Shown piece by piece: positions 1 to 64,000 of a DNA stretch of 64,000 bases. The DNA comes from Candidatus Rokuibacteriota bacterium. Its GTDB lineage: Bacteria > Methylomirabilota > Methylomirabilia > Rokubacteriales > CSP1-6. The notes under the pieces are model-generated. The model saw only the letters and a program-made list of their open reading frames with translations. It had not been told where the DNA came from and made no database searches. The position numbers and the translations under genes are program-made. The number at the start of each line of letters is the position of its first letter. Positions within the stretch are counted from its first letter, which is position 1. The stretch is taken from contig QHRU01000057.1 in the NCBI GenBank assembly GCA_003220225.1, forward strand, positions 1-64,000. The letters are read 5' to 3'.

Positions 1-941
1 AGCTCGTCCGCTTCAAGGACTACGCGGCACGTGCCGAGCCGACGAACGGCTTCGGCGGCAAGCGCACCGCGTGGCTCGACGAGATCCTGTTCATTCCGGT
101 GCCCGAAACCGCCGTGCGGCTGGCCGGCGTGGAGACGGGCGAGTATCACCACGCGATGTTCATGAAGCAGGACGCCTGGGAGCGGATCAAGTCGCTGCCC
201 CAGCTCGAGTCGCGGATCGTGAAGCCGCGCGGCTGGACGCTGATCTCCATGAATCACAAGGCCGGCCTCATGACCAGCAAGCCGCTCCGCCAGGCCGTCC
301 AGGCGGCGCTCGACATGGACCCGATCATGACCGCGGCCTTCGGCCACAAGGACTTCTATCGCCTGGGCCCGGCGTTGTTTTTCGCCGAGCAGCCGTGGCA
401 CTCGACCGCGGGCGCGGCGCTCTACAACCAGCGGGACCGCGAGAAGGCCAAGCGCCTGATGAAGGAAGCGGGCTACGCGGGCCAGACGGTGCGCTGGGTC
501 AGCGCGCGGGAATACGAGTTCATGTACAAGTCGTCGCTCGTGGCCAAGCAGCAGCTCGAGGCGCTCGGCTTCGTGATCGACCTCCAGGTGGTGGACTGGG
601 CGACGCTCAACCAGCGCGTGCAGAAGCCCGAGCTGTGGGAGGCGTACGTCACCGGCTATCCCCTGAACCCCGACCCCGCGCTCCACGTCGCGTTCCGCTG
701 CTCGTTCCAGGGCTGGTGGTGCAACGAGGAGAAGGAACGCCTGCTGGCCGAGCTGCGCCAGGAGAGCGACGTGAAGAAGCGCAAGGCCCTCGTCGAGCGC
801 ATCCAGGCGATCCACTACGAGGACGTGGGCCAGGTGAAGCTCGGCGACTACAACACGCTCGACGTCGCCCGGCGCGAGCTGCGCGGCGAGTTCCGCACGG
901 CGCCGCGGCTGTACTTCTGGAACACGTGGCTGGCGCGCTGA
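1..941 (+). CDS. Peptide/nickel-type ABC transporter substrate-binding protein, C-terminal part
   Basis: The open frame runs in from the left edge (first full codon at base 3) and ends at TGA 939-941, so only about the last 312 residues are present. The protein matches the C-terminal lobe of DppA/OppA-type (SBP_bac_5) periplasmic proteins: residues such as LRQAVQAALDMDPIM mark the 'natural substrate-handling helix' region, and KRLMKEAGYAG is the typical lobe-II segment. It should bind a peptide or similar solute outside the cell for a permease encoded to the left. The next gene, an enolase-superfamily enzyme, starts 15 bases downstream and probably shares its transcript. The signal peptide and N-terminal lobe are outside the window. 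Confidence 0.9.
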   Translation, partial: LVRFKDYAARAEPTNGFGGKRTAWLDEILFIPVPETAVRLAGVETGEYHHAMFMKQDAWERIKSLPQLESRIVKPRGWTLISMNHKAGLMTSKPLRQAVQAALDMDPIMTAAFGHKDFYRLGPALFFAEQPWHSTAGAALYNQRDREKAKRLMKEAGYAGQTVRWVSAREYEFMYKSSLVAKQQLEALGFVIDLQVVDWATLNQRVQKPELWEAYVTGYPLNPDPALHVAFRCSFQGWWCNEEKERLLAELRQESDVKKRKALVERIQAIHYEDVGQVKLGDYNTLDVARRELRGEFRTAPRLYFWNTWLAR

Positions 942-956
942 GCCGCCCCGAGCCCG

Positions 957-2066
957 ATGCGCATCCACGGCATCGACGCGATCGCGCTCGACATTCCGCT
1001 GAAGAAGGACTTCGGCGGCAGCACCTACCACGTGCTCAAGCGCAGCACGGTCATCACGCGGATGCGCACGGACGAGGGGCTGGTGAGCGAGGTCTACAAC
1101 GGCGACAACCGCGCGCACGGGCCCGAGATCGTGCGGATCATCCAGGAGGACCTGGCGCCGCGCGTGCGGGGCAAGCGCATCCTTGAGAGCGAGCGGATCT
1201 GGGAGGAGATGTTCGCGCTCAGTCACGCTCAGCGAGACCGGAAGACCCTGCTCGAAGCCATCGCCTGCGTGGATTGCGCGATCTGGGATCTCGTCGGCAA
1301 GGCGGTCGGCAGGTGTGCGTGTGAGCTGCTCGGCGGCTACCGGAGCGAGCTGCCGATCATCTCCATCGGCGGCTATTACATGGAAGGCAAGACGCACGCG
1401 GACATCGGACGCGAGATGGAAGCCTACCGGCTCGCCGGCATGGCCGGGTGCAAGTTCAAGGTCGGTGGCCTGACGCCGGACGAGGACGCCCGGCGCGTCG
1501 AGGCGGCACGGCGGGCCGCCGGCCCGGATTTCGTTCTCGCCGTCGACGCCAACCGCGGCTGGACGGCCCCGGACGCGATTCGCTTCGCCCATCTCGTCGA
1601 GCCCCTCGACATCCGCTGGTTCGAGGAGCCGTGTCACTGGTACGACGACGCGGCGCTGATGGCGCGCGTGCGGCGGGCCACGCGGATTCCCGTGACCGCC
1701 GGTCAGAGCGAGATCACGAGCCACGCGATTCGCCGCTTGCTCGACGCGGGCGCCGTCGACCTCGTGAATTACGACGCCTCCGAGGGCGGCGGAGTCACGG
1801 ACTGGCGGCGCGCGGCCGCGCTCTGCCACGCGGCCGGCGTGCAGATGGCGCACCACGAGGAGCCGCAGATCGCGCAGCATCTGCTCGGCGCCGTGCCGCA
1901 CGGCACGTTCGTCGAGTGCTTCGCCGATCCGGAGCGCGACCCGATGTGGCAGGCGGTCTGGGCGAACCGACCGCCGATCAAGAACGGGATCATGACGGTG
2001 TCACGCGATCCCGGCTTCGGGATCGTGCTGGACGAGGCGCTGGTGCGACGCTACCGGATCAGCTAG
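957..2066 (+). CDS. Mandelate racemase/muconate lactonizing enzyme family protein (enolase superfamily)
   Basis: A 369-residue protein of normal family length. N-terminal capping domain at about 1-125, then the barrel. Visible catalytic residues: the KxK pair (K166, K168, in GCKFKVGG), metal ligands D197 (VDANRGW), E223 (WFEEP) and E252 (AGQSE), and a His at 299-300 (MAHHEEP). This set is that of the mandelate-racemase subgroup, which abstracts a proton alpha to a carboxylate; many relatives are sugar-acid dehydratases. The substrate cannot be read from the sequence. It lies 15 bases after a binding-protein gene, suggesting that the imported compound is its substrate or a precursor. No clear Shine-Dalgarno precedes the ATG, which fits translational coupling. 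Confidence 0.9.
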   Translation: MRIHGIDAIALDIPLKKDFGGSTYHVLKRSTVITRMRTDEGLVSEVYNGDNRAHGPEIVRIIQEDLAPRVRGKRILESERIWEEMFALSHAQRDRKTLLEAIACVDCAIWDLVGKAVGRCACELLGGYRSELPIISIGGYYMEGKTHADIGREMEAYRLAGMAGCKFKVGGLTPDEDARRVEAARRAAGPDFVLAVDANRGWTAPDAIRFAHLVEPLDIRWFEEPCHWYDDAALMARVRRATRIPVTAGQSEITSHAIRRLLDAGAVDLVNYDASEGGGVTDWRRAAALCHAAGVQMAHHEEPQIAQHLLGAVPHGTFVECFADPERDPMWQAVWANRPPIKNGIMTVSRDPGFGIVLDEALVRRYRIS

Positions 2067-2090
2067 CGAACCTACCGAGCCCAACGCGGA

Positions 2091-2118
2091 GACGCGCCGC
2101 ACCCGGGTGCGGCGCGTC
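2091..2118. terminator. Perfect palindrome between convergent genes, probable bidirectional terminator
   Basis: Bases 2091-2104 (GACGCGCCGCACCC) and 2105-2118 form a perfect 14-bp inverted repeat with no unpaired spacer. It sits in the 70-bp gap between the stops of the enolase-superfamily gene (+) and the NIPSNAP gene (-). No U-run follows on either strand, so it may act as a rho-assisted or stem-only terminator. Confidence 0.6.
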
Positions 2119-2136
2119 GTCCCGTCGTCGTTACGC

Positions 2137-2751
2137 TTACTGGAGCGGGGAGAATGCGGCGGGCAGGAGAATCTTGTTCTCCTGCGTCAGCAGGTGGTCG
2201 CCGCCGCCGGGGGGCGGCCAGATCCCGCGCTTGCTCGCTTCGCCACGAACCTGCGCGCGCTGATCGAGGCTCGAGTACGCCCAGATGTGCACGAACCCGT
2301 TGGCGCGGCCGAACTCGACGCCGCCGGCGAGCACCAGGGGCGAGAGCTTCGTGCGCTCGGGCAGAGCCTGCTCCCACCGCTTGGAGACCTCCGGGAGCGT
2401 GCGCGGCTTGAGCGTGTAGTAGCGCAGCTCGAAGATCGGCCCCACCTTGCCGCGGGCCTGGGGGACGAAGTTGAAGGGCACGATGATCTCCGAGCGCATC
2501 TCCCGGATGAATTCCTGGATACCGGGGTTCCACTTCGGATCCTTGGCCGCCTCGCCACGGATGCGCTCGCGCTCGGCGTGGTCCCGGTACGGCCACACGT
2601 GGACGATCTCGTTGAGCGATCCGATCTCCGTGTGCCAGAAGGCGAACAGCTCCGAGTACTTCTTGCGGTACTCGTAGGCCTCGCCGAAGCGCTTCTCGAC
2701 CTCGGGCAGGCTGCGGGGGGCGATGCGATAGGTGCGGACCTCGTAGATCAT
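2137..2751 (-). CDS. NIPSNAP family protein
   Basis: A 204-residue protein starting MIYEVRTYRIAP. The start at 2751 is chosen because AAGGAG lies 7 bases upstream on the minus strand; a longer open frame upstream has no such signal. Two tandem NIPSNAP-type ferredoxin-like repeats are visible: about residues 1-100 (MIYEVRTYRI...) and about 105-204 (FELRYYTLKPRTLPEV...). Each has the aromatic/His-rich pattern 'HVWPYRD' or 'HIWAYSS' typical of these dimeric alpha/beta-barrel proteins. Their biochemical role is poorly known; bacterial members are often next to catabolic genes. It is convergent with the enolase-superfamily gene. Confidence 0.88.
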   Translation of the reverse strand: MIYEVRTYRIAPRSLPEVEKRFGEAYEYRKKYSELFAFWHTEIGSLNEIVHVWPYRDHAERERIRGEAAKDPKWNPGIQEFIREMRSEIIVPFNFVPQARGKVGPIFELRYYTLKPRTLPEVSKRWEQALPERTKLSPLVLAGGVEFGRANGFVHIWAYSSLDQRAQVRGEASKRGIWPPPGGGDHLLTQENKILLPAAFSPLQ

Positions 2752-2900
2752 GCGGGTCTCCTTTCGCGCCGGGGACGATCGATCGCGACACGTCTCACGA
2801 GGCGCCAGCCTACGGGCGCGCACGCCCCGCGTCAACCGATCGACGGGATCGGACTTTGGACGCGCGGCGAATCACTCGGGTCGTTAGAATGACCGCAACG

Positions 2901-3254
2901 ATGGGACTCACGCACATCGAGGGCGTGGTGACGGGACCGACGGGCATCGCTCGCACGGTCACGTTTCTCGTCGACAGCGGCGCCAAGTACAGCCTCCTGC
3001 CGCCCGACGACTGGCGCGCGATCCGGCTGGCGCCGCGCCGCCGGATGACGTTCATCCTCGCCGACGGTACCCAGAGCGAACGCGACGTGTCCGAGGGCTA
3101 CATCCGGCTCCCACAGGGCGAAGGCCACACGCCCGTGATCCTCGGCGAAGCGGGCGACGAAGCGCTGCTCGGCGTGGTCACGCTCGAGATCCTCGGGCTC
3201 GTCCTGCATCCGTTCAACCGCACGCTGCAGCCGTCCCGCATGCTCCTGGCCTGA
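2901..3254 (+). CDS. Retropepsin-like clan AA aspartic protease
   Basis: A 117-residue single-domain protein with the active-site signature FLVDSGAKYSLLP (D-S-G-A at about residues 26-29), followed by the ADGT turn and the GxxxLLG hydrophobic motif near residue 96 (EALLGVVTLEILGL) characteristic of retropepsin-like bacterial proteases. One domain supplies one Asp, so it should act as a homodimer. I prefer ATG 2901 (MGLTHIEG), the usual family N-terminus. An in-frame ATG at 2889 lies inside a TAGAAT hexamer (2885-2890) that looks like a -10 box, which would make the mRNA almost leaderless. Transcribed alone. Confidence 0.8.
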   Translation: MGLTHIEGVVTGPTGIARTVTFLVDSGAKYSLLPPDDWRAIRLAPRRRMTFILADGTQSERDVSEGYIRLPQGEGHTPVILGEAGDEALLGVVTLEILGLVLHPFNRTLQPSRMLLA

Positions 3255-3284
3255 GGCGAGCTAGGGTCCAGGCCGACGGCGGGC

Positions 3285-3302
3285 TCCTCCACCCGCGGAG
3301 GA
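3285..3302 (+). terminator. Weak hairpin after the aspartic protease gene
   Basis: TCCTCC (3285-3290) and GGAGGA (3297-3302) can pair around a 6-base loop, 30 bases after the protease stop. There is no U-tract. It may be a terminator. Otherwise the 3255-3434 gap holds only a promoter-like sequence. Confidence 0.3.
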
Positions 3303-3344
3303 ACGGGGGCCAGTGGCCATGGGGAACCTCCTGCCGGATACAGA

Positions 3345-3373
3345 TTGTCTTGCTGGCCCGCCGAGGGTAGCAT
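3345..3373 (+). promoter_or_regulatory. Sigma70-like promoter for the peptide importer operon
   Basis: TTGTCT (3345-3350), a 17-base spacer and TAGCAT (3368-3373) match four of six positions of each consensus hexamer. They lie 62 bases before the ATG of the first binding protein, directly upstream of the operon 3435-10493. Confidence 0.35.
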
Positions 3374-3434
3374 CCCTGCACCTCATCCCGCGGTACTGAA
3401 AAGATCCGGCCCTCTACACACAGGAGGACCGCTC

Positions 3435-5036
3435 ATGAATCGACCGTTCGCGATCGCTCTCGCTCTCCTGACTGCGTGGTTCTCGCTCCTCGCCGCCCCG
3501 TCGAGCGTGGCGGCCAAGCCCGAAGGGACACTGACGGTGGCGGTGGCGACGTTCGGCAACGAGCGCTGGCTGCCTCACCTGTACGTCGGGGCCGAGGACG
3601 TGGTCCTCAAGCCGATGTACGAGAATCTCCTGACCCGTGATCCGAAGACCGGGGAGCTGGCCCCGATGCTCGCCGAGCGCTGGCAGGTCCTGGACGGCGG
3701 CCGCACGTGGCGGTTCCACATCCGCAAGGGTGTGCGCTTCCACAACGGCGCCGAGCTGACCGCCGAGGACGTGAGGTTCACGTTCGCCTCGATCGCCAAG
3801 GAAGGCTCCGCCAACTCCCTGGCGCCGGAGTTCCGGGCGATCAAGAGCATGGAGGTCGAGAATCCGCACACGCTCACCGTGCACTTCGACAAGCCCTTCG
3901 TCGTGTTCGGCAACAAGGTGAACCAGGGACTGTTCGCGTCGTGCGCCTTCATCCAGTCCAAGCGCCACATCGAGGCGGCCGGAGAGCAGGGCGCGGAACG
4001 CCAGCCGATCGGCACCGGCCCCTGGAAGTTCGTCGAGCACGTGCGCGGCGATCGCATCGTCTACGAAGCGGTGGAGAACCACTGGCGGGCGACGCCGCAC
4101 TGGAAGCGACTGGTGTTCAGCAAGGTGCCCGAGCCGGCGACCCGCATGGCCATGCTGCGGGCCGGGTCGGTCGACGTCATCGAGATCGGCGGCGAGTACG
4201 TCGACGAGCTGAAGAAGGTGAACGTGCGGACCATCGTCATGCCGAACGTCTCATGGGTCTACATCATCCTCGGCGGGCAGTGGCCGACCAAGGCCACCTA
4301 CGATCCGAAGGTCCCCTGGGCGCAGCCCGACGCCGAGCGCGCCCGCAAGGTGCGGCTGGCGCTCAATCTCGCGGTGGACAAGCAGGCGATCATGCAGCGG
4401 GTGCTGGGCGGGCTCGGCACCGTCCTTGGATCCTGGCTCGCGTACCCCGCCGACCCGTGGGCGAGCGAGACGCTGAAGAAGCCATTCCCCTACGAGCCGG
4501 CGAAGGCCAAGCAGCTGCTGGCCGAGGCGGGCTATCCCAACGGCTTCGAGGTCACGATGAACCTCACGGCCTGGCCGGGACGCGGGTATCTGCCCGACGT
4601 CGGCGAAGCGGTGGCGACCTACTGGGAGAGAGTGGGTATCAAGGTCAAGCGGCGGCCGGTCGACCGCGCGGTCTTCTCCGCGGACTTCCGCGCTCGCGCG
4701 TACTCGGGGGTGACGCTGGCCTATGCCTCGCCGCTGGTGGCCCCGGAGATGTGGGAGGTCCTCTACCGCGGCGCGTACACCAAGGCCTCGCTCAACCTGT
4801 TCATGGAGCATCCCAGGCTCGACGAGTTCATCGATCGGCTGGCGGTTCAGCCGAATTACCAGGAGCGGGTGCGGATCATGCGGGACGAGATGGGGCCCTT
4901 CCTCCACGACTACATCCCCGGCGTCGCCATCGGCGCCGCCCACGCCATCGCGGGCGTCGGGCCCAAGGTGGGAGAGTGGCCGTTGATCGCCGGCCACATG
5001 GGCTTCCACAACTGGGAGTACGTGACCCGGAAGTAG
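3435..5036 (+). CDS. Peptide-type ABC transporter substrate-binding protein (first of two in the operon)
   Basis: A 533-residue SBP_bac_5 protein. The start at 3435 follows a perfect AGGAGG 7 bases upstream; a longer in-frame extension lacks any signal. Residues 1-27 form a signal peptide ending near SSVAAKP. The body has the family signature region (RWQVLDGGRTWRFHIRKG, FHNGAELTAEDVRFTF) and lobe-II helix EAGYPNGFE. It should deliver a peptide, opine or similar solute to the permease encoded immediately downstream. It is clearly more diverged from the operon's second binding protein (7016-8551) than that one is from the orphan at 24458, so the importer may accept two ligand classes. A 137-bp gap with hairpins separates it from the permease. 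Confidence 0.93.
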   Translation: MNRPFAIALALLTAWFSLLAAPSSVAAKPEGTLTVAVATFGNERWLPHLYVGAEDVVLKPMYENLLTRDPKTGELAPMLAERWQVLDGGRTWRFHIRKGVRFHNGAELTAEDVRFTFASIAKEGSANSLAPEFRAIKSMEVENPHTLTVHFDKPFVVFGNKVNQGLFASCAFIQSKRHIEAAGEQGAERQPIGTGPWKFVEHVRGDRIVYEAVENHWRATPHWKRLVFSKVPEPATRMAMLRAGSVDVIEIGGEYVDELKKVNVRTIVMPNVSWVYIILGGQWPTKATYDPKVPWAQPDAERARKVRLALNLAVDKQAIMQRVLGGLGTVLGSWLAYPADPWASETLKKPFPYEPAKAKQLLAEAGYPNGFEVTMNLTAWPGRGYLPDVGEAVATYWERVGIKVKRRPVDRAVFSADFRARAYSGVTLAYASPLVAPEMWEVLYRGAYTKASLNLFMEHPRLDEFIDRLAVQPNYQERVRIMRDEMGPFLHDYIPGVAIGAAHAIAGVGPKVGEWPLIAGHMGFHNWEYVTRK

Positions 5037-5061
5037 CGCGATGGAGCCAAACGTGTCGGAC

Positions 5062-5164
5062 CGGATTTCGAGCGCGGGCTTCGCCCGCGCAATCCGTTCT
5101 CGGGCGATACCGCTGCGCATGACCGGTGGGGGGTGTCGGGGGGAGCGGCGCCGCTCCCCCCGAC
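5062..5164. repeat. Two-hairpin intergenic element (divergent copy C)
   Basis: First hairpin: CGGATT (5062-5067) pairs with AATCCG (5091-5096), and inside it GCGCGGGC (5072-5079) with GCCCGCGC (5083-5090) around a TTC loop. Second: a perfect 30-bp palindrome at 5135-5164 (GTCGGGGGGAGCGGC and its complement). Between them lies GGTGGGGGGTGTCGG. The same order of hairpin, G6-TGT-G-run and G/C-run hairpin appears in reverse orientation at 32392-32464 and 52368-52438, so I take it as a diverged member of the same family. It lies between the binding protein and the first permease gene and could lower downstream expression. Confidence 0.55.
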
Positions 5165-5173
5165 GTTGATATC

Positions 5174-6094
5174 TTGAGCTATCTCGTCGGGCGGGCGTTT
5201 CAGACGGTGCTGAGCATGCTCGTGGTGGTCAGCATCGTCTTCGTGCTCACCCGCCTGTCCGGCAATCCTATCTACCTGCTGCTGGACGTCAACGCGACGC
5301 AGCGCGATCAGGAGATCCTGACGCGCCATCTCGGCCTCGACAAGCCGCTGCCCGTCCAGTACGGCATCTACGTGATGAACGTCGCCGTGGGCGATTTCGG
5401 GAACTCGATCATCTCCCGGCGGCCGGTCACCGAGCACATCTGGGAGCGGCTGCCCGCGACGGTGGAGCTGGGCTTCGTGGCGATGTTCCTGAGCGTGCTC
5501 ATCGGCGTCCCGCTCGGCATGTACTCGGCGGTGCGCCGCGGCGGCGTGCTGGACACCGCGGCGCGCGTGTTCGCCGTGCTCGGGCAGTCGATGCCCACGT
5601 TCTGGCTCGGACTCATGCTGATCCTGTTCTTCGGCGTGGTGCTGGGCGTGCTGCCGGCCGGCGGACGCGGCGGGCTCCTGCACCTGGTCCTCCCCGCCTT
5701 CACGCTGGGTTACTTCACCTCGGCCGCGATCCTGCGTCTCACGCGGTCCGCGATGCTGGAGGTGCTCGGCTCGGATTACATCAAGTTCGCGCGGCTCAAG
5801 GGGCTGCACGAGCAGGTGGTGCTCTGGAAGCACGGCCTGCGCAACGCCCTGCTGCCGGTCGTCACCTTCGCCGTCCTCCTGTTCGTGCAGTTCCTGGGCG
5901 GCGCGGTGGTGACGGAGACCGTGTTCGCGTGGCCGGGGCTGGGGCGGCTGATCCTCGAGTCCATCACCACGCGGGACTACCCCGTCGTGCAGGCCGGCGT
6001 GCTGGTGCTGAGCGCCCTCTATCTCACCGGCAATCTGTGCGTGGACCTGCTCTACAGCTACCTCAACCCGAGGATTCGCCATGTCTCCTCGTAG
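5174..6094 (+). CDS. ABC transporter permease, DppB/OppB type
   Basis: About 306 residues from TTG 5174 (LSYLVGRAFQTV), the usual N-terminus of this family. A GTG at 5126 would add residues encoded by the palindrome, and I think it unlikely. Six membrane segments are visible, the first at about residues 8-28, with the MetI-like domain and EAA loop (SDYIKFARLKGLHEQVVLWKHGLRNALLP, cut here as SDYIKFARLKG...LRNALLP). The pattern GLDKPLPVQYGIYV...GDFGNSI is diagnostic of DppB. It forms the inner-membrane channel with the next gene product, whose ATG overlaps this stop by 14 bases. No strong ribosome-binding site is seen before the TTG. Confidence 0.92.
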   Translation: MSYLVGRAFQTVLSMLVVVSIVFVLTRLSGNPIYLLLDVNATQRDQEILTRHLGLDKPLPVQYGIYVMNVAVGDFGNSIISRRPVTEHIWERLPATVELGFVAMFLSVLIGVPLGMYSAVRRGGVLDTAARVFAVLGQSMPTFWLGLMLILFFGVVLGVLPAGGRGGLLHLVLPAFTLGYFTSAAILRLTRSAMLEVLGSDYIKFARLKGLHEQVVLWKHGLRNALLPVVTFAVLLFVQFLGGAVVTETVFAWPGLGRLILESITTRDYPVVQAGVLVLSALYLTGNLCVDLLYSYLNPRIRHVSS

Positions 6095-7004
6095 GCGACG
6101 ACTGCCGTGGTTCGCCGGCCTCGTCCTCGCGGCACTGGTGGTGGCGGCGGTGTTCGCGCCGTACCTGGCGCCCCACAGTCCCACCGAGGGCGACCTCATC
6201 AAGAAGTCGATCCCGCCGATCTGGATGGAAGGCGGCAACCCGGAGCATCCGCTGGGCACCGACCGCTTCGGGCGTGACGTGCTGAGCCGCATCATCTGGG
6301 GCAGCCGGATCTCGCTCGTCGTCTCGCTGGTCGCCATCGGCGTGGCGGGAACGCTGGGCACGCTGCTGGGCCTCGTCTCCGGGTATCGGGGCGGGCGGAC
6401 CGACGCCGTGCTCATGCGGCTGACCGACATCGGCCTCTCGCTGCCCACGATCCTCATCGCCGTCGTGATGGTGGCCGTGTCGGAGCCGAGCTTCCGCAAC
6501 GTCGTGCTCGTCATCGCGCTGCTGCTCTGGCCGCGCTTCGCGCGCCAGGTGCGCGGCGAGACGCTGGCGATCAAGGAGCACGACTTCGTGGCGCTCGCCG
6601 TCGTGGCCGGACGCTCGAGCGCCTGGATCATCCGGCGTCACATCTTCCCGAACGTGGTGCCCACGCTGCTCGTCATCTCCACCCTGCAGGTGGGCTACGT
6701 CATTCTGTTGGAGGGCACGCTGTCCTTCCTCGGCGTCGGCGTGCCGCCGCCGAATCCCGCGTGGGGGCTGATGATCGCGGACGGCCGCGGCTTTCTCGCG
6801 ACGGCGTGGTGGATGTCGCTCTTCCCGGGCCTGGCGATGCTGCTCACGGTGCTCGCGGTCAACCTGATGGGCGACTGGCTGCGCGATCACCTCGATCCCA
6901 GGCTCAGGCAAGTCGGCCCACAGGTCGAGCTGCTGGGACCGGCGGTGACCCAACCCGAAAGCACTCCGGCCCGGGGCATCGCCGCGGCCAGCGGGGAGCC
7001 GTGA
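6081..7004 (+). CDS. ABC transporter permease, DppC/OppC type
   Basis: A 307-residue inner-membrane protein. It has an N-terminal membrane segment (residues 10-30), the periplasmic HPLGTDRFGRDVLSRIIWGSR motif typical of DppC (here residues about 54-73), and a MetI-like core with the EAA loop around VVAGRSSAWIIRRHIFPNVVP. The C-terminal about 25 residues after DPRLRQ are longer than usual and low in complexity. Its ATG lies inside the end of the DppB-type gene, so the two are translationally coupled. It pairs with that protein as the heterodimeric channel. Confidence 0.93.
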   Translation: MSPRRRRLPWFAGLVLAALVVAAVFAPYLAPHSPTEGDLIKKSIPPIWMEGGNPEHPLGTDRFGRDVLSRIIWGSRISLVVSLVAIGVAGTLGTLLGLVSGYRGGRTDAVLMRLTDIGLSLPTILIAVVMVAVSEPSFRNVVLVIALLLWPRFARQVRGETLAIKEHDFVALAVVAGRSSAWIIRRHIFPNVVPTLLVISTLQVGYVILLEGTLSFLGVGVPPPNPAWGLMIADGRGFLATAWWMSLFPGLAMLLTVLAVNLMGDWLRDHLDPRLRQVGPQVELLGPAVTQPESTPARGIAAASGEP

Positions 7005-7015
7005 GGAGTAGATCT

Positions 7016-8551
7016 ATGAGACACGTTCGAGGCCTCGTCGCTTCGTGGCTCGTCCTCACGATCCTGGCGCTCGGGGCCGCGTCGGCCGCCGCCGCGCCCG
7101 AGGGTCAGCTGACCTGGGCCGTGCACATCTCGCTGGCGCCGACGTGGTTCGACCCGGCCGAGACCTCCGGGATCATCACGCCGTTCATGGTGCTCTACGC
7201 GTTACACGACGCGGTCGTGAAGCCCTTGCCGGGCAACCCCATGGCGCCCGCTCTGGCCGAGTCGTGGAATGTGTCGCCCGACGGTCTCGTCTACGAGTTC
7301 GTCCTCCGGCGCGGCGCCAGGTTCCACAACGGCGATCCGGTCACCGCCGAGGACGTCAAGTTCTCGTTCGAGCGTTACCGGGGCGCGGCCTCCAGGCCTC
7401 TCAAGGAGAGCGTGGCGGCGATCGAGACTCCGGATCCGTCGCGTGTGCGCTTCCGCCTCAAGCGGCCGTGGCCCGACTTCATGACCTTCTACGCCGGCGC
7501 CACCGGGGCCGGTTGGATCGTGCCGAAGAAGTACGTCGAGAAGGTCGGCGACGAGGGCTTCAAGAAGATGCCGATCGGGGCGGGCCCCTATCGTTTCGTG
7601 TCCTTCACGCCGGGTGTCGAGCTCGTCGTCGAAGCCTTCGATCAGTACTGGCGCAAGTCCCCGAACGTGAAGCGGCTGGTCTTGAAGTCGATCCCGGACG
7701 AGGCCACACGTCTGGCCGCGCTGAAGCGCGGTGAGGTGGACATCGCCTATAACATTCGCGGCGCGATGGCCGAGGAGATCCGGCGAACCGCCGGGCTGAC
7801 GCTGAAGCCCAACGTCGGTCAGGCCACACACTGGGTCTACTTCTCCGAGCAATGGGACCCGAAGTCGCCGTGGCACGATCGGCGGGTGCGCCTGGCCGTG
7901 AACCACGCCATCGATCGGCAGGCGATGAACCAGGCGGACGCGCTCGGATATTCCAGGATCACCTGGAGCATCATTCCCAGCAGCTTCGAGTTCTACTGGC
8001 AGCCGCCCGGCTACTCGTACGATCCCGCCAGGGCCAAGCGGCTCGTCGCCGAGGCCGGGTATCCCAACGGCTTCGACGCCGGAGACTACTTCTGCGACGC
8101 CGCCATCGCGAACGTCGGCGAGCCCGTGGTCAACTACCTCAACGCGGCCGGCATCCGCGTGAGGCTCCGGCCGATCGAGCGAGCGGCCTTCTTCAGGGGC
8201 TGGGCCGACAAGAAGTACAAGGGCCTCATCCAGGGCGCCAGCGCCGCCTACGGCAACGCGGCCACGCGGATCGAGGCCTTCGTCGCCGCGGACGGTGCCT
8301 ACGTCTACGGCAGCTACGCCGACATCGACGGCCTCTTCCAGGAACAGGCGAGCGAGCCGGACCCGAAACGGCGTGAGGCGACGCTGCACCGCATCCAGCA
8401 GCTCATCCACGACAAAGTGATGGTGGCGCCCATCTGGTTGAACGCCGGCTTGAACGGCGTCGGGCCGAGAGTGGAGGAATCGGGCATCGGGGTCATCGCC
8501 GGCTACGCGTTCTCGGCGCCGTACGAAGACGTCAAGCTGAAGGGTAAATGA
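7016..8551 (+). CDS. Peptide-type ABC transporter substrate-binding protein (second in the operon)
   Basis: A 511-residue SBP_bac_5 protein. ATG 7016 has GAGGAG about 8 bases upstream, overlapping the end of the DppC-type gene. Signal peptide at residues 1-24 (cleavage near ASAAAAPEG). It contains ALAESW, FHNGDPVTAEDVKFSFERY and the DRRVRLAVNHAIDRQAMN segment. It lies between permease and ATPase genes, a position from which it surely serves this importer. It is a close relative of the orphan binding protein at 24458-25990: both share FMVLYA, HDA and PKKYVEKVG-EGFKK segments. Its stop overlaps the next ATG (ATGA). Confidence 0.93.
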   Translation: MRHVRGLVASWLVLTILALGAASAAAAPEGQLTWAVHISLAPTWFDPAETSGIITPFMVLYALHDAVVKPLPGNPMAPALAESWNVSPDGLVYEFVLRRGARFHNGDPVTAEDVKFSFERYRGAASRPLKESVAAIETPDPSRVRFRLKRPWPDFMTFYAGATGAGWIVPKKYVEKVGDEGFKKMPIGAGPYRFVSFTPGVELVVEAFDQYWRKSPNVKRLVLKSIPDEATRLAALKRGEVDIAYNIRGAMAEEIRRTAGLTLKPNVGQATHWVYFSEQWDPKSPWHDRRVRLAVNHAIDRQAMNQADALGYSRITWSIIPSSFEFYWQPPGYSYDPARAKRLVAEAGYPNGFDAGDYFCDAAIANVGEPVVNYLNAAGIRVRLRPIERAAFFRGWADKKYKGLIQGASAAYGNAATRIEAFVAADGAYVYGSYADIDGLFQEQASEPDPKRREATLHRIQQLIHDKVMVAPIWLNAGLNGVGPRVEESGIGVIAGYAFSAPYEDVKLKGK

Positions 8552-9537
8552 CCCCACCCCTGCTGGTCGTCGACGATCTCAAGACGCACTTCTTCACCCG
8601 GCGGGGCATCACCAGAGCGGTGGACGGCGTCAGCTTCACGCTCCGCGCCGGCGAGACGCTGGCCCTCGTGGGCGAGTCGGGATCGGGCAAGTCGGTGACG
8701 TGCCTGTCGCTCGTGCGGCTCGTCCCCGAGCCGGCCGGACGCATCGTCGGCGGCCGCGTGCTGCTCGACGGCGAGGACCTGCTCGGCAAGAGCCCCGCCG
8801 AGATGCGGCGCGTGCGGGGCAAGCAGATCGCCATGGTGCTCCAGGACCCGATGACCTCGCTCAACCCCGCGCTGACGATCGGCACGCAGATCGGCGAGGT
8901 CGTGCGCCTGCATCAGGGCCTGCGCGGCGCCTCGCTGCGTGCCCGGGCGCTGGAGGCGCTGCGGCGGCTGCGCATCGCCGCGGCCGAGACGCGGCTGGGG
9001 CAGTTCCAGCACCAGCTCAGCGGCGGCATGCGGCAGCGCGTGTCGAGCGCCATCGCCATGTCATGTGCGCCGCGGTTGCTCATCGCCGACGAGCCGACGA
9101 CGTCGCTGGACGTTACCATCCAGGCTCAGTACCTGGACCTGCTCAAGGAGGTGCAGCAGGCCACCGGCGTCGCGATCATTCTCGTCACGCACGACTTCGG
9201 CATCGTGGCGGCCAACGCCGACCGGGTGGCGGTGATGTACGCGGGCAGGATCGTGGAGATCGGGAGCACGCTGGACGTCTTCAACGCGCCCGCGCATCCC
9301 TACACCCGCGCGCTGCTGCGCTGCCTGCCGGACATCGACGCCAGGGGCGGGCGGCTGGTCGAGATCGGCGGCCAGCCTCCGGATTTGACGCGGCTGCCGC
9401 CGGGGTGCCCCTTCGCGCCGCGCTGCTCCGAGCGCCAGCCGCGGTGCGAGACGGAGTATCCGGCCGCGGTGTCCATCGACGACGGCCACGTCGCCAACTG
9501 CTGGGTCGCGGTCGCCGCCGGCGCACGGCCGCGGTGA
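8548..9537 (+). CDS. ABC transporter ATP-binding protein, DppD/OppD type
   Basis: A 329-residue cytoplasmic ATPase. Walker A GESGSGKS (42-49), Q-loop near VLQDPMTSLNP (97-107), signature LSGGM (157-161), Walker B LLIADEP (177-183), and an H-loop in VTHDFG. The C-terminal oligopeptide/dipeptide extension with its Cys cluster (CPFAPRCSERQPRC) is present; in this family it often binds an Fe-S cluster or zinc. Starts inside the binding-protein stop (ATGA) and ends overlapping the next ATG by one base. It energises the importer together with the next protein. Confidence 0.95.
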   Translation: MTPPLLVVDDLKTHFFTRRGITRAVDGVSFTLRAGETLALVGESGSGKSVTCLSLVRLVPEPAGRIVGGRVLLDGEDLLGKSPAEMRRVRGKQIAMVLQDPMTSLNPALTIGTQIGEVVRLHQGLRGASLRARALEALRRLRIAAAETRLGQFQHQLSGGMRQRVSSAIAMSCAPRLLIADEPTTSLDVTIQAQYLDLLKEVQQATGVAIILVTHDFGIVAANADRVAVMYAGRIVEIGSTLDVFNAPAHPYTRALLRCLPDIDARGGRLVEIGGQPPDLTRLPPGCPFAPRCSERQPRCETEYPAAVSIDDGHVANCWVAVAAGARPR

Positions 9538-10493
9538 TGCTCCAGGGCGTCGGACTCAAGAAGTACTTTCCCGCGACGCGCGGCCTGGCCGTCGGCCGGC
9601 CGCGCGGCTGGATCAAGGCGGTCGACGGCGTGAGCGTTCAGGTGGCCGAGGGCGAGACGCTGGGCATCGTCGGCGAGTCCGGATCCGGCAAGACGACGCT
9701 CGCCAAGCTCTTTCTCCTCCTGGAGCGTCCGACCGCCGGGTCGCTGCGCTTCGACGGCAAGGCGATCGAGGCCTTCGGCCGCGACGACCTCGCGGCGTAT
9801 CGCCGCGCGGTCCAGGCCGTGTTCCAGGATCCGTACAGCTCGCTGAATCCCCGAATGCGGGTGGAGCACATCGTCGCCGAGCCGCTGCCGCGCGACAACG
9901 GCCTGAGCCGGGCCGGCGTGCGCGACCGGGTCGGTGAGGTACTGCAGCTGGTGGGACTACGGCGCGACAGCGCCGCGCTCTACCCGCACGAGTTCAGCGG
10001 CGGCCAGCGGCAGCGCATCGCGATCGCCCGCGCGCTGGTGACCTATCCGAAGTTCATCGTCCTGGACGAGCCGGTGTCGGCCCTGGACGTCTCCATCCGG
10101 GCCCAGATCCTCAATCTCCTGAAAGGGCTCCAGGAACGGCTGGGGCTCGCGTACGTCATGATCTCTCACGACCTGGCGGCGGCCCGCTATCTCGCCACTC
10201 GCCTGGCCGTCATGTACGCCGGCCAGCTCGTGGAGACCGGGGAGTGCGACGCCGTGTACGCGCGGCCGCTCCACCCGTACACGCAGGCGCTCCTCTCGGC
10301 GGCGCTCCCGCTGCATCCCTCGGCGCGGCGGCAGCGCATCGTGCTCACGGGCGAGGTCCCCAATCCGATGAACCCGCCGGCCGGATGCCGTTTTCATCCG
10401 CGCTGTCCGCACGCCATGCCGCAATGCCGCACGGCCGAGCCCGTATTCAAGGAGGTCGAGCGCGGGCGGTTCACCGCCTGCCATCTCTATTGA
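9537..10493 (+). CDS. ABC transporter ATP-binding protein, DppF/OppF type
   Basis: A 318-residue ATPase starting MLQGVGLKKYFPATRG in a TGATG overlap. Walker A GESGSGKT (46-53), VFQDPYSSLNPRM (Q-loop, 95-107), signature FSGGQ (153-157) and Walker B FIVLDEP (173-179). The C-terminal domain has the Cys-containing pattern CRFHPRCPHAMPQC of OppF-type proteins. It completes the importer 3435-10493 (two binding proteins, two permeases, two ATPases). Its last 23 bases overlap the end of the convergent molybdenum hydroxylase gene. Confidence 0.95.
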   Translation: MLQGVGLKKYFPATRGLAVGRPRGWIKAVDGVSVQVAEGETLGIVGESGSGKTTLAKLFLLLERPTAGSLRFDGKAIEAFGRDDLAAYRRAVQAVFQDPYSSLNPRMRVEHIVAEPLPRDNGLSRAGVRDRVGEVLQLVGLRRDSAALYPHEFSGGQRQRIAIARALVTYPKFIVLDEPVSALDVSIRAQILNLLKGLQERLGLAYVMISHDLAAARYLATRLAVMYAGQLVETGECDAVYARPLHPYTQALLSAALPLHPSARRQRIVLTGEVPNPMNPPAGCRFHPRCPHAMPQCRTAEPVFKEVERGRFTACHLY

Positions 10494-12855
10494 GCGCGGG
10501 CGCCTGGCGGAGGGCGCTCCGGATCAGGTCGGGCGTGATCGGCTGGCGCGTGAGACGGACGCCGAACGGTGCGAGCGCGTCGTTCACGGCGTTCAGGATG
10601 GCGCCGGGCGCGCCGGCCGTCCCCGCCTCGGCGATCCCCTTGAAGCCCCCCAGCGTGAAGGGCGAGGGCGTCTCGAGATGATGGACCTCGATGTCGGGCA
10701 TCTCCGCCGCGCCCGGCACGAGATAGTCCATCAGCGTTCGCGTCAGCAGCTGGCCCTCGGCGTCGTACACGACGTGCTCGTAGAGCGTGGAGCCGATGCC
10801 CTGGACGACGGCGCCGCGCACCTGCTCCGCGACCAGGGCCGGGTTGATCATGGGCCCGCAGTCTTCGACCGTGACGTATCGCAGAATCTTCACGAGCCCC
10901 GTCTCGACGTCCACCTCGACGACCACCATGTGCACGCCGTTCGCCCAGGTGATCGGCCGCGCCGGCGTGTAATGCGCGGTGGCCTCGAGGGAGGGCTCGA
11001 GATCACGGGGGAGCTTGTCGGACTGGTAGTACACGCGGAAGCCGATGTCGGCGAGGGTGAGGCTGCGATCGGGGGCGCCTCGCACGGAGACCTTCCCGTC
11101 CCGCAGCTCGACGTCGTCGGGAGCCGCCTCGAGCAGGTGGCCGGCGATCCTGCGCACCTTCTCCGCCACGGCCCGGCAGGCGAGGATCGACGCGCCGGCG
11201 CCGAGCACGGCGCCGCGACTGCCGGAGGTGCCCCCGCCATACGGGACGAGGGCGGTGTCGCCGCTCATGACGTTGACGTCCTCGACGGACACGCCGAGCT
11301 GGTCGGCGATGATCTGCGCGAACGCCGTGTGCGCGCCCTGCCCCTGATTGGTGACGCCGATGAGCGCCGTGACCGTCCCGCCCGGCTCCACGCGCACCGT
11401 CGCCGAGTCCTGGGCCGAGATCGGCGCGCCGCCGCTCCCGTAAAACGATCCCGGCGCCGTCAGCTCGATGAAGCAGGAGAGCCCGATGCCGAGGTGCCGT
11501 CCCTCGCGCCGGCCGCGCGCCTGCTCCTCGCGCCAGCGCGCGTAGCCGCCCTTGTCGAGCGCGAGCTCGAGCGACTCGAGATAGCTGCCGCTCTCGAAGA
11601 CGTAGCCGAAGGCCGTGGTGTACGGGAGCTCGTCGCGCCGCACCAGATTCCGGCGTCGGATCTCCACCGGATCGAGCTGCAGATCCCGCGCGGCGCGGTC
11701 GAGCATCGACTCCATCACCATCGAGGCGATCGGATGGCCCACCGCGCGGTACTGGGACATCAGCGCCTTGTTCTGCGCGACGACGTTCAGCTCGGCCTTG
11801 TAGTTGCGGATCCGGTACGGACCCGTGAGGAGCCGGATGACCTGATTGCCCTCCACCACGCTGGAGCGCGGGTAGCAGGACCATGGTCCCACGCCCGTGA
11901 TCGCGCGCGATCGGAGGCCGAGCACGGTCCCGTCGGCGCTCACGGCCGCCTCGACGTCGACGAGGTGCTCGCGGCAATGGATGTCGGTCGCGAACGACTC
12001 GAGACGATCGGCGATCCACTTCACCGGCCGTCCCAGCCTCATGGCGAGCAGGCAGGCGGCGACGTCGTCGGAGTAGCAGTGGATCTTGAGGCCGAAGCTG
12101 CCGCCGACGTCCGGCGCGACGACACGGATCTTCTGTTCCGGCAGCCCCAGGATGCGCGCGAAGATCGCCTGCATCATGTGCGGCACCTGGCTCGAGATCC
12201 ACACGCTCAACGATCCCTCACGCGGCTCGTAGGCGGCCACGAGGCTCCGGGGCTCGAGCGCGACGCACGTCTGGCGGCCGACGACGAAGCGATCGCGGTA
12301 GACGCGATGCGCGCGGGCGAAGGCCTGGTCGACCTCGCCCTTGTCGAAGCCGCCGCGGTAGATCACGTTGTCACCCAGCTCCTCGTGGATCAGCGGCGTC
12401 CCGGGACGCATCGCGGCTTCGGGATCCACGACGGCCGGCAGCGTCTCGTACTCGACCTCCACGAGGTCACACGCGTCCTCGGCGACGTAGCGGTCGGCGG
12501 CGGCGACGGCCACGACGGGCTCGCCGACGTACCGGACCTTGTCGAGGGCCAGCGGGTATTGCAGGGCGGTCTTCATCCCGACGTAGTCGGTGAGAATCCC
12601 GCGCCACGGGTGGCACAGCCGCGCCGCCTCGTCGGCGGTGAGGACGGCGACGACCCCGGGCAGCGCGAGCGCCCGGCTCACGCTCACGTGACGGACGCGC
12701 GCGTGCGCGTGCGGGCTCCGCACGAACGCGGCGTGGACCATCCGTGGCAGGTGGAGGTCGTCGACGAACCGGCCCTGCCCGGCGAGCAGGCGGCCGTCTT
12801 CCACCCGCTTCACGGGTCGGCCGACCGCGCGCGGCCTCGTGCCCGACGTCGCCAT
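10471..12855 (-). CDS. Xanthine dehydrogenase-family molybdenum hydroxylase, large (molybdopterin) subunit
   Basis: A 794-residue protein from ATG 12855 (MATSGTRPRAVGRP). N-terminal Ald_Xan_dh_C domain (about 15-125) and molybdopterin-binding domains with GGSFGLKIH (251-259), the Mo-facing region, and a catalytic Glu in GGFKGIAEAGTAG near the C-terminus. At the site that separates CO dehydrogenases (AYxCSFR) from form II enzymes (AYRGAGR), it reads QYRAVGHP (368-375). It is therefore neither; it should hydroxylate an aldehyde or heterocycle of unknown identity. It is the last gene of a small-subunit/large-subunit set with TGATG coupling to the Fe-S subunit. Confidence 0.92.
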   Translation of the reverse strand: MATSGTRPRAVGRPVKRVEDGRLLAGQGRFVDDLHLPRMVHAAFVRSPHAHARVRHVSVSRALALPGVVAVLTADEAARLCHPWRGILTDYVGMKTALQYPLALDKVRYVGEPVVAVAAADRYVAEDACDLVEVEYETLPAVVDPEAAMRPGTPLIHEELGDNVIYRGGFDKGEVDQAFARAHRVYRDRFVVGRQTCVALEPRSLVAAYEPREGSLSVWISSQVPHMMQAIFARILGLPEQKIRVVAPDVGGSFGLKIHCYSDDVAACLLAMRLGRPVKWIADRLESFATDIHCREHLVDVEAAVSADGTVLGLRSRAITGVGPWSCYPRSSVVEGNQVIRLLTGPYRIRNYKAELNVVAQNKALMSQYRAVGHPIASMVMESMLDRAARDLQLDPVEIRRRNLVRRDELPYTTAFGYVFESGSYLESLELALDKGGYARWREEQARGRREGRHLGIGLSCFIELTAPGSFYGSGGAPISAQDSATVRVEPGGTVTALIGVTNQGQGAHTAFAQIIADQLGVSVEDVNVMSGDTALVPYGGGTSGSRGAVLGAGASILACRAVAEKVRRIAGHLLEAAPDDVELRDGKVSVRGAPDRSLTLADIGFRVYYQSDKLPRDLEPSLEATAHYTPARPITWANGVHMVVVEVDVETGLVKILRYVTVEDCGPMINPALVAEQVRGAVVQGIGSTLYEHVVYDAEGQLLTRTLMDYLVPGAAEMPDIEVHHLETPSPFTLGGFKGIAEAGTAGAPGAILNAVNDALAPFGVRLTRQPITPDLIRSALRQAPALNRDGRR

Positions 12856-13352
12856 CAGCGTGCGGCCTCTCGCGGGGGCGCCGCGCGCAGTCGCGCGGCC
12901 GCGGCCTCGACGGCGTCGACGATCGCGTGATAGCCGGTGCAGCGGCAGATGTTTCCGGCGAGGGCCTTCCGGATTTCCTCGCGGGTCGGGCTCGGAGAGC
13001 GCTGCAGCAGGTCGTGGACCGTCATCAGCATGCCGGGCGTGCAGTACCCGCACTGCAGCGCGAAGTGGTCGTGAAAGGCCTCCTGAATCGGATGGAGCCC
13101 GTCGTGCGCGAGCCCCTCGACGGTTCCCACGCGAGCCCCGTCGGCCTGCACCGCGAACAACAGGCAGGAGCGCACCGGGTCGCCGTCGAGCAGCACGGTG
13201 CAGGCGCCGCACACGCCGTGCTCGCAGCCGAGGTGCGTTCCCGTCAGCTCGACGTCCTGGCGGAGGAAGTCCGCGAGCGTCTTGCGCGGCTCGACGAGCC
13301 GCTCGACGGACTCGCCGTTGACGGTGAGGCGGACCACGTGGCGCTCAGCCAT
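12855..13352 (-). CDS. Molybdenum hydroxylase small subunit, two [2Fe-2S] clusters
   Basis: A 165-residue CoxS/XdhC-type protein from MAERHVVRLTVNG. The plant-ferredoxin-like cluster ligands are C43, C48, C51 and C63 (CEHGVCGAC...C). The helical domain carries the second set C101, C104, C136 and C138 (CGYCTPGM ... CRCTGY). It passes electrons from the Mo site of the large subunit to FAD. It starts inside the stop of the FAD-subunit gene (8-base overlap) and its own stop overlaps the large-subunit ATG, so the three are made together as M-S-L. Confidence 0.95.
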   Translation of the reverse strand: MAERHVVRLTVNGESVERLVEPRKTLADFLRQDVELTGTHLGCEHGVCGACTVLLDGDPVRSCLLFAVQADGARVGTVEGLAHDGLHPIQEAFHDHFALQCGYCTPGMLMTVHDLLQRSPSPTREEIRKALAGNICRCTGYHAIVDAVEAAAARLRAAPPREAAR

Positions 13353-14217
13353 GGTTGGTCCGACTCCACGCCGTGGTGAGCGCTCGGCGCGCGACGACAC
13401 CGGCCACCTCCCGGCGATAGTCGGCCGACGCGTGAAGATCGCCGTCCGGCTGGAGGGTCTCGCGGACGAGTCCCTCGACGGCGGCAAAGACGGCGGCGTC
13501 CGGACGCCGGCCCGACACGAGCGCTTCAGCCCGCGCGACGCGGACCGGGGTCGGGCCGACGCCGCAGAACACCAGGCGGGCGTGCCCGCACGCGCCGTCG
13601 GAGCGCCTCGAGACGACCACCGCGACGCCGACGAGCGCGAAGTCACCGTGGCGCCGGGCCACCTCGAGAAAGCACGTCCCGGTCCGCGGCGGCAAGGCCG
13701 GCAGCGCGATCTCGGTCAGCACCTCGTCGGGCGCCAGCGCGGTGGTGAGCACACCGAGGAAGAACGACGTGGCCGGGAGCGTTCGCTCGCCGCGCGGGCC
13801 GGTCGCGGTGATCTGGCCGTCGAGCGCAGCGATCGCCGCCGGCAGCTCGGCGGCGGGGTCGGCGTGCGCGAGGCTCCCGCCGATCGTCCCGCGGCTCCGG
13901 ATGGCGGGATGGCCGACGAGCGCGAGCGCCTCGGGCAAGAGCGGGCATCGGCCGCCGATCACGGGAGAGCGCTCGAGGGTCGCCTGGCGCGTCATGCCGC
14001 CGATCCGGAGCGCGCCGTTCACCTCGCGGATGTAGGCCAGGCCCTGGGTGCGGTTGAGGTCGATCACCCGCCGCGGGCGCGCGAGCCGCATGTTCATGAG
14101 CGGCACGAGGCTCTGGCCGCCGGCGAGGAGCTTCGCCTCCTCGCCGTGGCGTGCGAGCAGGGATACGGCCTCGGGCACGGTCCGCGGAGCGAGGTACTCG
14201 AACGGCGCGGGCTTCAT
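13345..14217 (-). CDS. Molybdenum hydroxylase medium subunit, FAD-binding
   Basis: A 290-residue CoxM-type protein starting MKPAPFEYLAPR. FAD-binding motifs AGGQSLVPLMNMRLARP (about 32-48) and TIGGSLAHADPAAELP (about 108-123) are intact, and the CO_deh_flav_C domain follows from about 175. It is the first gene of the three-subunit set and starts 13 bases after the stop of a permease gene. It may therefore be cotranscribed with the sugar-type importer 14231-17333, in which case the imported solute or its aldehyde may be the substrate (inference). Confidence 0.93.
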   Translation of the reverse strand: MKPAPFEYLAPRTVPEAVSLLARHGEEAKLLAGGQSLVPLMNMRLARPRRVIDLNRTQGLAYIREVNGALRIGGMTRQATLERSPVIGGRCPLLPEALALVGHPAIRSRGTIGGSLAHADPAAELPAAIAALDGQITATGPRGERTLPATSFFLGVLTTALAPDEVLTEIALPALPPRTGTCFLEVARRHGDFALVGVAVVVSRRSDGACGHARLVFCGVGPTPVRVARAEALVSGRRPDAAVFAAVEGLVRETLQPDGDLHASADYRREVAGVVARRALTTAWSRTNHG

Positions 14218-14230
14218 CGCGGCAGGGCGA

Positions 14231-15139
14231 TCATCGCGCGATCGACGCCGCCAGACCACGCGTGAGATAGCGGTGCAGCACGAGGGCCAGCAGGCCCGGG
14301 GGGACGATGGCGAGGATCACGCAGGAGGCGAGCAGCGCGTGACTGACCGCGGGATTGGTGGCGACGGCGGCGAGCAGCACCGGCATCGTCTGCGCGGCGA
14401 TCGTCTGGGTGAGCAGCAGCGCGAAGAGGAACTCGTTGTACGCCGTCATGAACGCAAAGGCCGCCGCGGCGACGAGTCCGGGCACCGCGCACGGGACCAC
14501 CACGCGCAGGAGCGTCTGGAACCTCGTGCATCCGTCGAGCAGGGCCGCCTCCTCCACCTCGATCGGCAGGTAGCGGAAGTACACCGACAGGAAGTAGATG
14601 GTGAACGGAAACGTGAACGCGAGATACACGAGGATCAGCGCCCGGTAGGTGTCGAGCAGATCGAGCCGCTGGACGATCGCGTAGAAGGGAATGGCCACGG
14701 CCACCGCCGGCATCAGCCGGCTCGTGAGAATGAAGGCGTAGGCGGAGCGCCGGCCGTGGAAGCGCAGGCGGGCGAAGCTGTAGGCGGCCAGGGCGCCGAA
14801 CACCACGTTCGCCGCCATCACCGACAGCGCCACGATGAAGCTGTTGCGGAGCGCCGGCAGGAGGAGCCGGACCTCGTGCGACGTCTGCCACACGAAGATC
14901 CCGTGCCGCGTCGAGTCTTTCGGCAACTGCCCGGTGAAGATGAAAGCGTAGTTGGCCGGCGTCGGCGGCGACGGGGCGAAGATCGGCGGCCGGCGCGTCA
15001 GCTCCGCCTCCCCCGAGACACTGCTGACCAGCATCCAGGCGAACGGAGCCAGGATGAAGACCGCGACGGCGCCGCAGGCGACATTCAGCGCCATCGGCTC
15101 GAGCCGATGCGCCCACCGCCGCGCCCGCCGGGCGCTCAT
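14231..15139 (-). CDS. Sugar-type ABC transporter permease, MalG/UgpE family
   Basis: A 302-residue inner-membrane protein starting MSARRARRWAHRLEP, in ATGA overlap with the upstream permease. MetI-like domain with six segments and EAA loop EEAALLDGCTRFQTLLRVVVP. Between segments 1 and 2 there is an extended periplasmic loop (about residues 45-90). The ORF continues upstream in frame into the preceding gene, but this Met and its overlap are typical. It forms a channel with the product of 15136-16008. Confidence 0.9.
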   Translation of the reverse strand: MSARRARRWAHRLEPMALNVACGAVAVFILAPFAWMLVSSVSGEAELTRRPPIFAPSPPTPANYAFIFTGQLPKDSTRHGIFVWQTSHEVRLLLPALRNSFIVALSVMAANVVFGALAAYSFARLRFHGRRSAYAFILTSRLMPAVAVAIPFYAIVQRLDLLDTYRALILVYLAFTFPFTIYFLSVYFRYLPIEVEEAALLDGCTRFQTLLRVVVPCAVPGLVAAAAFAFMTAYNEFLFALLLTQTIAAQTMPVLLAAVATNPAVSHALLASCVILAIVPPGLLALVLHRYLTRGLAASIAR

Positions 15140-16008
15140 GCCTCCTCCGCGCGGAGCGCGCGCAGGTAGACGAGGACCAGTCCCAGCAGCAACCCGCCGA
15201 GGATGATCGCGAGGGCGGCGCCGTGTCCGAGGTTGAGGAAGCGGAAGATCTCGGTGTAGGCGTACCAGCCGATGATGGCCGTGGCATCGGCGGGCCCGCC
15301 GCCCGTCATCACGTAGACGAGGTCGAAGGTCGCGACCGCGACGATGGTCTCGTAGATCAAGACGAGCGCCAGCGTCGCCTTCAGATACGGCAGCGTCACG
15401 AAGCGGAAGCCGTGCCAGCGTCCGGCGCCGTCGATGCGGGCGGCGTCGTACAGCTCGGCCGGAATCACCTGGAGCGCGGCCAGCAGGAATACGGCCGCGA
15501 GCGGCCCCTGCTTCCACACGTGCGCGACGGTCATGCAGAGGCGCGCGCTGAACGGCTGGCTCATCCACGGGACGTACCGGTCGACGATGCCGGTGACGAG
15601 GAGCAGGCCGTTCAGCACGCCGTAGTCGCCGTCGAAGATCCAGCGCCAGATGATCCCGCTGATGACGGCGGGGATCGCCCACGGCAGCAGCACCACGACT
15701 TTGAGCAGCGCGCTGCCGAGCACGACCTGGTTGAGGAGCAGGGCCACGCCCAGCCCGTACAGCGTCACCGCGGCCACCGCCATGACCGCGAACACCGCGG
15801 TGGACCAGAGCGACCGCCAGAAGTAATAGCCCGTGACGACCTCTCGGAAGTTCTGGAGCCCGACGAAGTCGTTGTCGAGCGGACGCGTGAGGACGTTCTC
15901 GTGCAGGCTGAGGTACACGCTGTGGAGCAGCGGGTAGACGGTGAACAACGCGACCACCAGCATGACCGGCAGGACGGTCGCGTACGGATAGGATCGTTCC
16001 GAGATCAC
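15136..16008 (-). CDS. Sugar-type ABC transporter permease, MalF/UgpA family
   Basis: A 290-residue protein from GTG 16008 (ISERSYPYATVLPVML), overlapping the stop of the binding-protein gene as GTGA. Six membrane segments; EAA loop AELYDAARIDGAGRWHGFRFVTLP; terminal VYVMTGGGPADAT segment typical of MalF/UgpA proteins. Partner of the MalG-type protein in the next gene. No ATPase gene lies beside this importer. Confidence 0.92.
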   Translation of the reverse strand: MISERSYPYATVLPVMLVVALFTVYPLLHSVYLSLHENVLTRPLDNDFVGLQNFREVVTGYYFWRSLWSTAVFAVMAVAAVTLYGLGVALLLNQVVLGSALLKVVVLLPWAIPAVISGIIWRWIFDGDYGVLNGLLLVTGIVDRYVPWMSQPFSARLCMTVAHVWKQGPLAAVFLLAALQVIPAELYDAARIDGAGRWHGFRFVTLPYLKATLALVLIYETIVAVATFDLVYVMTGGGPADATAIIGWYAYTEIFRFLNLGHGAALAIILGGLLLGLVLVYLRALRAEEA

Positions 16009-17333
16009 TTGGCCTTGGCTTTCAGCTCCTCCCACTTCTTCGCCATGTTCGCGAGCGTCTCCACCGGCTTCTGCTGGCCCAGATACGCCTTGTGCAGCTC
16101 GGCGCGGCTGAAGACGTCCCAGGTGCCGTAGTAGGGCGTCATGCCTTCCTTGGCGCGCGCGAGCTGCGCCTGCTTCTGCAGCATGTCGACGTCGGCCCAC
16201 TTGCCGAAGGCCGCGCGAATGTCCTTGTCGGCGAAGAGCGCGGTCTGCGCGAAGCCGAGACCCTTTTCCAGCGACCAGCGCTTGGTGATCCGGTACTCAC
16301 CGTCGGTCTTCCCGCCGAAGTAGTCGAGGAAGTTCCAGGCCGCGGTCATCGCCTCCTTGCCCCGACGCGGCACCTGCGAGCTGATCGCGTAGAAGCGGAT
16401 GAACCCCACGGTGGCGCGGCTCTCGCCCGGCATCAGGCCGATCTTGAACTTGCCCGCCTGCTGCGTCTGCCCGGGATCGTTGAGCACCGCCAGCGAGTAG
16501 GACGGAATGATGCCGAAGGTGGCGGCGCCCGACTGCAGGGCCCTGATCTGGTCCACGTTCGCGGCCTGCAGCGACGTGGGGCTGAGAATCTTCTTCGATC
16601 CGAGGGCGTCCGCCGCCCACGTCACGACTTTCTCGGCGGCGCTGCCGGGCGCTCTGAACACCGGATTGAGGTCCTTGTCGAAGAGCAACCCGTTGCGCTG
16701 CGCGAAGACGAGGGCCGTGAAGCTCTCGATCGAGAACGGATCCTGCTGCCCCCAGCCGAGCACGATCGGGAATTCGGCGATGCCCTTCGCTTTGATCGCC
16801 TCCGCCTGCTTCGTCAGCTCGTCCAGCGTGGCCGGCGGGGCCGTGAAGCCGGCGCGCTGGAGGTGGTCCGTGTTGTAGACGAAGATGAAGGTGTCGGCGT
16901 AGTACGGCGTCCCGTAGATCCGGCCCTTGTACGTGAGCGCCTCGCGCACGAACGGCGAGTACTCCGACAGGTACGGCCTCACCTGCGGGAACGACTCGTC
17001 GATCGGAATGATCCACCCCGCGGCCGCCCATTCCTGCAGCCAGTGGTCGGAGGAATAGAGGACGTCCGTGGGCGTCTTGCTCACGAAGCGCGCGACCATG
17101 GCGTCGTGGTAGGTCGCCCACGAGAAATCGCTGTAGTTGACGCTGACGCCCGGGTATCGCTGCTGGAACTTGCCGAGGTTGTCGCGCACGATCTCGACGC
17201 CGTAGCTCCACGACACGAGGTTCAGCGTGACCCCGCCGGCCTGGGCGTGCGCCGCCGGCGGCGGGCCGACGACCAGGAGCGAAAGAGCGAGCGAGAGGAC
17301 GAGGAGCCATCGGGCGGGCGTCATGGTGAGCAT
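16005..17333 (-). CDS. Extracellular solute-binding protein family 1 (sugar type)
   Basis: A 442-residue SBP_bac_1 protein. Signal peptide at about 1-31, cleaved near PPAAHAQAG. GAGGAGA lies about 8 bases upstream of ATG 17333; a second ATG at 17324 is possible. The body shows the family's VTLNLVSWSYG strand, an aromatic-rich binding region and a Lys-rich C-terminus. It captures a carbohydrate or related polyol for the MalF/MalG-type pair that follows. First gene of the importer operon, 12 bases after the nitroreductase pseudogene. Confidence 0.92.
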   Translation of the reverse strand: MLTMTPARWLLVLSLALSLLVVGPPPAAHAQAGGVTLNLVSWSYGVEIVRDNLGKFQQRYPGVSVNYSDFSWATYHDAMVARFVSKTPTDVLYSSDHWLQEWAAAGWIIPIDESFPQVRPYLSEYSPFVREALTYKGRIYGTPYYADTFIFVYNTDHLQRAGFTAPPATLDELTKQAEAIKAKGIAEFPIVLGWGQQDPFSIESFTALVFAQRNGLLFDKDLNPVFRAPGSAAEKVVTWAADALGSKKILSPTSLQAANVDQIRALQSGAATFGIIPSYSLAVLNDPGQTQQAGKFKIGLMPGESRATVGFIRFYAISSQVPRRGKEAMTAAWNFLDYFGGKTDGEYRITKRWSLEKGLGFAQTALFADKDIRAAFGKWADVDMLQKQAQLARAKEGMTPYYGTWDVFSRAELHKAYLGQQKPVETLANMAKKWEELKAKAK

Positions 17334-17345
17334 GATGATCTCTCC

Positions 17346-17797
17346 TCACACGTCGTTTGGCCAGAGCGGTTTCGAGAGCGTCCACGCCGGCCGCTGGCCG
17401 AATCGCTCGACGAAGGTCACCTCGTGCGCCGGCTTCCGCGGCGCCACCGCCCAGCGTCCCGTCGGGTACCCGAGGGCCACGATGCTCGCGAGCATCCACC
17501 CCTCGTCGGCCGGCACGCCGAGCCGCGGAAAGATCTCGGCCTGATGCCGCGCGAGACTGCCCACGGGGACGCTGCCCAGTCCGTGCGCCCGGGCCGCGAG
17601 CTGCAGGCTCCAGACCGACGGGTAGATCGAGCCCCCGGGCCAGATCGCGTTCTCACCCGACTTGATGAGGGCGGCGCGCCACCGCTCGGCGCGCGAATCG
17701 CGGCGTCCAGCAGGCGCGGAATCACCTCGTCGGGGACGTCCCGCGGCTGCATCCGTCGCATCGCGCGCGTCGTGTAGAGCGCCTCGAGCAGCTCCAT
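17346..17797 (-). pseudogene. Nitroreductase family protein, internally deleted and frameshifted
   Basis: The first 39-40 codons from ATG 17797 (MELLEALYTTRAMRRMQPRD ... AAIRAPSGG) are a good nitroreductase N-terminus. The reading then jumps frame to AERWRAALIKSGEN...GGSIYPSVWSLQLAARAHGLGS and ends LSKPLWPNDV at 17346. About 150 codons remain, against roughly 210 or more in the family, so some 60-70 codons including part of the FMN site are missing. The join lies at CGCCGAGCGGTGGCG (about 17671-17685), readable as APSGG in one frame and AERWR in the other, as expected for deletion between short direct repeats. Unlikely to be functional. Confidence 0.8.
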
Positions 17798-17884
17798 CGC
17801 GTCACCTCGCTGTGGGTCGCCGGAGTATAGCCAGCGGCGGCGAGGGCGGCAATCGATGCTAGAGTCTCGGCGAAAGGGGGCCTC

Positions 17885-18952
17885 ATGGACATTCCACGCA
17901 CGATGAAGGCGACGGTCCTCGTCGCGCCGCACCGCTTCGAGCTGCAGGAGCGCCCGGTGCCGGTGCCCGGCGACGAAGACGTCCTCGTCCGCGTGCGCGC
18001 CTGCGGCGTCTGAGGTACGGATCTGAAGCTCATCCACACCGGCATGCCCCAGATGCCGCCCTACGGCGAGTTCATCTTCGGGCACGAATACGCGGGCGAC
18101 GTGGTCGCGGTGGGCCGGACGGTGGACGAGTTTCGGGTCGGCGACCGGGTGGTCGTCGAGGCGCACATGGGCTGCCGCCGCTGCGAGAACTGCATCCGCG
18201 GGCTCTACACCGCATGCCTGAACTACGGCAACCGCACGCGCGGGCATCGCGCGAACGGGTTCACCACCAACGGCGGGCTCGCCGAGTACGCGGTGAACCA
18301 CGTCAACACGCTGTATCGCATTCCCGAGGGCGTCTCCTACGAGGAGGCGACGGTGGTGATGACCTCCGGCAGCCCGCTCTTCGGCCTGGAGAACGCGGGC
18401 GGCTACTTCGCGGGCGAGACGGTGGCCGTGCTCGGCCCCGGCCCGATCGGGTTGATGGCGATCCAGCTCGTGAAGGCTCTCGGCGCCACTCGCGTGATCC
18501 TCACGGGCACGCGCGCCTCGCGCCTGGCCATGGGGCGCCAGCTCGGCGCCGACGTCGTCGTCAACAGCCGCGAGCAGGAGCCCATCGCGGCCGTGATGGG
18601 CGCGACCGGAGGCAAGGGCGCCGACCTCGTCATCGACTGCGCGGGCGGCGACGAGACGTTCGACCAGTCGCTGAAGATGGTGAAGTCGGGCGGCAAGGTG
18701 CTGCTGGTCGCCTTCTATCACGGGCCGGTCACCGCGGACGTGAGCCACGCCGTGCGGCGCAACGTCACCATCTACACCGAGCGCGGTGAGGGCGGCACCA
18801 GCGTCGGCCGCGCGCTCGCGCTGCTGGCCGCGGGCCGCCTCACCGCCAAGCCGCTCATCACCCACCAGTTCCCGCTCAGCCGCGTCCACGAGGCGTTCGA
18901 GGTGCTGGAGAAGCGGATCGGCGATCCGCTCAAGGTCGTCCTGAACCCGTGA
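17885..18952 (+). CDS. Zinc-dependent alcohol dehydrogenase (MDR family), candidate selenoprotein with in-frame UGA
   Basis: Reading from ATG 17885 (AAAGGGGG upstream) gives 355 codons with one in-frame TGA at 18011-18013, codon 43. The flanking residues are VRVRACGV-U-GTDLKLIH, so UGA replaces the Cys of the invariant GVCGTD motif, the catalytic zinc ligand. Everything else is intact: GHEYAG (second ligand region), the structural zinc set CRRCENC...C, and the Rossmann motif LGPGPIGLMAIQ. The paralogue at 35822-36916 has Cys there. A hairpin of SECIS geometry follows (18040-18058). The known family reaction is NAD(P)-dependent oxidation of an alcohol; the substrate is unknown. First gene of the operon to 30121. 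Alternative: a nonsense mutation or base error. Confidence 0.8.
18040..18058 (+). promoter_or_regulatory. Candidate bacterial SECIS hairpin in the alcohol dehydrogenase gene
   Basis: CGGCAT (18040-18045) pairs with ATGCCG (18053-18058) around the loop GCCCCAG. There are 32 nt between UGA and loop, the stem has 6 bp, and the first loop base is G. These fit the published bacterial SECIS consensus as I remember it (16-37 nt, at least 4 bp, G in the first two loop positions). The loop lacks the GU seen in E. coli, so this is the weakest of the three. Confidence 0.5.
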
Positions 18953-19893
18953 GGCATCGGCTCGCGTTCGCGGTCGCGCTGGTGCTCGCGGCGGCGGCAC
19001 CGGCCTCCGCGTTTCCCGACAAGCCGCTCGAGCTGACGGTGCTCTTCGGCGCCGGCAGCGCGGCCGATCTCCTCGCGCGCAAGCTGGCCGAGCTGGCCGG
19101 CCGCGACCTCGGCCAGCCCGTGACCGTCGTCAACCGCACCGGCGCCGGCGGCGCGCTCGGCTACACGTACGTGAAGGGCCAGCCGGCCGACGGCCACGCG
19201 CTGGTGTGGAACTCCAACAGCATCAGCACCGCCTACCACGCCGGCAACATGAAGCTCGACCACACCGCGTTCGCCGGCGTGGCCGCGCTCACCAGCGAGC
19301 CGGTCTCGCTCGCCGTGAAGGCCGACGCGCCGTGGAAGGACGCGCGCGAGCTGCTCGCGCACGCGAGGGCAAACCCCGGCCACGTGCGCCTCGGCAACTC
19401 CGGACGCGGCAGCTTCACGCATCTCGTCGCCGTCGCCCTCGAGAACCGCGCCGGGGTCAAGCTCACCCACGTCCCGTTCGGCCGCGAGCTGGCGGTGACG
19501 ACGGTGCTCGGCGACAAGATCGAGGCGAGCGTGCAGCTGCCGGCGGAGATCATGGCGCAGGTCACCGGCCGCCAGGTCCGCGTGCTCGCCGTCAGCGGCG
19601 ACACGCGGCTGGTCTCCCTGCCCGACGCGCCGACGCTCAGGGAGGCCGGCGTCGATCTCACCATGACGCTCTGGCGCGGGGTCGCCGTGCCCAAGGGCAC
19701 GCCCGAGACGGCGATCGCGCGGCTCGAGCGCGCGTTCACTCAGGCCGCCAACGGCCCGGAGTTCCGGGACTTCGCCGCCCGCATGGGCGCCGTCGTCGAC
19801 GTGCGGGGGGCGAAGGACTTCGACGCGTTCATGGCGCGCGACGACCGCGAGATCGCGGCGCTGATGGAGCAGATCGGCCTCAGGAAGCAGTAG
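18949..19893 (+). CDS. tctC: Tripartite tricarboxylate transporter substrate-binding protein (TctC/Bug family)
   Basis: A 314-residue periplasmic protein from GTG 18949, overlapping the dehydrogenase stop as GTGA. Signal peptide at about 1-21 (ASAFPDKPLE follows). It has the Bug fold features: PDKPLELTVLFGAGSAADLLAR, VVNRTGAGGALGYTYV, the PGHVRLGNSGRGS loop and the hinge LPDAPTLREAGVDL. Ligands of this family are small carboxylates (citrate-like, tartrate, aromatic acids) caught with high affinity. TctB and TctA follow, so the importer is complete. Confidence 0.93.
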   Translation: MRHRLAFAVALVLAAAAPASAFPDKPLELTVLFGAGSAADLLARKLAELAGRDLGQPVTVVNRTGAGGALGYTYVKGQPADGHALVWNSNSISTAYHAGNMKLDHTAFAGVAALTSEPVSLAVKADAPWKDARELLAHARANPGHVRLGNSGRGSFTHLVAVALENRAGVKLTHVPFGRELAVTTVLGDKIEASVQLPAEIMAQVTGRQVRVLAVSGDTRLVSLPDAPTLREAGVDLTMTLWRGVAVPKGTPETAIARLERAFTQAANGPEFRDFAARMGAVVDVRGAKDFDAFMARDDREIAALMEQIGLRKQ

Positions 19894-19895
19894 CC

Positions 19896-20372
19896 GTGGG
19901 CCGTGATCGCTGGAGCGCGGCCGGCCTCGCCCTCCTCGCGATCGGCTACCTGTTCGCGGCTCGGCGCTACCCGCTCGACACGCTGACCACGCCGGGCCCG
20001 GGGATCGCGCCACTCGGCTCGGGGCTCGCGTTGCTCGCCCTCGCCGTGTGGCTGTTTATTGTAGCGGGGTCCGTGAGGCCGGCTCATGCCGCAGGTGGCC
20101 TGCCCGAGATCCGCGTGGCTCCGACATGCCCGACCGAATCGGCTCCGCAACGCCCGGGCTCTCGCACGGCGTTGCTCATGTGCGGTGCGCTCGTGCTCTA
20201 TGCGGGGCTGCTGCCGCGGCTCGGCTTCCTCGGCTCGTCGGTCGCGCTCGTCGTCGTCTCGTCGCGGCTCATGGGACTGGAGGGCTGGTGGCGACCGGCG
20301 GTGCTCGCGCTCGGCGTCACCGGCGTCGCCTATCTGCTCTTCGCGCGCTGGCTCGGTGTCCCGCTGCCGTGA
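19896..20372 (+). CDS. tctB: Tripartite tricarboxylate transporter small membrane subunit (TctB family)
   Basis: A 158-residue protein from GTG 19896, two bases after the TctC stop. About four membrane segments: residues 6-24, 40-60, 88-110 and 130-150, with a stretch of about 25 less hydrophobic residues between segments 2 and 3. The pattern AIGYLFAARRYPLDTLTTPGP-GIAPL is typical of TctB N-termini. Its stop overlaps the TctA start (GTGA). The role of this subunit is structural or coupling and is not understood in detail. Confidence 0.85.
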   Translation: MGRDRWSAAGLALLAIGYLFAARRYPLDTLTTPGPGIAPLGSGLALLALAVWLFIVAGSVRPAHAAGGLPEIRVAPTCPTESAPQRPGSRTALLMCGALVLYAGLLPRLGFLGSSVALVVVSSRLMGLEGWWRPAVLALGVTGVAYLLFARWLGVPLP

Positions 20373-21847
20373 GCGATCTGTTCGTCGCCCTCACGCCGCC
20401 GAATCTCCTGGCCTGCTTCATCGGCACCGTGCTCGGCACCGTCGTCGGCGTGCTCCCCGGGCTCGGCCCGGCCGCCGCGATGGCGCTCGTGCTGCCGCTG
20501 ACGATCAAGCTCGGGCCGACCGCGGGACTCATCATGCTGGCGGGCATCTACTACGGCGCGATGTATGGCGGCTCGACGACCTCCATCCTCGTCAACGTCC
20601 CGGGCGAGGCGGCCAGCGTGGTGACCACGATCGACGGGTATCGCCTCGCCCGCAGGGGACGCGCGGGGGCGGCGCTGGCGGTGGCCGCCATCGCCTCGTT
20701 CGTCGCCGGCACCTTCAGCGTCGTCGCGCTCCAGCTCGCCGCGCCGCTCGTGGCGCGCGCCGCGCTGGCCTTCGGCCCCGCGGAGTATTTCGCGTTCGCG
20801 CTGCTCGGCGTCGTGCTGCTGGCCAACCTCACCGGCGGCTCACGCGCGAAGTCGCTGGCCATGGTCGTCCTCGGCATCATGCTCTCGACGGTCGGCATGG
20901 ACCCGCTCGGTGGCACCGTGCGCTTCACCTTCGACCTCGCGGGAGCGCAGGCCGGGCTCAGCTTCGTCGCCGTCACGGCCGGCTTGTTCGGCGTGGCCGA
21001 GGTCCTCGCCACGATGGCGGACCCCGCGTCGACGACGCCCGTCGCCCGCGTCCGATTCCGCGAGCTCTATCCGAACCGCGAGGAGCTGCGGCGCTCGGTG
21101 CCGCCGATGCTGCGCGGCACCGTGCTCGGGTTCCTCGTCGGTCTCATCCCCGGCCCCGCCGCCACCATCGCGTCCTTCGTCTCCTACGGCGTGGAGAAGA
21201 AGATCAGCAGGCACCGCGACGAGCTCGGCACCGGCGCCATCGAGGGCGTGGCCGGGCCCGAGGCCGCCAACAACGCGGCGGCGGGCGGCGGCATGATCCC
21301 GCTCCTCTCGCTGGGCCTGCCCTTCACGCCGTCCACCGCGGTGCTCCTGAGCGGCATGCTCCTCATGAACGTCACGCCGGGGCCGTTTCTGCTGCGCGAT
21401 CACCCGCAAGTCTTCTGGGGCGTGATCGGGTCCTTCTACGTCGGCAACGTGATGCTGCTCGTGCTCAACCTGCCGCTGGTCGGCGTCTTCGCGCGCGTGG
21501 CGACGGTTCCGCCGCGCTTTCTCATGCCCGGCGTGCTCGTGCTCTGCGTGGTCGCCGCGTACGCCGACAACAACAACCTCTTCGACGTCTGGGTGGTCGT
21601 CGGCGCCGGCATCATCGGCTGGGCGATGCGGGCGCTCGGCTTCAACCCCGCGCCGCTCGTGCTCGGCCTGGTGCTGGGCCCCGTGCTCGAGCGCGCGTTC
21701 TTGCAGGCGCTCACGATCGCGCGCGGCGAGGTCTCTGGCCTCTGGGCCTCCGGCCCCGCCGCCGTCATGCTGGCCGCGGCGGCCGTGGCGTTCGTGGCGC
21801 CGGCCGTCCTGGCCCTGGCCCGCCGGTCCGCCGCCGACCCGGTATAG
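20369..21847 (+). CDS. tctA: Tripartite tricarboxylate transporter large permease (TctA family)
   Basis: A 492-residue membrane protein from GTG 20369 (SDLFVALTPPNLLACF). It carries the two TctA signature regions GTVVGVLPGLGPAAAMA (about 20-36) and GLIPGPAATIASFVSYGVEKK (about 256-276), and about 11-12 hydrophobic segments. The segment GIYYGAMYGGSTTSILVNVPGE lies in the first half. It imports the carboxylate delivered by TctC using the ion gradient. Thirteen bases separate it from the RidA-type gene. Confidence 0.95.
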   Translation: MSDLFVALTPPNLLACFIGTVLGTVVGVLPGLGPAAAMALVLPLTIKLGPTAGLIMLAGIYYGAMYGGSTTSILVNVPGEAASVVTTIDGYRLARRGRAGAALAVAAIASFVAGTFSVVALQLAAPLVARAALAFGPAEYFAFALLGVVLLANLTGGSRAKSLAMVVLGIMLSTVGMDPLGGTVRFTFDLAGAQAGLSFVAVTAGLFGVAEVLATMADPASTTPVARVRFRELYPNREELRRSVPPMLRGTVLGFLVGLIPGPAATIASFVSYGVEKKISRHRDELGTGAIEGVAGPEAANNAAAGGGMIPLLSLGLPFTPSTAVLLSGMLLMNVTPGPFLLRDHPQVFWGVIGSFYVGNVMLLVLNLPLVGVFARVATVPPRFLMPGVLVLCVVAAYADNNNLFDVWVVVGAGIIGWAMRALGFNPAPLVLGLVLGPVLERAFLQALTIARGEVSGLWASGPAAVMLAAAAVAFVAPAVLALARRSAADPV

Positions 21848-21860
21848 AAAGGAGACACAG

Positions 21861-22250
21861 ATGAATCGTCGGCTCATCAGCTCCGGCTCGTCGTTCGAGA
21901 GAGAGATCGGCTATTCGCGGGCGGTCGTCGATGGGGAGTGGGTCTTCGTCTCGGGCACGACGGGGTTCGACTATCAGTCGATGAGAATTTCGGAAAACCT
22001 GCTCGAGCAAGCCGAGCAGTGTTTGCGGAATATCACGTCTGCCCTCGAGCAGGCCGGGACCGGTCTCCGGGACGTGGTCCGGGTCACGTACATTCTTCCA
22101 AAGGCCGAGGACTTCCCTCAATGCTGGCCGATCCTCAAGAAATACTTCGGCGATGTGCGACCCGCCGCGACGATGATCTCGGCGGGATTGGCCGACCCCC
22201 GGATACGAATCGAAATCGAGGTGACGGCACGCCGGCAGGCCGACCGTTGA
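21861..22250 (+). CDS. RidA family protein (YjgF/YER057c/UK114)
   Basis: A 129-residue protein with AAGGAG 8 bases before ATG 21861. Family features are the strand VFVSGTTGFDY, the helix LEQAEQCLRNITSALEQAGTGLRDVVRVTYIL and the end PAATMISAGLADPRIRIEIEVTA. RidA proper uses an Arg near position 105 to hydrolyse reactive enamines; here R115/R117 lie in ADPRIRIEIE, so this resembles a Rid subgroup with altered specificity. In this operon it probably deaminates an imine/enamine intermediate or binds a catabolite (inference). Confidence 0.9.
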   Translation: MNRRLISSGSSFEREIGYSRAVVDGEWVFVSGTTGFDYQSMRISENLLEQAEQCLRNITSALEQAGTGLRDVVRVTYILPKAEDFPQCWPILKKYFGDVRPAATMISAGLADPRIRIEIEVTARRQADR

Positions 22251-22296
22251 GCCGGGAAGTCGCACGCCGTGGCCTCGGATGGTATAAGTCGGGGCC

Positions 22297-23988
22297 ATGA
22301 CGACCCCCGAGCCCGTCTACGACGTCGTGTGGCCGCTCGCCCCCTCCGCCGCGCCGGCGGGATCGCTCGCCGCGCGCTCCGCCGACCTCAGCGGCAAGAC
22401 CGTCGGCGAGCTGTGGGACTACCTCTTCAAGGGCGAGGAGATGTTCCCGCTCATCCGGAAGGCGCTCGAGACGCGCTATCCCGGCATCCGCTTCGTCGAG
22501 TTCGAGACGTTCGGCTCGATCCACGGCCGCGACGAGAAGGAGCTGGCGGCGACGCTGCCCGGGCTCCTGCGCAAGCACGGCTGCGACGCGGTGATCTCCG
22601 CCGTCGGCGCCTGAGGGTCGTGCACGCCCGCCGTGCTGCGGGCCGCCGCGATCGCCGAGAGGGCCGGAGTGCCGAGCGTGTCCATCGTCACCACGCCGTT
22701 CATGCAGCAGGCGGGCGTCGTGTCCAGGGGCGTCGGGCTGCCGTCGCTGCCGATCGCCGAGTATCCCGGCGTGCCGATGACCGACGGCTCGGACGCCGTC
22801 GCGAGGAAGGTCGAAGCGCTGCTGCCCCAGCTCGTCGCGGGACTCGCCGGGGCGCGCGATACCGGGCGTCCGACGGCGGCCGAGCCCGGACCGCGCGACG
22901 TCGTGCATCGCGGCACGCTCGACGAGATCCAGGAGCTCTTCCACAAGAACCTCTGGAGTGACGGCCTGCCCGTGATCCCGCCCACGCTCGCGCGCGTGGA
23001 GCGCTTCCTCGCTCACACGCGGCGACAGCCGGATGAGGTCATCGGCCGCCTGCTGCCGGAGAACCGCGCCGCCACCGTGTGGAGCATCGCGGTCAACGCC
23101 GTGATGGCGGGCTGCCGTCCCGAGTACATGCCGGTGCTGCTCGCGATCGTCGAGGCGATCGCCGAGCCGATCTTCCGCGTGGAGGACGCGGGCTCGACGC
23201 CGGGCTGGGAGCCGCTCGTCATCGTGAGCGGACCGATCGCGACCCGTCTCGACCTCAACCACGGTCAGGGCGTGATGCGCGTCGGCCGCCAGGCCAACTC
23301 GAGCCTCGGCCGCTTCCTGCGCCTCTATCTGCGCAACGTCGCCGGGCTGCGCATCCCGCCGGGCGCGGGCGACAAGGGCAGCATCGCGGGCTCGTTCAAC
23401 GTGGCGCTCGCCGAGGACGAAGACGCCGCGGCCGCGCTGGGCTGGTCCACGTTCGGCGTCGACCAGGGCTTCACGCGCGCGGACAGCGTGGTCACCGTGC
23501 AGAGCGTGGTGAGCATCAGCCCGCCGATCTACTCGGCGGGCACGCGCGCGCTCGATCACGTCCGCATCCTGGCCGAGGTGTTCGGCGGCGCGTGCGGCTA
23601 CTGGTCGTCGATCGGCATGAAGTACGCGCGCTGGGAGCCGCTGCTCGTCCTCGGCCCGTCGATCGCGCGCGTCATCGCCGAGGACGGCTGGTCGAAGGAC
23701 GACCTGCGCCGCTATCTGCACGAGCACGTCACGATCACGGCGCGGGAGGCCGAGACGTACGCGCTCCAGGTCGGCGCGACCGCCTACACGCTGGAGGCGC
23801 ACGTGAAGGCCGGGGTGCTGCCGGCGGCGTACGCGACGTCGAGCGATCCCGAGCGTCCGGTGCCGGTGTTCGTGCAGCCCGAGAAGATCGGCATCCTCGT
23901 CGCCGGCGATGCCGGCCGCAATCAATCCAAGGGCTACGTGAACAACCACATCCAGGGTGGCCGCGTGAGCAAGAGGCTGAGCGCGTGA
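22297..23988 (+). CDS. UGSC-motif (seleno)protein fused to an uncharacterised C-terminal domain
   Basis: One frame of 564 codons from ATG 22297, interrupted only by TGA 22612-22614 (codon 106). Around it the protein reads VISAVGA-U-GSCTPAVLRAAA, the U-G-S-C motif that names the known UGSC (seleno)protein family. U106 and C109 would form a selenenylsulfide-type U-x-x-C pair in an Asp/Glu-racemase-like fold (IAERAGVPSVSIVTTPF follows). After about residue 210 comes a second region of 350 residues starting near LFHKNLWSDGLPVIPPT that I know only from uncharacterised proteins. It ends with NNHIQGGRVSK. A SECIS-like hairpin follows the UGA. Read conventionally, the gene would be split into 22297-22614 and 22633-23988. 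Function unknown; redox or C-S/C-N chemistry is a guess. Confidence 0.88.
22626..22643 (+). promoter_or_regulatory. Candidate bacterial SECIS hairpin in the UGSC gene
   Basis: GCCCGC (22626-22631) pairs perfectly with GCGGGC (22638-22643) around CGTGCT. The loop begins 17 nt after UGA and has G in its second position, followed by U as in SelB-recognised loops. Together with the UGSC protein motif this is strong evidence for recoding. Confidence 0.7.
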
Positions 23989-24455
23989 GCGTCCGCTGGG
24001 CGCTCACGTTGGTGCTGGTGGCCGGCGCCGCCGAGGCCGGAAGCTCGGTCGACACGCCGGGCCACGCCTCCACCGCCGTCCGGTGCGGCGAGCAGACGCT
24101 GGCGGCCTGCACGCAGCGGCGCGTCGAAGCGCTGCAGCGCCTCGGGGCCACCCTCAAGCGTGCCGCCGGCCAGCAGCCGGCCAAGCCGCCGACCGATCCG
24201 AAAGCGCGCGGAGAGCTCGCGCGCTACGACCGCTGGCTCACGCTGCAGAGCGAGCGCGCCGAGAAGCTGGTGGCCGAGGGCCGGCGGGCGCTCGGCGCCG
24301 GCAAGGACGCGCCGGATCGGCAGATGTCGTTCAACCTGCAGTACCTGCAGCTGCAGAGCCAGATGCAGAACGAGAACCACGCCTACACGGCGGTCTCGAA
24401 CATCATGAAGACCAAGCACGACACGGTGAAGAACTCCATCTCGAACATCCGGTGA
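23985..24455 (+). CDS. Small secreted protein of unknown function, helical
   Basis: A 156-residue product from GTG 23985, in GTGA overlap with the UGSC gene. The first 18 residues (VRWALTLVLVAGAAEAGS) look like a signal peptide. The mature part begins with a probable disulfide (CGEQTLAAC) and is then almost wholly charged/polar helix; residues about 105-156 (MSFNLQYLQLQSQMQNE, VSNIMKTKHDTVKNSISNIR) have heptad-like spacing and may form a coiled coil. I do not recognise the family. Its position between a selenoprotein and a binding-protein gene suggests that it belongs to the same pathway, perhaps in the periplasm. Confidence 0.7.
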   Translation: MSVRWALTLVLVAGAAEAGSSVDTPGHASTAVRCGEQTLAACTQRRVEALQRLGATLKRAAGQQPAKPPTDPKARGELARYDRWLTLQSERAEKLVAEGRRALGAGKDAPDRQMSFNLQYLQLQSQMQNENHAYTAVSNIMKTKHDTVKNSISNIR

Positions 24456-24457
24456 CC

Positions 24458-25990
24458 ATGACCATGACCCTCGTGAGACTGCTCGTGATCGCCGTCGTCA
24501 TTGTTCTCGCCGCGCCCGCCGGTCACGCCGTCGCCGCCGAGGGCGAGCTGCGCTACGGCCTGCACGTCACGCTGGCCGCCAAGTGGCTGGACCCCGCGGA
24601 GACGGAGGCGTTCACCACGCCGTTCATGGTGCTCTACGCCGTCCACGACGCGATGGTGAAGCCGATGCCCGCCGGCATGAGCACGCCGAGCCTGGCCGAG
24701 TCGTGGAGCGAGGCCAGGGATCACCTCAGCTACACGTTCACCCTGCGCAGGAACGCGAAGTTCCACGACGGCTCGCCGGTCACCGCCGAGGACGTGAAGT
24801 TCTCGTTCGAGCGATACAAAGGCGCCTCCGCGACGCTGCTCAAGGAAAAGGTCAAGGAGGTCCAGGTCGTCTCGCCGACGCAGGTCCGCTTCGTCCTCAA
24901 GGAGCCGTGGCCCGACTTCATGCTCTTCTACGGCACCACCGCGTCCGGCGCCGGCTGGATCGTGCCGAAGAAGTACGTCGAGAAGGTCGGCGAGGACGGC
25001 TTCAAGAAGGCGCCGATCGGCGCCGGACCCTACCGCGTCGTGTCCTTCAACCCCGGCGTGGAGATCGTCCTCGAGGCCTTCGACGGCTACTGGCGCAAGG
25101 TGCCGAACATCAGGCGCCTGGTGATGCGCACGATGACCGAGGAGACCACGCGGGCCGCCGCGCTGAAGCGGGGCGAGGTGGATCTCGCCTATCTGTTCGC
25201 GGGGCCCGTCGCCGAGGAGCTGCGCAAGACGCCCGGCATCCGGTTGGAGGCACCGCTGCTGACCGGCGCGTTCTGGCTCGAGCTGCCCGAGCAGTGGGAC
25301 CCGAAATCGCCGTGGCACGATCGCCGGGTGCGCCTGGCCGCCAGCCATGCCATCGACCGGCAGGCGATCAACCAGGCCGAGACGCTCGGTTTCTCGCGCC
25401 TCACCGGCAGCATCGTTCCGCGCATCTTCCAGTTCGCGATCGCCATGGAGCCGCCCGCCTACGATCCGGCGCGGGCCAGGAAGCTCCTCGCGGACGCCGG
25501 CTACCCCAACGGCTTCGACGCCGGCGACTTCTATCCGTTCCCGCCGTACAACTCCATGGGCGAGGCGATCCTGGGCTACTTCCAGGCCGTCGGCATCCGG
25601 AGCCGCCTGCGCACGATGGAGCGCGCGACCTACTTCACGACGTGGCGCGAGAAGAAGCTGCACGGCGTGATCCTGGTCGTCACCTCCGTCATGGGCAACG
25701 CCGCCACCCGGCTGGAGCCGTACGCGACGAAGAACGGTATCTACGCGTACGGCTCGCTGCCCGAGATGGACGACCTCTTCGCCCGCCAGGCCCGCGAGCT
25801 GGACCCGAAGAAGCGCGAGGCGCTCGTGCACCGGATGCAGACGATCATGACCGAGCACGTCATGAACGTGCCCATCTACGACCTGGCGTTCATCTGGGGC
25901 GTCGGACCCCGCGTCGAGGTGAGCGGGGCCAACCTCATTCCGGGCTTCCCCTACTCGGCGCCCTTCGAGGATCTGAAAGTCAAGAGGTGA
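24458..25990 (+). CDS. Peptide-type ABC transporter substrate-binding protein without its own permease
   Basis: A 510-residue SBP_bac_5 protein from ATG 24458, with another ATG two codons later. Signal peptide 1-28 (AGHAVAAEGE). It has FHDGSPVTAEDVKFSFERYKG, PDFMLFYGT, PKKYVEKVGEDGFKK and DRRVRLAASHAIDRQAIN. It is strikingly similar in segment order and wording to the binding protein at 7016-8551, which belongs to the Dpp-type importer. No permease or ATPase is nearby, so it probably docks to that importer. Coupled to the next gene by GTGA. Confidence 0.92.
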   Translation: MTMTLVRLLVIAVVIVLAAPAGHAVAAEGELRYGLHVTLAAKWLDPAETEAFTTPFMVLYAVHDAMVKPMPAGMSTPSLAESWSEARDHLSYTFTLRRNAKFHDGSPVTAEDVKFSFERYKGASATLLKEKVKEVQVVSPTQVRFVLKEPWPDFMLFYGTTASGAGWIVPKKYVEKVGEDGFKKAPIGAGPYRVVSFNPGVEIVLEAFDGYWRKVPNIRRLVMRTMTEETTRAAALKRGEVDLAYLFAGPVAEELRKTPGIRLEAPLLTGAFWLELPEQWDPKSPWHDRRVRLAASHAIDRQAINQAETLGFSRLTGSIVPRIFQFAIAMEPPAYDPARARKLLADAGYPNGFDAGDFYPFPPYNSMGEAILGYFQAVGIRSRLRTMERATYFTTWREKKLHGVILVVTSVMGNAATRLEPYATKNGIYAYGSLPEMDDLFARQARELDPKKREALVHRMQTIMTEHVMNVPIYDLAFIWGVGPRVEVSGANLIPGFPYSAPFEDLKVKR

Positions 25991-28152
25991 GCTACTCGCT
26001 CGGGATCGACATCGGCGGCACGTTCACCGACATCGTCGTCTACGACCACGCGCGCGGGCGCCAGCTGAACCGCAAGGTCCTCACGACCCACGACGACCCC
26101 GCCCGCGCCGTCGCCGCGGGCGTCGAAGGCCTGCTGCGCCAGCATCGCCTGCCCGCGCGCGACTTCACGCGGGTCGTGCACGCCACCACGCTCTTCACCA
26201 ACGCGCTGATCGAGCGCGGCGGCGCGGTGACGGGGCTCATCACCACCGCCGGCTTCGGCGACACGCTGGAGATTGGCCGCGAGCGGAAGTTCGAGCTGTA
26301 CGACCTCAACATCGTCAAGCCCGAGCCGCTCGTGCCGCGCAATCGGCGCGTGGAGGTACGTGAGCGGCTGCGCGCCGACGGCTCGGTGGAGCGGCGGCTC
26401 GACCCGCGCGAGGTCGCCGCGGGAGCCAAGACGCTCGTCGACGCGGGCGTGACGTCGATCGCCATCGTCTTCCTGCACGCCTACGCGAACGGCAAGCACG
26501 AGGCGGAGGCCGCGCGCGCCATCGCCCGACGGCACCGCGGGATCGCCGTCACCACGTCGCACGAGGTCGCGCCCGAGATCCGCGAGTACGAGCGCGCGTC
26601 GACGACGGTCGCCAACGCCTACATCAAGCCGCTGGCGCGCCAGTATCTCGACGCGATGGCCCGGCGGGTGGCCGGTCTCGGCATCCCCGCGCCGCTGCTC
26701 CTGATGCTCTCGAGCGGCGGTCTCACCCACGTCGCCGAGGCCGAGCGGACGCCGGTCCAGATGCTCGAGTCGGGCCCGGCCGCCGGCGCGCTGGCCGCCG
26801 CGTTCTTCGGCCGCGAGGACAGCCGCGGCAACCTGCTCGCGTTCGACATGGGGGGCACGACCGCCAAGCTCTCGCTCGTGGACGGCGGCGAGCCGCTCAC
26901 CGCGTACGCGTTCGAGGCCGCGCGGCAGAAGCGTTTCATGGAGGGCAGCGGGCTGCCGATCCGCATCTCCACCATCGAGCTGATCGAGATCGGCGCCGGC
27001 GGCGGCTCCATCGCCTCCGTCGACGAGATCGGGCTGCTCAAGGTCGGCCCGCGCAGCGCGGGCTCGCACCCGGGCCCGGCGTCCTACGGCCTCGGCGGCA
27101 CAGAGCCCACGGTGACCGACGCGGACTTCCTGCTCGGCTATCTCAACCCCGACTACTTCGCCGGCGGCGAGGTCCGCGTGGACATGGCGGCGGCGCGCGC
27201 CGCGCTGGAGCGGCTCGCCGGGCGCGTGCGGCTGTCGCCCACGGACGTCGCGTGGGGCATCCACGACGTCGTCAACGAGAACATGGCGTCCGCCGCGCGC
27301 GTGCACATCGCCGAGCGCGGCCGCGATCCGCGCGACTATGCGCTGCTCTGCACAGGCGGCGCCGGGCCCGTGCACGCCTGGGGCGTCGCGCACAAGCTGG
27401 GGCTCCGGCAGGTGATCTGCCCTCCGGCGGCCGGCGTCGCCTCCGCGCTCGGCCTGCTCGTGGCGCCGGCGCGCGTGGATCGCGTGGCCACCGTCGGCAT
27501 CAGGCTCGATCGCGACAGCCCCGTCGCGCTGGAGAGGGCGTTCCGCCGGCTCGAGGACGAGGCGCGCGCGGTGATGGCCGACACGGGCCTGAAGCTGGAG
27601 TCGGCGACCGTGCGACGGCTGGCCGACGGCCGCTTCCTCGGCCAGGGCTTCGACCTCGTCGTCGACCTTCCCGACGGCCCCTACGGCGACGGCGAGGCGA
27701 GCCGGGAGCGGCTGACCGCGGCGTTCGAGACGGCGTACCGCGAGAAGTTCGCGCTCACGCCGCCCGACGTGCCGATCGAGTTCATCAACATCCGCGTCGC
27801 CGTCCGCGCGCCGGTCTCGGAGACCGCCATGGGGGAGTCCGAGGGGGGTCTCCCCCTCGGTCAAACAACTGGGCAGTCCATATCCGAGGGCGCAGAGACG
27901 GGCATGGCTCTCCCCCTCGCCCGGCACACCGACGTGGAGCCTGGCACGGCCGTGAAAGGTACACGCGCCGCGTACTTCCGCGAGAGCCACGGCTTCGTCG
28001 AGTCGACGGTCTACGACCGCGCGCGTCTGGCGCCCGGCGACGAAGTCCGCGGTCCCGCCGTGGTGGAAGAAGAAGGCTCGACGCTGGTGATCGGCCCCGG
28101 CGGAATCGCGCGCGTGGCGACGAGCGGCAATCTCGTGGTGACGCTGCCATGA
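25987..28152 (+). CDS. hyuA: Hydantoinase/oxoprolinase family protein, subunit A
   Basis: A 721-residue protein from GTG 25987 (SYSLGIDIGGTFTDIVVYD). It has the ASKHA-type phosphate motifs GIDIGGTFTD (6-15) and LAFDMGGTTAKLS (about 284-296), and GAGGGSIASVDE near 338. This is the ATP-using half of N-methylhydantoinase, acetone carboxylase-like or 5-oxoprolinase enzymes; the substrate cannot be told. At residues about 613-643 there is a glycine/serine-rich insertion, encoded by a hairpin-containing segment (27826-27915), that I do not expect in the family. ATGA coupling to subunit B. Confidence 0.93.
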   Translation: MSYSLGIDIGGTFTDIVVYDHARGRQLNRKVLTTHDDPARAVAAGVEGLLRQHRLPARDFTRVVHATTLFTNALIERGGAVTGLITTAGFGDTLEIGRERKFELYDLNIVKPEPLVPRNRRVEVRERLRADGSVERRLDPREVAAGAKTLVDAGVTSIAIVFLHAYANGKHEAEAARAIARRHRGIAVTTSHEVAPEIREYERASTTVANAYIKPLARQYLDAMARRVAGLGIPAPLLLMLSSGGLTHVAEAERTPVQMLESGPAAGALAAAFFGREDSRGNLLAFDMGGTTAKLSLVDGGEPLTAYAFEAARQKRFMEGSGLPIRISTIELIEIGAGGGSIASVDEIGLLKVGPRSAGSHPGPASYGLGGTEPTVTDADFLLGYLNPDYFAGGEVRVDMAAARAALERLAGRVRLSPTDVAWGIHDVVNENMASAARVHIAERGRDPRDYALLCTGGAGPVHAWGVAHKLGLRQVICPPAAGVASALGLLVAPARVDRVATVGIRLDRDSPVALERAFRRLEDEARAVMADTGLKLESATVRRLADGRFLGQGFDLVVDLPDGPYGDGEASRERLTAAFETAYREKFALTPPDVPIEFINIRVAVRAPVSETAMGESEGGLPLGQTTGQSISEGAETGMALPLARHTDVEPGTAVKGTRAAYFRESHGFVESTVYDRARLAPGDEVRGPAVVEEEGSTLVIGPGGIARVATSGNLVVTLP
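27826..27915. repeat. In-frame insertion with hairpin inside hyuA
   Basis: CCGAGGGGG (27839-27847) pairs with CCCCCTCGG (27852-27860) around GTCT, within a stretch that also contains a lower-GC part (TCAAACAACTGGGCAGTCCA, 27860-27880) and the non-preferred codon ATA. The 90 bases keep the reading frame and add about 30 residues to HyuA between the conserved VRAPVSE region and KGTRAAYF. It resembles a palindromic mobile repeat that landed in a permissive loop. I see no second copy in the window. Confidence 0.45.
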
Positions 28153-29783
28153 GCGCGCGGCTCGACGCGGTCACCCTCGAGGTCCTCTGGACGCGCGTCA
28201 TCTCGGTCGTCGACGAGGCGGCCAAGGCCATCGTGCGCACGTCCTTCTCGACGCTGTCCAACGAGGCGAACGACTTCGCGTGCGTGCTGACCGACGCGCG
28301 GGGGCGCGCGGTGGCCCAGAACAGCGGCTCGATCCCGTCGTTCATCGGCACCCTGCCCGCCACCGTGCGCCACTTCATCCGCGAGCTCGGCGCCGAGTCG
28401 ATGAAGCCGGGCGACGTGCTCATCACCAACGACGCCTGGCTGGGCACCGGCCACATGAGCGACGTCTCGGTGCTCAAGCCGATCTTCCACCGCGACCGCC
28501 TGGTGGCGTTCTCGGCGACGACCTCGCACATGCCCGACATCGGCGGGCGCATCCGCGCGATCGAGGCCCGCGAGATCTTCGAGGAGGGCCTGCACATCCC
28601 GCTGGCGCGGCTGGTCCGCGACGGCCGCGTGGACGACACGATGGTCGCCCTGATCCGCGCCAACGTGCGCACGCCGGATCAGACGATGGGCGACATCTGG
28701 GCGCAGGTCAGCGCCAACGAGCTGATGGAGCGCCGCGTGCGCGCGCTCATGGACGATTACGGCCTCGACAACCTCGAGGCGCTGGGCGACGAGCTGTTCT
28801 CGCGCTCGGAGCGCGCGATGCGCGAGGCGATCCGGGCCGTTCCCGACGGCACGTACCGTTACGGGTTCAGCACCGACGGCACCGGCATGCCGTTCGAGTT
28901 CAAGATCGCGCTGACCGTGAGGGGCGACGAGATCGTCGCCGACTACACGGGCAGCTCACCCCAGCAGCCGCGCGCCATCAACTGCGTGATGGCTTACACG
29001 TTCGCGATGACCGCCTACGCCGTGCGCTGCGTGCTGCTGCCCGGGCTGCCGAACAACGAGGGCATGTACCGCCCCGTCAAGGTCGAGGCGCCCGAGGGCT
29101 CGATCCTCAATCCGCGCTTCCCGGCCGCCGTCGTGAGCCGAGCCACGACCGGGCACTACGTGCCGGCGCTCGTGCTCGGCGCGCTCCACCGCGTGATCCC
29201 CGATCGCGTGATGGCCGGCGTCGGCTCGCCGCTCTGGGCGCTCAGCCAGTCGAGCACGCGAGAGGACGGCAAGCCCTACACGACCGTGCTGTTCTTCAAC
29301 GGCGGCATGGGGGCCACGCCGATCAAGGACGGCGAGAACGTGCTCTCGTGGCCCAGCAACATCTCCTCCACGCCGGTGGAGGTCGCCGAGCGCCAGAGCC
29401 CGCTCTTCTTCCACTACAAGCGCCTGCGCCCGGGCTCGGGCGGCGCCGGGCGCTTCCGCGGCGGCCTCGGCCAGGACATCCTGATCGAGAGCCGCTCGCC
29501 GCGCCCGATCGTGCTGAGCGTCATGGCCGAGCGCACGAAGTTCCCCGCCCCCGGCCTCGCCGGCGGCGCGCCCGGCGGCCTCGGCGACGTCCGCATCAAC
29601 GGCACGCGCATCGACAATCGCAAGCAACACGTGCTGGAGCGCGGCGACCGCGTGCTCGTGAGCACGCCGGGCGGCGGTGGCTACGGCCCGCGCGCCAGGC
29701 GCGACAAAACGCTCATCGCGCGGGATCGCGCGCTGGGCTACGTCGGCCGCGGCCGCCGAGCCGTGAAGGAGGAACGCCCGTGA
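28149..29783 (+). CDS. hyuB: Hydantoinase/oxoprolinase family protein, subunit B
   Basis: A 544-residue protein from ATG 28149 in ATGA overlap with hyuA. Features of the HyuB family are DAVTLEVLWTRVISVVDEAAKAIVRTSFS, ITNDAWLGTGHMSDV (about 96-110), TSHMPDIGGR (about 125-134) and the C-terminal GGLGQDI...STPGGGGYG glycine-rich end. Acts with HyuA on a cyclic amide, lactam or ketone in an ATP-dependent step. It is followed by an EthD gene overlapping its stop. Confidence 0.95.
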   Translation: MSARLDAVTLEVLWTRVISVVDEAAKAIVRTSFSTLSNEANDFACVLTDARGRAVAQNSGSIPSFIGTLPATVRHFIRELGAESMKPGDVLITNDAWLGTGHMSDVSVLKPIFHRDRLVAFSATTSHMPDIGGRIRAIEAREIFEEGLHIPLARLVRDGRVDDTMVALIRANVRTPDQTMGDIWAQVSANELMERRVRALMDDYGLDNLEALGDELFSRSERAMREAIRAVPDGTYRYGFSTDGTGMPFEFKIALTVRGDEIVADYTGSSPQQPRAINCVMAYTFAMTAYAVRCVLLPGLPNNEGMYRPVKVEAPEGSILNPRFPAAVVSRATTGHYVPALVLGALHRVIPDRVMAGVGSPLWALSQSSTREDGKPYTTVLFFNGGMGATPIKDGENVLSWPSNISSTPVEVAERQSPLFFHYKRLRPGSGGAGRFRGGLGQDILIESRSPRPIVLSVMAERTKFPAPGLAGGAPGGLGDVRINGTRIDNRKQHVLERGDRVLVSTPGGGGYGPRARRDKTLIARDRALGYVGRGRRAVKEERP

Positions 29784-30121
29784 TCAAGAGCCTGTCGCTG
29801 CTGACCCGCAAGCCCGGGATGACGCATGAGCAGTTCGTGAGGCACTGGCTGGAGGTGCACGGGCCGCTCGCTCTCAAGGTGCCCGGGATCCGGCGGTACG
29901 TGCAGTCGCACATCCTGGAGGAGCGCACACGGCCGGACATCCCGTCGAGCGACGTCGAGATCGACGGCGTGGCCGAGCTCTGGTACGACGATCGCGAATC
30001 GATGATGCGGGCGCTCGCCACGCCCGAGGCGAAGGCGCTCTACGCGGACGGGGCGCTGTTCATCGGTCGGATCAAGAGCTACACGACGGAGGAGAAGGAG
30101 ATCATCCCGCTGCGTCGCTGA
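29780..30121 (+). CDS. EthD domain-containing protein
   Basis: A 113-residue protein from GTG 29780, with AAGGAGG 8 bases upstream. The pattern IKSLSLLTRKPGMTHEQFVRHW and HGPLALKVPGIRRYVQS is that of the EthD dimeric alpha/beta-barrel family, found in many catabolic operons (ether, polyketide and aromatic pathways) without a single defined reaction. It is the last gene of the operon 17885-30121. Confidence 0.9.
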   Translation: MIKSLSLLTRKPGMTHEQFVRHWLEVHGPLALKVPGIRRYVQSHILEERTRPDIPSSDVEIDGVAELWYDDRESMMRALATPEAKALYADGALFIGRIKSYTTEEKEIIPLRR

Positions 30122-30124
30122 GAG

Positions 30125-30319
30125 CTAGTTCTCGCTCGCGAGGGCCGCGATGTCCGCCGTCGCCTCGGCCATCGGCACCCAGCGCTCGAACTCGAGGCCG
30201 CACGCGCATCGAAGGAACAGCTGGTAGCCCTCGGCGGTCGCCGGGCTCCCGTTGCCGATCAGCTCGCCACACGGCTGGTGCGCCTCGACGAAGGCTCGAA
30301 TCTCGGTCGTCGCGCTCAT
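30125..30319 (-). CDS. Small hypothetical protein with CxC motif
   Basis: A 64-residue reading frame from ATG 30319, stop three bases past the EthD stop (convergent). It contains C17 and C38/C40 (FLRCACGLEFERW), a possible metal site. The Shine-Dalgarno would lie in a run of ten G on the minus strand (plus-strand C10, 30324-30333). Codon use is like that of its neighbours. Family not recognised. Confidence 0.6.
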   Translation of the reverse strand: MSATTEIRAFVEAHQPCGELIGNGSPATAEGYQLFLRCACGLEFERWVPMAEATADIAALASEN

Positions 30320-30399
30320 GGCTCCCCCCCCCCGGGCGGATATGGCAGCACCTTACAGCTTTCGGCGGTCACGCGGGGAACTATTCGCCGTGCGTCGTC

Positions 30400-31557
30400 C
30401 TACATACGGCCGCCGGGCCAGAACTCGCGCGAGGCCAGCCGCGCGCCCTCGGCGAGGCTCTGCATCTTCGCCCACACGACGCCGGGATCCACCGCCGCCT
30501 GCCCGACCCAGGTGCCGAAGCCGCAGTCGCTCCCCGCGATGACGCGCTCGCGTCCCACCAGCTTCGCGTAGCGGCCGATGCGCTGCGCCACCAGCTCCGG
30601 GTGCTCGATGTAGTTCGTCTTCGACTCGATCACGCCGGGGATCAGCACCTTGCCCTCCGGCACCTTCACGCGCTCGAACAGCGCCCACTCGTGACCGTGC
30701 CGGGGGTTGGCGGCCTCGAACGAGATGCCGGCGGGGCGCGCCGTGAACACGAGGTCGATGATGTCGGCCAGCGGCACGTCGTAGTGATGGGGGCCCTCGT
30801 AGTTGCCCCAGCACACGTGCATGCGCAGCTGCTCGGGCGGGATGCTCGCGGTCGCGTGATTCAGCGCCTCGATGTGCAGGCGGGCCGCCTTCCGGAACTC
30901 CTCGAGGCCGAGCCGCGCGTACTGAATGTGCCGGCCCATCGCCAGGTCCGGGCAGTCGATCTGTACAATCAGCCCGGCGCGCGCGACGGTCTCGTACTCG
31001 TGGCGCATCGCCTCCGCGATGGCCATGAGGTACTGCTCGTGGCTGCGATAGTGGTCGTCGCGGAAGAACAGCGAGATCACGCCGGGCGAGGCCGCGGAGA
31101 GAAACCCCTCCGTCGCCTTCGCGCGCGCGAGCGCGGCCGTCACGACCTCCGCGTCGGACTGGGCGGCGCGCCGGTCGCGCACGGAGATCGGCCCCGTGCA
31201 GGCCGGTGTCTTGCGGCGCGAGCGGCCGGGATCGCCGAAGACGCGCCTGGCCAGCTCGGGAAACTCCGCGAGGTCCTGGTAGACGAGCGGGTGGCTCTCG
31301 CCGCCGAAGCCGTGCAGCCGGTCCTTGATGTAGGTCGCGTAGCTCGGCTTGCTCATCTCGCCGTCGTTGACGACGTCGAGGCCGCACTCGACCTGGCGCC
31401 GCACGATCTCGTCGACCGCCGAGCCGACACGCGCGGCCAGCGCCGCCGGGTCCACCGGCACGCCTTCCTCGCGCGCGAACATCATCCGGATCAGGTCGGC
31501 CGGCCGCGGCAGGCTGCCGGTGTGCGTGGTCAGGAACCGCTCCGTGCTCCGCTTCAT
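30400..31557 (-). CDS. MetE C-terminal-like methyltransferase (cobalamin-independent methionine synthase/epoxyalkane:CoM transferase family)
   Basis: A 385-residue protein, only the catalytic barrel of the MetE family with no N-terminal folate-binding half. AAGGAG precedes ATG 31557. Zinc ligands are recognisable as H-x-C in MHVCWGNYEG and the later Cys in AGSDCGFGTW. The N-terminus is TTHTGSLPRP. Single-barrel members transfer alkyl or methyl groups to thiols or other acceptors; the substrate here is unknown. It is the last gene of the operon that starts at 36916 and contains a sugar-type importer and LigAB. Confidence 0.9.
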   Translation of the reverse strand: MKRSTERFLTTHTGSLPRPADLIRMMFAREEGVPVDPAALAARVGSAVDEIVRRQVECGLDVVNDGEMSKPSYATYIKDRLHGFGGESHPLVYQDLAEFPELARRVFGDPGRSRRKTPACTGPISVRDRRAAQSDAEVVTAALARAKATEGFLSAASPGVISLFFRDDHYRSHEQYLMAIAEAMRHEYETVARAGLIVQIDCPDLAMGRHIQYARLGLEEFRKAARLHIEALNHATASIPPEQLRMHVCWGNYEGPHHYDVPLADIIDLVFTARPAGISFEAANPRHGHEWALFERVKVPEGKVLIPGVIESKTNYIEHPELVAQRIGRYAKLVGRERVIAGSDCGFGTWVGQAAVDPGVVWAKMQSLAEGARLASREFWPGGRM

Positions 31558-31570
31558 TGGGCCACTCCTT

Positions 31571-32392
31571 TCAGCCGCGCAGGGCGCCCGCGGTGAGCCC
31601 CCGCACGAGGAACTTCCGGACGACGAACGAGAACACGAGCACCGGCAGCATGACCAGCGTGCCGCCGGCGGCGATCTTGCCCCACTCCCAGCCCTCGTAG
31701 TTCATGAAGTTGACGACGGCCACGGGGGCGGTCATCGCCTCCGTGCGCGTGAGGATCAGCGCGAAGAAGAAATCGTTCCACGCATAGAGGAAGCACAGGA
31801 TCGCGGTGGCGGCGAGGCCCGGCCCGGACAGCGGCAGTACGATGCGGACGAATCCCTGCCCCGGGCTGGCCCCGTCGATCCACGCGGCCTCCTCGAGCGA
31901 GCGCGGCGCGGCGTCGAAGAACGAGCGCATCAGCCAGACGACGAGCGACAGGTTGAACGTCAGGTAGACGATCACCAGCCCCGTGCGGGTGTCGAGCAGC
32001 CCCAGGTGCCGGTAGGCGAGGAAGTACGGAATCGTGAACGCGATCGGCGGCGCCATGCGGGAGACCAGGATCCACAGGGTCAGCGAGCCGGCGGCGCGGA
32101 ACCGCGCGCGCGACAGCGCATAGGCGCCGGGCACGCCGAGCAGCATGGCCAGCGCCGTGGAGAGCACGGCCACGATCGCGCTGTTGGTGAAGGAGCGCCG
32201 GAAGGCCGTGTCCCAGATCGTCCGGTAGTGCTCGAGCGTCGGCACGAACACGAGCTTCGGCGGAAACGCGAAGATGTCGGCCTGGGTCTTCAGCGACATC
32301 TGCAACAGCCACAGGAACGGCGCCAGGATCACGAGCACGAGGCCGACCACCGCCGCGTGAAGCAGCCGGCGCTCCCAGGCTCGCCTATTCAT
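31571..32392 (-). CDS. Sugar-type ABC transporter permease, MalG/UgpE family
   Basis: A 273-residue inner-membrane protein from ATG 32392 (MNRRAWERRLLHAAVV). An upstream in-frame extension is encoded by the intergenic hairpin element and is rejected. Six membrane segments; EAA loop RSLEEAAWIDGASPGQGFVRIVLP (residues about 180-202); DDF-like end. It partners the MalF-type protein of 32483-33373. The 90-bp gap to that gene is filled by repeat copy A, unusual inside an operon. Confidence 0.92.
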   Translation of the reverse strand: MNRRAWERRLLHAAVVGLVLVILAPFLWLLQMSLKTQADIFAFPPKLVFVPTLEHYRTIWDTAFRRSFTNSAIVAVLSTALAMLLGVPGAYALSRARFRAAGSLTLWILVSRMAPPIAFTIPYFLAYRHLGLLDTRTGLVIVYLTFNLSLVVWLMRSFFDAAPRSLEEAAWIDGASPGQGFVRIVLPLSGPGLAATAILCFLYAWNDFFFALILTRTEAMTAPVAVVNFMNYEGWEWGKIAAGGTLVMLPVLVFSFVVRKFLVRGLTAGALRG

Positions 32393-32464
32393 GTGGGGGG
32401 CCCCGACATGGCCCCCCACACCCCCCAAGCGGCTCGGAGCGCCCCGGGAAACCCGTGGCGCTCC
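32392..32464. repeat. Two-hairpin intergenic element, copy A
   Basis: TGTGGGGGGCC (32392-32402) pairs with GGCCCCCCACA (32410-32420) around CCGACAT. GGAGCGCC (32436-32443) pairs with GGCGCTCC (32457-32464), with an inner CGGG-AAA-CCCG stem. Between them is CCCCCCAAGCGGCTC. Copy B at 52368-52438 is nearly identical, copy C at 5062-5164 is diverged and inverted. The element lies between two cotranscribed permease genes and touches the start codon of the downstream one. Confidence 0.85.
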
Positions 32465-32482
32465 TCGGTCTCCCACCGGGCC

Positions 32483-33373
32483 CTACTCACTGCGCGGACC
32501 CCAGCCGACGGCGCGGACGATGATCGCGCTCAGCACGACGGTCGCCGACACGAGCACGACGGTGATCGCGCTCGAGTAGCCGAGGTACGAGAAGTTGAAC
32601 GCCTGGATGTAGGAATAGTAGTTCGTGACCTCGGTCACCGTGCCCGGCCCGCCGTCGGTGAGGATGAAGATCAGCGGGAACGCCTTGATGCTGTCGATGA
32701 GGCGGAACAGCGCGGCGACCAGGAGGACGCCGCGCAGGAACGGCAGGACGATGTGCCGGGTGAGCCGCCACGCGCCGGCGCCGTCGATACGCGCGGCGTC
32801 CACCATCTCTTGAGGGAGCATCTGCAGCCCGGCCAGGATCATCAGCATGGTGAACGGAAACCACTCCCACACGTCGGCCACGATGATCGCGAGCAGCGCG
32901 TACGCCGGGTGCGTGATCAGCGCCGGCATCGGCCAGCCGAGCGCGGCCAGCGCCCAGTGCACCGGGCTGATGTCGGGCGTGTAGAGCACCTTCCAGATGA
33001 TCGCCACCACGATCGGCGGCAGCACCATCGGGATCAGGAACACCGTGCGCAGGGCCTCGAGGAACCGCGAGCGGAGATTCAGCAGCAGCGCGAACAGGAA
33101 GCCGAGAAGCATCTGCAGCCCCACCGTCCACGCCGAGAGCTTGAGCTGGACCCAGAACGAGCCGTGCAGCCGCCCGTCGGCGGCGAGGAAGGTGTAGTTG
33201 CGGCCGGGTTGCGAGAAGTCCCACGCCGTCCGCGGCTGCGTCAGGTTGAGCGGCGTGAGACTGGTGGCGAGCAGGTAGAGGGTCGGCAGGAGGGTCACCA
33301 CCGCCAGCACGGCCAGCGTGGGCGCCAGACACCACCAGTGAAAGCGCCGGTCCAGCGCCGCGGAGCGCGCCAC
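32483..33373 (-). CDS. Sugar-type ABC transporter permease, MalF/UgpA family
   Basis: A 296-residue protein from GTG 33373, one base after the binding-protein stop. Six segments; EAA loop QEMVDAARIDGAGAWRLTRHIVLP; C-terminal FILTDGGPGTVTEV as in MalF/UgpA. It forms the channel with 31571-32392. No ATPase gene is found nearby. Confidence 0.93.
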   Translation of the reverse strand: MARSAALDRRFHWWCLAPTLAVLAVVTLLPTLYLLATSLTPLNLTQPRTAWDFSQPGRNYTFLAADGRLHGSFWVQLKLSAWTVGLQMLLGFLFALLLNLRSRFLEALRTVFLIPMVLPPIVVAIIWKVLYTPDISPVHWALAALGWPMPALITHPAYALLAIIVADVWEWFPFTMLMILAGLQMLPQEMVDAARIDGAGAWRLTRHIVLPFLRGVLLVAALFRLIDSIKAFPLIFILTDGGPGTVTEVTNYYSYIQAFNFSYLGYSSAITVVLVSATVVLSAIIVRAVGWGPRSE

Positions 33374-33374
33374 G

Positions 33375-34715
33375 TCAGGCGTCGAGCTTGACGCCGGCCT
33401 TCTTGAGGTCCTCGATCGCCTCCACCTGCGCCTGCTTCATGGCGTCGCGGGCGCCCTGCTGCTTCGTCGCGATGCGCTCGATGGCCTTGTTGATCTTGTC
33501 GCCCACCTGCGGAAACACCGGTACCGTCCGGTACTTCATGTAGCCGCTCTTGCCACCGAGGCTCAACACTTTGAGGTAGAGCTCGGCCACGTCCTGCCCG
33601 TTGAACGTCATCGACTTGCGATAGGCGGGATCGTCGATGATCGAGCGCCGGCACACGGTGGTGTAGCCCTTCTCGATCGTGATGCGCCGCAGCGTTTCCT
33701 TGCTCATCGCCCACGAGATGAACGCCCACGCCGCGCGCTTGTTCTTTGCGCCCACGGGGATGCCGAAGCCGTGGCTGTTGGAGCCGGGAAACTGACCGGC
33801 GGGGCCGCCGGGCATCAGCGCGTAGCGGACGGTGCTCTTGACCTTGCTCTCCTCGTGCTTGGCCAGCGGCGACAACCAGCCGAGCGCCTGCGTGCGCATG
33901 TTGGCGCGACCGGAGAGCTGCGCGCGCATGGCCTGGTCGTCGGTGTAGGACAGCAGCCCCGAGGGCCCGTACGTGACGAGGAGATTCGCATAGTACTCGG
34001 CGGCGCGCGCCGCCTCCGGCGTGTCGAGTGTCGGCGTCAGATTGCCGGGCGGATCCTTGAAGACGCGCCCGCCGTAGCCCATGAGGTAGGGAATCCAGTT
34101 CCAGTGGTGCAGCTTGTCGGCGACGAACGGGGCGACGCCGTCCTTGCCGTTCGTGGCCTCGCAGACCTTGAGGAGCTGATCGAACGTCTCGGGCAGCTTG
34201 AGCCCGGCTTTCTCGATGAGATCGGCGCGCCCGGCGCCCATGAGCATCGCGCCGGCCTCCCACGCGAAGCCGTACGTCGCGCCTCTGGCGTCCACGAGCG
34301 AGGACTGCGCGCCGGACACGAAGTCGGCGGCGTCCCACTCGCGCGGAGTCTGGTTGCGATCGTTGACGAGCTCGTCGAGCGGCGCGAACCAGCCGGCGCC
34401 GATCCAGCGACCCGAGTAGATGAAGGTGATGTTGAGAAAGTCCCACGCGCTGCCCTGCGTGGACAGCTCGAGATCGGCGCGCTGGTTGTACACGGGAAAC
34501 GCCTGCGGCGCGAAGTCGACCGTCATCCCGGTCTTCGCCTCGAACTCGGGGAGGTACTCCTTCAGGTAGGTGTGGAAGACGTGCTGGAACGAGGAGCCCC
34601 TGATGGTGACGCCGGCGAACGGCTTCGCCTGACCGAGGACGGCCGGCGGGCGGACGACCAGGCCGCCGGCCAGCGCCGCGCCCTTGAGAAACGTCCGCCG
34701 TGTGAGGTCAGCCAT
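33375..34715 (-). CDS. Extracellular solute-binding protein family 1, Tat-exported
   Basis: A 446-residue SBP_bac_1 protein. The N-terminus MADLTRRTFLKGAALAGG is a twin-arginine signal (RRTFLK), so it is folded before export. GGAGGG lies about 5 bases upstream of ATG 34715. The body shows VDFAPQAFPVYNQ and the WAFISWAMSKETLRR helix of the family, and it ends in a Lys-rich helix. It serves the two permeases downstream. It follows LigA by 21 bases, so the ring-cleavage enzyme and the importer are one transcription unit. Confidence 0.92.
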   Translation of the reverse strand: MADLTRRTFLKGAALAGGLVVRPPAVLGQAKPFAGVTIRGSSFQHVFHTYLKEYLPEFEAKTGMTVDFAPQAFPVYNQRADLELSTQGSAWDFLNITFIYSGRWIGAGWFAPLDELVNDRNQTPREWDAADFVSGAQSSLVDARGATYGFAWEAGAMLMGAGRADLIEKAGLKLPETFDQLLKVCEATNGKDGVAPFVADKLHHWNWIPYLMGYGGRVFKDPPGNLTPTLDTPEAARAAEYYANLLVTYGPSGLLSYTDDQAMRAQLSGRANMRTQALGWLSPLAKHEESKVKSTVRYALMPGGPAGQFPGSNSHGFGIPVGAKNKRAAWAFISWAMSKETLRRITIEKGYTTVCRRSIIDDPAYRKSMTFNGQDVAELYLKVLSLGGKSGYMKYRTVPVFPQVGDKINKAIERIATKQQGARDAMKQAQVEAIEDLKKAGVKLDA

Positions 34716-34736
34716 CTCGCCCTCCGCGTTGAGGGT

Positions 34737-34952
34737 TCAGTGCGCGCCGAGATCCGGGATGGAGAGCACGAGGTGGAGCGAGCCGCCCAGCTCGTTGAGC
34801 CGTCGTGGATCCCAGCGCACGAACGCCTCGCGCTCCTCGTCGGTCAGGTCGGCGGCGCGCACCGCGGCGGCGGGGTCGCTCCGGAACCGCTCGCGGAACG
34901 CGCGGTCCTTCTTGAGGCGATACAGCAGCACGTTGAGGTCGTAACGGCTCAC
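34737..34952 (-). CDS. LigA-type small subunit of extradiol dioxygenase
   Basis: A 71-residue protein from GTG 34952, overlapping the LigB stop as GTGA. It has the LigA-like helical pattern: SRYDLNVLLYRLKKDRAF, RSDPAAAVRAADLTDEER, ending in a Gly-rich tail. In protocatechuate 4,5-dioxygenase the alpha subunit caps the active site of the beta subunit. It is shorter than free-standing LigA (about 130-140 residues) and corresponds to the core LigA domain. Confidence 0.8.
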   Translation of the reverse strand: MSRYDLNVLLYRLKKDRAFRERFRSDPAAAVRAADLTDEEREAFVRWDPRRLNELGGSLHLVLSIPDLGAH

Positions 34953-35815
34953 TCGTGCCCCCCCTGGGGGTCTGCCAGGAGCCACTCGAGCGCCGCGAGA
35001 TCGATGCGCCCCATCTCGCCGAAGAAGCGCACGCGCGCCCGCGCGGGAGCCACGGCGCCGAGCAGCACCATCCAGTTCAGCAGCTCGTGCGAGCCCGTCG
35101 CGTGCAGCTCCTTCGCCGTCAGCGCGGTGAGGCTCGCGTGCTCGCCGCGCTCCATCCAGCCCACCACGCGCCGGTCGAACTCCGGGTCGGACTCTCCCAC
35201 CCGCGCCATCGACAGCTCGGGGAAGTGCGAGAGCCCGCCCGTCGCGATGACACCGACGTTCCACGGCCCGTTGGCGATCACGCGCGCGATGTGCTGGCCC
35301 GCCGCGAAGCAGCGCCGCGCGGAGGGCAGCGGCGCCACGAAGCAGTTGACCCAGAACGGGACGAGCGGCGGCATGGGACGCCCGCCGTGGAGCGCCGTCA
35401 GCGGCGAGAGGAACGCGTGGTCGAGCGGCGCCGACCAGGAGGCTGCGAAGTCGAAGCCGGCCTCCAGCCCCTCCTCGAGGATGCGATGGGCCAGCTCCTC
35501 GTGCACCGGGTAGCGCTCGGCGAGGCCGTCGAGCGCGCGATCGAACTCGATGGCGCCCTCCTGCGCCATGCGCGACACCGAGCGGCCGATGCGCACGCAC
35601 ATCGCCGGCACCGCGTCGAACGAGAAGACGTTGAGGTGATCGTCGGCGACGACGACGAGCGCGTCGGGCCGCCGCGCGGCCAGCTCGCGCCCCATGTCGC
35701 CCACGACGGCGATCAGCTCCTCCACCATCCGCTTGCCGTGCGGCCCCACGTTCTTCTCGTAGTAGGGCGGGTGGAGCACGTGCGACATCGCCGCCGCGTA
35801 GACGATCCGGCCCAT
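34949..35815 (-). CDS. Extradiol ring-cleavage dioxygenase, LigB family catalytic subunit
   Basis: A 288-residue protein of normal LigB length. Fe(II) ligands H12 (MSHVLHPP) and H60 (ADDHLNVFSF) are visible, a Glu ligand is expected near residue 240 (AKELHATGSHE), and the catalytic His lies in GLSHFPEL. It should open a catechol-type ring meta to the hydroxyls using O2, with the LigA-type partner encoded next. The aromatic substrate is unknown. Six bases from the alcohol dehydrogenase gene upstream. Confidence 0.92.
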   Translation of the reverse strand: MGRIVYAAAMSHVLHPPYYEKNVGPHGKRMVEELIAVVGDMGRELAARRPDALVVVADDHLNVFSFDAVPAMCVRIGRSVSRMAQEGAIEFDRALDGLAERYPVHEELAHRILEEGLEAGFDFAASWSAPLDHAFLSPLTALHGGRPMPPLVPFWVNCFVAPLPSARRCFAAGQHIARVIANGPWNVGVIATGGLSHFPELSMARVGESDPEFDRRVVGWMERGEHASLTALTAKELHATGSHELLNWMVLLGAVAPARARVRFFGEMGRIDLAALEWLLADPQGGHE

Positions 35816-35821
35816 GGCCCG

Positions 35822-36916
35822 CTAGAACACCACCACGCCGCGCGCGACCTGACCTCCGCGCAGGGCCGAGAAGCCCTCGTTGATCTCCTCGAGCTTGTAG
35901 GTGCGGCTCACCAGCTCGTCGACCTTGAGGTTGCCGGCGAGGTACTGATCGACGAGCCACGGGAAGTCGAGGTTCGGCCGCACGGAGCCGTACATCGTCC
36001 CTTTGATGCACTTCTCCTGGAGCGCCATCGTGTACGGCGTGATCGGCGCGCGCACGTTCATGGCCGCCATGCCGACGATGACCGCGGTGCCGCCGGGACG
36101 GACGGCGTCGAGGATCTGCAGCGTCGTCGCCTCGCCGCCGATCGCGTCGAAGGCGTAGTCCACGCCGCGCCCGCCGGTGAGGCCGCGCACGAACTCGACG
36201 GCATTGGTGCTGGACGCGTTCACCGTGTGGGTGGCGCCGAACTTCTTCGCGAACTCCAGCTTGTTGTCGAGCAGGTCCACGGCCACGATGGCGCCCGCGC
36301 CGGCGAGCCGCGCCCCCTGCACCACGTTGAGGCCGACGCCGCCGCAGCCGACGACCATCACCGAGGCGCCGGGCTCGACCTCCGCGCAGCGCGTGACGGC
36401 GCCGACGCCGGTCGGCACGCAGCAGCCCAGCAGCGCCGCCTGGGGCCACGGCATCTCCTTCTTGATCGGCACGAGCTGCTCGGCGGGGCAGACGACCTGC
36501 TCGGCGAACGTCCCGATGCGCGCCATCTGCTTGATCTCGTCGCCGTGGCGCTTCAGCCGGTGCGTGCCGTCGAACATCACCCAGCGCGGCGTGTCGTTGT
36601 GGCCGTCGCAGAGGATCGTGCGGCCGATCGAACAGTAGAGGCAGCGGCCGCAGTGCGGGCGGAACGAGAAGATGACGTGGTCGCCGGGCTTCACGTTGGT
36701 GACGCCGGGCGCGACGTCCTCGACGATGCCCGCCGCCTCGTGCCCCAGCACCATCGGCAGCGGCAGCGGCCAGTCGCCGTTCATGATGTGCCAGTCGCTG
36801 TGGCACACGCCGGCAGCCTTCACCTTCACGCGCGCCTCGCCGGCCTTCGGGCCCTGCTGCTCGACGTCGACCACCTCGAGCCCCGTGTTCGCCTTGTAGA
36901 GCACCGCCGCTTTCAT
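35822..36916 (-). CDS. Zinc-dependent alcohol dehydrogenase (class III-like MDR)
   Basis: A 364-residue protein with AAGGAGG 7 bases before ATG 36916. Catalytic zinc ligands: C38 ([10 protein letters not shown]), H-E in LGHEAAG, and C169-C170 region (GCCVPTG). Structural zinc: C-x2-C-x2-C-x7-C in [16 protein letters not shown]. Rossmann motif [10 protein letters not shown]. Here the catalytic Cys is encoded by TGC/TGT, unlike the UGA enzyme at 17885. It is the first gene of the LigAB/importer operon and may oxidise an aromatic alcohol before ring opening (inference). Confidence 0.94.
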
Positions 36917-36974
36917 CGCTGACCTCCTTGGTGTCCCCAGTGTCCGACAACGCTACTCGCCCCGGCCGGCGCGG

Positions 36975-37880
36975 TCAACGAGGTTGCCTCGCGGCCAGCG
37001 CCATACCGAGCGCGACGCCCGCCATGCCGGCCACCTGCACCGCCTCCGGCACCTCGCCCAGCACCGCCACCCCGAGGAGAACGCCGCAGACGGGCACGAG
37101 CGGCATGAACAGCGCCGCCCGCGAGTCGCCGAGCACGCGGATCGCCCATGCGTACAGGGCGAGCGCGACGATCGCCACGCCCAGGCCCTGGAAGATCGCC
37201 TGGAACACCACCTCGCCGCGCGGCGCATCGAGCACGCGCGATCCGGCCAGCGCCGCGTAGATCGGCACGTACGGCAGCGCCAGCACCCACACCGCCGCCG
37301 TCGCCGGCAGCGGATCGATCCGCCAGTGACGCGCGCCCACCGTGAAGAGGGCGAACAGCACACCGGCCACGATGAACAACGCGTCGCCCAGCCACGCGTG
37401 ACCGCCGCGCGTGATTCCCGGCCAGCCGACCAGCGCCAGGCCGAGGACGATGAGGCCGAGGCCCGCCGTCCTCGCCGGCCATGGTCGCTCGCCGAACCAG
37501 AGCCACGCGAGCGCGGCGGTGACGACAGGCGTCACGCCCGTGATGACGACGGCACCCTGCGCGGCCGGCGCCACCACGAGCCCCGCGTACATGATCAGGG
37601 TGTACGGCGCGCCGGCGGCGATCGAGAGCACCACGAGCCGGCGCACGGCGACGGCGCCGGCAGGGCGATGACGGATGACGATGGGCAGGCTGAGCAGGCC
37701 GGCCGCCGTGAAGCGCAGCGCCGCGAGATCCCAGAGCGACAGCGTGCGCTGCATGCTCCAGCGCGAGAGCACGAACTGGCTCGCGTAGATCAACATGGCG
37801 AGCACCGCGGCGCCGACGGCCAGCGCGGTGCGCGCGCGAGATGGCGTGGGGCTCAGGCCTAGGCGGCCAGGCGGCGCCAC
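36975..37880 (-). CDS. EamA/DMT superfamily transporter
   Basis: A 301-residue protein with ten hydrophobic segments in two EamA repeats (about 20-148 and 158-298). The start is GTG 37880, overlapping the amidohydrolase stop by 22 bases; no Shine-Dalgarno is visible. Members export amino acids, nucleobases or metabolites; the substrate is not predictable. Cotranscribed with the amidohydrolase upstream. Confidence 0.9.
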   Translation of the reverse strand: MAPPGRLGLSPTPSRARTALAVGAAVLAMLIYASQFVLSRWSMQRTLSLWDLAALRFTAAGLLSLPIVIRHRPAGAVAVRRLVVLSIAAGAPYTLIMYAGLVVAPAAQGAVVITGVTPVVTAALAWLWFGERPWPARTAGLGLIVLGLALVGWPGITRGGHAWLGDALFIVAGVLFALFTVGARHWRIDPLPATAAVWVLALPYVPIYAALAGSRVLDAPRGEVVFQAIFQGLGVAIVALALYAWAIRVLGDSRAALFMPLVPVCGVLLGVAVLGEVPEAVQVAGMAGVALGMALAARQPR

Positions 37881-38989
37881 CAGACTTCGCCCGCGCGCAG
37901 CGTGAGCGCGGGCACGAAGCGGTGGCGCCCGGTGATGTGCTGGCCGTGCGCGTCCTCGTAGTCGAACGCGCCCTCCTCCAGCTCGAAGACGGCGACATCG
38001 GCGACGGCGCCGGGCTTCAGCGTGCCGAGCCGGCCTGCCCGCCCGATCGCCTTCGCGGGGTTCGCCGTCACCGCGCGCACGACGTCGGGCAGCGGCATGC
38101 CGAGGCTCAGGAATTTGCCCATCGTGGTCGGCAGGTCCTTGACGCAGCCGGCCGCGCCGCCGCTGGTGAGATCCGACGAGATCGTGTCGGGATAGAAGCC
38201 CTCGGCGAACGCCGCGCGCACGACCGGGAAGTTCACGTGCATCCGCCCGTGGGCCACGTCGAAGACGATGCCGCGCTCGCGCGCCGCACGGATCTCCTTG
38301 GAGACCTTGCCGTTGCCGTCGAGGATCCCGTGGCCGCGGCCGTGCAGGAAGTGGCTCACGATGTCGCCGGGACGCATCAGGGCCAGCAGCTCCGCGAGCG
38401 GCCGCGGCGGGTTCGTGCAGTGCAGCATCACGCGGCCGCCGATGGCGTCGGCGGCCCGCACGGCGCGCTTGAGCGGCTCCAGCCCCGCCTCGCCGACGAC
38501 CTCGATCTGGTTGCGTACCTTGATGCCGAGGATGAGGTCGGCGTGATCACGCGCGGCGCCGACGGCCGCGTCCACGTCGGCGTACGCGAGGTGGTTCAGC
38601 TCGCCGATCTTGAGGTACGTGAGCCCGATCGCGGAGATGTTGAGGAACGCGAACATCCGCACCCGCGAGCGCGACAGCACCCACTCGCGCATGCCCTCGA
38701 AATTGCCCGCGCCGGTGCTGCCGCCGTCCACCCACGTCGTCACGCCCGTCGAGCGCGCCACGTCGTCGGTGCGCGGGCCGAAGTCCGCCGCGCCCGCGAA
38801 GCAGTGCGCGTGCAAGTCGATGAGCCCGGGCAGGACCAGCCGCCCGGTGACGTCGAGCACGGTGTCGCCCTCGGGGGCGAGCCCCGCACGCACCTCGGTG
38901 ACGAGGCCGTCGCGCACGCGCACGTCGAGCGCGCCGGCGAGCCCGGCGCCCGGATCCACGACCTGTCCGCCCCGCAGCAGCACTCCCAT
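37859..38989 (-). CDS. Amidohydrolase/deacetylase family metallohydrolase
   Basis: A 376-residue amidohydrolase. GGAGG lies just upstream of ATG 38989 (MGVLLRGGQVVDPG). Metal ligands: the HxH pair in LIDLHAHC (about 63-65), a Lys that may be carbamylated (LGIKVRNQ), His in VMLHCTNPP and HFLHGRG, and the barrel-end Asp in TISSDLTSGG. The pattern matches dihydroorotase-like and D-aminoacylase-like 'amidohydrolase/deacetylase' proteins that cleave N-acyl or cyclic amide bonds. Divergent from the P-loop gene, with a 49-bp gap. Confidence 0.9.
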   Translation of the reverse strand: MGVLLRGGQVVDPGAGLAGALDVRVRDGLVTEVRAGLAPEGDTVLDVTGRLVLPGLIDLHAHCFAGAADFGPRTDDVARSTGVTTWVDGGSTGAGNFEGMREWVLSRSRVRMFAFLNISAIGLTYLKIGELNHLAYADVDAAVGAARDHADLILGIKVRNQIEVVGEAGLEPLKRAVRAADAIGGRVMLHCTNPPRPLAELLALMRPGDIVSHFLHGRGHGILDGNGKVSKEIRAARERGIVFDVAHGRMHVNFPVVRAAFAEGFYPDTISSDLTSGGAAGCVKDLPTTMGKFLSLGMPLPDVVRAVTANPAKAIGRAGRLGTLKPGAVADVAVFELEEGAFDYEDAHGQHITGRHRFVPALTLRAGEVWWRRLAA

Positions 38990-39038
38990 CACACGCCTCC
39001 GCCCCTGGCCGGGAAAAGATCCCGTAAGATCGGGCGGC

Positions 39039-39905
39039 GTGAGCTTACCCGAAGGCGTCCTTCTGAGCGAGGGCTCGCCGCTGCTCGCCGCGCTGTCGGC
39101 CCTGGCGCGCGACGCGCGCTGCGTCTTCTTCGCCGGCCTGCCCGGCACCGGCAAGAGCCTCCTGATCCACCAGCTCGCGCACCTCGCTCACGCCCGCGGG
39201 CGGCGCATCCGCCTGCTCCAGTGGGACGTCGCGCGTCCGGCGTTCGAGGCCAGCGCGGCGGGACGTCGCTACCCGCAAGAGGCCGGCGTGACGCACGGTC
39301 TCATCCGGGTCGCCGTCGGCGGCTGGGCGCGGCCCGCGCTCGCACGCTGGCACGTCGCGCAGCCGGCCTCCGACCTGCTCATTGGCGAGACGCCGTTCGT
39401 CGGCCACCGCCTGATCGAGCTGGCTCGCCCGATCGACGACGCGGCCGAGCCCCTGCTCGCCTCGCCGGCGACGCGCTTCGTGATCCCGGTGCCCTCGCCC
39501 TCGCTGCGCCGGCACCTCGAGGCGGAGCGCGCGCGCCGTGCCAGCGCACCCGTGCACGCGCGCGAGCGCGAGGACGCGCCGCCCGACGTCCTGCGCGGCG
39601 TGTGGCGCGAGCTCGTCGGAGTCGCGCGCGCGCTGGGGATCTCGGACGCCGCCGACGACGCCGCGTACGATCCGGCGATCTACCGGTCGCTCTACGAGCG
39701 GCTGCTCACGCATCGCCACGCGCAGGCGCTGGCCATCGACGAGCGGCTGCCCGCGGGGGGCGTGTCCGCCTACGAGTTCCGGATTCCGACCGCCGACCTG
39801 GTGCCGAGCGACGCTGACGTCGCGCGCTTCATCGCGGAAGCCGAGAAACGCTACCCCGACCCGACGGCGCTCGGCCGCGAGATCGAAGGCTGGTTCGCTC
39901 TCTGA
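39039..39905 (+). CDS. P-loop NTPase of unknown function
   Basis: A 288-residue cytoplasmic protein from GTG 39039. Walker A GLPGTGKS at residues 33-40, followed by LLIHQLAHLAHARGRRIRLLQWDVARPAFE, a kinase-like strand with a possible Asp (about 64). A Walker B-like LLIGETPFVGHRLIEL occurs at about 117-132. The C-terminal half lacks a known domain. It looks like a small-molecule or sugar kinase/GTPase-like fold, but I do not recognise the family. Followed after 23 bases by a PhyH gene. Confidence 0.8.
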   Translation: MSLPEGVLLSEGSPLLAALSALARDARCVFFAGLPGTGKSLLIHQLAHLAHARGRRIRLLQWDVARPAFEASAAGRRYPQEAGVTHGLIRVAVGGWARPALARWHVAQPASDLLIGETPFVGHRLIELARPIDDAAEPLLASPATRFVIPVPSPSLRRHLEAERARRASAPVHAREREDAPPDVLRGVWRELVGVARALGISDAADDAAYDPAIYRSLYERLLTHRHAQALAIDERLPAGGVSAYEFRIPTADLVPSDADVARFIAEAEKRYPDPTALGREIEGWFAL

Positions 39906-39928
39906 TAGTCTGGGCCCGGAGGACGGCC

Positions 39929-40804
39929 ATGACGACGACTGCCCAGCGGTACCTGACGGACGAGCAGATCGCGAGCTACCACCGCGACGGCTACCTCGCC
40001 ATACCGCGGCTCATCGACGCGGAGCGCGTCGACGCGCTGCGCCGGGTGACCGACGCCTTCGTCGAGCGCTCCCGTGGCGTGACCCGGAGCGACGGCGTCT
40101 TCGACCTCGACCCGCGTCACACCCCGGCCGCGCCGGTCCTCAGGCGCATCAAGAATCCGGCCGATCACGATCCGCTCTACGCGTGGCTGGCGGAGGAGTC
40201 GCCCATCGTCGACGTCGTCGCCGAGCTGATCGGGCCGGCGCTGCGCTTTCACCACAGCAAGCTGAACCTCAAGGGCAGCCACGTCGGCGCGCCGGTCGAG
40301 GTCCACCAGGACGCGGCGTTCTACCCGCACAGCAACGACGACGTGCTGGCGGTGGGGCTGCTGCTCGACGACGCGACGGCGGAGAACGGGGCGATGGCGG
40401 TGCTGCCGGGCAGCCACCGCGGGCCGATCCACACCCACTTCGACCCGCAGGGACGCTTCGTGGGCTGCCTGCGCCCCGAGGACATCGCGCGCCTGGATCG
40501 AAGCCGGGCGGCGCTGCTCGCGCTGCCGGCCGGCAGCATCCACATCCACCACTACCGGCTCGTACACTGGTCGGCGCCCAACACGTCACCCGGCGACCGG
40601 CGCCTGCTCATCAACGCCTACGCGGCCGCCGACGCGGTGCCCCTGGCGGCGGACCCGACGGGCTCACCGCGCTACGGGCGCCTCGTGCGGGGCACGTACC
40701 CGGCCGTCGCGCGGCGGACCGCCGGCGACATGCCGATGCCGCCGGACTTCAGCCGAGGCTACACGTCGATCTACGAGCTCCAGAACGACGCCGTCAGCCC
40801 TTGA
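39929..40804 (+). CDS. Phytanoyl-CoA dioxygenase (PhyH) family Fe(II)/2-oxoglutarate oxygenase
   Basis: A 291-residue protein with GGAGG 7 bases before ATG 39929. The iron-binding H-x-D is H126/D128 (VEVHQDAAFY). The distal His lies in the IHIHHYRLVHWS region, with the 2-oxoglutarate Arg after it. The family hydroxylates unactivated carbons of small molecules, including some oxidative dealkylations. The substrate is unknown. The last 11 bases overlap the convergent permease gene. Confidence 0.93.
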   Translation: MTTTAQRYLTDEQIASYHRDGYLAIPRLIDAERVDALRRVTDAFVERSRGVTRSDGVFDLDPRHTPAAPVLRRIKNPADHDPLYAWLAEESPIVDVVAELIGPALRFHHSKLNLKGSHVGAPVEVHQDAAFYPHSNDDVLAVGLLLDDATAENGAMAVLPGSHRGPIHTHFDPQGRFVGCLRPEDIARLDRSRAALLALPAGSIHIHHYRLVHWSAPNTSPGDRRLLINAYAAADAVPLAADPTGSPRYGRLVRGTYPAVARRTAGDMPMPPDFSRGYTSIYELQNDAVSP

Positions 40805-41612
40805 CCGATCCGGCCGCCAGGCCCTCCACCATCCACCGGTGGATGAACATGTAGAGCGCGACCACGGGCAGCGTGGTGATGACGGAGGCGGCCATGAGCT
40901 GACCCCACGAGAACACGTCGCCGTAGATCAGGAGGTTGAGCCCCACCGGCACCGTGATCACCGTCTCGTCCTGGATGAAGATCAGCGCGTAGAGGAACTC
41001 GTTCCAGGACAGCGTGAAGGCGAAGATCGCGGAGGCCACGATGCCCGGCGCCGCCAGCGGCAGCAGCACGCGCGTCAGCGCCGCCGCGCGCGTGGCGCCG
41101 TCCACGAACGCGGCTTCCTCGAGCTCGCGCGGCAGGGCCTTGAAGAAGCCGATCAGCAACCACGTGCAGAACGGGACGGTGAAGGTCGGGTACGACAGCA
41201 CGAGCGCGGCGAGGCTGTTGGTCGCGCCCAGCTCGGCGAGCACGCGATAGAGCGGGATGAAGAGCAGCGCCGGCGGCACGAGATAGAGGACCAGGATCAG
41301 GCTCGCGAACCCCTCGCGCCCGGGGAACCGCAGCCGCGCGACGGCGTAGCCGGCCAGGCTGGCGACGATCGTCGTGACGAGGGTCACCAGCACCGCGGTC
41401 ACCAGGCTGTTGCGCAGCCACAGCGGAAAGCGCGTGGCCGTCCACAGTACCGTGTAGTTGTCCCAGGTGAAGGGCTTTGGCACGTAGATGCTCGTGGCGA
41501 ACTGGATCTGCTCGTAGGTCTTGAACGACATGCTGGCGATCCACCAGAACGGCACGAGCACGATCAGGAGGAAGGCGCCGATGCCGGCGATGGTGAGAAC
41601 CCGCGCGCTCAT
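40794..41612 (-). CDS. Sugar-type ABC transporter permease, MalG/UgpE family
   Basis: A 272-residue membrane protein from ATG 41612, in ATGA overlap with the MalF-type gene. EAA loop RELEEAAFVDGATRAAALTRVLLP; six hydrophobic segments; C-terminal end RWMVEGLAAGSVKG, the common terminus of this group. Last gene of the importer operon 40794-43848. Confidence 0.93.
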   Translation of the reverse strand: MSARVLTIAGIGAFLLIVLVPFWWIASMSFKTYEQIQFATSIYVPKPFTWDNYTVLWTATRFPLWLRNSLVTAVLVTLVTTIVASLAGYAVARLRFPGREGFASLILVLYLVPPALLFIPLYRVLAELGATNSLAALVLSYPTFTVPFCTWLLIGFFKALPRELEEAAFVDGATRAAALTRVLLPLAAPGIVASAIFAFTLSWNEFLYALIFIQDETVITVPVGLNLLIYGDVFSWGQLMAASVITTLPVVALYMFIHRWMVEGLAAGSVKG

Positions 41613-42499
41613 TCCCGCTCCCGCAAGAGATACCGGCTGACCAGCGCGATGGCCACGATCAGCACGGGCACCAGGAAGATCGAGACGGTCACCCCGCGCC
41701 CCCAGCGCAGCTGGTTGAAGGCCACCTCGTACGAGTAGGTCGCGAACACCTGCGTCGCCGTGCCGGGGCCGCCGCGCGTCATCACGTACACGATGTTGAA
41801 GTCGTTGATGGTGAGAATGAACGACAGGACGATCGTCACGATCAGCACGTGCTTGAGCCCCGGCAGCGTGACGTGCCGAAAACGGTGCCAGGCGCCGGCG
41901 CCGTCCACCGAGGCCGCGTCATACAGCTCGCGCGGAATCGCCTGCATCCCGGCCAGGTACGACACGCCGAAGAACGGAAACGCCCGCCACCAGTTGGCCA
42001 CGATCACCGCGGCCATGGCGCCGGCGGGCGTGGCCATGAAGGCGATGGGCCGGCGCATGAGCCCCGCGTCGAGCAGCACGCTGTTGAAGAAGCCGCGCCC
42101 CGGGAAGGCGTCGAACATCCAGCGCCAGGTGAGCGCGATGATCACCGTGGAGGTGATCCACGGCAGCAGGAACAGGCCGCGGAAGAAGTTGCGTCCGCGC
42201 CAGACACCGTTGAGGACGAGCGCCATCGCGAGCCCCGTGAGCACCTTGAGGACGAGGGAGCCGGCGGTGAAGACGAGGGTGTTGCGGACGACCTCACGGA
42301 ACGTGTCGTCGTGCCACAAGTACTCGTAGTTCCGCAGGCCCACGAAGCGCTCCGGATAGCCGACGAGCTTGTCGGTCAGCGACAGCCAGATGGCCCGCGC
42401 GAACGGATACCCGATCAGGCCGATCACCAGCACGAGGAGCGGCAGCAGGAAGAGAAACGCCGCGCCCGTATCGCGACCAAGAGCGCGAGGCAGCCTCAC
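41609..42499 (-). CDS. Sugar-type ABC transporter permease, MalF/UgpA family
   Basis: A 296-residue protein from GTG 42499 (RLPRALGRDTGAAFLFLLP), overlapping the binding-protein stop as GTGA. Six segments, EAA loop RELYDAASVDGAGAWHRFRHVTLP, and the terminal VYVMTRGGPGTAT motif. Partner of 40794-41612. As with the other sugar-type importers here, no ATPase gene is next to it. Confidence 0.93.
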   Translation of the reverse strand: MRLPRALGRDTGAAFLFLLPLLVLVIGLIGYPFARAIWLSLTDKLVGYPERFVGLRNYEYLWHDDTFREVVRNTLVFTAGSLVLKVLTGLAMALVLNGVWRGRNFFRGLFLLPWITSTVIIALTWRWMFDAFPGRGFFNSVLLDAGLMRRPIAFMATPAGAMAAVIVANWWRAFPFFGVSYLAGMQAIPRELYDAASVDGAGAWHRFRHVTLPGLKHVLIVTIVLSFILTINDFNIVYVMTRGGPGTATQVFATYSYEVAFNQLRWGRGVTVSIFLVPVLIVAIALVSRYLLRERE

Positions 42500-43848
42500 G
42501 CGCCGAGCGTCGAGTAGATCTCCTTGATCTTCTTGTCCTCCCACTCGATCGCCTGATCCACCGACCACTTGTCGACGATGACCTTGGCGGGCGCGTCGGT
42601 GAGGACGTTGCTCGCCTGCACCTCGGCCGCCGCCGCCGTGATCGGCCCGGGCCAGCCGGTGGGCACGAACCACTCCACCGCGCGGCCGAACGTGCGGTAG
42701 TTGTCGTTCTTGCTGAAGTAGTCCTTCGAGGCCAGCCGCCCCTTGTCGAGCACCGGCGCGAACTGCCCGTAGGAGTCCTTCATCACGCCGAGCGTTTCCT
42801 CGGGCGACAGGAGATGGGCCACCAGGCTCATGGCCGCCTCCGGGTCCTTGCTGTTCTTGAAGATGCTGAAGCTCATCGCGATCGCCCACATGCGGCGCGC
42901 CTCGGGTCCGGCCGGATGCGGCAGGGCCAGGTGGTTGGCGAGCGCCTCCTCCTTCTTCTTGCGGTCCGCGGCGTCGGTGGCCTTGGCGACGGCGTTTTCC
43001 ATCGCGAAGGTGATGCTCGGCCCGTTGGAGGTCTGCGCGATGTTGTGCGCGATGAAGTTCTCGTTGTTGCCCGAGCCCGTCCACGTCAGGGTGTCGGCGG
43101 GCTGGATGCCTTCCTTGTAGATGTCCGTCGCCCACCGCATGACCTTCTGCATGGCGGGCGTCTTGAGCGAACGGTACTTGCCGTCCCTGGTGGCCCAGCC
43201 CGCACCGTACGAGTACATCAGGCTCTGCATGACGCCGTAGCCGTCGGCGGTGCGGTTCCACGACTGGCCCAGGCCGTAGAAGTTGTCCCTGGGCCGGTTG
43301 AGCGCGTGCGCGGCCTGCTTGGCCTCCTCGAACGTGGTCGGCAGCTTGACCTTCTTCTTCTCGAACTCGTCGCGCCACACGTACCAGAAGGGCGCCATGA
43401 TGTACCAGGGAATCGCCCAGGTCTTGCCGTCGACGATCGTCACCGGCGCCACGTTCGCGGGTGGCTTGCCCACCTGGCTCTCGACCTGCTTCGCGAAGCC
43501 GCTGAGGTCGAGCAGCTGGCCCATCCCGGCGAAGCGTGCCGGCGCGCTCGTCTCGAGCTGGCCGACGTCGGGCGTGTTCTTGTTCTCGATGGCCGCCACG
43601 TACTTCGTCTGCATGTCCTCGAACGTGAAGTACTCGACGGTGACGGTGCCGCCGTGCTTGGCCGCCCAGCGCTGCGCGCTCGCCTCGACGGCCTTGTTGG
43701 TGGGCTCGACGTAGGTCTTGAGGATCCAGAGCCTCAGGCTGGCGGCCTTCTTCTGGGCCGGCGCCTCGCGCGCGCCCAGCGCCAGCGCCGCGCCCGCCGT
43801 GCCCGCTCCGATCAGGAAACGACGCCGACTCACGCGCAGGTGTGCCAT
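42496..43848 (-). CDS. Extracellular solute-binding protein family 1, Tat-exported
   Basis: A 450-residue SBP_bac_1 protein. GGGAGGGG lies 4-5 bases before ATG 43848. The N-terminus MAHLRVSRRRFLIGAGTAGA is a twin-arginine signal. The mature protein starts near APAQKKAASLRLW. It has the family's MQTKYVAAIENKNTPDV and VQASNVLTDAPAKVI regions. It supplies a carbohydrate-type ligand to the permease pair downstream. The 221-bp region upstream (43849-44069) holds no supportable gene. Confidence 0.92.
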   Translation of the reverse strand: MAHLRVSRRRFLIGAGTAGAALALGAREAPAQKKAASLRLWILKTYVEPTNKAVEASAQRWAAKHGGTVTVEYFTFEDMQTKYVAAIENKNTPDVGQLETSAPARFAGMGQLLDLSGFAKQVESQVGKPPANVAPVTIVDGKTWAIPWYIMAPFWYVWRDEFEKKKVKLPTTFEEAKQAAHALNRPRDNFYGLGQSWNRTADGYGVMQSLMYSYGAGWATRDGKYRSLKTPAMQKVMRWATDIYKEGIQPADTLTWTGSGNNENFIAHNIAQTSNGPSITFAMENAVAKATDAADRKKKEEALANHLALPHPAGPEARRMWAIAMSFSIFKNSKDPEAAMSLVAHLLSPEETLGVMKDSYGQFAPVLDKGRLASKDYFSKNDNYRTFGRAVEWFVPTGWPGPITAAAAEVQASNVLTDAPAKVIVDKWSVDQAIEWEDKKIKEIYSTLGA

Positions 43849-44069
43849 GGGCCCCTCCCGTGTGCGCGCGAGTATCGGCGGCGCCCGCGGTGGTGTCAAC
43901 CGGGGCCCCGCGTCGGCTCAGATGTCGATCCTGGTCGGTCTGACGTCGAGTAATCTCCGGAGCATTTCCACCGAGATCGAAGACGATGTAAAGCTCAAAG
44001 ATCTCTACACATGGAACTGACGCCGTACGGGATGGATCGGCGTGATTCCGGATGGTTTGGTAGCAGCGG

Positions 44070-44579
44070 CTACTTCCTGAGCGCCTTCTTCGCCTCGGCG
44101 AGCGTGATCATCAACGTCATTGGATCGATCGGCGACGCGCTGAATCCATGACGCTCGTCGAAGCGCTTCGCGTCATCTGAAATCGCGTGCACGAGGATCG
44201 CTCGGATGCCGCCGAACTCAGCGGCCTGAAGCGTGCGAAGGATGGCGTCGCGGAGTAGTCCCTCGCCGATCCCGCGTCCTTGGTACTCGCGATCCACGGC
44301 GAGACGACCGAGGACCATCACTGGAACAGGGTCAGGCATGTTCCGCCGGACGCGGCCAGGCGCCGAGATCTGCTCCACGGCGCCCGCCGCAAGCGCATAA
44401 TAGCCGACAACGCGTCCAGCGGCGCCGATAACGAACGTCCGTGAGCCGCCGGCTTCTTCGTTGGGGAGAGCGCGGCGTTTCAGCCAGTCATCGAGAGGGG
44501 CAACTCCAGAGTCGAAAGCGCCGACATCGTGGTCCGGCGTGAGGCGTTCCGGGGGGCTGATCTCCCCGGCGCCGGTCAT
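44070..44579 (-). CDS. GNAT acetyltransferase, toxin-like (TacT/AtaT type)
   Basis: A 169-residue GNAT protein. Acetyl-CoA site in VDREYQGRGIGEGLLRDA (Q/R-x-x-G-x-G/A at about 96-103). The N-terminal pattern FDSGVAPLDDWLKRRAL is that of the GNAT toxins that acetylate aminoacyl-tRNA. It starts inside the stop of the DUF1778 gene (ATGA), the usual antitoxin-toxin order. Lower-GC flanks suggest acquisition. Confidence 0.9.
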   Translation of the reverse strand: MTGAGEISPPERLTPDHDVGAFDSGVAPLDDWLKRRALPNEEAGGSRTFVIGAAGRVVGYYALAAGAVEQISAPGRVRRNMPDPVPVMVLGRLAVDREYQGRGIGEGLLRDAILRTLQAAEFGGIRAILVHAISDDAKRFDERHGFSASPIDPMTLMITLAEAKKALRK

Positions 44580-44869
44580 CGCCCCCAGGGCGCCTTGGAT
44601 GTCAGCAAGCGGCGCAGCCTCGGGTTGTCCGCCGGGGAGCGATCCAAAGCGTCTGTGAAACGCTTGAAGGTCTTCTCATCGACGAGAAGGAATCGGCGGT
44701 CCACCAACACGGTGTTGGCCTCGCGGCACGCCGCCTCAAGCATGAAGTCGGAGCGATTCTTGCCGAGCGCCTCGGCGGCGCGATCGATCAACGCCCGCTG
44801 GCGCCGGTTGGCGCGGAGGTTGATTGCAACATCACGCGGTTGTCGCTCCTTCGTTCGTGTAGCGGGCAT
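44576..44869 (-). CDS. DUF1778 family antitoxin (TacA-like)
   Basis: A 97-residue protein from ATG 44869; GGAGG lies 8 bases upstream, which favours it over the GTG two codons earlier. The N-terminal ribbon-helix-helix (RDVAINLRANRRQRALIDRAAEALGKNRSDFMLEAA) binds DNA. The C-terminal part (VDEKTFKRFTDALD) is the typical toxin-neutralising tail of DUF1778. It should repress its own promoter together with the GNAT toxin. Confidence 0.92.
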   Translation of the reverse strand: MPATRTKERQPRDVAINLRANRRQRALIDRAAEALGKNRSDFMLEAACREANTVLVDRRFLLVDEKTFKRFTDALDRSPADNPRLRRLLTSKAPWGR

Positions 44870-44890
44870 GGGCACGCCTCCTCTGCGTAT

Positions 44891-45203
44891 CTAACACATA
44901 TACATTCCAGTATTCATGTTGTCGACACAGACGAATCGGTCCGAAACCCTGCACAAGCAGGACGGTCTCGAAAGCAAAGCCGAGCGAAATGACAGAGCTA
45001 CGGCGTACGGCCGACGGCGAAGGAAGTCGGTGAGGATGGAGTAATCGCGCTGCCGCTCACCACGGAGGACGTCGGCCCACACGCGAAGGAGTAGGAAAAC
45101 GTCACCTGGCCCTGTCTGCCCCTTTGCAACGTTCCTGGCGCCGGCAGTTAGTGAATCCCAGTTGCGCGGATGTGGGATGTCGAGCCAGCAAGGCGAGTCG
45201 CCC
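44891..45203 (-). other. Unrecognised open frame, possible gene remnant
   Basis: Minus strand 45203-44891 is open for about 104 codons without a credible start (a stop codon lies just upstream and only internal GTG codons are available). The predicted stretch WDSLTAGARNVAKGQTGPGD followed by VFLLLRVWADVLRGERQRDY looks protein-like, then becomes Ser/Arg/Cys-rich and improbable after about residue 70. This may be the decayed remains of a gene next to the toxin-antitoxin pair. I recognise no family. Nothing else is seen in 44870-45205. Confidence 0.25.
44898..44925 (-). promoter_or_regulatory. AT-rich promoter/operator region of the toxin-antitoxin pair
   Basis: Directly upstream of the antitoxin there is an AT-rich stretch, conspicuous in this genome. 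It contains a small inverted repeat ATAC (44900-44903) / GTAT (44910-44913), a possible ribbon-helix-helix operator. No clear -35/-10 pair can be assigned. Confidence 0.3.
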
Positions 45204-45205
45204 GC

Positions 45206-45370
45206 CTACATGCGCACACCGGTCAGGGCCACCACGGAGAGCTCGAACGCTATCGGCTCGTGGGCCGCGGCCAGGCTCGCCACGGCGAGCATCGCGACGA
45301 CAAACGCGAGCCCCGCGACGAGAATCGGCGAGAGCCGGTGGTGGTGCGCGGAGAGTCTCAGGGTGGTCAT
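45206..45370 (-). CDS. Small single-span membrane protein, hypothetical
   Basis: A 54-residue frame from ATG 45370 with GGGAGGAG 6 bases upstream, a strong start. One membrane segment at about residues 14-38 (ILVAGLAFVVAMLAVASLAAA), then a short hydrophobic tail ending VALTGVRM. His-rich start (SAHHHR). No family recognised; the good ribosome-binding site is the main support. Confidence 0.45.
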   Translation of the reverse strand: MTTLRLSAHHHRLSPILVAGLAFVVAMLAVASLAAAHEPIAFELSVVALTGVRM

Positions 45371-45440
45371 GGCGCTCCTCCCGCTCCCCCGCAAACGCAT
45401 GGACCGGGCCACCCGCGCGCCGACCGGGACTTGTAGGAAC

Positions 45441-45902
45441 TTACGCGGGCGCGTCGGGCGCGGGCGCGTCCCCCGTGAAGAACTTCAGCGAGGCGGAGTT
45501 GAGGCAGTAGCGATGACCGGTCGGCGGTGGCCCGTCGGGGAACACGTGCCCGAGGTGACCGTCGCAGCGCCGGCAACGGATCTCGACGCGCTCCATGCCG
45601 TACGAGCGGTCGCGCAGGAGCGTGAGGTGGTCGGCGTCGAACGGCTCGTAGAACGACGGCCAGCCGGTGCCCGACTCGAACTTGGTCGTCGACCGGAAGA
45701 GCGGCAGTCCGCACAGCCGACAGCCGTACACGCCCTGCGCCTTGTTGTTCAAGAGGCCGCCGCAGAACGGCGGCTCGGTGCCGTGGTCGAGCAGGACCCG
45801 GCGCTCCTCGGCGGAGAGGCCGCGCGCCAGCCGCTCGCGCTCGGGCGCCGCCAGCGGACCCAGGTCGTAGCCCGACTTCGAGCGCGCGCTCATGGCCGTC
45901 AT
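45441..45902 (-). CDS. msrB: Peptide-methionine (R)-S-oxide reductase
   Basis: A 153-residue MsrB. ATG 45902 has GGGGGAGG 8 bases upstream; an internal ATG at 45893 is possible. Zinc ligands: two CxxC motifs ([19 protein letters not shown]). Active site RHRYC-type Cys here as [13 protein letters not shown], preceded by the conserved ESGTGWPSF. It reduces R-methionine sulfoxide in proteins. Although three other genes in the window appear to use selenocysteine, the catalytic residue here is Cys, with no UGA. Divergent from the aldo/keto reductase, 31-bp gap. Confidence 0.95.
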
Positions 45903-45933
45903 TATATGATCCTCCCCCGGAGGTGACGCTCGC

Positions 45934-46923
45934 ATGGACTATCGCACGCTCGGACGGACGGGACTCCGCGTCGGCGCCCTCGGCTTCGGCTGCGGCAACG
46001 TGGGCGGCTTGCTCATCCGCGGCACCCCCGCGGAGCGCGAGCGCGCCGTCGCCCGCGCGCTGGAGCTGGGCATCAATTACTTCGACACCGCGCCGCTCTA
46101 CGGCGACGGGCAGTCGGAGACGAACCTCGGCCAGGTGATCCGCGCGCTCAAGCCGCGCCTGTACGTCGGCACGAAGTTCCGCGTACCGGACGTGCCGGCG
46201 GCCGAGCTGCCCGCCGCCGTCGTGCGCTCGCTCGAGGAGAGCCTCAAGCGCCTCGGCCTGCCGCGCGTCGACCTGTTGCAGTGCCACAACCTCGTCACGC
46301 GCGAGCGCAGCGGCCGCAGCGTGTCGGTCAAGGACATGCGCGACGCGATCGCGCCGGCGCTGATCCGGCTCGTCGAGCAGGGCAAGATCGACTTTTACGG
46401 CATGACCGCGCTCGGCGAGACGGCCGCGCTGCACGAGGTGCTCGACGCGGCCACCGTCCAGACGGCGCAGGTGTGCTTCAACCTCTTGAACCCGAGCGCG
46501 GCCCACGCGCTGCCGCCGCGCTTTCCCGCGCAGGACTTCGGGCGGCTGCTCGACCACGCCGCCAGGAGCCGCATCGGGGTGATCGTCATCCGCGTGCTCG
46601 CGGCCGGCGCGCTGAGCGGCACGGAGGCGCGGCATCCGATCGCGGTGCCGACCGTGGATCCGATCGGCTCGGCGCCGGAGTACGCGGTGGACGTGCGCCG
46701 CGCGCGAATGCTCGAGGCGCTCGTCAAGGAAGGGCACGCGTCGAGCCTCGTGGAGGCCTCGCTGCGCTTCGCGCTCACGAGCGACGTCGTGTCGACGGTG
46801 CTGCTCGGCTATTCCAGCCTCGAGCACCTGGAGTACGCCGCCGCGTCGGTGGCCAAGGGTCCGCTGTCCGCCGCTGCACTCGCGCGCTTGCCCGCGCTCT
46901 GGGCGCGCTTCGCGGAGGTCTAA
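45934..46923 (+). CDS. Aldo/keto reductase
   Basis: A 329-residue NADP-dependent reductase; GGAGG lies 10 bases upstream of ATG 45934. Catalytic tetrad D51, Y56 ([11 protein letters not shown]), K81 (VGTKFR) and H118 (LLQCHNL). The C-terminal cofactor segment [16 protein letters not shown] is present. Similar to bacterial AKRs related to L-galactose/D-threo-aldose dehydrogenase. The substrate is unknown. Its stop overlaps the convergent small gene by 4 bases. Confidence 0.93.
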
Positions 46924-47150
46924 CGGTCCGGTACGCGAAGCCTCACGATGAGCTCCACCCGCTGGCAGGAGGAGCACACCTGGGGGCTCGCCAGCGCCCC
47001 GCCGCGCAGGATCAGCTCGCGCACCGCCTTGCGGGCCTCGTAGACGTTCAGTCCGGTCTCGGTGCCGACACAGGGCAGGCAGAGCAGTCTTCCCGGCTCC
47101 CGCTGAAGAGCGTCCCGGAGCTTCTCGGCGCTCTCGGACATCATGGCCAT
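46920..47150 (-). CDS. Small zinc-ribbon-like hypothetical protein
   Basis: A 76-residue frame from ATG 47150 (three alternative Met codons within four residues). It has two Cys pairs, LLCLPC (C24, C27) and VCSSC (C59, C62), spaced like a treble-clef or zinc ribbon, and between them a helix-turn-helix-like segment (GLNVYEARKAVRELILRGGA). It may be a small DNA-binding or regulatory protein. Convergent 4-base overlap with the aldo/keto reductase. Confidence 0.65.
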   Translation of the reverse strand: MAMMSESAEKLRDALQREPGRLLCLPCVGTETGLNVYEARKAVRELILRGGALASPQVCSSCQRVELIVRLRVPDR

Positions 47151-47213
47151 ACCCTACCACTTATCGGAGCGAATGCTTGACTCGCACCGACCGCCATCCT
47201 ACGCTCGGCTCGC

Positions 47214-48074
47214 ATGGGCCTGACGTTCAAGAAGCTGCATCCGCACTTCGTCGGTGAGGCGAGCCCGATCGAGCTGCGTCGGGTGCACGATCCCGAGACG
47301 CTGGCGGCCATCCGCGCGGGGATGGACGAGTACGCCGTGTGCGTCTTCCGCGACCAGCCGTTCACCGACGACGAGCACCTCGGGTTCGCGCAGCGGCTCG
47401 ACGGCGCGCTGCACACCAAGCTCGGCTCGGCCGCGATCCAGAAGAACCGCTTCGGCAACGAGGCGCTCGGCGACATCTCCAACCTCGGTGCCGACGGCGA
47501 GATTCTCAAGAGCGACGACCGCCGCCGCGCCTACAGCCTCGGCAACCGTCTCTGGCACACCGACGCCTCGTTCCAGGATCCGCCGGGACGCTACTCGATG
47601 CTGCACGCCAAGGTGATCCCGCCCGCCGGCGCCGACACCGAGTACGCCGACATGCGGGCGGCGTGGGACGCGCTGCCCGCGGCGACGAGGGCGCAGATCG
47701 ACGGCCTGCGCGTGCATCACTCGATCGCCTACTCGCGGCAGACGCTCGGCTTCGACTTCTCGAAGGACGAGGAGGAGGCGCTCAAGGGCGCGATCCACCC
47801 GCTGGTGCGCACGATCCCGCGCTCGGGCCGCCGCACGCTCTACGTGGCGTCGCACGCCTCGCGCATCATCGACTGGCCCGTGCCCGAAGGCCGCCTGATG
47901 CTGCGCGACCTCATGGAGCACGCGACCCAGCGCCAGTTCGTCTACCGCCACTCCTGGCGTGTCGGCGACCTCGTCATCTGGGACAACCGCTGCACGATGC
48001 ACCGCGCCACGCCGTTCGAGGACGCGAGGTACCGCCGCGAGCTGCGGCGGGTGACGACGTTGGACATGCTCTAG
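47214..48074 (+). CDS. TauD/TfdA family Fe(II)/2-oxoglutarate dioxygenase
   Basis: A 286-residue protein. H115 and D117 (RLWHTDASFQ) are the first two iron ligands. The distal His lies in CTMHRATPFED, followed by the 2-oxoglutarate Arg in RYRRELRR. The protein resembles 2,4-D/alpha-ketoglutarate dioxygenase-like enzymes that cleave aryloxy or sulfonate compounds by hydroxylation. Substrate unknown. No Shine-Dalgarno is seen. Overlaps the convergent VOC gene by 4 bases. Confidence 0.93.
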   Translation: MGLTFKKLHPHFVGEASPIELRRVHDPETLAAIRAGMDEYAVCVFRDQPFTDDEHLGFAQRLDGALHTKLGSAAIQKNRFGNEALGDISNLGADGEILKSDDRRRAYSLGNRLWHTDASFQDPPGRYSMLHAKVIPPAGADTEYADMRAAWDALPAATRAQIDGLRVHHSIAYSRQTLGFDFSKDEEEALKGAIHPLVRTIPRSGRRTLYVASHASRIIDWPVPEGRLMLRDLMEHATQRQFVYRHSWRVGDLVIWDNRCTMHRATPFEDARYRRELRRVTTLDML

Positions 48075-48481
48075 CAGCAGCCGCCCGCCGGCGTCTTCCG
48101 CTCCACCAGCTCGAGCCGTGTGTCGTCCGGGCCCCTCATGAACGCGATGCGCGGGCCCCGGGGGTTCTGGATCGGCCCCTCGAGCAGCGTCGCGCCCAGC
48201 CCCTTCAGCCGCGCGATGTCAGCCTCGATGTCCTGGGAGTCGAAGCCGAAATGCTCGAGGCCGTGGTGCGGGTTCGCGTCGCCGGGGCCGAGCCGCTCGT
48301 TCGTGCGCGCGCCCGAGATGTTGACGGCGAATCCGTCCTCGCTCGTGCAGCGCACGAAGCGGTCGCCGAACACCCGCGTCTCGTCGTTCACGATCTTGAA
48401 GCCGAACGCGGTCACGTACCACTCGGCGGTCTTGCGCGGGTCCGGCGCCTTCAGGTGGATGTGGTTGATCCGATAGGGCAT
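48071..48481 (-). CDS. VOC (glyoxalase/extradiol-type) superfamily protein
   Basis: A 136-residue protein from ATG 48481 (GGGAGG 8 bases upstream; a GTG at 48490 is possible). One VOC module of two beta-alpha-beta-beta-beta repeats: INHIHLKAPDPRKTAEWY and GLEHFGFDSQDIEADI. Metal-ligand candidates are H10/H12, H80 and E131 (LELVE). The protein ends in GGCC. Reaction unknown. Possible companion of the adjacent dioxygenase, but it is transcribed in the opposite direction. Confidence 0.88.
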   Translation of the reverse strand: MPYRINHIHLKAPDPRKTAEWYVTAFGFKIVNDETRVFGDRFVRCTSEDGFAVNISGARTNERLGPGDANPHHGLEHFGFDSQDIEADIARLKGLGATLLEGPIQNPRGPRIAFMRGPDDTRLELVERKTPAGGCC

Positions 48482-48519
48482 GGCGGTCACCTCCCGGGGC
48501 GCTATCGTACAATGCGGCG

Positions 48520-49338
48520 ATGCGACTGGGCCTGGCCTTGCCGAACGCGAGCCCCGAGGGCCGTCCCCTCACCGGCCCCGCGCTGATCGCCGGGACGCGC
48601 GCCGTCGAGCGCGCCGGCTTCGACAGCCTGTGGTGCTTCGACTCGATCGGCCGCGGCTCCATGATCCCCGACCCGCTGATCGCCGTGAGCGTGGCGGCGA
48701 CGGTCACCGAGCGGCTGACGCTCGGCACCGGCATCCTCCAGGTGCCGTTGCGCCGGCCGGTGGAGCTGGCCCATCGGATCCTCACCGCGCACCTGATCTG
48801 CGGCGGCCGCCTCCTGCTCGGCGTCGGCGCCGGCTCGACGAAGGCCGACTTCGACGCGGTCGGCGTGGACTTCGACACGCGCATGCAGCAGATGGAGGAA
48901 GCGCTGGCGCTGATGCGCCGGCTCTGGCAGGGCGAGAAGGTCGGCCCCGCGCAGCTCAACCCGTGGCCGGCCGCGCTCGGCGGGCCGAAGCTCCTCATCG
49001 GCTCGTGGGCAGGCAGCCGCTGGATCCCGCGCGCGGCCAAGGACTTCGACGGCTGGATCGGCTCGGGCGCGCGGAGCAGCGTCGCGGCGCTGCGCGACGG
49101 CATCAAGCGCTTCCGCGAGGCCGGCGGCCAGCGCGCGATCGCCACGAACATCCCGGTGGATCTCGAGGCCCCGACCGCGCCGATGCCGGAGGAGGGGCAG
49201 TTCCACCTGCGCTGCGATCCCACGACCGCCGCCCAGCGCCTGCGCATGCTCGCCGACCTCGGCTTCGACGACGCCGTGCTCGTCACGCGCCGCTATGGCG
49301 ACGCCGATCTCGCCGCGCTGCGCGCGCTGTGGCCTTAG
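48520..49338 (+). CDS. LLM class (luciferase-like) flavin-dependent oxidoreductase
   Basis: A 272-residue TIM-barrel protein, typical of shorter F420- or FMN-dependent LLM members: MRLGLALPNASPEG, ERAGFDSLWCFDS, RLTLGTGILQVPLRRP and the GRLLLGVGAGSTKADFDAVG loop. A TACAAT hexamer lies 7 bases before the ATG, so transcription may start very near the start codon. Converges with the repeat protein gene (4-base overlap). Confidence 0.92.
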   Translation: MRLGLALPNASPEGRPLTGPALIAGTRAVERAGFDSLWCFDSIGRGSMIPDPLIAVSVAATVTERLTLGTGILQVPLRRPVELAHRILTAHLICGGRLLLGVGAGSTKADFDAVGVDFDTRMQQMEEALALMRRLWQGEKVGPAQLNPWPAALGGPKLLIGSWAGSRWIPRAAKDFDGWIGSGARSSVAALRDGIKRFREAGGQRAIATNIPVDLEAPTAPMPEEGQFHLRCDPTTAAQRLRMLADLGFDDAVLVTRRYGDADLAALRALWP

Positions 49339-50015
49339 CGCGCGGAGGCCTTGAGCGTGACGAGCTTGGCGACTTGCTTGTCCGTCTTCCTGACGTCGCT
49401 GAGGACGTCGGCAACCCTCAGGTCGAAGCTGCGCGCGAGGGCGGCCCAGCCCTGCCCCGCCTTGCGAGCACCGAGAACCTTGTCGAGCGCCTGCTGGCGC
49501 GTGACCTTGTCGCGCTTCATCAGCTGCTGTGAGAACGCCAGCGCCGCAGTGATTTCACCGTAGTTGATCTTGCGGCCGCGCAGGTCGTTGACCAGCTTCT
49601 CCGGAACGTTGAACTGCTTGGCGATCATCTCCGACACGCGGCGGCGGCCGTCGGGCGTCGCGGCCATCACGCGCGCGCTATCGGCATCGAGCTTCTTCTG
49701 CTCCGCCCACAGCTCTTCGGACGTCTTGCGCTCGGCGGCTGAGATCGCATGCTCTGCGGGCTGGGGCTTTGACGCGGTCTGCGGCTTCACCGCGGCCTGG
49801 GGCCTCACCTCCGCCTGGGGCTTCACCGCCGCCTGAGGCTTCCACGTCGCCTGGGGCTTCACCGCGGCCGGCGTCCTGGTGGCGGCCTGCGTTTGTGCCG
49901 TCTTGGACTTTGGCGTCGGCATCCGTACCATCACCACGATCACCACGATGCCCACGACCAGTGCGGCTGCGCCGACGGCACCGGCCCAGTAGCGAATCGA
50001 GTCTCGCGTGTCCAT
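49335..50015 (-). CDS. Membrane-anchored protein with Pro-Gln hexapeptide repeats
   Basis: A 226-residue protein from ATG 50015, with GGGAGGGG upstream. One membrane segment at about 10-32 (YWAGAVGAAALVVGIVVIVVMV), then a linker of five to six 6-residue repeats of the type VKPQAA (about residues 49-84), then a helical C-terminal domain (about 95-226; SARVMAATPDGRRRVSEMIAKQ, YGEITAALAFSQQLM). The rod-like Pro-rich linker should place the folded domain away from the membrane. I do not recognise the C-terminal domain. The nearest 5' region (50016-50174) shows nothing else. Confidence 0.8.
   Translation of the reverse strand: MDTRDSIRYWAGAVGAAALVVGIVVIVVMVRMPTPKSKTAQTQAATRTPAAVKPQATWKPQAAVKPQAEVRPQAAVKPQTASKPQPAEHAISAAERKTSEELWAEQKKLDADSARVMAATPDGRRRVSEMIAKQFNVPEKLVNDLRGRKINYGEITAALAFSQQLMKRDKVTRQQALDKVLGARKAGQGWAALARSFDLRVADVLSDVRKTDKQVAKLVTLKASAR
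49765..49872 (-). repeat. 18-bp tandem repeat encoding a Pro-Gln hexapeptide
   Basis: Five good units of 18 bases (49783-49872, plus-strand consensus GGCTTCACCGCSGCCTGG) plus one degenerate unit (49765-49782). In-frame, so unit number can vary without breaking the protein. Confidence 0.85.
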
Positions 50016-50174
50016 CCCACCCCTCCCCCGTCCGGGCTCTGCGCGGCCCAGTCCGACGCTGGTGTGCAGCGCACGTGCCACGTTGGCGGGCAAGGGAAAT
50101 CAGAGGGTTGGATCGTCTGTCGGCAATTGTGGCGCGCCAGACAGACTCTGGTGTCAACTGTAGTGACGAAAGGC

Positions 50175-51242
50175 CTAGAGCGCGTCCGCGATCGCCTTCC
50201 CCAGGTCTGAGGTCTTGTCCTTGCCGCCGAGGTCAGGCGTCCGCGGGGCGCCCGACTTCGGCTCCAGCACCGTCTCGATCCCGCGCACGATGGCCGCGCC
50301 CGCCTCCGGATGCCCGAGGTGCTCGAGCATCATCGCCGCCGCCCAGATCTGACCGATTGGATTCGCGATGCCCTTGCCGTAGATGTCGGGCGCCGAGCCG
50401 TGCACCGGCTCGAAGAGCGACGGAAACACCCGCTCGGGGTTGATGTTGCCGGAGGGCGCGATGGCGATCGTCCCCGTGCAGGCAGGGCCGAGGTCCGAGA
50501 GGATGTCGCCGAAGAGGTTGGAGGCGACGACCACGTCGAACCAGTCCGGGTGCTGCACGAAGTGCGCGGTCAGGATGTCGATGTGGAACTTGTCCCACTT
50601 CACGTCGGGGTAGGACCTCGCCATCGCCTCCACGCGCTCGTCCCAGTACGGCATCGTGATCGAGATGCCGTTGGACTTCGTCGCCGAGGTCAGGTGTTTT
50701 TTCGGCCGCTTCTTCGCGAGGTCGAACGCGAACTTCAAGATCCGGTCCACGCCCTTGCGCGAGAAGCACGACTGCTGGAAGACGACCTCGCGGTCGGTGC
50801 CCTCGTACATGCGCCCGCCCACGCTCGAGTACTCCCCCTCGGTGTTCTCGCGCACGACGAAGAAGTCGATGTCGCCGGGCTTGCGGTCGACGAGCGGCGA
50901 GCGCACGCCGGGCATGAGCCGGCACGGGCGCAGGTTCACGTACTGATCGAAGTCGCGGCGGAACTTGATGAGCGAGCCCCAGAGCGAGACGTGATCGGGC
51001 ACCTTGGCGGGCCAGCCGACGGCGCCGAAGAAGATCGCGTCGTGCCGGCCGATCTGCTCCTTCCAGTCCTCCGGCATCATCGTGCCGTGCGCGAGGTAGT
51101 AGTCGCACGACCAGTCGAAGTGATCGAGCTGCAGCTCGACCTTGAACTTCCGCGCGGCCGCGTCGAGGACGCGCAGCCCCTCGGGCACGACCTCCTTGCC
51201 GATGCCGTCGCCGGGGATCACCGCGATCCTGTGCTGTGCCAA
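50175..51242 (-). CDS. Tartrate dehydrogenase/D-malate dehydrogenase family (isocitrate-isopropylmalate dehydrogenase fold)
   Basis: A 355-residue protein. I choose TTG 51242 (LAQHRIAVIPGDGIGKEV), with GGGAGGG 5 bases upstream, over a longer frame. Diagnostic motifs are VRENTEGEYSSVGGRMYEGT, SATKSNGI and DVVVASNLFGDILSDL, and GSAPDIYGKGIANP (NAD-binding loop). The motif set matches TtuC/DmlA-type enzymes that decarboxylate tartrate or D-malate with NAD+. Asp residues in ASNLFGDILSD bind the divalent metal. One base from the membrane protein gene upstream. Confidence 0.93.
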   Translation of the reverse strand: MAQHRIAVIPGDGIGKEVVPEGLRVLDAAARKFKVELQLDHFDWSCDYYLAHGTMMPEDWKEQIGRHDAIFFGAVGWPAKVPDHVSLWGSLIKFRRDFDQYVNLRPCRLMPGVRSPLVDRKPGDIDFFVVRENTEGEYSSVGGRMYEGTDREVVFQQSCFSRKGVDRILKFAFDLAKKRPKKHLTSATKSNGISITMPYWDERVEAMARSYPDVKWDKFHIDILTAHFVQHPDWFDVVVASNLFGDILSDLGPACTGTIAIAPSGNINPERVFPSLFEPVHGSAPDIYGKGIANPIGQIWAAAMMLEHLGHPEAGAAIVRGIETVLEPKSGAPRTPDLGGKDKTSDLGKAIADAL

Positions 51243-51243
51243 C

Positions 51244-51834
51244 TCACCCTCCCTGGGGCGTCTCGACCCGCGTCGAGCCATCGCCCTGATAGACGTAGCG
51301 GAACGTCAGGCACCCGGGTCGGGCGCCCGGACAGTAGTATCCGACGATTTCCAGCTTGGCGTAACGCGCGTCCGCCGTGCGCACCGCCCACACGTGCGGC
51401 CTGGGGCTCAGCACGTGCGAGAAGAAGCCGTAGCGATACCACGCGGCGATGGCGGGGTTGCGCGGCTCGGCCCGGCCCTCGTTGGCCGCGTAGCCGTCGG
51501 CCGGCACCGCGCGGACGTCGTCGAAGCGGGTCTCGCCGAGGTCGCGGATGCCGGCGCCGAGCCCGGCGACGATCGAGTAGCGGCGGAAGGCGAGATCGCC
51601 CTGCCCGCCGTCGAGGACGGAGCCGAGCCGGAACGAGAACGAGCGCCATTCTTCGGGGGCCGTGGCATCCACCGTATAGAGGACGGGACCGACCAGGGCG
51701 CGGCCGGCGTCGCGCGGCGCCGGCGGCGTCGGCGCGTAGGTGGGCACCATCGGCTGGCGCAGCGTGAGCGCCACCAGCGTCACCGCGCCGACGACGATCG
51801 CGCCGACGGCCAGTGCCGGAACGAGCCGCTTCAT
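51244..51834 (-). CDS. HmuY-like membrane-anchored protein
   Basis: A 196-residue protein from ATG 51834. Membrane anchor or signal at about residues 1-26 (KRLVPALAVGAIVVGAVTLVAL). The rest resembles the HmuY fold: WRSFSFRLGSVLDGGQGDLAFRRYSIV, then FDDVRAVP, and C-terminal CPGARPGCLTFRYVYQG with a probable disulfide. HmuY binds haem in Porphyromonas; the haem-ligand His pair is not identified here. The link is by pattern only. Expressed just before the tartrate-type dehydrogenase (1-base gap). Confidence 0.6.
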   Translation of the reverse strand: MKRLVPALAVGAIVVGAVTLVALTLRQPMVPTYAPTPPAPRDAGRALVGPVLYTVDATAPEEWRSFSFRLGSVLDGGQGDLAFRRYSIVAGLGAGIRDLGETRFDDVRAVPADGYAANEGRAEPRNPAIAAWYRYGFFSHVLSPRPHVWAVRTADARYAKLEIVGYYCPGARPGCLTFRYVYQGDGSTRVETPQGG

Positions 51835-51880
51835 GCGCGAGATGCTAGCATCGGGCGCTGAACGCGTTATCCTCTCCGCC

Positions 51881-52366
51881 ATGCCGAACGACCTCTCCAT
51901 CGCCGCCGCGCTCGGCGCCCTCCTGAAAGAGCGCAAGCAGACCCTCGCCGTCGCCGAATCCTCGGCCGGCGGCCTCATCTCCGCGGCGCTGCTCGCCGTG
52001 CCCGGCGCCTCCGCGTACTTCCTGGGCGGCGGCGTGATCTACACGCAGGCCGCGCGGCGCGGGCTGCTGCGCGTGGGCGACGAGGCGGTCAAAGGCATCC
52101 GCTCGAGCAGCGAGCCGTACGCGCAGCTCAAGGCCAGGACGGTGCGCGAGCTGCTGGGCGCGACGTGGGGGCTGGCGGAGACGGGCGCGAGCGGGCCGAC
52201 GGGCAACCGCTACGGCGACGCCGCGGGCCACGCGTGCATCGCCGTGTCCGGCCCCGTCGAGCGCGTGATCACGGTCGAGACGGGCGACGCCGACCGCGAG
52301 CGCAACATGTGGGCGTTCACGCGCGCGGCCCTCAAGCTGCTCGAAGACGCCGTGCGCGCCTGCTGA
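51881..52366 (+). CDS. CinA family protein (nicotinamide-nucleotide amidohydrolase PncC type)
   Basis: A 161-residue protein from ATG 51881 (MPNDLSIAAALGALLKERK). Catalytic Ser in AVAESSAGGLISAALL (about 27-29) and the VISGIAGPxG-like LAETGASGPTGNRYGD motif (about 95-110) are intact. CinA C-terminal domain only; no MoaB-like N-domain. The usual reaction is deamidation of nicotinamide mononucleotide. Its stop is followed directly by repeat copy B. Confidence 0.88.
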   Translation: MPNDLSIAAALGALLKERKQTLAVAESSAGGLISAALLAVPGASAYFLGGGVIYTQAARRGLLRVGDEAVKGIRSSSEPYAQLKARTVRELLGATWGLAETGASGPTGNRYGDAAGHACIAVSGPVERVITVETGDADRERNMWAFTRAALKLLEDAVRAC

Positions 52367-52367
52367 C

Positions 52368-52438
52368 GTGGGGGGCCCCGATATGGCCCCCCACACCCCC
52401 CCAACGCTCGGAGCGCCCCGGGGAACCCGTGGCGCTCC
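52368..52438. repeat. Two-hairpin intergenic element, copy B
   Basis: GTGGGGGGCC (52368-52377) pairs with GGCCCCCCAC (52385-52394). GGAGCGCC (52410-52417) pairs with GGCGCTCC (52431-52438) with an inner CGGG-GAA-CCCG stem. Nearly identical to 32392-32464 over its whole length. It lies between the convergent CinA and arabinofuranosidase genes, where it can end both transcripts. Confidence 0.88.
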
Positions 52439-52443
52439 TCGAT

Positions 52444-53937
52444 TCAGCGAACCTCGAAGCGAAGCACGGTCACGGAGTGCGCCGGCAGCACCGTCTCGAG
52501 CCGGGAGCCGCGCGCCTCCAGCTTCCGCTCGCGGACGTCCACCGCGCGCGGCGTCTCGAACGAATTGGTCGCGCTCACGTCCGGGCCGTTGACCTCCCAG
52601 CCGCTCACCGCTCCCGCGATCGCGGCGGCGCCGAGGTCGAGGGTCACCGGCAGGTCCCGGTCCCGGTCACGGTTGACCAGCGCCACGGAGACGGCGCGGC
52701 CGGCCTCGTCGCACGAGGCGGCGGCGTCGATCAGCGTGAAGGGGCCGAGATCCGCGACGTGGTGGACGCGGCCGCTGGGCGACTCCTGCTCCGGCCGTAG
52801 CTCGTACGTCTCGCCCTCGACGTGCACGTCGAGCCCGAACGCGAGCGTGTGCTCAGCGTAGAGCCGCAGCGGGTGATAGATCGTCTGCACGAAGAGTCCC
52901 TTCGGGTTGGTGAAGATCGGGGCGATCGCGTTCACGAGCTGGGCGAAGTTGGCGATGCGCACCGTGCGGCAGTGGCGGATGAAGCCGTTGAGGTAGGTGG
53001 CGACGGCGAGCGCGTCGGAGAGGTTGTAGCGCTCCTCGACGCCGCCCACGCGGTCCTCGTGGCTCCGCGTCCGCCACCACACGTTCCACTCGTCGAAGGC
53101 GATGTGGATGGGATGGGCGATCCGCTGCGCGTGGCGCACGCGCTCGATCAGCGCCGAGCAGATGCGGATCGCGCGCTCCGCCTGGTGCGACTGGAAGACC
53201 GTCGCGTAATGGTCGGGGCCGCCGGTGTAGAGGTGGATCGAATGGAAGTCGATGAGCTCGGCGAGCCCGCCCAGGGTGATCTCGTCCCACTCGCTCCAGC
53301 CGTTCTGGCCACAGCCGATGAGCTCGATGGACGGATCGGTGCGCTTCATGACCATGGCGAACGCGCGCGCCTTCTTCACGTAGTCGTGGGCGTTCATGTT
53401 GCCGATCTGCCAGCCGCCGTACATCTCGTTGCCCAGCCCCCAGTAGCGCACGCGGTACGGGTCGGGGTGGCCGTGCTGCCGACGAAGATTCGCCCACGAG
53501 GTGTTGCCCGTGCCGTTGCAGTACTCGACCCACGCCTGGGCCTCGTCCATCGTGCCCGAGCCCATGTTCACGCAGATGAACGGCTCGGCGCCGAGCACGC
53601 GGCAATACTCGATGAACTCGTCGGTGCCGAAGCGATTCGACTCCTCGGCGTACCACGCCAGCTCGCTGCGCCGCGGTCGCTTGTCTCTCGGCCCGACGCC
53701 GTCGAGCCAGTGGTAGCCGCTCACGAAGTTGCCGCCGGGCCAGCGGAGGATCGGGATGCGCAGGGGTCGCGCGGCATCGAGCACGTCGCGCCGGAAGCCG
53801 CGGGCGTCGGCGAGCGGGGAACCCTCGTCGTACACGCCGCCGTAGATGCAGCGCCCCAGGTGCTCGATGAACTGGCCGAAGATCCGGCGGTCGACGGTGC
53901 CCAGGCGCCGCGCGAGATCGATCGAGATGCGAGTCAT
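52444..53937 (-). CDS. Alpha-L-arabinofuranosidase, GH51
   Basis: A 497-residue retaining glycosidase of usual family length, without signal peptide, so intracellular. Acid/base E171 in YWGLGNEMYGG; nucleophile E283 in IAFDEWNVWW; N-terminal FGQFIEHLGRCIYGG and LRWPGGNFVSGYHW substrate-site motifs. The beta-sandwich domain at about 385-497 is present. It releases L-arabinose from arabino-oligosaccharides. The sugar-type importer 54034-57025, divergently transcribed 96 bases away, may supply its substrate. Confidence 0.95.
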   Translation of the reverse strand: MTRISIDLARRLGTVDRRIFGQFIEHLGRCIYGGVYDEGSPLADARGFRRDVLDAARPLRIPILRWPGGNFVSGYHWLDGVGPRDKRPRRSELAWYAEESNRFGTDEFIEYCRVLGAEPFICVNMGSGTMDEAQAWVEYCNGTGNTSWANLRRQHGHPDPYRVRYWGLGNEMYGGWQIGNMNAHDYVKKARAFAMVMKRTDPSIELIGCGQNGWSEWDEITLGGLAELIDFHSIHLYTGGPDHYATVFQSHQAERAIRICSALIERVRHAQRIAHPIHIAFDEWNVWWRTRSHEDRVGGVEERYNLSDALAVATYLNGFIRHCRTVRIANFAQLVNAIAPIFTNPKGLFVQTIYHPLRLYAEHTLAFGLDVHVEGETYELRPEQESPSGRVHHVADLGPFTLIDAAASCDEAGRAVSVALVNRDRDRDLPVTLDLGAAAIAGAVSGWEVNGPDVSATNSFETPRAVDVRERKLEARGSRLETVLPAHSVTVLRFEVR

Positions 53938-54033
53938 GACCCGCGGAGTCTAGGGAACGCGCCGGCGCGTGTCAACGCGACGCGGCCCGTGATAGAGTCT
54001 CGCCGCGACGCGAGCGTCGCCGGAGGACATGCC

Positions 54034-55296
54034 ATGGCACAGCGTCCAGTGAGCCGCCGCACATTCCTGGCCGGTGCCGCGGCGGCCGCGACGGCGACGG
54101 CGTGGCCGCGCCCCGGCGCCGCGCAGTCGAAAGCCACCATCACCTACTGGAACGGCCTCACGGGCGCCGACGGCAAGGTGATGGACGAGCTGATCGAGCG
54201 CTTCACGCGCGAGACGGGCATCCGCGTCGAGCAGCAGCGCCTGCCGTGGGCCGATCTCTACCCGAAGCTCCAGGTCTCGGTGCCCGCCGGCGAAGGGCCC
54301 GACCTCGCGCTGATCCACACCGTCGAGGTCCCGCACTTCGCGAACGACGGCGTGCTGGAAGCGATCGACGAGGCGACGGCGACCGGCAAGGGCTTTCGGG
54401 GCGACGGATATCTGCCGGCGACCTGGCAGGGCGGGACGTTCCAGGGCAAGCGCTACTCGCTGCCGCTCGATGTGCCCCAGCACCTGCTCTATCTGAACGT
54501 CAAGGTCATGAAGGAGGCGGGGCTCGTCGGCGCCGACGGAAAGCCGAAGGTGCCGGCCGGCCGTGACGAGCTCGTCACCATGGCGAAGAAGATCGCCAGG
54601 GGCGACACCTTCGGCTTCGCCATCGGCACCAGCAATCCGGGGCGCTACACCTGGGGCTTCCACAACCTGCTCTGGCAGAACGGCGCCAACATCTATACGC
54701 CGGACCTCAAGCGCGCGGGCGTGAGCGAGCCGGCGGCGCTCGAGGTCGCGGAATTCTGGGCGGGGCTCGGCGGGCCGCTCGGCATCGCGCCCCCCGCGAA
54801 CGCCAACTGTCGCGACGCGTTCATCGCCGGCCGGCTGGGCATGTGGATCGCGGGCTCGTGGAACTTCACCGGCCTGCGCGAGGCGAAGGTGGACTTCGCG
54901 GCGGCGCCGGTGCCGCGGCTGTTCAAGCAGCCGGTGGTGTGGTCGATGCCGCACCAGTACGCCTTCCCGAAGCCGAAGAGCGCCGACCGCAACCGGCGCG
55001 AGGCGGCGTGGACGCATGTGCGGTGGCTGACCGATCACGTGGCGGAGTGGACGCTCAAGGCCGGCCAGGTCTCGGCGAGCCGCAAGGCCCACGGCGATCC
55101 GCGCGTCACCGGCGATCCGGTGCTCAAGACGCTGCTCGGCCAGGCGCCGAACTGGCAGGTCGGCCAGCCCACGCCGAAGTGGGTCGCCGCCGAGAACCTC
55201 ACGCGACCCGTGATCGAGAGCATCTACACCGGACAGAAACCCGCGAAGGCGGCGATGGAGGACCTGGCCCGCCAGATCAACGCGCTGCCGGACTGA
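54034..55296 (+). CDS. Extracellular solute-binding protein family 1, Tat-exported
   Basis: A 420-residue SBP_bac_1 protein. GGAGG lies 7 bases before ATG 54034. MAQRPVSRRTFLAGAAAAAT is a twin-arginine signal; the mature part starts near AAQSKATITYWNG. The binding regions SYSLPLDVPQHLLYLN and FIAGRLGMWIAGSWN are typical of sugar/glycerol-phosphate-type members. A TAGAGT hexamer lies 36 bases upstream of the start. It lies next to a GH51 arabinofuranosidase, so arabino-oligosaccharides are a reasonable ligand guess. Confidence 0.93.
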   Translation: MAQRPVSRRTFLAGAAAAATATAWPRPGAAQSKATITYWNGLTGADGKVMDELIERFTRETGIRVEQQRLPWADLYPKLQVSVPAGEGPDLALIHTVEVPHFANDGVLEAIDEATATGKGFRGDGYLPATWQGGTFQGKRYSLPLDVPQHLLYLNVKVMKEAGLVGADGKPKVPAGRDELVTMAKKIARGDTFGFAIGTSNPGRYTWGFHNLLWQNGANIYTPDLKRAGVSEPAALEVAEFWAGLGGPLGIAPPANANCRDAFIAGRLGMWIAGSWNFTGLREAKVDFAAAPVPRLFKQPVVWSMPHQYAFPKPKSADRNRREAAWTHVRWLTDHVAEWTLKAGQVSASRKAHGDPRVTGDPVLKTLLGQAPNWQVGQPTPKWVAAENLTRPVIESIYTGQKPAKAAMEDLARQINALPD

Positions 55297-55298
55297 GC

Positions 55299-56177
55299 GT
55301 GACGCGAGGCCGTCGCCGGCAGACGGGGACGGCGTACCTGTTCCTCGCGCCGGGTCTGCTGCTGTTCGCGGCCTTCCGCGTCTACCCGCTGCTGGAAGGC
55401 CTGCGCCTGTCCTTCACCAACGCGCGGCTCGGGCGCGCGAGCTATCAATTCCTCGGGCTCGCGAACTACACGCGCCTGGCCGATGACACGCGCTTCCACG
55501 TGAGCCTCTGGAACACGGCGTTCTACACGGTGGCCAGCACGCTGCCGATCCTCGCCGTTCCCCTCGTCCTGGCGCTCGCGCTGAATCGCGGCGCGCTGCG
55601 CACCGTGCTGCGCGGCGTGTTCTTCTTCCCGTTCACGCTCTCGGTGGTGACGGTCGGTCTCGCGTGGCTCTGGCTGCTCGATCCCGTCGTGGGCCCGTTC
55701 AACTACTACCTGCGCGCGCTCGGCGTGCCGGCGCGCTCGTGGCTGGCGGATCCGGCGACCGCCATGTGGGCGATCATCGCCACCACCGTGTGGTGGGTGA
55801 CCGGCTACTACCTCGTGATCTACCTGGCGGGATTGCAGGACATCCCGCGCGAGCTGTACGAGGCGGCGGCCCTCGACGGCGCCGGCGGCTGGCGCACGTT
55901 CCGGTCGATCACGCTCCCGCTGCTCCGTCCGGTGCTCCTGTTCGTCGTGGTCACCCATGTCATCGGGTCGTTCCAGATCTTCGGCCAGGTCTTCGTGCTC
56001 ACCAGCGGCGGGCCGGGCGACGCCACGCGAACCGTCGTGCAGCATCTCTACGAGACGGCGTTCCAGAACTTCTTCCAGTTCGGCGCCGCCTCCGCCATGG
56101 CCTGGGTGCTGTTCGCGATCATCATGGTCTTCTCGATCCTCCAGTTCCGGCTCCTGCGCGGACACACGGAGTACTGA
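55299..56177 (+). CDS. Sugar-type ABC transporter permease, MalF/UgpA family
   Basis: A 292-residue protein from GTG 55299, two bases after the binding-protein stop. Six segments; EAA loop RELYEAAALDGAGGWRTFRSITLP; VFVLTSGGPGDAT near the C-terminus. Partner of the next permease. Confidence 0.93.
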   Translation: MTRGRRRQTGTAYLFLAPGLLLFAAFRVYPLLEGLRLSFTNARLGRASYQFLGLANYTRLADDTRFHVSLWNTAFYTVASTLPILAVPLVLALALNRGALRTVLRGVFFFPFTLSVVTVGLAWLWLLDPVVGPFNYYLRALGVPARSWLADPATAMWAIIATTVWWVTGYYLVIYLAGLQDIPRELYEAAALDGAGGWRTFRSITLPLLRPVLLFVVVTHVIGSFQIFGQVFVLTSGGPGDATRTVVQHLYETAFQNFFQFGAASAMAWVLFAIIMVFSILQFRLLRGHTEY

Positions 56178-56179
56178 GG

Positions 56180-57025
56180 GTGCGGCGCCCGCGCGTCCAG
56201 GCGCTCGTGCTGACGCTCGCGCTGAGCGTGCTGGCCATCGTGTGGCTGCTGCCGATCGTGTGGGTCTTCGTGACGTCGCTGAAGCTCACCGCCGACATCG
56301 TGCGGCTGCCGCCGGAGTGGGTCCCCTGGCCGGTCACGGCAGAGCACTACCAGGAGGTGCTGTTCAGCAGCTCGCGCACGGCGCGCATCGGCCGCGCGTT
56401 CGCCAACAGCCTCGTGATCGCGCTGGGGACGGTCGCCATCGTCGTGGTCACCAGCGCGATGGCCGCCTATCCGCTGGCGCGGCTGCGCTTCCCCGGGCGC
56501 GACGTCGTGTTCACGCTGCTCGTCGGCAGCCTGATGATTCCGAACGCCGTCGTGCTGGTGCCGCAGTACGTGCTCGTGCAGCGCCTGGGCTGGCTGAGCA
56601 CCTACCAGGGCCTGATCGTCCCCGAGGCGGCCATGACGTTCGCCTTCGGCGTGTTCCTGCTGCGCCAGTTCTTCCTGACGATGCCGGGCGAGCTGGAGGA
56701 TGCCGCGCTCATCGACGGTGCGAGCCCGTGGCAGACCTTCACGCGCATCGTGCTGCCGCTCTCTCAGCCGGTCCTTGCGGCGTTGGCGATCTTCGCCTTT
56801 CGCTCCGCGTGGAACGACTTCCTGTGGCCGCTGATCGCCGTCAACCGGCCCGAGATGTTCCCGCTGCCCGTCGCGCTGGCGCTGCTGCGCAGCGCGTACA
56901 GCTCGGAGTCCTACGGGCCGATCATGGCCGGCGCCGCGTTGAGCGCGCTCCCGCTGCTGGTCGTCTTCATCGTGGCCAACCAGCGGATCGTCGAGGGCGT
57001 GCGCGTCAGCGGCCTGAAAGGCTGA
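56180..57025 (+). CDS. Sugar-type ABC transporter permease, MalG/UgpE family
   Basis: A 281-residue protein from GTG 56180 two bases after the MalF-type stop. EAA loop GELEDAALIDGASPWQTFTRIVLP, six segments and the end QRIVEGVRVSGLKG. Completes the importer 54034-57025. It has no ATPase gene beside it. Its stop is adjacent to the stop of the convergent SDR gene. Confidence 0.93.
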   Translation: MRRPRVQALVLTLALSVLAIVWLLPIVWVFVTSLKLTADIVRLPPEWVPWPVTAEHYQEVLFSSSRTARIGRAFANSLVIALGTVAIVVVTSAMAAYPLARLRFPGRDVVFTLLVGSLMIPNAVVLVPQYVLVQRLGWLSTYQGLIVPEAAMTFAFGVFLLRQFFLTMPGELEDAALIDGASPWQTFTRIVLPLSQPVLAALAIFAFRSAWNDFLWPLIAVNRPEMFPLPVALALLRSAYSSESYGPIMAGAALSALPLLVVFIVANQRIVEGVRVSGLKG

Positions 57026-57826
57026 CTACTGCGAGTCGCGCTCCGGCGCGGTGAGCGTGGTGCCGCCGTCGACGACGAGCGTGTGGCCGGTGATGTAGCG
57101 CGCGTAGTCGGAGAGCAAGAACCGCACGGCGTGACCGATGTCCCAGCCGGTGCCCTCCTGCTGCAGGACCGACGCCTTCTTGCGCTTCTCGCGCACGGCG
57201 GGCGTCATGCCGCCCGCGTAGACCATCGGCGTGTAGACGGGACCGGGCGCCACGCAGTTGACGCGGATGCCCTCGCGGCCGTGGTCCACCGCCATCGCGC
57301 GCGTGAGGGCGATGACCGCGCCCTTGGACGCGGTGTAGGCGGTGAGGCCGCGCGGGCGCAGCGCGGAGATCGACGAGACGTTGACGATGGCGCCGCCGCC
57401 GGCGCGCCTCATGGCGGGGATCGCGTGCTTGGCGACGAGGAACATCGTCTCGACGTTGACCTGCATCACGCGCCGCCACTCGTCCTCGCCGAGGTCGACG
57501 ACGGAGCCGCGGCTGCCAATGCCCACGTTGTTGTCGAGCAGGTCGAGCCGCCCGAAGCGCTCCACGGCCGTCCTCACCATGGCCGCGCAGTCGGCCGACC
57601 GGGTGACGTCGACCTCGACCGCGATGGCCTGGCCGCCCACCGACTCGATCATCTCCACCGTCCGCCGCGCGAGCTTGAGGTCGCGGTCCGCCACGACGAC
57701 GCGCGCACCCGCCTTCGCCAGGAGGATCGCCGCCGCGCGGCCGTTGCCGATGCCCTCGCCGGCGGCGCCGCCGCCCGACACCAGCGCCACCTTGCCGTCC
57801 AGTCCCCAGCCGTCCGGAACCTCCAT
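57026..57826 (-). CDS. Short-chain dehydrogenase/reductase (SDR)
   Basis: A 266-residue classical SDR. ATG 57826 has AGGAGG 8 bases upstream (a GTG one codon earlier is also possible). Cofactor motif SGGGAAGEGIGNGR (17-30), with a two-residue insertion relative to TGxxxGxG. NNVG (about 95-98), active-site Ser in NVSSISA and YTASK catalytic Tyr/Lys. GGTTLTAPERDSQ at the end. Substrate unknown. Divergent from a second SDR, 47-bp gap. Confidence 0.92.
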   Translation of the reverse strand: MEVPDGWGLDGKVALVSGGGAAGEGIGNGRAAAILLAKAGARVVVADRDLKLARRTVEMIESVGGQAIAVEVDVTRSADCAAMVRTAVERFGRLDLLDNNVGIGSRGSVVDLGEDEWRRVMQVNVETMFLVAKHAIPAMRRAGGGAIVNVSSISALRPRGLTAYTASKGAVIALTRAMAVDHGREGIRVNCVAPGPVYTPMVYAGGMTPAVREKRKKASVLQQEGTGWDIGHAVRFLLSDYARYITGHTLVVDGGTTLTAPERDSQ

Positions 57827-57873
57827 CACCGTGCCCTCCTTGACGCCGGCAGGTAGAGTACACTTCCGCCACC

Positions 57874-58638
57874 ATGAGATTCCAGGGACGGATCGCGCTC
57901 GTCACCGCCGGCGGCCGCGGCATCGGCCGCGCCACCGCCGAGATCATCGGCCGCGAGGGCGGCACGGTCGTCCTCGTGGACACGGACAAGGCCGCGCTCG
58001 ACGAGACGACCGGCGCCATCCGCGCGCGCGGCGGCGCCGCGCACGCGCTCGCCGCCGACGCGCTGGATGCCGCGCAGGTCGAGAGCGTCGTGCGGCGAAC
58101 GGTGCAGGAGCACAAGCGCATCGACATCCTCGTCAACGCCGTCGGCGGCAGCACGATCATCGGCAAGCCGGCGGCGCCGATCGACGAGCTGACGCTGCCC
58201 GACTGGCAGCAGCTCTTGCACTTCAACCTCACCGGGACGTTCCTCTTCTGCCACGCGGTGGTGCCGGTCATGAAGCGCCAGGCCGCGGGCAAGATCGTCA
58301 ACATCTCGTCGATCGCCGGGCGCGGCCTCAGCGCCAGCAGCAGCGCCGCCTACGCCACCGCCAAGGGCGGCATCATCGCGCTCACGCGCAAGCTGTCGCT
58401 GGAGCTGGGTCCGCACGGCATCAACGTCAACGCGATCGCGCCGAGCCTGACCCTGAGCCCGCGGCTGCGCCCGCGCTGGGACGGCATGTCGCCGATCGAG
58501 CAGAAGGCCGAGGTCGAGCGGGTGCCGCTGCGGCGCATCGCCGAGCCCGTCGACCAGGCGCGCGTGATCTGCTTCCTCGCCTCCAGCGACGCGGACTTCG
58601 TCACGGGCGTGACCATCGACGTGACGGGCGGCCAGTAG
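57874..58638 (+). CDS. Short-chain dehydrogenase/reductase (SDR)
   Basis: A 254-residue classical SDR from ATG 57874. TAGGRGIGRATAE (11-23) binds NAD(P), D36 (VLVDTDK) suggests NAD preference, NAVGGS replaces NNAG, and the catalytic set is S in NISSIAG, Y and K in AYATAKGG. A TAGAGT hexamer lies 14 bases upstream of the start. It precedes an amidohydrolase by 27 bases and is likely cotranscribed with it. Confidence 0.93.
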   Translation: MRFQGRIALVTAGGRGIGRATAEIIGREGGTVVLVDTDKAALDETTGAIRARGGAAHALAADALDAAQVESVVRRTVQEHKRIDILVNAVGGSTIIGKPAAPIDELTLPDWQQLLHFNLTGTFLFCHAVVPVMKRQAAGKIVNISSIAGRGLSASSSAAYATAKGGIIALTRKLSLELGPHGINVNAIAPSLTLSPRLRPRWDGMSPIEQKAEVERVPLRRIAEPVDQARVICFLASSDADFVTGVTIDVTGGQ

Positions 58639-58665
58639 CGCCCGCCGCGCCCGAAAGGAGCGTTC

Positions 58666-59499
58666 ATGTTCATCGCGGACTCGCAGGTGCACCTCTGGGG
58701 GGCCGACACGCCGCAGCGCCCGTGGCCCGCCGGCCGCGGGGTCGAGGCGCAGAAGCCGTATCCCGTCACCCGCGACATGCTGCTGTTCGAGATGGAGCTG
58801 GCCAAGGTCAGCCGCATCGTGATCGTGCCGCCGTCGTGGGAAGGCGACCGCAACGATCTCGCGCTGGAGGCGGCGCGGACGCATCCCGACAAGTTCGCCG
58901 TGATGGGGCGCCTGAACCTCGCCGATCCGGCGAGCAAGGCGCTCGTCCCCGACTGGCGAAAGCAGCCGGGCATGCTCGGCATGCGCTTCACGTTCCACAA
59001 CGAGCACAACCGCCACTTCCTGACCGACGGCTCCGCCGACTGGCTGTGGCCGGCCGCGGAGAAGGCCGGCGTCCCGCTGATGGTGCTGGTGCCGGGCGCC
59101 CTCGACCACCTCGACCGCATCGCGAGCAAGCATCCGGGGCTGAAGCTCGTGATCGACCACGTGGGGCTCAACATCCGCCAGAAGGCGCCGAAGGTCTTCG
59201 AGGATCTGCCCGCCGTGTGCGCGCTCGCCAAGCACCCGAACATCGCCGTGAAGGCCTCGGGGATGCCGTCGCTGTCGACGCAGGAATATCCCTTCCGCGA
59301 CCTGCACGACGCGATCAAGCGGTTGGTGGAGGCGTTCGGGCCGAAGCGCACGTTCTGGGGCACCGACCTCACGCGCATGCCGTGCTCCTACCGCGAGTGC
59401 GTCGATCTCTTCACGAAAGAGCAGCCGTGGCTGAAGGGTGACGACCTCGAGTGGGTGATGGGCCGTGGCGTCTGCGAGTGGCTCGGCTGGCGGATGTAG
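58666..59499 (+). CDS. Amidohydrolase family 2 (TIM-barrel metal-dependent hydrolase/decarboxylase)
   Basis: A 277-residue protein with AAGGAG 8 bases before ATG 58666. FIADSQVHLWG at the N-terminus (one His of the usual HxH is replaced, giving Q-x-H), VIDHVGLN (His) and GTDLTRMPC (Asp) mark the metal site. Members hydrolyse lactones or decarboxylate aromatic acids. The substrate is unknown; the preceding SDR may oxidise its product or precursor. Confidence 0.88.
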   Translation: MFIADSQVHLWGADTPQRPWPAGRGVEAQKPYPVTRDMLLFEMELAKVSRIVIVPPSWEGDRNDLALEAARTHPDKFAVMGRLNLADPASKALVPDWRKQPGMLGMRFTFHNEHNRHFLTDGSADWLWPAAEKAGVPLMVLVPGALDHLDRIASKHPGLKLVIDHVGLNIRQKAPKVFEDLPAVCALAKHPNIAVKASGMPSLSTQEYPFRDLHDAIKRLVEAFGPKRTFWGTDLTRMPCSYRECVDLFTKEQPWLKGDDLEWVMGRGVCEWLGWRM

Positions 59500-59559
59500 G
59501 CTCGGCGTTCGGGCGCGGCCGGAATCCGATCGCGGAGCGTCCCGAGACGGGCGTGGACA

Positions 59560-60042
59560 TCAGCTGCCGGATCGCGTCGAAGACGCCTCGAACTGCGAGT
59601 CGTACTTCCTTTCGAGCGCGCTCAGCTTGCGCGCGAGCTCTTCATGCGAGAGCGATATTCGACGGAGGCGAACGAAGGTGCGCATGATCGCGATGTTGAC
59701 GTCGATCGCGCGTTGACTTCGGAGCACGCTCGAGAGCATCGCAACGCCATGTTCGGTGAAAGCGTATGGGAGGAAGCGACGCCCACCGCGCCCCTGCCTT
59801 ACGTTTGAGGTCACAAATTGTGACCTCAAACGGGCAGCCTCCTGGCCAGTCAGTCGAAACATGAAGTCTTCAGGAAAACGCGAAGCGTTTCTTCGGACCG
59901 CCTGGACGAGCGCCTTTGTCCGTACACGATAGAGCGCCGCAAGATCGGCGTCGAGCATCGCGCGCTGACCGCGGACGAGCAAAATGGACCGCTGATCGAC
60001 CTGGATTCGGCGGCGCCTCACTGGATCGATCCTAGCGACCAC
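59560..60042 (-). CDS. ORF6N domain protein, C-terminal frameshift
   Basis: A 160-residue frame from ATG 60042 with the ORF6N domain of phage-derived regulators at about 17-100: [53 protein letters not shown]. The usual helix follows ([20 protein letters not shown]). It then reads EASSTRSGS-stop; shifting by one base restores [21 protein letters not shown], the normal family ending. The last about 20 residues are therefore lost through a single missing base near 59585-59592 (mutation or sequencing error). DNA-binding function may survive. Confidence 0.8.
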
Positions 60043-60122
60043 GCTCGTCGCACGGAATGTCCAGAATCTGATACAGTCCGATGCCGCGAGCGAACATCGC
60101 CTGGGAGGCTCGGCTGGCGAGT

Positions 60123-60548
60123 ATGAAATTACTCCGCGATGCGTACGCGGCGTTCAACGCCCGCGACATCGACGCCGCGCTGGGCACGATGCATCCGGAC
60201 GTGGTGTGGCCGAACGGGATGGAGGGCGGCTACGTGCACGGCCACGACGCCGTGCGTGCCTACTGGACCCGCCAGTGGGACGTGATCGATCCCCACGTCG
60301 AGCCGCGGCGCTTCACCACCGTCGAGCCGGGACGCGTCGTCGTCGACGTCCATCAAGTCGTGCGCGACCGCGCCGGGGCGATCGTCACCGATCAGATGGT
60401 TCAGCACGTTTACGTCATCGAGGATGGCGTGATCAGGCGCATGGAGATCCGGACGCCTACCCCCCGAACGTCCAGCGCGGGTCGGCGGCGGGGATCTCGA
60501 CCTCGGGCAGCTTCAGCTCGCGGCGCACGAGGTTGGCGCCGAGGTTGA
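60123..60548 (+). CDS. SnoaL-like/NTF2-fold protein
   Basis: A 141-residue frame; ATG 60123 ([17 protein letters not shown]) is preferred to an upstream in-frame Met. It has the cone fold pattern [30 protein letters not shown] and ends its conserved part with [15 protein letters not shown]. The final about 33 residues are Arg/Ser-rich and lie antisense to the end of the MetE-like gene, so the original stop has probably been lost. Possibly a small-molecule isomerase or binding protein. Confidence 0.75.
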
Positions 60549-61617
60549 TCGCGACGCACTTGTAGAACGCGATGCGGCGCGCGAGCCCCTCGCGGCCGAA
60601 GCCACAGTCGGTGGAGAGCACGAGGCGCTCCGGCGGCACGTACTCCAGCGCCCTGCGAATCAAGTTCGCCACGAACTCGGGCGGCTCGACGGCGGCCGTC
60701 GAGTGGTTTACCACGCCGATGGCGATCTTCTTGTCGGTGCGGTGGTGCTTGAGCAGCGGCAGGTCGCGCCCTTTCGTGGACGCGCATTCGAGCGTCAGCA
60801 CGTCGGCGTTCGTCGCCAACAGGTACGGCAGCGCGCGCTCGTAGGACGGCCGGTCCCAGTGCAGCGGCTGCTGGTTGGGATTGCCCCAGCAGGTGTGCAG
60901 CCAGATCTCGGTGTCGACGCCCGCGATCTCCCGGTTGACGGCCTCGGTGAAAAACTCCAGATCCTTGTCGGTGGCGGTGCCGTTGGCGCCGGCGATGTGG
61001 TGCTGCGGCTCCTCGACCTGGATCACGCGGCACCCGGCGGCCGCGACCTCCTTGAATTCGGCGTTGTTGATCTCGGCCAGGGCCAGGATCAGCTCACGGT
61101 CCGAGGCGTAGTGGCGGTTGACGAGCATCTTGGCGAGCGACTGCCCGGTGATGGCGCCGAACTTCACGGGCCGCGCGCTGAGCCGCTGGGCCGTCTTGAA
61201 GAGCGCTGCGTATTGCAGCGATGCGCCGCTGACCGCCTCGCCGACCACCGCGGGCTGGTACGCCTCCATCACCTCGCGCAGGATGTGGCCCGGCGGCAGC
61301 CCGCGCCAGCCGCCGGCCGCCGCGCGGTCCACGTGGCCGGTGATGCCGCGCAGCCGCTCGATGACGTAGAAGAACCACGACTTGCCGCCGACGGTGAGGT
61401 CGAAGCGCGAGTCGCCGTCGGTGACGATGTCGAGCCCCGCCATCTCTTGCTCGCGGACGAGACACGCCACCGCGTCGAGGTACTGCTCGCGGAAGCGCGA
61501 GTCACCGAGCGCGTCCTTGAAGCCGCGCCCGCGCAATTCCTCGACGAACCACTGCGGCCGCGGATAGGAGCCGGTGATCGTCGTCGGCAGCACGAGGTCG
61601 CGGGTGGCGCGCAGCAC
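60457..61617 (-). CDS. MetE C-terminal-like methyltransferase (second copy)
   Basis: About 386 residues from GTG 61617 (LRATRDLVLPTTITGSYPRP); an ATG at 61680 would add 21 Arg-rich residues that I think are not coding. Single catalytic barrel of the MetE family: zinc ligands in IWLHTCWGN (H-x-C) and LSTDCGFG (Cys), with QVEEPQHH in the substrate site. Unlike the copy at 30400, it has no importer in the same operon. It is divergently transcribed from the MerB-like gene and its last 92 bases overlap the end of the SnoaL-like gene. Methyl or alkyl donor unknown. Confidence 0.88.
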   Translation of the reverse strand: MLRATRDLVLPTTITGSYPRPQWFVEELRGRGFKDALGDSRFREQYLDAVACLVREQEMAGLDIVTDGDSRFDLTVGGKSWFFYVIERLRGITGHVDRAAAGGWRGLPPGHILREVMEAYQPAVVGEAVSGASLQYAALFKTAQRLSARPVKFGAITGQSLAKMLVNRHYASDRELILALAEINNAEFKEVAAAGCRVIQVEEPQHHIAGANGTATDKDLEFFTEAVNREIAGVDTEIWLHTCWGNPNQQPLHWDRPSYERALPYLLATNADVLTLECASTKGRDLPLLKHHRTDKKIAIGVVNHSTAAVEPPEFVANLIRRALEYVPPERLVLSTDCGFGREGLARRIAFYKCVAINLGANLVRRELKLPEVEIPAADPRWTFGG

Positions 61618-61695
61618 GGCACGACTCTGCGGCCGGCGCGCGGAGGTGTCAAGCCGCCGTGCGATACTTCGCGGATACATGACGGGAGGACGCCG

Positions 61696-62358
61696 GTGGC
61701 GACCCTAGAGATCAGGACGGCGGAGGAGCTCGCGGACCCCGCCCTGGAGGCGAGGTGGGCCGCGCGTCGAGCGGCCCGCCAGACCGACGTGCTGCAACGA
61801 ATCCTGCGCTCGTTCGTGGAGCGAGGCGGGCCGATTCCCGTCGACGACATCGTCGCCACCTTTCCCGACAACGCGAGAGCGAGCGTCCACGACACGCTCC
61901 GTGCGCTCGACGACGACGACTTGATTCGGGTCCGCGACGGGCATGTGGATGTCGCCTACCCGTTCGCGGCCGCGCCGACGTCCTTCGTCATCCGGCTCCC
62001 CGACGGAGCGGAACGGTACGCGTGCTGCGCCACCGACGCGCTCGGTATCGCGCCGATGCTCGGGCTGTCCGTTCACATCGGTACCAAATGTCACCACTGC
62101 CAGGCGCCTCTGAACTTCTCGGTCTCCCCGGATGCAGGGCCAGAGGTGGATGGCGTGATGGTGTGGTTCGAAAAGCAGGCCGACCATCGAGGCCGGGCCC
62201 TGGACTCGCTCTGAACGACGCTCAACTTCTTCCGGTCGGAAGACCATTTGAGGGCGTGGCGTGAGACGAATCCCACGGCGCCGGGAGCAGGAGCAACGGT
62301 GCGGGAGGCGTTCAAGATCGCACGTCGCGTCTTCGGAGGGCTTCTGAGCGCCGGGTGA
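61696..62358 (+). CDS. MerB-like (organomercurial lyase family) protein, candidate selenoprotein with in-frame UGA
   Basis: From GTG 61696 (GGGAGG 7-8 bases upstream) the frame has 221 codons with one TGA at 62212-62214, codon 173. N-terminal winged-helix-like domain (about 28-90), then [16 protein letters not shown]111 and D114 correspond to MerB C96 and D99. The second catalytic Cys of MerB (C159, in SFCNHVHFF) is matched by [18 protein letters not shown], so UGA is at that Cys. KCHHCQAPL (C132, C135) may be an extra metal site. The length, 220, is close to MerB (212). Downstream residues after UGA remain family-like to [14 protein letters not shown]-like hairpin follows. MerB cleaves C-Hg bonds; no other mer genes are here, so a different organometal or thiol chemistry is possible. 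Confidence 0.82.
62228..62243 (+). promoter_or_regulatory. Candidate bacterial SECIS hairpin in the MerB-like gene
   Basis: TCTTCC (62228-62233) pairs with GGAAGA (62238-62243) around the loop GGTC. The loop begins 19 nt after the UGA. GGUC is also the core of the E. coli fdhF SECIS loop that SelB reads, which makes this the most convincing of the three hairpins. Confidence 0.75.
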
Positions 62359-62387
62359 TTGACAACGCGGCGCGCAGTCTCTACTCT
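62359..62387 (+). promoter_or_regulatory. Sigma70-like promoter upstream of the LivK-type gene
   Basis: A perfect -35 hexamer TTGACA (62359-62364), 17-base spacer and TACTCT (62382-62387, three of six matches), 44 bases before the ATG. It begins immediately after the MerB-like stop. Confidence 0.5.
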
Positions 62388-62431
62388 GCGCGCACGATTC
62401 GGGACCCACCCCCATCGCGGAGGGACCCATC

Positions 62432-63619
62432 ATGGTCCGTGGCGCGCTGGTCGCGCTCATCCTCGTCACCTTCGCCGCGACGGCGCTGGCCGCGCCCGCC
62501 GGACCGCCGATCCGCATCGGCGGAACGCTCGCCCTGACCGGCCCCCTCGCGCCCACCGCGCTGCTGCACAAGATCGCGGGCGAGATCTACGTCGACGAAT
62601 TGAACAAGGGCAACGGGCTGCTCGGCCGCCCCGTCGAGTGGGGCCTGCTCGACGATCAGTCCAAGCCGGACCTCACGCGCAGCCTCTACGAGAAGCTGAT
62701 CACCGTCGACAAGGTCGATCTCCTGATGGGGCCGTACGCGACGAGCGGGATCCTGGCGGCGATGGGCGTCGCGCAGCGCTACCAGAAAGTCTTCCCGCAC
62801 CACTCGTTCGGCATGCCGCACCTGGCCAAGTACGAGATGCACTTCCCGACGGCGGCCTTCGGCCCCGAGCCGAACCGCACGGTGCCGACCACGGTCTTCG
62901 ACGCCCTCGCCGCCACGTCGAATCCGCCGAAGACGGTCGCCATCGTGACGAGCAAGTTCTCGTCGGCGCAATTCCAGTCCTCCGGCGCGAAGGAGGTGGC
63001 CGAGAAGCGCGGCCTCAAGGTCGTGCTGTACCTCGAATACGAGTTCGGCAACCGCGACTGGGGCGCGCTCGCCGCGCGCGTGAAGGACGCCAACCCCGAC
63101 TTCCTCTGGATCGGCGTGCTCGGCCTGGACGGCAACCAGATGCTGGAGGCGATGAAGAAGCTCGACTACACGCCGCCGCGGCACTTCCACCTGTTCCCCG
63201 CGCCCGGCCCGCTGGCGCTGGCGCCCGACGCGAAGAACGCGCTGTCCGTCACCGTCTTCGAGGAGCACCCGCCCTTCATGAGCAACGCGGGCGCCGCGAA
63301 GCTGGTGCCGCTCTTCCGTGAGCGCGCGACGAAGGCGAACGTGCCCTACCCGTACGTGGAGACGCAGGTGGCCGGCTCGTGGGCGGCCTGGCAGTGCCTG
63401 GAGGCCGCGGTGACCGCGACGAAGAGCCTCGACGACAAAGTGCTCGCGCAGTGGCTGAAGAAGAACCGCGTGGACACGATCATCGGCAAGCTGCGCTTCG
63501 ACGGCCCGAACAACTACGGCGACGATCTCTTCCGGGTGAAGCAGGTGCAGGACGGCAAGTGGGTCGTGGTGTGGCCCCGCGAGTTCGCGGCGCCGGGCGC
63601 CCGGCTGCTCCCGCCCTGA
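62432..63619 (+). CDS. Branched-chain amino acid-type ABC transporter substrate-binding protein (LivK family)
   Basis: A 395-residue Peripla_BP_6 protein; GGAGGG lies 8 bases before ATG 62432. Signal peptide 1-21 (ATALAAPAG). IRIGGTLALTGPLAPTALL, YVDELNKGNGLLGRPVEWGLLDDQSKPD and KLITVDKVDLLMGPYATS are typical. Members bind leucine-like amino acids but also amides and aromatic acids. It is the first gene of an importer whose permease follows. Confidence 0.93.
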   Translation: MVRGALVALILVTFAATALAAPAGPPIRIGGTLALTGPLAPTALLHKIAGEIYVDELNKGNGLLGRPVEWGLLDDQSKPDLTRSLYEKLITVDKVDLLMGPYATSGILAAMGVAQRYQKVFPHHSFGMPHLAKYEMHFPTAAFGPEPNRTVPTTVFDALAATSNPPKTVAIVTSKFSSAQFQSSGAKEVAEKRGLKVVLYLEYEFGNRDWGALAARVKDANPDFLWIGVLGLDGNQMLEAMKKLDYTPPRHFHLFPAPGPLALAPDAKNALSVTVFEEHPPFMSNAGAAKLVPLFRERATKANVPYPYVETQVAGSWAAWQCLEAAVTATKSLDDKVLAQWLKKNRVDTIIGKLRFDGPNNYGDDLFRVKQVQDGKWVVVWPREFAAPGARLLPP

Positions 63620-63642
63620 CCGGATCGCGCGGGTAGCGCGCG

Positions 63643-64000
63643 ATGCCGAGCCTCACGCTGCTCGGCCAGTCGGTCGTCTCCGGCCTGCTGGCCGGCGGCC
63701 TGTACGCATTGCTCGCGCTGGGCCTCAGTCTCTCGTGGGGCCTGTTGCGGCTGGTGAACCTCTCGCACTTCGCCCTGGCCCTCCTCGGCGCGTATCTCAC
63801 CTACCAGCTCGGCCACGCCTTCCACCTGGCGCCGTGGCTGGCCGCCGGCCTCATCGTGCCGGCGTTCTTCGCCCTCGGCGTGGTGCTCCACGTCGTCTTC
63901 GCGCGGTTCCGCGTCACCGAGTTCACCTCGCTGCTCGTCACCTTCGGGCTCGCGGTGATCCTCGAGTCGCTCATCCAGTGGTTCTGGACGGCCGACTACC
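63643..64000 (+). CDS. Branched-chain amino acid-type ABC transporter permease (LivH family), N-terminal part
   Basis: Open from ATG 63643 (MPSLTLLGQSVVSGLLAGGLYALLALG) to the window edge, 119 codons. LVNLSHFALALLGAYLTY is the conserved LivH segment (NxxHG/F variant), with three to four membrane segments visible. It follows the LivK-type gene by 23 bases. The remainder and the LivM/G/F partners lie outside the window. Confidence 0.93.
   Translation, partial: MPSLTLLGQSVVSGLLAGGLYALLALGLSLSWGLLRLVNLSHFALALLGAYLTYQLGHAFHLAPWLAAGLIVPAFFALGVVLHVVFARFRVTEFTSLLVTFGLAVILESLIQWFWTADY

Follow-up and report, generated by a model that had tools for sequence, protein, structure and literature searches.

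A single in-frame TGA interrupts an otherwise continuous forward-strand reading frame in the stretch of DNA analysed here (the window, 64,000 nucleotides), which raises the questions of whether this codon is read as selenocysteine (Sec) and what kind of protein would result. The window covers the initial 64 kb of C93, a contig in a genome of 6.03 Mb (167 contigs, 97% complete), and its nearest named relatives are Candidatus Rokuibacteriota MAGs. Translation from the ATG at 22297 gives 563 residues and a terminal TGA at 23986–23988, making 564 codons, with codon 106 as the sole in-frame TGA in the context VGA-U-GSCTPAV. Standard gene calling breaks the frame in two, at 22297–22614 (105 aa) and 22633–23988 (451 aa). 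An initial annotation of this DNA had read the interrupted frame as a UGSC (seleno)protein followed by a perfect SECIS-like hairpin; its frame, its A-U-G-S-C-T-P motif and its stem and loop letters are all exact as described. The features of the locus are collected in the table.

Table. Features of the UGSC locus and its surroundings (window coordinates)
Feature	Position	Strand	Remarks
Zinc alcohol-dehydrogenase-like gene	17903–18952	+	In-frame TGA 18011–18013 (ACGV-U-GTD); heads probable operon
TctC, tripartite tricarboxylate transporter binding protein	18949–19893	+	
TctB	19896–20372	+	
TctA	20369–21847	+	
RidA-like (Ribonuc_L-PSP) protein	21861–22250	+	
Probable UGSC-family selenoprotein gene	22297–23988	+	563 aa, Sec106; UGSC domain fused to unnamed C-terminal domain
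UGSC domain (PF24696)	22324–22845	+	Pfam match; AlphaFold2 pLDDT 90.9, alternating beta/alpha layers
UGA codon 106, predicted to be read as selenocysteine	22612–22614	+	UxxC motif with Cys109; no variation at U106 or C109 across 25 aligned homologues
Bacterial SECIS-like hairpin, 6 bp stem, loop CGUGCU	22626–22643	+	bSECIS rules, codon freezing, compensatory changes in sister clades
C-terminal partner domain, about residues 192–563	22870–23985	+	Separate neighbouring gene at other loci; no Pfam/NCBIfam family
156 aa protein	23985–24455	+	Apparent signal peptide, no family; overlaps UGSC stop
Family 5 extracellular solute-binding protein	24458–25990	+	
Hydantoinase A / caprolactamase-alpha-like	25987–28152	+	
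Hydantoinase B / caprolactamase-beta-like	28149–29783	+	

The family search proposed in the initial annotation returned a clear match to Pfam PF24696 over residues 10–183 (E 2e-28; 100.1 bits, cut-off 25). By contrast, the protein missed the cut-off of the NCBIfam UGSC equivalog NF041046 (54.1 versus 125 bits, aligned over residues 91–182) and is therefore a divergent UGSC member; the family assignment holds with the qualification that this is a divergent, fused representative. In the alignment around codon 106, also proposed in the initial annotation, 25 homologues keep UGA at this position, and neither U106 nor C109 varies among them. The TGA recurs at this position in rokubacterial orthologues (75–92% identity), in other genera (42–46%) and in an acidimicrobial MAG (41%). 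Homologues in Paracoccus and in betaproteobacterial and acidimicrobial MAGs carry TGA at the Sec site, and haloarchaeal, Roseovarius, Neorhizobium and Variovorax plasmid homologues have a Cys codon there (TGC or TGT). The genome itself encodes six UGSC domains, the window gene and five others, each with one in-frame TGA. Across the phylum, UGSC genes occur in 71 of 94 genomes, at 1–12 copies per genome having any, with exactly one TGA per gene among the matches listed.

Some of these relatives are of interest in their own right. Fused UGSC-partner homologues of Sporomusa termitida and Vibrio europaeus read GDMGTS or ADMGTS at the Sec/Cys site, placing Met there, and lie near aconitase X genes. 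On plasmid pFER4 of Paracoccus ferrooxidans, a TGA-containing UGSC gene is annotated as split hypothetical genes; selB is about 4 kb off, and selB and a cysteine desulfurase both fall within about 10 kb, making this a candidate plasmid-borne Sec island. In the Betaproteobacteria MAG RH-23may17-977 (5.7 Mb), UGSC genes number about 34, every one interrupted by a single in-frame TGA; most are accompanied by the partner domain, and their regions are rich in TctC genes. Co-assembly could account for part of this count.

The absence of a Sec pathway from the genome would have spoken against the selenoprotein assignment; instead, the genome encodes SelA (509 bits), SelB (372 bits), SelD (335 bits) and tRNA-Sec (69.7 bits). 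SelA, SelB and tRNA-Sec are clustered within 5 kb of one another on contig C5, and the selD gene carries an in-frame TGA of its own, indicative of a selenocysteine-containing SelD. As had been claimed, the window gene anchors Sec decoding in this genome, yet it does not thereby validate every in-frame TGA of the window. A minus-strand TGA at about 34737–34739, in frame with both a LigA-like ORF and the gene for a TAT-signal solute-binding protein, resembles a normal stop separating the two genes more than a Sec codon.

The hairpin that follows codon 106 consists of the stem halves GCCCGC (22626–22631) and GCGGGC (22638–22643) and the loop CGTGCT (22632–22637), with 17 nt between the UGA and the loop. 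Rules for bacterial SECIS elements (bSECIS) specify a loop of 3–9 nt, a stem of 4–16 bp, a spacing of 16–37 nt, a G within the first two loop positions and an MFE at or below −7.5 kcal/mol (PMC13188914); the window hairpin, with a loop of 6 nt, a stem of 6 bp, a spacing of 17 nt and a core of −11.2 kcal/mol, conforms to them. Taken singly, it is at chance level: the folding z-score is −0.33, and 38% of synonymous recodings drawn with rokubacterial codon usage fold equally well (P 0.38). We therefore rejected single-sequence hairpin statistics as evidence. An Rfam scan of the window returned nothing at the gathering level.

Comparison across relatives, on the other hand, indicates that the hairpin is real and under selection. 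A rule-conforming stem of at least 6 bp is present in 67 of 71 distinct UGSC contexts, compared with 10.8% of the 1,918 Cys codons taken from called genes, and two of the four contexts failing the stem test look like search-pattern artefacts. Within the window clade (10 genes), one codon is used throughout in only 7 of 94 conserved multi-codon amino-acid columns. Five of these seven frozen columns (T110, P111, A112, V113 and R115) are at the hairpin, with their third bases in stem or loop, and the codons of G107 and A116, which flank it, vary freely. The hypergeometric chance of freezing five of the six hairpin columns, calculated by hand, is about 2e-6. Sister clades place other sequences at the same position, namely GTCGTGG-AGTGT-CCACGAC and GTCGGGC-AGTGT-GCTCGAC; over 19 sequences in the sister register, every one of the 133 pair cells holds a standard pair, and in 12 of them both sides have changed. 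Slid or shuffled controls fall short of this pairing, and no shuffle equals it. The hairpin called perfect is thus exact in its sequence and significant comparatively, but not on its own.

Could codon 106 nevertheless be a real stop or an assembly error, leaving a 105-residue product or a broken pseudogene? The split made by standard gene calling and the insignificance of the hairpin taken alone are what one would then expect. However, the same TGA recurs in independent assemblies and genera at 41–92% identity, GC content at codon positions shows that coding signal runs on either side of it, relatives carry Cys at the site, and the genome has a complete Sec pathway, all of which makes this explanation very improbable. 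Residue 106 is almost certainly Sec, as judged from these comparisons. We put the probability that the gene encodes a genuine UGSC-family selenoprotein, Sec and family identity taken jointly, at about 0.88.

Beyond the UGSC domain, roughly 370 residues (about 192–563) match no Pfam or NCBIfam model. In Rokubacteria, haloarchaea, Roseovarius and Variovorax, the same partner domain is also found as a gene of its own beside UGSC genes that stand alone. It is fused to UGSC or lies at most 300 nt away on the same strand for all 46 of 46 rokubacterial and for 16 of 20 betaproteobacterial UGSC genes, the betaproteobacterial exceptions sitting at or near the end of the sequence piece examined. Because the pairing is constant, whether fused or adjacent, UGSC and its partner probably act together. 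PMC2398784 reports a fusion of UGSC to a domain termed Unknown_1, which may or may not equal the partner domain described here.

To place the UGSC domain structurally, we turned to AlphaFold2 models. The full-length model (pLDDT 85.7, pTM 0.88) gave no Foldseek match below E 1e-3. Over the searches with this model and with the UGSC domain, no specific structural relative emerged; the best value was E 7e-4 at TM 0.47, among generic flavodoxin/Rossmann folds. The model of the UGSC domain alone displays a regular alternation of strands and helices, in which Sec106 sits past the central strand 98–104 and ahead of helix 109–122. Its best 50 Foldseek matches are, by description, of flavodoxin, Rossmann or GTPase type, and none is thioredoxin-like. 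Sequence searches of the PDB with full-length and domain profiles produced chance-level matches only. As modelled, the UGSC domain is an alpha/beta domain of Rossmann- or flavodoxin-like type. A thioredoxin topology around the UxxC motif was considered and set aside, given the beta/alpha alternation and the flavodoxin/Rossmann-type matches of the predicted structure.

Profile comparison points to a more specific relationship, with GrdB, which is component B of glycine reductase, the selenium enzyme that cleaves glycine by reduction. With Sec masked, 104 columns of the UGSC profile can be aligned to the C-terminal part of GrdB, and Sec falls on Sec. The hhalign probability is 85.7, with a score of 47 and an E-value of 5.5e-6 that applies to one pairwise comparison; control scores were 13 for the reversed profile, 27 for the best of 150 shuffles and 28 for UGSC against GrdE. 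The similarity is confined to about 100 columns, and PF07355 (GrdB/PrdB) did not appear among direct Pfam matches at E up to 10, nor in a second search at E up to 1. From these profiles, UGSC looks like a distant relative of the C-terminal, Sec-bearing portion of GrdB and of its D-proline reductase equivalent PrdB. The partner domain, by the same kind of comparison, bears no resemblance to the pyruvoyl subunit GrdE (probability 0.2). No paper linking UGSC to GrdB was found in the literature; UGSC neighbourhoods may already figure in the selenoprotein-neighbourhood work of Haft and colleagues. In rokubacterial GrdB genes, too, the frame continues through a TGA (...TxTUGTCTRCGA...) with a hairpin immediately after it, suggestive of glycine-reductase-like systems in these soil bacteria.

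The surroundings of the gene offer some indication of function. The ten genes from the Sec-containing zinc alcohol-dehydrogenase-like (Sec-ADH) gene to hydantoinase B, including the UGSC gene and the small secreted protein that follows it, likely form one operon. Its order is kept in one congeneric genome, with one small gene exchanged, and not in other genera; because the operon is common only to that one congeneric genome, the link of the transporter to UGSC function is weak. Among Rokubacteria, TctC lies near UGSC only in the window-type operon. In the betaproteobacterial MAG, TctC genes number 3.1 per 16 kb in UGSC regions against 1.0 in a control of only 64 kb, and immediate same-strand adjacency of TctC to UGSC is at the level of random positions. 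Annotated plasmid relatives have carboxylate transport or CoA-transferase genes near the UGSC-partner genes. A trxB gene adjoins UGSC in Roseovarius THAF8 and is near it in Variovorax SRS16; none was found in 32 regions around rokubacterial UGSC genes. An amidase gene occurs in 12 of 32 rokubacterial UGSC regions and in 0 of 20 control regions.

The gene at the head of the operon deserves separate mention. In the CGxCGTD motif of its product, Sec stands where the second Cys would be, the residue that usually binds the catalytic zinc, and among its relatives TGA is found in nine rokubacterial genes (82–100% identity) and TGC in one (89%). The term 'alcohol dehydrogenase' is absent from the selenoprotein list of a 2026 review. 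This Sec-containing zinc ADH-like gene may represent a new selenoprotein family, which the work of Haft and colleagues on selenoprotein neighbourhoods may already treat.

How might the window protein work? At the level of sequence, the comparisons establish Sec decoding and the domain anatomy; the chemistry is proposed by analogy with the roles of GrdB and PrdB (PMC13188914). SelB bound to the hairpin just past codon 106 would deliver Sec-tRNA-Sec, giving a 563-residue protein whose active site would be Sec106-G-S-Cys109. The substrate, a small carboxylate or carbonyl compound brought in by the TctABC transporter of the operon, would be held by the partner domain. Attack by the selenolate of Sec106 would cleave or reduce a C-X bond, with Cys109 resolving the intermediate; a thiol donor such as thioredoxin would then re-reduce the selenenylsulfide. 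We consider such GrdB-like, thiol-fed reductive chemistry to stand slightly short of even odds. A small carboxylate is the likely substrate class, given that the operon contains TctABC, RidA and hydantoinase genes; this is the weak step of the proposal. No biochemistry on any UGSC protein was found in the literature.

Two other functions have to be weighed against this reductive scheme. UGSC could be a thioredoxin-like thiol:disulfide oxidoreductase whose Sec-x-x-Cys reduces disulfides of proteins or small molecules, or peroxides. The UxxC motif fits this idea, as do the trxB genes near UGSC at two plasmid loci, and a thioredoxin-like fold is called likely for UGSC in PMC2398784. Against it stand the predicted alternation of strands and helices, in which Sec follows a central strand, the lack of thioredoxin-like descriptions among the best 50 structural matches and the alignment of the UGSC profile to GrdB; in addition, the constant partner and the catabolic neighbourhoods better fit an enzyme acting on a metabolite. 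On balance we regard this function as improbable. A slightly better case, though still an unlikely one, can be made for UGSC and its partner as a non-redox isomerase, racemase or lyase in which Sec and Cys work together as nucleophiles or in acid-base catalysis. Catabolic neighbours, among them genes for CoA transferase, amidase, an isocitrate lyase-like protein and aconitase X, would suit such an enzyme, and the Sporomusa and Vibrio homologues with Met instead of Sec/Cys still keep the fused partner. Yet Sec is present in every rokubacterial copy among the matches listed, which would be costly unless selenol redox chemistry or nucleophilicity matters, and no Pfam racemase matched even at E up to 1.

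In a broader view, UGSC and its partner may make up a large branch of GrdB/PrdB-type selenol reductases that has so far gone unrecognised, and would then not be thioredoxin-like redox proteins. Such a branch would be at work mainly in bacteria of soil and water, some genomes holding dozens of paralogues, and each paralogue would serve a different imported carboxylate. We advance this broader view more tentatively than the chemistry itself. In the Global Ocean Sampling data UGSC ranked with the most abundant selenoprotein families, and in non-marine samples it was the one most used (PMC2398784). The numbers of UGSC genes, 1–12 in each rokubacterial genome having them and about 34 in one betaproteobacterial MAG, bear on why such bacteria keep selenocysteine. 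The constant partner and the GrdB relationship turn UGSC into a concrete, testable enzyme proposal, and both speak against the thioredoxin-like fold suggested in PMC2398784.

As a member of the UGSC family (PF24696/NF041046; PMC2398784, PMC13188914), which is already known, the window protein is ordinary; what is new here is the fusion to a partner, the GrdB link and the evidence that the hairpin is under selection. It shares with the family the U-G-S-C motif and a bSECIS-like hairpin after the UGA, and differs in its sub-cut-off NF041046 score and its fused partner of roughly 370 residues. With GrdB (PF07355) and PrdB, UGSC has in common a Sec that opens a UGxC-type motif and occupies the equivalent place in about 100 residues of homologous sequence, and with GrdB a hairpin directly after the UGA. 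GrdB, unlike UGSC, is about 440 aa long with an extra N-terminal region, and many copies have further Cys residues (UxxCxxC). Whereas GrdB and PrdB work with pyruvoyl partners, GrdE and PrdA, none such was recognised with UGSC, whose own partner domain is unlike GrdE.
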